From a bacterium (GTDB lineage: Bacteria > JAMCPX01), in the NCBI GenBank assembly GCA_021789095.1, contig JAJYJX010000098.1:1-9549 (forward strand): a stretch of 9,549 nucleotides of DNA. The letters run 5' to 3'. A model generated the notes under the pieces. The model ran no database searches and was not told where the DNA came from. It saw only the letters and a list, made by a program, of their open reading frames with translations. The position numbers were made by a program, and so were the translations under genes. Positions 1 to 9,549 of this stretch are shown here, one piece after another. Within the stretch, counting starts at the first letter, position 1; every line of letters starts with the position of its first letter.

Positions 1-58
1 TGCATACGCAAAGTACCGAGCCTTTGGTTTGTATATGACTGTTTAGACCGTTTCCCAT
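1..58 (-). CDS. 5' end of a riboswitch-controlled gene (runs off window), possibly MOSC-domain
   Basis: Only 19 codons are visible, reading MGNGLNSHIQTKGSVLCVC from an ATG at 58-56 with no stop before the window edge. An AAAGGAG ribosome binding site ends 6 bases before the ATG and forms the 3' strand of the Moco-type aptamer at 65-159, which is the main reason to believe the start. Genes behind Moco riboswitches are known to encode molybdopterin synthesis, molybdate transport, Moco enzymes or MOSC-domain proteins. The hydrophobic strand GSVLCVC near the N-terminus resembles the first strand of small MOSC proteins, but this is too little sequence to assign a function. The start is fairly sure; the product is open. 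Confidence 0.6.
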   Translation of the reverse strand, partial: MGNGLNSHIQTKGSVLCVC

Positions 59-64
59 TCTGCA

Positions 65-71
65 CTCCTTT
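65..71 (-). promoter_or_regulatory. Ribosome binding site inside riboswitch P1
   Basis: AAAGGAG lies 6 bases before the ATG at 58. It fixes that start codon and is the same strand that closes the aptamer helix with CTCC at 158-155, giving a direct on/off arrangement for translation. Confidence 0.75.
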
Positions 72-159
72 CCAAGTAGGGAGGTCAATCTGTTTCCAGA
101 CAGGCCCTATCGTCAGAATACCCATACCGCGGGGCGGCACAGGGCAGACTGATCGGAGC
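65..159 (-). ncRNA. Moco (molybdenum cofactor) type riboswitch aptamer
   Basis: On the minus strand the element opens with GCTCCG (159-154) and closes with CCTCCC...GGAAAGGAG (84-79 and 73-65), the hallmark ends of the Moco RNA motif. CTCC (158-155) pairs with GGAG (68-65) as P1. TCAGTCTG (152-145) pairs with CAGATTGA (92-85) over 8 bp with one G-T, and this stacks directly on CCCT (144-141) with AGGG (108-105). A further hairpin CCGC/GCGG (137-134 with 130-127) lies inside. A GAAA sequence (96-93) sits between TCTG and CAGA, so a GNRA-tetraloop hairpin is an alternative fold. The P1 3' strand is the ribosome binding site of the gene starting at 58, so ligand binding should block translation. 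I cannot tell the Moco form from the tungsten-cofactor variant. Confidence 0.8.
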
Positions 160-166
160 AAAAACA

Positions 167-195
167 AATCTAAATTGAAATTTATTTCATGTCAA
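167..195 (-). promoter_or_regulatory. Sigma70-like promoter of the riboswitch transcript, embedded in the trpF end
   Basis: A perfect -35 TTGACA (195-190) is followed by a 17-base spacer and a -10 TAGATT (172-167, 4 of 6 consensus). The expected start of transcription is about base 160, exactly where the aptamer begins (159). The -35 consists of the last sense codons of trpF (Leu-Asp-Met) and the trpF stop codon is in the spacer. The hexamers are identical to those of the promoter at 6958-6986. Confidence 0.7.
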
Positions 196-820
196 GGCTT
201 TCATAGAAGGACTTGCAGGATGTCCTCAGATTTCCGAACAGCAACTTTATTTTCTCTTTGGACTTTTTCCCCGGAGATATCTCTACACCGCTGGATACAT
301 CGATTGCATAAGGCCTGTATGCATTTGCTATGTCACATACATTGTCAGGCGTTATGCCTCCTGAAAGGATGAATCTGATATTGCCCGCTAGGCCCTTTAT
401 AAGGCTGTAGTCAAATCTTTGTCCCGAACCTCCGTAACCCTCTGTATGGCTATCCAGCATGACCATATCCAGCCCGGACCTGTTTACCTCTTCTATTGAA
501 GAAGCGTCCTTTATCCTGAATGCCTTTATGGCTCTCCTGCCGAGGGCGGCCACAGTTCCAGGGGGTTCACTGCCGTGGAGCTGGGCGTAATCAATACCTG
601 CCACGCTGGTAATGTCTTTTATACGTCCAATATCTTCGTCCACGAATACACCCACGATCGATACAAAAGGCGGAAGTTCTGCAATTATTTTTTTTGCACT
701 CTTAGGCTCTATGTACCTCGGACTTTTCCTATAGAACACGAAGCCAAGTGCATCGGCGCCTGCTCCGCAGGCTGCTAATGCGTCAGCCAATGATGTTATG
801 CCGCAGATTTTTACCTTCAC
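182..820 (-). CDS. trpF: Phosphoribosylanthranilate isomerase TrpF
   Basis: Converts N-(5-phosphoribosyl)anthranilate to CdRP by Amadori rearrangement, the third step from chorismate to tryptophan; cytoplasmic (beta/alpha)8 barrel. Counting from the upstream TTG at 835, the catalytic Cys is in KICGIT (9-14), the catalytic Asp is D128 in MLDS, and the phosphate-binding segments are ILSGGI (156-161) and DVSSGVE (179-185). I chose GTG at 820, which gives the usual N-terminus MKVKICGIT and has GAAGG 8 bases upstream. TTG at 835 is the alternative; it would overlap the trpB stop as TTGA, typical of translational coupling, but its best RBS (GGA) is 12 bases away. It is the last trp gene here, and its final codons carry the promoter of the next unit. 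Function is certain; the start is about even. Confidence 0.93.
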   Translation of the reverse strand: MKVKICGITSLADALAACGAGADALGFVFYRKSPRYIEPKSAKKIIAELPPFVSIVGVFVDEDIGRIKDITSVAGIDYAQLHGSEPPGTVAALGRRAIKAFRIKDASSIEEVNRSGLDMVMLDSHTEGYGGSGQRFDYSLIKGLAGNIRFILSGGITPDNVCDIANAYRPYAIDVSSGVEISPGKKSKEKIKLLFGNLRTSCKSFYESLDMK

Positions 821-831
821 ATTACCGGCCT

Positions 832-2181
832 TCAAATGACAGGCAGGTCCTTTAAAGACTTTTTGATTTCCGCTTCGGGATATTCATAATCCTGGAGTTT
901 ACCGCGCAGGAAGCTGTCGTATGCGCTGAGGTCGAAGTGCCCGTGTCCGCTGAGGTTGAACAGTATTACCTTTTCTTTGCCTTCTTCCTTTGCCTTTTTT
1001 GCCTCGTCTATTGCGCCGAGTATGGCATGTGCGGCTTCAGGGGCTGGTATGATGCCTTCGGTCCTTGCAAATGCGACGGCCGCCTCAAAAACAGGCAGCT
1101 GGTTATAAGCAACAGCCTCTATGATTCCTTCATTATAGAACTGGCTTACGAGCGGGGAATCACCGTGATACCTAAGCCCGCCTGCATGTATGCCGGGAGG
1201 CACAAAATTATGTCCCAGGGTATACATCTTTATGAGCGGAGTCAGGCCTGCTTCATCGCCAAAATCATAGGTATAAGGGCCTTTGGTAAGGGTAGGGCAG
1301 GACGCAGGTTCCACTGCCAATGCTCTTACCTTTTTGCCTGCAAACTTGTCCATGAGAAACGGAAATGCAATGCCGCCGAAGTTACTGCCCCCGCCGCATG
1401 AAGCTATAACAACGTCGGGGTATTCGTTCACTTTCTTTAGCTGCTCTTTTGCCTCCAGCCCTATTACGCTCTGGTGGATAAGCACATGGTTCAGGACGCT
1501 GCCGAGCGAGTAGTTTGTGTCGTTATGTGATGCCGCGTCCTCGACTGCTTCGCTTATGGCTATGCCCAAGCTTCCCGGAGATTCCGGATCCATCTCAAGG
1601 ATCTTTCTGCCTGAATTTGTCAGATCCGTGGGACTTGGATGAACATGCGCACCCCATGTCTCCATCATGATTCTTCTGTACGGTTTTTGATCATAGCTGA
1701 CCCTGACCATGTAGACATTGACCTCAAGACCGAAAAACCTGCCGGCCATTGCAAGGGCGCTGCCCCACTGGCCCGCACCTGTTTCTGTGGCAAGCCTCTT
1801 GATACCTTCCTTCTTATTGAAGTAAGCCTGCGCCACGGCAGTGTTCGGCTTATGGCTGCCGGGAGGGCTCACACTTTCATTTTTATAGTATATCCTTGCC
1901 GGTGTTTTCAGATAAGCCTCAAGATTGTGCGCCCTGAATACCGGGGTAGGCCTCCACATTGTATATACCTTCAACACCTCTTCAGGTATGTCTATCCATC
2001 TTTTGGTTGATACCTCCTGCTCTATAAGGCCCATGGGAAATATGGGCTTAAGGTCGTTCGGGCTTACGGGCTTTTTTGTTCCGGGGTGAAGCACGGGCGC
2101 CGGAGGTTTCGGCATATCTGCCATGATGTTATACCATCTTCTCGGTATTTCTGTTTCATCCAGAAGTATTTTTGTCTGCAT
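832..2181 (-). CDS. trpB: Tryptophan synthase beta chain, TrpB2 type (PLP-dependent)
   Basis: A fold-type II PLP enzyme that condenses indole with serine to give tryptophan. The Schiff-base lysine is K111 in GSHKPNTA, the catalytic Glu is E133 in ETGAGQWG, the phosphate loop is CGGGSNFGG (262-270), and S411 in SGHGHFD is placed to hold the pyridine nitrogen. The length of 449 aa, the long N-terminal extension with RRWYN and WRPTPV (in place of the TrpB1 'GRPTPL') and the HAGGLRYHG segment (332-340) mark it as the TrpB2 (TrpB-like, EC 4.2.1.122-type) subfamily rather than the roughly 400-residue TrpB1. TrpB2 proteins are often stand-alone indole users. Here it sits inside the operon, 1 base after trpC with a good GGAG (2190-2187), and no trpA is seen. 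Start ATG at 2181 is well supported. Confidence 0.95.
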
Positions 2182-2182
2182 T

Positions 2183-3001
2183 TTATCTCCTTTCGATAAA
2201 AGAACTTATTCTGAATTTGTCTATGAACTCTTTAAGCTTTCTTGACGGTGATTCCGCCCTCATAAAGGTCTCTCCTATGAGAAAGCCGTCTACACCGAGC
2301 TTGAGCAGCTCTGAGATTATATCGGTTGAAACTATGCCGCTCTCGGCTATCGTGTATATGTTTTCAGGGATGTGCTGGACGAGCTGTTCCACGATGCTGG
2401 TGTTAACAGAGAATGTTTCAAGGTTTCTTGAATTTATACCTATTATTTTTGAGCCTGCGTCTACCGCAGTCTTCAGTTCATTTTCATTGTGGACTTCAAC
2501 CAGCGGTTCCATCCCGAGCTTCCTTGATAGCTTGAGGTATTCGTTGATCTGCTCACCGAGCAGTTTTACTATCAACAATACAGTATCGGCACCGGCTGCC
2601 CGTGATTCGTAAACCTGAAACTCATCTATAATAAAATCCTTTCTGAGAACCGGTATATCAACGGCCTCTTTTACAGCGGTCATGTCGGAAAGGCTGCCGC
2701 CGAAATACTGTTCGTCCGTGAGCACTGACAGTGCGGATGCTCCCGCAGACGCAAAATCTTTTGCAATCTTTATGATATCAGGTTCATTGATAAGTATACC
2801 CCTGGAAGGGGACCTTCTCTTGATCTCCGCTATTATGCGCGGGGGGGCATTCAACGACAGTGCCTGTTCGAAGGAGCAGACGGGCCTTGCCGATTCAATG
2901 GTTTTCATGAAATCGTCGATTCCCGCAGCCTGCCTTTTCAGTTCCACCTCTTTTTTCTTGGCGGCGACTATGTCTGAAAGAAAGTTGACCTTGTTGTTCA
3001 T
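2183..3001 (-). CDS. trpC: Indole-3-glycerol phosphate synthase TrpC
   Basis: Closes the pyrrole ring of CdRP to give indole-3-glycerol phosphate, CO2 and water; cytoplasmic (beta/alpha)8 barrel of 272 aa, normal for a monofunctional TrpC. Visible active-site segments are [10 protein letters not shown] with K61, LRKDFI with K121, the Glu in LVEVHNE (E169), GINSRNL with N190 (most homologues have GINNR(D/N)L), and IAESGI / LIGE near the C-terminus for phosphate binding. ATG at 3001 overlaps the trpD stop as ATGA, so translation is probably coupled; AAGG lies 9 bases before the start within trpD. The product would feed a TrpA that is not encoded nearby. Confidence 0.96.
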
Positions 3002-4020
3002 TGCTTCATACCTTCTGTGCTGAACCGTTTGAATTCTTCAAGCTTCTTCATTGCTTTGCCTGAATCAATTACATTGCGCACAACGGAGATTGCATCTCTT
3101 ATATTGTCTGTCATGCCTGCAATATACAGTGCAAATGCACTGTTAAGCTCGGCAACGTTCCTGGCAGGGCCTTTGACGCCGCCGAGTACGTCCCTGAGTA
3201 TTGCTGCATTGCAACCTGCATCGCCCCCCTGCAGGGCATCTATAGAAGACAATGTATAGCCGTACTCTTCGGGATTGAAGACATACGACAGTACCTTGCC
3301 GTCCCTGAGCTCTGAAATATCGGTTGTCCCGCTTACGGTTATTTCATCTGTTCCGTCACTGCCGTGAACTACGCATGCAGAGATACTGCCAAGTTTCTTC
3401 AAAACGTACGCAATCGTTTCTGTGAGTTTTGCGTCGTATACGCCGATCAGCTGATAACGCGTACCTGCAGGATTTGTAAGAGGACCCAGCATGTTAAAGA
3501 TTGTCCTTATACCTATCTCTTTTCTCGGGCCCACGGCATACTTCATTGCCCTGTGGTACAGCGGTGCAAAAAGGAAACACATGCCTGTTTTGTTCAGCAG
3601 GTATTCTGCCCTCGCACTGTCGGTATTTATGTCTATACCAAGTGCTTCAAGCACGTCGGCGCTGCCGCTTTTGGAAGATACCGAACGGTTGCCGTGTTTT
3701 GCGACCTTGATACCTGCAGCTGCCGCAATGAATGCCGCTGCAGTGGATACATTGAATGTACCCTTTCTGTCGCCGCCGGTACCGCATGTATCTATGACGA
3801 CATCATAACCCGTGTCGACCTTCGTAGCCTTCTCCCTCATCACCTTTGCCGCACCGGTTATCTCTTCCACTGTTTCGCCTTTCATCCTCAGCGCCGTGAT
3901 GAACGATGCTATCTGTGCATCTGTCGTATTGCCCGACATGATCTCGTTCATAGCAAGTTCCATCTCACGTTCGGACAGGGATATGCCCTGTACGACTTTT
4001 TCTATGGCTTCTTTTATCAT
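2998..4020 (-). CDS. trpD: Anthranilate phosphoribosyltransferase TrpD
   Basis: Transfers phosphoribose from PRPP to anthranilate; Mg-dependent, homodimeric, cytoplasmic. The 340 aa match the usual stand-alone TrpD, with no fusion to TrpG. The PRPP-binding DTCGTGGD (77-84), NVST (90-93) and KHGNRSVSSKSGSAD (108-122) are all intact, and the anthranilate-site segment GPRKEIGIRTIFNMLGPL lies mid-protein. It starts at ATG 4020, 7 bases after the trpG stop, with only a weak ribosome binding site, so coupling to trpG is likely. Its stop overlaps the start of trpC. Confidence 0.97.
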   Translation of the reverse strand: MIKEAIEKVVQGISLSEREMELAMNEIMSGNTTDAQIASFITALRMKGETVEEITGAAKVMREKATKVDTGYDVVIDTCGTGGDRKGTFNVSTAAAFIAAAAGIKVAKHGNRSVSSKSGSADVLEALGIDINTDSARAEYLLNKTGMCFLFAPLYHRAMKYAVGPRKEIGIRTIFNMLGPLTNPAGTRYQLIGVYDAKLTETIAYVLKKLGSISACVVHGSDGTDEITVSGTTDISELRDGKVLSYVFNPEEYGYTLSSIDALQGGDAGCNAAILRDVLGGVKGPARNVAELNSAFALYIAGMTDNIRDAISVVRNVIDSGKAMKKLEEFKRFSTEGMKQ

Positions 4021-4027
4021 TGTACCA

Positions 4028-4603
4028 TCATGTAATCATATTTATAAAATTCGCAAGCATCTTTTCCCCGTCTGCCGTCAGAATCGACTCCGGGTGGAAC
4101 TGTACACCTTCAACAATAAACCGCTTGTGCCTGATCCCCATGATCTCTCCGTCTTCATTGGATTGTGCGCTTATGATAAATTCTTCGGGCAGTGTTTTCC
4201 TGTCAATGACAAGCGAATGGTACCTTGTTGCTGTTAACGGGTTGTCGAGCCCTGTAAATATTGTAAGGCCATCATGCTTTATCGTTGATGTTTTGCCGTG
4301 GTATATCCGCCCGGCCTTTACAATGTCTGCACCGAACGCATATCCCATTGCCTGGTGGCCGAGGCATACTCCAAGCATGGGATAAACGCCTGCATACTTC
4401 TTTATTGCATCGACTGATATGCCTGCGTCTGCTGGTGTTGAAGGCCCCGGTGAAATTACCATGGCACCGATACCAAGGTCCTTTATGTCTTCAACCTTTA
4501 TTGCGTCATTCCTGTATACAACGACGTCCACGCCAAGTTCTCCAAGATACTGGACAAGGTTGTAGGTGAACGAGTCGTAGTTATCTATTACGAGTATCTT
4601 CAT
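4028..4603 (-). CDS. trpG: Anthranilate synthase glutamine amidotransferase subunit TrpG
   Basis: Class I glutamine amidotransferase that supplies ammonia to TrpE. The triad is visible: nucleophile C80 in GVCLGHQ, and H170 and E172 in VQFHPES. The oxyanion region SPGPSTP (51-57) and the HGKTS motif (102-106), typical of anthranilate or aminodeoxychorismate synthase partners, are present. It has 191 aa and is separate from both TrpE and TrpD. PabA-like dual use in folate synthesis cannot be excluded from sequence alone, but its position 10 bases after trpE argues for tryptophan. AGGG sits about 9 bases before the ATG. Confidence 0.95.
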
Positions 4604-4613
4604 AAAATAATCC

Positions 4614-6098
4614 CTATCGTATTTCTGCCGATTTTTTCAACGCATCCATCAAAGCCTGCGCTTTTGAACGCGTCTCCAGGTATTCTTTTTCAGGAATGGA
4701 ATCATACACGATACCTGCACCTGACTGGATAGAGAGCCCTTTTTGATCAACAAATGCAGTCCTTATGGTAATGCACGTGTCCATGCTTCCTGTATAGCTT
4801 ATATAGCCGACTGCTCCTCCATAAGGTCCCCTGCTGTCCTTTTCGAGGTGTTCTATGATCTCCATTGCCTTTACCTTCGGTGCACCCGATAAAGTGCCTG
4901 CCGGGAAAACCGACTTTAATATATCTACAGCGTCCCTGCCGTCAAGTGCCGTACCGCTTACCTCGGATACTATATGCATGACATGCGAATATCTTTCTAC
5001 TATCATGAGCTCATCGACCTTTACACTTCCCGTTTTTGCAATCCTGCCGATGTCGTTCCTGGCAAGATCAACAAGCATGACATGCTCAGCCCGCTCTTTT
5101 TCGTCGGCAAGCAGTTCTCTTTCAAGGGCTGCATCTTCTTCCATGGTTTTGCCGCGCTTCCTTGTGCCGGCAATGGGTCTTATGGTGACTTTACCGTTTT
5201 CAAATCTGACAAGGACTTCGGGCGATGACCCGACAAGATACCTGTCGCCAAGGTTGAAGTAAAACATGTATGGTGAAGGATTTATAAGCCTGAGGGCTCT
5301 GTAAAAAGAGAGTAGGTTGACCTTGGAAGGGGAAAAGAACCGCTGTGATAACACTACCTGGATAATGTCCCCGTCTATGATGTGCTTTTTCCCTTTCATT
5401 ACCATTTGCTCGTATTCGCCCGGTGTCATATTTGATCTGAAGGGTTTTATTGCATATTTTCTTTCTTTTTTTACTGTTGCAACCGGCTTGCTCAGTATTG
5501 ATATGACCTTTTTAACGGAAGAAACCGCAGTACTGTATGCATGTTTTATGTTGTCGTCTTTTATAAAGGCGCTGGATAGAACGATCATGGTGTGTCTGAG
5601 ATTGTCAAAGATCACGAGTTTATCCGTGAACAGCAGGAATACATCGTCAAAATTGAGGGGTTGTTTTTTCAGGTCCGGCACTTTTTCAAATGTTTTGACA
5701 ATATCATAGCCGAAATAACCGACAGCACCCCCGACAAACCTGGGCAGGTCTTTTATAACGGCGGGCCTATATTTTTTTAGTTCTGTTTTTAGCAGTTCAA
5801 GCGGGTCCGGGACGTTACGCTGTATCTTTGTCCTGCCGTGTTCTGTTATGAAAACGTCTCCGTGCCTGACCCTGAACACGGATGACGGCTTAAAGCCGAT
5901 AAAACTGTATCTGGCCCATTTCTCGCCGCCTTCAACGCTTTCAAGAAGGAACGGGTACGGAAGATGGTTGAGCTTTAACAGCACAGAGACCGGTGTTTCA
6001 ATATCAGACAATATCTCCGTGTAAACAGGGATAATGTTTGAATGTTTTGCAAGTTCCGAGAATTCTTTATACGAGGGATGGAATATGTTCGATTGCAT
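4614..6098 (-). CDS. trpE: Anthranilate synthase component I TrpE
   Basis: Makes anthranilate from chorismate with ammonia from TrpG; first committed step of the pathway. The 494 aa carry the chorismate-binding domain with IRPIAGTR (307-314), [15 protein letters not shown] (338-352, catalytic His 339), the [13 protein letters not shown] segment (404-416) and QSGAGIV (458-464). The N-terminal [18 protein letters not shown] (51-68) contains the LLES element that binds tryptophan in feedback-inhibited TrpE, so allosteric control is expected. ATG at 6098 has no strong ribosome binding site and lies 21 bases after the TPR gene, suggesting read-through translation or coupling. PabB is less likely given the trpGDC neighbours and the LLES site. 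Confidence 0.96.
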
Positions 6099-6119
6099 TT
6101 GCGTTCATCGCAGGGATCA

Positions 6120-6929
6120 TTATTGGAGCGGCACTTCCTGCATCTGCTGGGTACCTGTGTTAGGGTTGTTCCGGGCAGGCTGGGCAGCCGGTTGTGCAGG
6201 CTGGTTTTTCTGCTGCGGCTGGGACTTTACAGCGGCCTTTAACCATTCGATAAGATTCAATACCTGCTTGCGTTTTTCCGGCGGATCATTGGTGTATTCT
6301 ATGTACCTGGTAAGTTCCGAGAGTGCACTGCGATAATCTTTCCTATGATAGTACAGTAATCCGAGATTCATGTGTGCAGGAGCAAAGCTTGGGTCCAGAG
6401 CCAATGCCTGTAAGTAATACTGCATCTCATTGTCCGAGTTGTCGTTTAAATCGCTGCCCCTGTTGTAAAGCTCTACCGCCCTTTGTTTGAAATCAGAACT
6501 TGAAGTCTGGTTTGATGCACCTGCAGACGTACCTTGCGAAGCTCCAAGCTCGGATAGCTCCTTCCTTACCTGTTGTTTTTTTGCATCGTCGTTTGAATAC
6601 ATCAGGAATTTGTTAAAGCTGCTTACTGCATCTGTGTTCATGTCCCTTTTCATATAAATAATGCCCATATTGTAATATGCAGGTGCAAAGGTCGGATCAG
6701 CTTCCACTGCCTTCTGATAGTAGGAAAGTTCCTGATCCGAATTATTGTTTAATGCGGCGCCCTTATTATACCAGTCAACCGCTGACAATGGTTTGCTTGC
6801 TTCCTGTTTTATGAGCTGCTGTGTTGCGGCATTCTCTTTTTTTTGAGATATTGGTTGTTCGGCCGCGGCATATTTGCCAAAGGCCAATAAACACATGAAA
6901 CACATAACAACCGTCAATTTACTACTCAT
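6120..6929 (-). CDS. Secreted/periplasmic TPR protein preceding trpE
   Basis: A 269-aa protein of unknown role. Residues 1-23 form a signal peptide (K4, then a hydrophobic stretch, with a likely cleavage site after the Ala run at 21-23). No convincing lipobox is seen. Two copies of an about 80-residue TPR unit follow, 50-128 and 151-230, each containing WYNKG/LYNRG, a DNSD-like turn, a YYQKA/YYLQA helix, DPTFAPAYYNMG/DPSFAPAHMNLG and a helix ending in YSND/YTND. They are joined by a Ser/Gly/Thr-rich linker and end in a Gln/Pro/Asn-rich tail (237-269). I chose ATG at 6929 because GGAGG (6938-6934) precedes it and the signal peptide starts there. The frame stays open to a TTG at 6986, but that codon lies in the -35 box. 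It is probably co-transcribed with trpE; no link to tryptophan is evident from the protein. Confidence 0.85.
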   Translation of the reverse strand: MSSKLTVVMCFMCLLAFGKYAAAEQPISQKKENAATQQLIKQEASKPLSAVDWYNKGAALNNNSDQELSYYQKAVEADPTFAPAYYNMGIIYMKRDMNTDAVSSFNKFLMYSNDDAKKQQVRKELSELGASQGTSAGASNQTSSSDFKQRAVELYNRGSDLNDNSDNEMQYYLQALALDPSFAPAHMNLGLLYYHRKDYRSALSELTRYIEYTNDPPEKRKQVLNLIEWLKAAVKSQPQQKNQPAQPAAQPARNNPNTGTQQMQEVPLQ

Positions 6930-6933
6930 ACAG

Positions 6934-6938
6934 CCTCC
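6934..6938 (-). promoter_or_regulatory. Ribosome binding site of the TPR gene
   Basis: GGAGG is 4 bases before ATG 6929. It decides the start in favour of the signal-peptide methionine and against the open upstream frame. Confidence 0.75.
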
Positions 6939-6957
6939 ATGCGAGTATTTGTATTTC

Positions 6958-6986
6958 AATCTAACAAATCCATAGGGAGTTGTCAA
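6958..6986 (-). promoter_or_regulatory. Sigma70-like promoter for the TPR-trp unit
   Basis: Perfect -35 TTGACA (6986-6981), 17-base spacer, -10 TAGATT (6963-6958). Transcription should start near 6951, leaving a leader of only about 22 bases before the TPR gene, so there is no room for an attenuator or T-box. This is the only convincing promoter I find upstream of trpE. Confidence 0.65.
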
Positions 6987-7012
6987 AATTGATGACTATA
7001 CTTGTTGGTTTT

Positions 7013-7113
7013 ACCCCGTTACACTCATTATTGAAGATAAGATTTTTTCACAGCCTAAGTTTAATATGTCATTCATATTTTGTCCGAAGATAAAAGTTTT
7101 CTGGTGTAAGGGG
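7013..7113. repeat. Nested inverted repeats with a direct repeat in the crotonase-TPR spacer
   Basis: The plus strand has ACCCCGTTACA (7013-7023) matched by TGTAAGGGGT (7104-7113), 10 bp of pairing with one bulged base, about 80 bases apart. Between them is a tight palindrome AATATG-5-CATATT (7063-7079). A direct repeat GAAGATAA occurs at 7033-7040 and 7086-7093, each followed by an A/T run. The whole lies in the 185-base spacer between the crotonase stop and the TPR start. It could be a weak terminator, a protein-binding array or chance in AT-rich DNA. Confidence 0.35.
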
Positions 7114-7114
7114 T

Positions 7115-7897
7115 TTACTTCCTCTTATACGCTGGTGTCCTGCCTTCTTCGAGTGCTTTTTTGCCTTCAGAGTAATCATACGAGTTTAGGATCGTTGAGT
7201 AGTCTTCCATGTCCTCCTGGATGGCCGCCATGAAGTCCTTGAGGGTTGCGTCTACAACAGCCCTTTTTATCGCAGTCATTGAAAGCGGTGCATGCCTTGA
7301 AAATCCCTTGAGCAGCTTTATGCCTTCATCCAGCAGGCTGTTCCTGTTTACCACGGCATCTATCAAGCCATATTCCAGAGCTGATTGCGGGTTTACAAGT
7401 TTACCCTTGAGCAACAATTCTTTTGCCCTTGTTTCACCGATAAGTTTGACAAGCCTGTATATGCCGCCAAAGGGCGGGAAAGTTCCCAGCTTTACGTCCG
7501 GGAATCCTATAGTTATATCGTCATCCGATGCAATCCTGAAGTCTGTCGCAAGTGCGAGTTCCATGCCGAACCCAACACAGTGGCCGTTTATCAGAGTGAG
7601 TGTGGGTATATGCAAGCGCTGTATTGATAACAGCAGTTCAGCAATGAACCTGAGATGTTTTTTTAGTTTTCGTTCCTTATCTGTTTCCACAATGTCGATG
7701 ATCTCATGGCCCGAGATGAATATTCCGTCAATGGCGCTTGTTATGATCAGGCCTTCATAACCGTTATGCATAACAACATTGCGCATTACGGTGTGGAGTT
7801 GTTCCAGGACAGGCAGTTTGACGAAATTGTCAGGCGGCCTGTTAATTTTTATTACCAGTATATTCTGCTCATCATTATGCAGTATAAACGTATCCAT
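7115..7897 (-). CDS. Enoyl-CoA hydratase/isomerase (crotonase) family protein
   Basis: A 260-aa single-domain crotonase fold, expected to act on an acyl-CoA thioester in the cytoplasm. Oxyanion-hole segments are FISGHEI (60-66) and NGHCVGFGMELA (104-115). E113 matches the first catalytic Glu of enoyl-CoA hydratase. At the second catalytic Glu position the usual 'PE' is PD (D134 in GFPDVKLG), and the glycine-rich 'PGxGG' is PPFGG (141-145). Hydratase activity is therefore uncertain; isomerase, hydrolase or another crotonase chemistry is possible. ATG 7897 gives the normal N-terminus; an in-frame TTG at 7933 would add 12 residues but lies in a candidate -35 box. No strong RBS precedes either. 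Not part of an obvious beta-oxidation cluster here. Confidence 0.85.
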   Translation of the reverse strand: MDTFILHNDEQNILVIKINRPPDNFVKLPVLEQLHTVMRNVVMHNGYEGLIITSAIDGIFISGHEIIDIVETDKERKLKKHLRFIAELLLSIQRLHIPTLTLINGHCVGFGMELALATDFRIASDDDITIGFPDVKLGTFPPFGGIYRLVKLIGETRAKELLLKGKLVNPQSALEYGLIDAVVNRNSLLDEGIKLLKGFSRHAPLSMTAIKRAVVDATLKDFMAAIQEDMEDYSTILNSYDYSEGKKALEEGRTPAYKRK

Positions 7898-7904
7898 ACA
7901 GCTG

Positions 7905-7933
7905 AGTATAGTTTGTACAGTATTTTTTTTCAA
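7905..7933 (-). promoter_or_regulatory. Candidate sigma70 promoter of the crotonase gene
   Basis: TTGAAA (7933-7928), 17-base spacer, TATACT (7910-7905), each 5 of 6 consensus. Predicted transcription start is about 7898, directly at the ATG at 7897, which would make the mRNA leaderless unless translation starts elsewhere. Confidence 0.5.
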
Positions 7934-7971
7934 TTAAAACTTATCAATGGCTTAACATGTGAGATAAACAG

Positions 7972-7989
7972 GCGCACTTGAAAATGCGC
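7972..7989. repeat. Short inverted repeat GCGCA-8-TGCGC
   Basis: GCGCA (7972-7976) and TGCGC (7985-7989) lie in the divergent promoter region between the crotonase and regulator genes, 12 bases from the larger palindrome. Short enough to be chance. Confidence 0.35.
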
Positions 7990-8001
7990 TATAAAATCAG
8001 C

Positions 8002-8023
8002 CGGTGTTGAATTAACAACACCG
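8002..8023. promoter_or_regulatory. Perfect palindrome, candidate operator in the divergent region
   Basis: CGGTGTTG (8002-8009), 6 A/T bases, CAACACCG (8016-8023): two perfect 8-bp arms. It lies between the divergently oriented crotonase and regulator genes, about 70-90 bases upstream of the predicted regulator transcription start. On neither strand is it followed directly by a T-run, so an operator fits better than a terminator. The neighbouring Fis-type HTH protein is the natural candidate ligand; that is inference. Confidence 0.5.
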
Positions 8024-8057
8024 TGTATCTGCGTAAGTCCAAAAACAAAGAAAAGTG

Positions 8058-8084
8058 TTGAAATTTTATCAAACATGTTATAAA
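8058..8084 (+). promoter_or_regulatory. Candidate promoter of the PAS/Fis regulator
   Basis: TTGAAA (8058-8063), a short 15-base spacer, and an extended -10 TGTTATAAA (8076-8084). The TG extension could compensate for the spacing. A start near 8091 leaves an AT-rich leader of about 18 bases. Confidence 0.4.
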
Positions 8085-8108
8085 AGGCAAACAATAAATA
8101 ATAATATT

Positions 8109-8690
8109 ATGCGTATGGCTAATTTTAATAAACTATTTAATAATTTTACTCTTTTAATAAACAGCATTGTAGCACCTGCCTTTGTTTTTGATGGAGATAA
8201 CAGGATTGTTAAAATGAATACCCCTCTGACTAGTATTATGAAGAAAGCAAATATGCATACCGGTGACATCAATATAGATACCATTCTTAAGGTTAACGGC
8301 TGCAATATGAAGATTAAGAAGGAGCATCTGAGGAAAAACGGGATAACCGTAATGAAATACGGTCAGCGCAGGGTCATACATGTAGCAATAACGTCGGACC
8401 GGCGTGCGTACTGCGGCGGTATAATGATCATAGCAGGTAAACAATCCCGCAGATATTCAGTTACCGGTAGATCCTTCCCTGTTTTGTCAAAACAAGGCAT
8501 AGAAAACAAGGATAAACAGTTATTTTACAAGGGTAAAAGATACAACGGATTGAAAGATATACTGAATAAGATTGAAAAAGAATTTATCCAGCAAACACTC
8601 AATCTTACAAACAACAGATCCGAGGCCATTACAGTGCTCGGTGTTTCAAGAAGAACTTTTTATTATAAGATAAGGAAGTACAGGCTTTAA
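8109..8690 (+). CDS. PAS-like / Fis-type HTH transcriptional regulator without AAA+ domain
   Basis: A 193-aa protein from ATG 8109. Residues about 13-110 look like a PAS-type sensor: NSIVAPAFVFDGDNRIVKMN (18-37) is the usual first strands and helix entry, and beta-rich segments follow (RRVIHVAIT, YCGGIMIIAG). A basic linker leads to a C-terminal Fis-family HTH (154-193): EKEFIQQTL, NNRSEAITVLGVSRRTFYYKIRKYRL region with helix-turn-helix at about 169-190. This HTH is typical of NtrC-type sigma54 activators, but the central AAA+ domain (GAFTGA, Walker motifs) is absent. The gene is visibly more AT-rich than its neighbours and lysine/asparagine rich. No clear RBS is seen; ATG 8115 or GTG 8055 are alternative starts. 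It is divergent from the crotonase gene and may regulate it or itself. Confidence 0.75.
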   Translation: MRMANFNKLFNNFTLLINSIVAPAFVFDGDNRIVKMNTPLTSIMKKANMHTGDINIDTILKVNGCNMKIKKEHLRKNGITVMKYGQRRVIHVAITSDRRAYCGGIMIIAGKQSRRYSVTGRSFPVLSKQGIENKDKQLFYKGKRYNGLKDILNKIEKEFIQQTLNLTNNRSEAITVLGVSRRTFYYKIRKYRL

Positions 8691-9549
8691 TGGTTGCTAT
8701 TGATTGATAGCTCCAGTTCTTTCGCAGAAGCTGTTGCTGTACCTATTTTTCCCACGACGATGCCTGCTGCATGATTTGATATGATGCACGCGTCCAGCCA
8801 CGGTGCTCCGGCTGCAAGTGCCAGAGAGAGTGTTGATATCACAGTGTCACCCGCGCCTGTGACATCGTAAACCTCTTTTGCAATAGTAGGGATATGCTTT
8901 ACTGTGCCGTCCTTCTGAAACAGGCTCATACCATATTCACCTCTTGTTATGAGTATTGCATCTGTTTCGTATTTCCTCACAAGATGCATGCCTGCCTTAA
9001 TAAGGGCTTTTGTGGAATCTATTTCAAAACCGCATGCTTCTTCAGCTTCTTGCTGGTTAGGAGTTATGACTGTAACGCCTTTATAGAATCTGAAATTCCT
9101 TATTTTGGGATCAACGGATACAACGATGCCATTTTTCTTTTTAAATTCCAGTATACTGGAAATTATACCTTTGTTAATCAGTCCCTTGCCATAATCAGAT
9201 ACAATTACGCCATCAAATTCACTGAGCCTTGATCTAAGAAATTCTACGATGTTCCTGTGGGTTCTGTTCGAGAGTTCTTCCTTGGTCTCCCTGTCAAACC
9301 TCACTACCTGCTGGTGTTGTGCAATGACCCTTGTTTTTATTGATGTCGGTCTGAGTGCATCAACTATTATCCCCTCGGTGCCGTAGCCGGCCTCTTTTAA
9401 CATTTCGATTAATCTTTCGCCGTTATAATCATTGCCTATTACGCCCAGCAGCAGGCCTTGCCCTCCGAGTGATTTTATGTTCTGCGCTACATTAGCAGCT
9501 CCGCCGAACGTTATATTTTCCTTTGTTACCTCGACGACAGGAGATCGGA
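8687..9549 (-). CDS. rfaE1: D-glycero-D-manno-heptose-7-phosphate kinase (RfaE1/HldE kinase domain), 5' end missing
   Basis: PfkB/ribokinase-family kinase that phosphorylates heptose-7-phosphate at O-1 for ADP-heptose, a building block of the LPS inner core. The frame is open to the window edge (first full codon at 9547-9545), so about 286 residues are seen and perhaps 40 N-terminal ones are missing. Signatures are FGGAANVAQNI (substrate binding), the RPTSIKTRVIAQHQQVVRFDRE stretch split around 9342-9277, characteristic of RfaE1, TPNQQEAEEA, and the catalytic DVTGAGDT near the end. The protein stops after the kinase domain, so the nucleotidyltransferase half found in bifunctional HldE must be a separate gene, if present. 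The TAA stop shares TTAA (8687-8690) with the convergent regulator gene. Confidence 0.88.
   Translation of the reverse strand, partial: RSPVVEVTKENITFGGAANVAQNIKSLGGQGLLLGVIGNDYNGERLIEMLKEAGYGTEGIIVDALRPTSIKTRVIAQHQQVVRFDRETKEELSNRTHRNIVEFLRSRLSEFDGVIVSDYGKGLINKGIISSILEFKKKNGIVVSVDPKIRNFRFYKGVTVITPNQQEAEEACGFEIDSTKALIKAGMHLVRKYETDAILITRGEYGMSLFQKDGTVKHIPTIAKEVYDVTGAGDTVISTLSLALAAGAPWLDACIISNHAAGIVVGKIGTATASAKELELSINSNH

Follow-up and report, generated by a model that had tools for sequence, protein, structure and literature searches.

The left end of this contig raises the question of what RNA lies directly behind a tryptophan operon, which genes it serves and which metal its ligand carries. 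The window, which is the whole stretch of DNA analysed (9,549 nucleotides), makes up the entire contig C30 of a 203-contig genome. The original prediction placed a Moco-type riboswitch at positions 159-65 and proposed an Infernal check with the Rfam model RF01055 on the minus strand. A cmscan search against Rfam (4227 families) gave a highly significant covariance-model match to this family, the Moco/Tuco riboswitch, at 170-49 on the minus strand, with 62.1 bits and an E-value of 2.4e-13, above the gathering score of 36 bits. It spans the full length of the model (1-135) and is the sole Rfam match within the window. A score of this size over the full family length is not due to chance. The element lies where it was predicted, but runs slightly longer at both ends. 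Judged by its sequence, it is a real Moco/Tuco riboswitch and a further example of an already known family. The features are as follows.

1-58, minus strand: first 19 codons of a MOSC-domain gene, identified through a 126-base exact overlap with contig C111
49-170, minus strand: Moco/Tuco riboswitch aptamer (RF01055), P3-lacking type, from the cmscan match above
63-68, minus strand: 3' strand of P1, GGAGUG, in which GGAG 68-65 doubles as a Shine-Dalgarno sequence (pair table, sequence)
72-81, minus strand: P5, 2 bp (family alignment, pair table)
82-107, minus strand: P4 with GAAA tetraloop 96-93; 107-97 pairs with 92-82 (family alignment, pair table)
108-112, minus strand: 5-nt junction in place of P3 (gap at P3 of the model)
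113-152, minus strand: P2, pairing 152-142 with 123-113 and 138-135 with 129-126 (family alignment)
143-138 and 126-122, minus strand: tetraloop-receptor-like internal loop within P2, CCUGUG/UAUGG (family alignment)
155-160, minus strand: 5' strand of P1, UGCUCC, pairing with 68-63 (family pair table)
167-195, minus strand: promoter-like TTGACA-17-TAGATT over the trpF stop codon (10/12), predicted start ~160
182-835, minus strand: trpF, last gene of trpE-G-D-C-B-F, a neighbour outside the switch (PF00697, 2.6e-46; ORFs)

P1, P2, P4 and P5 of the family are all present; of the 37 family pairs in the alignment, 32 are standard in this RNA and five non-standard. Most of the architecture had been recognised in the original prediction. 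The CTCC/GGAG closing helix corresponds to P1 (CUCC 158-155 with GGAG 68-65), the CCTCCC and 3' signature are found as CCUCCC 84-79 and GGAAAGGAG 73-65, and the possible GAAA tetraloop caps P4. An exception is the proposed coaxial helix of 8+4 bp, drawn with 152-141 facing 108-105 and 92-85. These bases can pair, but the helix competes with both P2 and P4, is missing from the minimum-energy folds and is not part of the family structure; it was rejected in favour of the P2 and P4 pairings of the family. The isolated 122-nt RNA folds with a z-score of -2.27 against dinucleotide shuffles, and this fold includes P1. No plasmid-borne copies of the riboswitch DNA were found. A 42-base degenerate core pattern, which was poorly chosen, had no match anywhere, its own genome included.

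Because the window is a whole contig, the gene to the left of the riboswitch is cut after 19 codons (MGNGLNSHIQTKGSVLCVC). A MOSC-domain search of the genome returned one gene, on contig C111, with a frame that begins with exactly MGNGLNSHIQTKGSVLCVC. Window positions 1-126 are identical to C111 4494-4619, this DNA matched nowhere else in the genome, and the window was joined to the MOSC-mobA genes by this contig-end overlap. On C111 alone, the contig end already places the 3' portion of the aptamer immediately before the MOSC gene. The last three bases of C111 (L024 4620-4622) differ from the window, owing either to an error at the contig tip or to strain variation within P2. The MOSC gene continues on C111 (L024 4551-4048) and is followed by mobA (L024 4051-3446), with a 4-base overlap. 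The MOSC protein has 167 aa and matches PF03473 (2.3e-10) and, over the MOSC part, an NCBIfam MoaC/MOSC model (2.7e-48); there was no PDB match for it. The mobA product matches PF12804 (1e-25), and NCBIfam MobA models with E-values down to 3e-24 that stay under their curated cut-offs.

Convergent to MOSC-mobA is an operon for an EbdA-like alpha subunit C-terminus, a cytochrome b, an EB_dh gamma subunit, an Fe-S beta subunit (TIGR03478) and a chaperone (TIGR03482), the last two both above cut-off. The nearest solved relatives of these proteins are ethylbenzene dehydrogenase subunits. The target is thus a Moco locus, with MOSC and mobA downstream of the aptamer and converging on a type II DMSO reductase operon, and the anticipated metal-cofactor locus beside trp was borne out. 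Two findings had been named beforehand as speaking against the prediction, a missing covariance-model hit and a target unrelated to Mo/W metabolism; both were looked for and neither applies. The ethylbenzene-dehydrogenase-like operon is split over contigs C74 (L145) and C111 (L024), and C74 probably carries the N-terminal part of the alpha subunit. No exact overlap between the two contigs was found, so that their join is likely rather than demonstrated.

The predicted locking of the ribosome-binding site in P1 is seen directly, as GGAG 68-65 is part of the 3' strand of this helix, and the expected start codon, ATG 58-56, stands six bases past it. In the E. coli moaA leader the ribosome-binding site is likewise sequestered in P1 and the cofactor represses (Regulski et al. 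2008, PMC2408646). Translational repression is the best reading here, because the Shine-Dalgarno sequence lies in P1 as in E. coli moaA and no terminator-like site was found after the aptamer. By this analogy, from which the repressing step is borrowed, bound cofactor probably blocks translation of MOSC and mobA when it is plentiful. Transcription would start at the putative promoter at the end of trpF; abundant pterin cofactor, in its Mo or W form, would bind the aptamer and stabilise P1, and the stabilised helix would hide GGAG 68-65, block the ribosome start at ATG 58 and lower MOSC and MobA synthesis. Without cofactor, P1 would open and both genes would be translated. We consider it very likely that this is a P3-lacking RF01055 riboswitch in the MOSC-mobA leader whose cofactor-bound P1 represses translation. 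Plain folding of the RNA together with the start of the reading frame favoured an alternative to P1 by ~3 kcal/mol, and the minimum-energy fold contained an anti-P1 hairpin of CCUCCC with the first MOSC codons. Shuffled tails favoured an alternative equally in 130 of 1000 cases (13%), so this fold is no evidence for an expression platform, and the hairpin was discarded.

The E. coli moaA leader and the Moco RNA family in general share P1, P2, P4, P5, the GAAA tetraloop, CCUCCC and GGAAAGG with the window RNA, and the E. coli leader also shares a Shine-Dalgarno sequence in P1 and a cofactor-biosynthesis target. In contrast to that leader, the window RNA is without P3, targets MOSC-mobA rather than moaABCDE, and follows a trp operon at a distance of 11 bases. 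A second RF01055 member in the same genome (G000:C192:5113-4995, 69.1 bits) also lacks P3 and also precedes a Moco gene, but in a different operon: it stands before moaA, followed by MoaC/MogA-like and then MoeA-like frames, all of these names coming from reading of the sequences. It differs further in a near-canonical CUAA receptor strand and in GAAG, rather than GGAG, in the 3' strand of P1. Nine genomes of the phylum were examined, and neither RF01055 nor a match to the MOSC protein was found in the eight others, which suggests that riboswitch and MOSC gene were gained in the genus of this genome or lost in the others. The locus adds a clear riboswitch-led MOSC-mobA operon in this small uncultured phylum (9 genomes). 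The same MOSC type occurs in RF01055-led operons of distant bacteria, namely moaA-moaC-MOSC (L127) and tupA-tupB-ATPase-moaC-MOSC (L142). A riboswitch was present in 1 of 29 other MOSC loci (~3.4 kb scanned at each), so the link between this protein and the riboswitch is real but not general.

The metal of the ligand is where the evidence divides. Regulski et al. proposed from gene co-occurrence that P3-lacking members sense the tungsten cofactor, Tuco, whose genes were found in 17 of 19 organisms with such RNAs (PMC2408646). The window RNA resembles these members in its missing P3 and short P2-P4 junction, and the absence of P3 from both copies in the genome would fit repression of MOSC-mobA by Tuco. 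A small sample from elsewhere agrees with the proposal: P3-lacking RNAs precede TupA-type genes in three loci, assigned by model in L004 and L009 and by reading in L007, and, as read from N-termini, AOR-like frames in L003, L008 and L010, while a P3-bearing RNA precedes a ModA-like gene (L011, N-terminal reading). Against Tuco as ligand, and unlike the P3-lacking members described in 2008, this genome has neither a detected TupA nor a detected AOR, and its neighbours are of the molybdenum type (mobA, ModA, type II DMSO reductase). It gave no match to the AFOR_C domain of the tungsten enzyme AOR, its PF12849 (PBP_like_2) matches read as PstS, and its sole SBP_bac_11 protein is ModA, above cut-off. 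PF00384 was matched by just two proteins, the EbdA-like subunit and a second that reads as NuoG, so that in the enzyme searches, which covered AFOR_C and PF00384, a type II DMSO reductase-like protein is the only bis-MGD enzyme found. As the genome is 92% complete, the missing tungsten-cofactor genes (tupA, wtpA, AOR) are not proof of absence. Transporters of the ModABC type can take up tungstate too. The characterised type II DMSO reductases are Mo enzymes.

The same inventory of modA, mobA, the type II DMSO reductase and the associated chaperone, beside the undetected tup and AOR genes, would instead favour sensing of the molybdenum cofactor despite the missing P3. However, the E. coli Moco RNA lost its regulatory effect when P3 was deleted (PMC2408646), and the other P3-lacking examples in the sample are tungsten-type or uninformative. 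Both are refinements within RF01055 membership; we hold either metal only tentatively, at a little under an even chance, and the two are evenly balanced. The P3-lacking RNA in a Mo-type context is the only unusual point of this riboswitch, and the locus is a test case for whether P3 loss marks tungsten-cofactor sensing. It is conceivable, although we would sooner expect otherwise, that P3-lacking aptamers are not tungsten-specific and in this lineage sense the Mo cofactor or either metal, in which case P3 would fail as the proposed discriminator between Mo and W. Natural exceptions are useful, since the instability of the free cofactor precludes routine binding assays.

Two further explanations concern the element as a whole. 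Degeneration of the aptamer to a form without function could be read from its receptor (CCUGUG where CCUAAG is expected), from GAUC in place of GAGC and from the five broken pairs. Yet the 62-bit score, the intact CCUCCC, GGAAAGG and GAAA core, the variation of the same positions in other members and a Shine-Dalgarno sequence and start codon still in register make this very improbable. The receptor strands compare as CCUGUG/UAUGG against CCUAAG/UAUGG, and the RNAs of L005 and L009 differ at the same strand. The other explanation places the switch within a long trp-MOSC-mobA transcript that would couple tryptophan synthesis to cofactor status. As had been noted, the riboswitch lies directly behind the trp operon: on the same strand, 11 bases separate the end of trpF from the aptamer, and no terminator-like site lies between them. 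Such coupling is nevertheless unlikely, as a translational P1 switch would leave the upstream trp genes unaffected, a promoter-like site lies at 195-167, RF01055 matched in none of the eight other genomes of the phylum, and in the closest genomes examined other sequence follows trpF. In several of these it is a conserved ~100-aa ORF, not MOSC, so the trp neighbourhood looks incidental from these comparisons, and a conserved trp linkage was rejected because it is not kept in relatives. Any read-through transcript from trp would still be under translational control.

The preferred reading, a translational switch in the MOSC-mobA leader, could be independent of trp if the promoter-like site is used, its predicted +1 at ~160 being the first base of P1. 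An equally good site occurred in 18 of 1898 sampled 61-nt stretches, and with six comparable sites on both strands of the 9.5-kb window it is suggestive only.

Some minor observations were made alongside. The PstS-like gene in L148 (G000:C149) is split into two reading frames. TrpB (PALP) of the trp operon has 449 aa (832-2181, minus strand), with no adjoining trpA in the window. The sequence TTGACA-N17-TAGATT occurs twice on the minus strand in identical form, at 195 upstream of the riboswitch and at 6986 upstream of a TPR gene that precedes the trp cluster.
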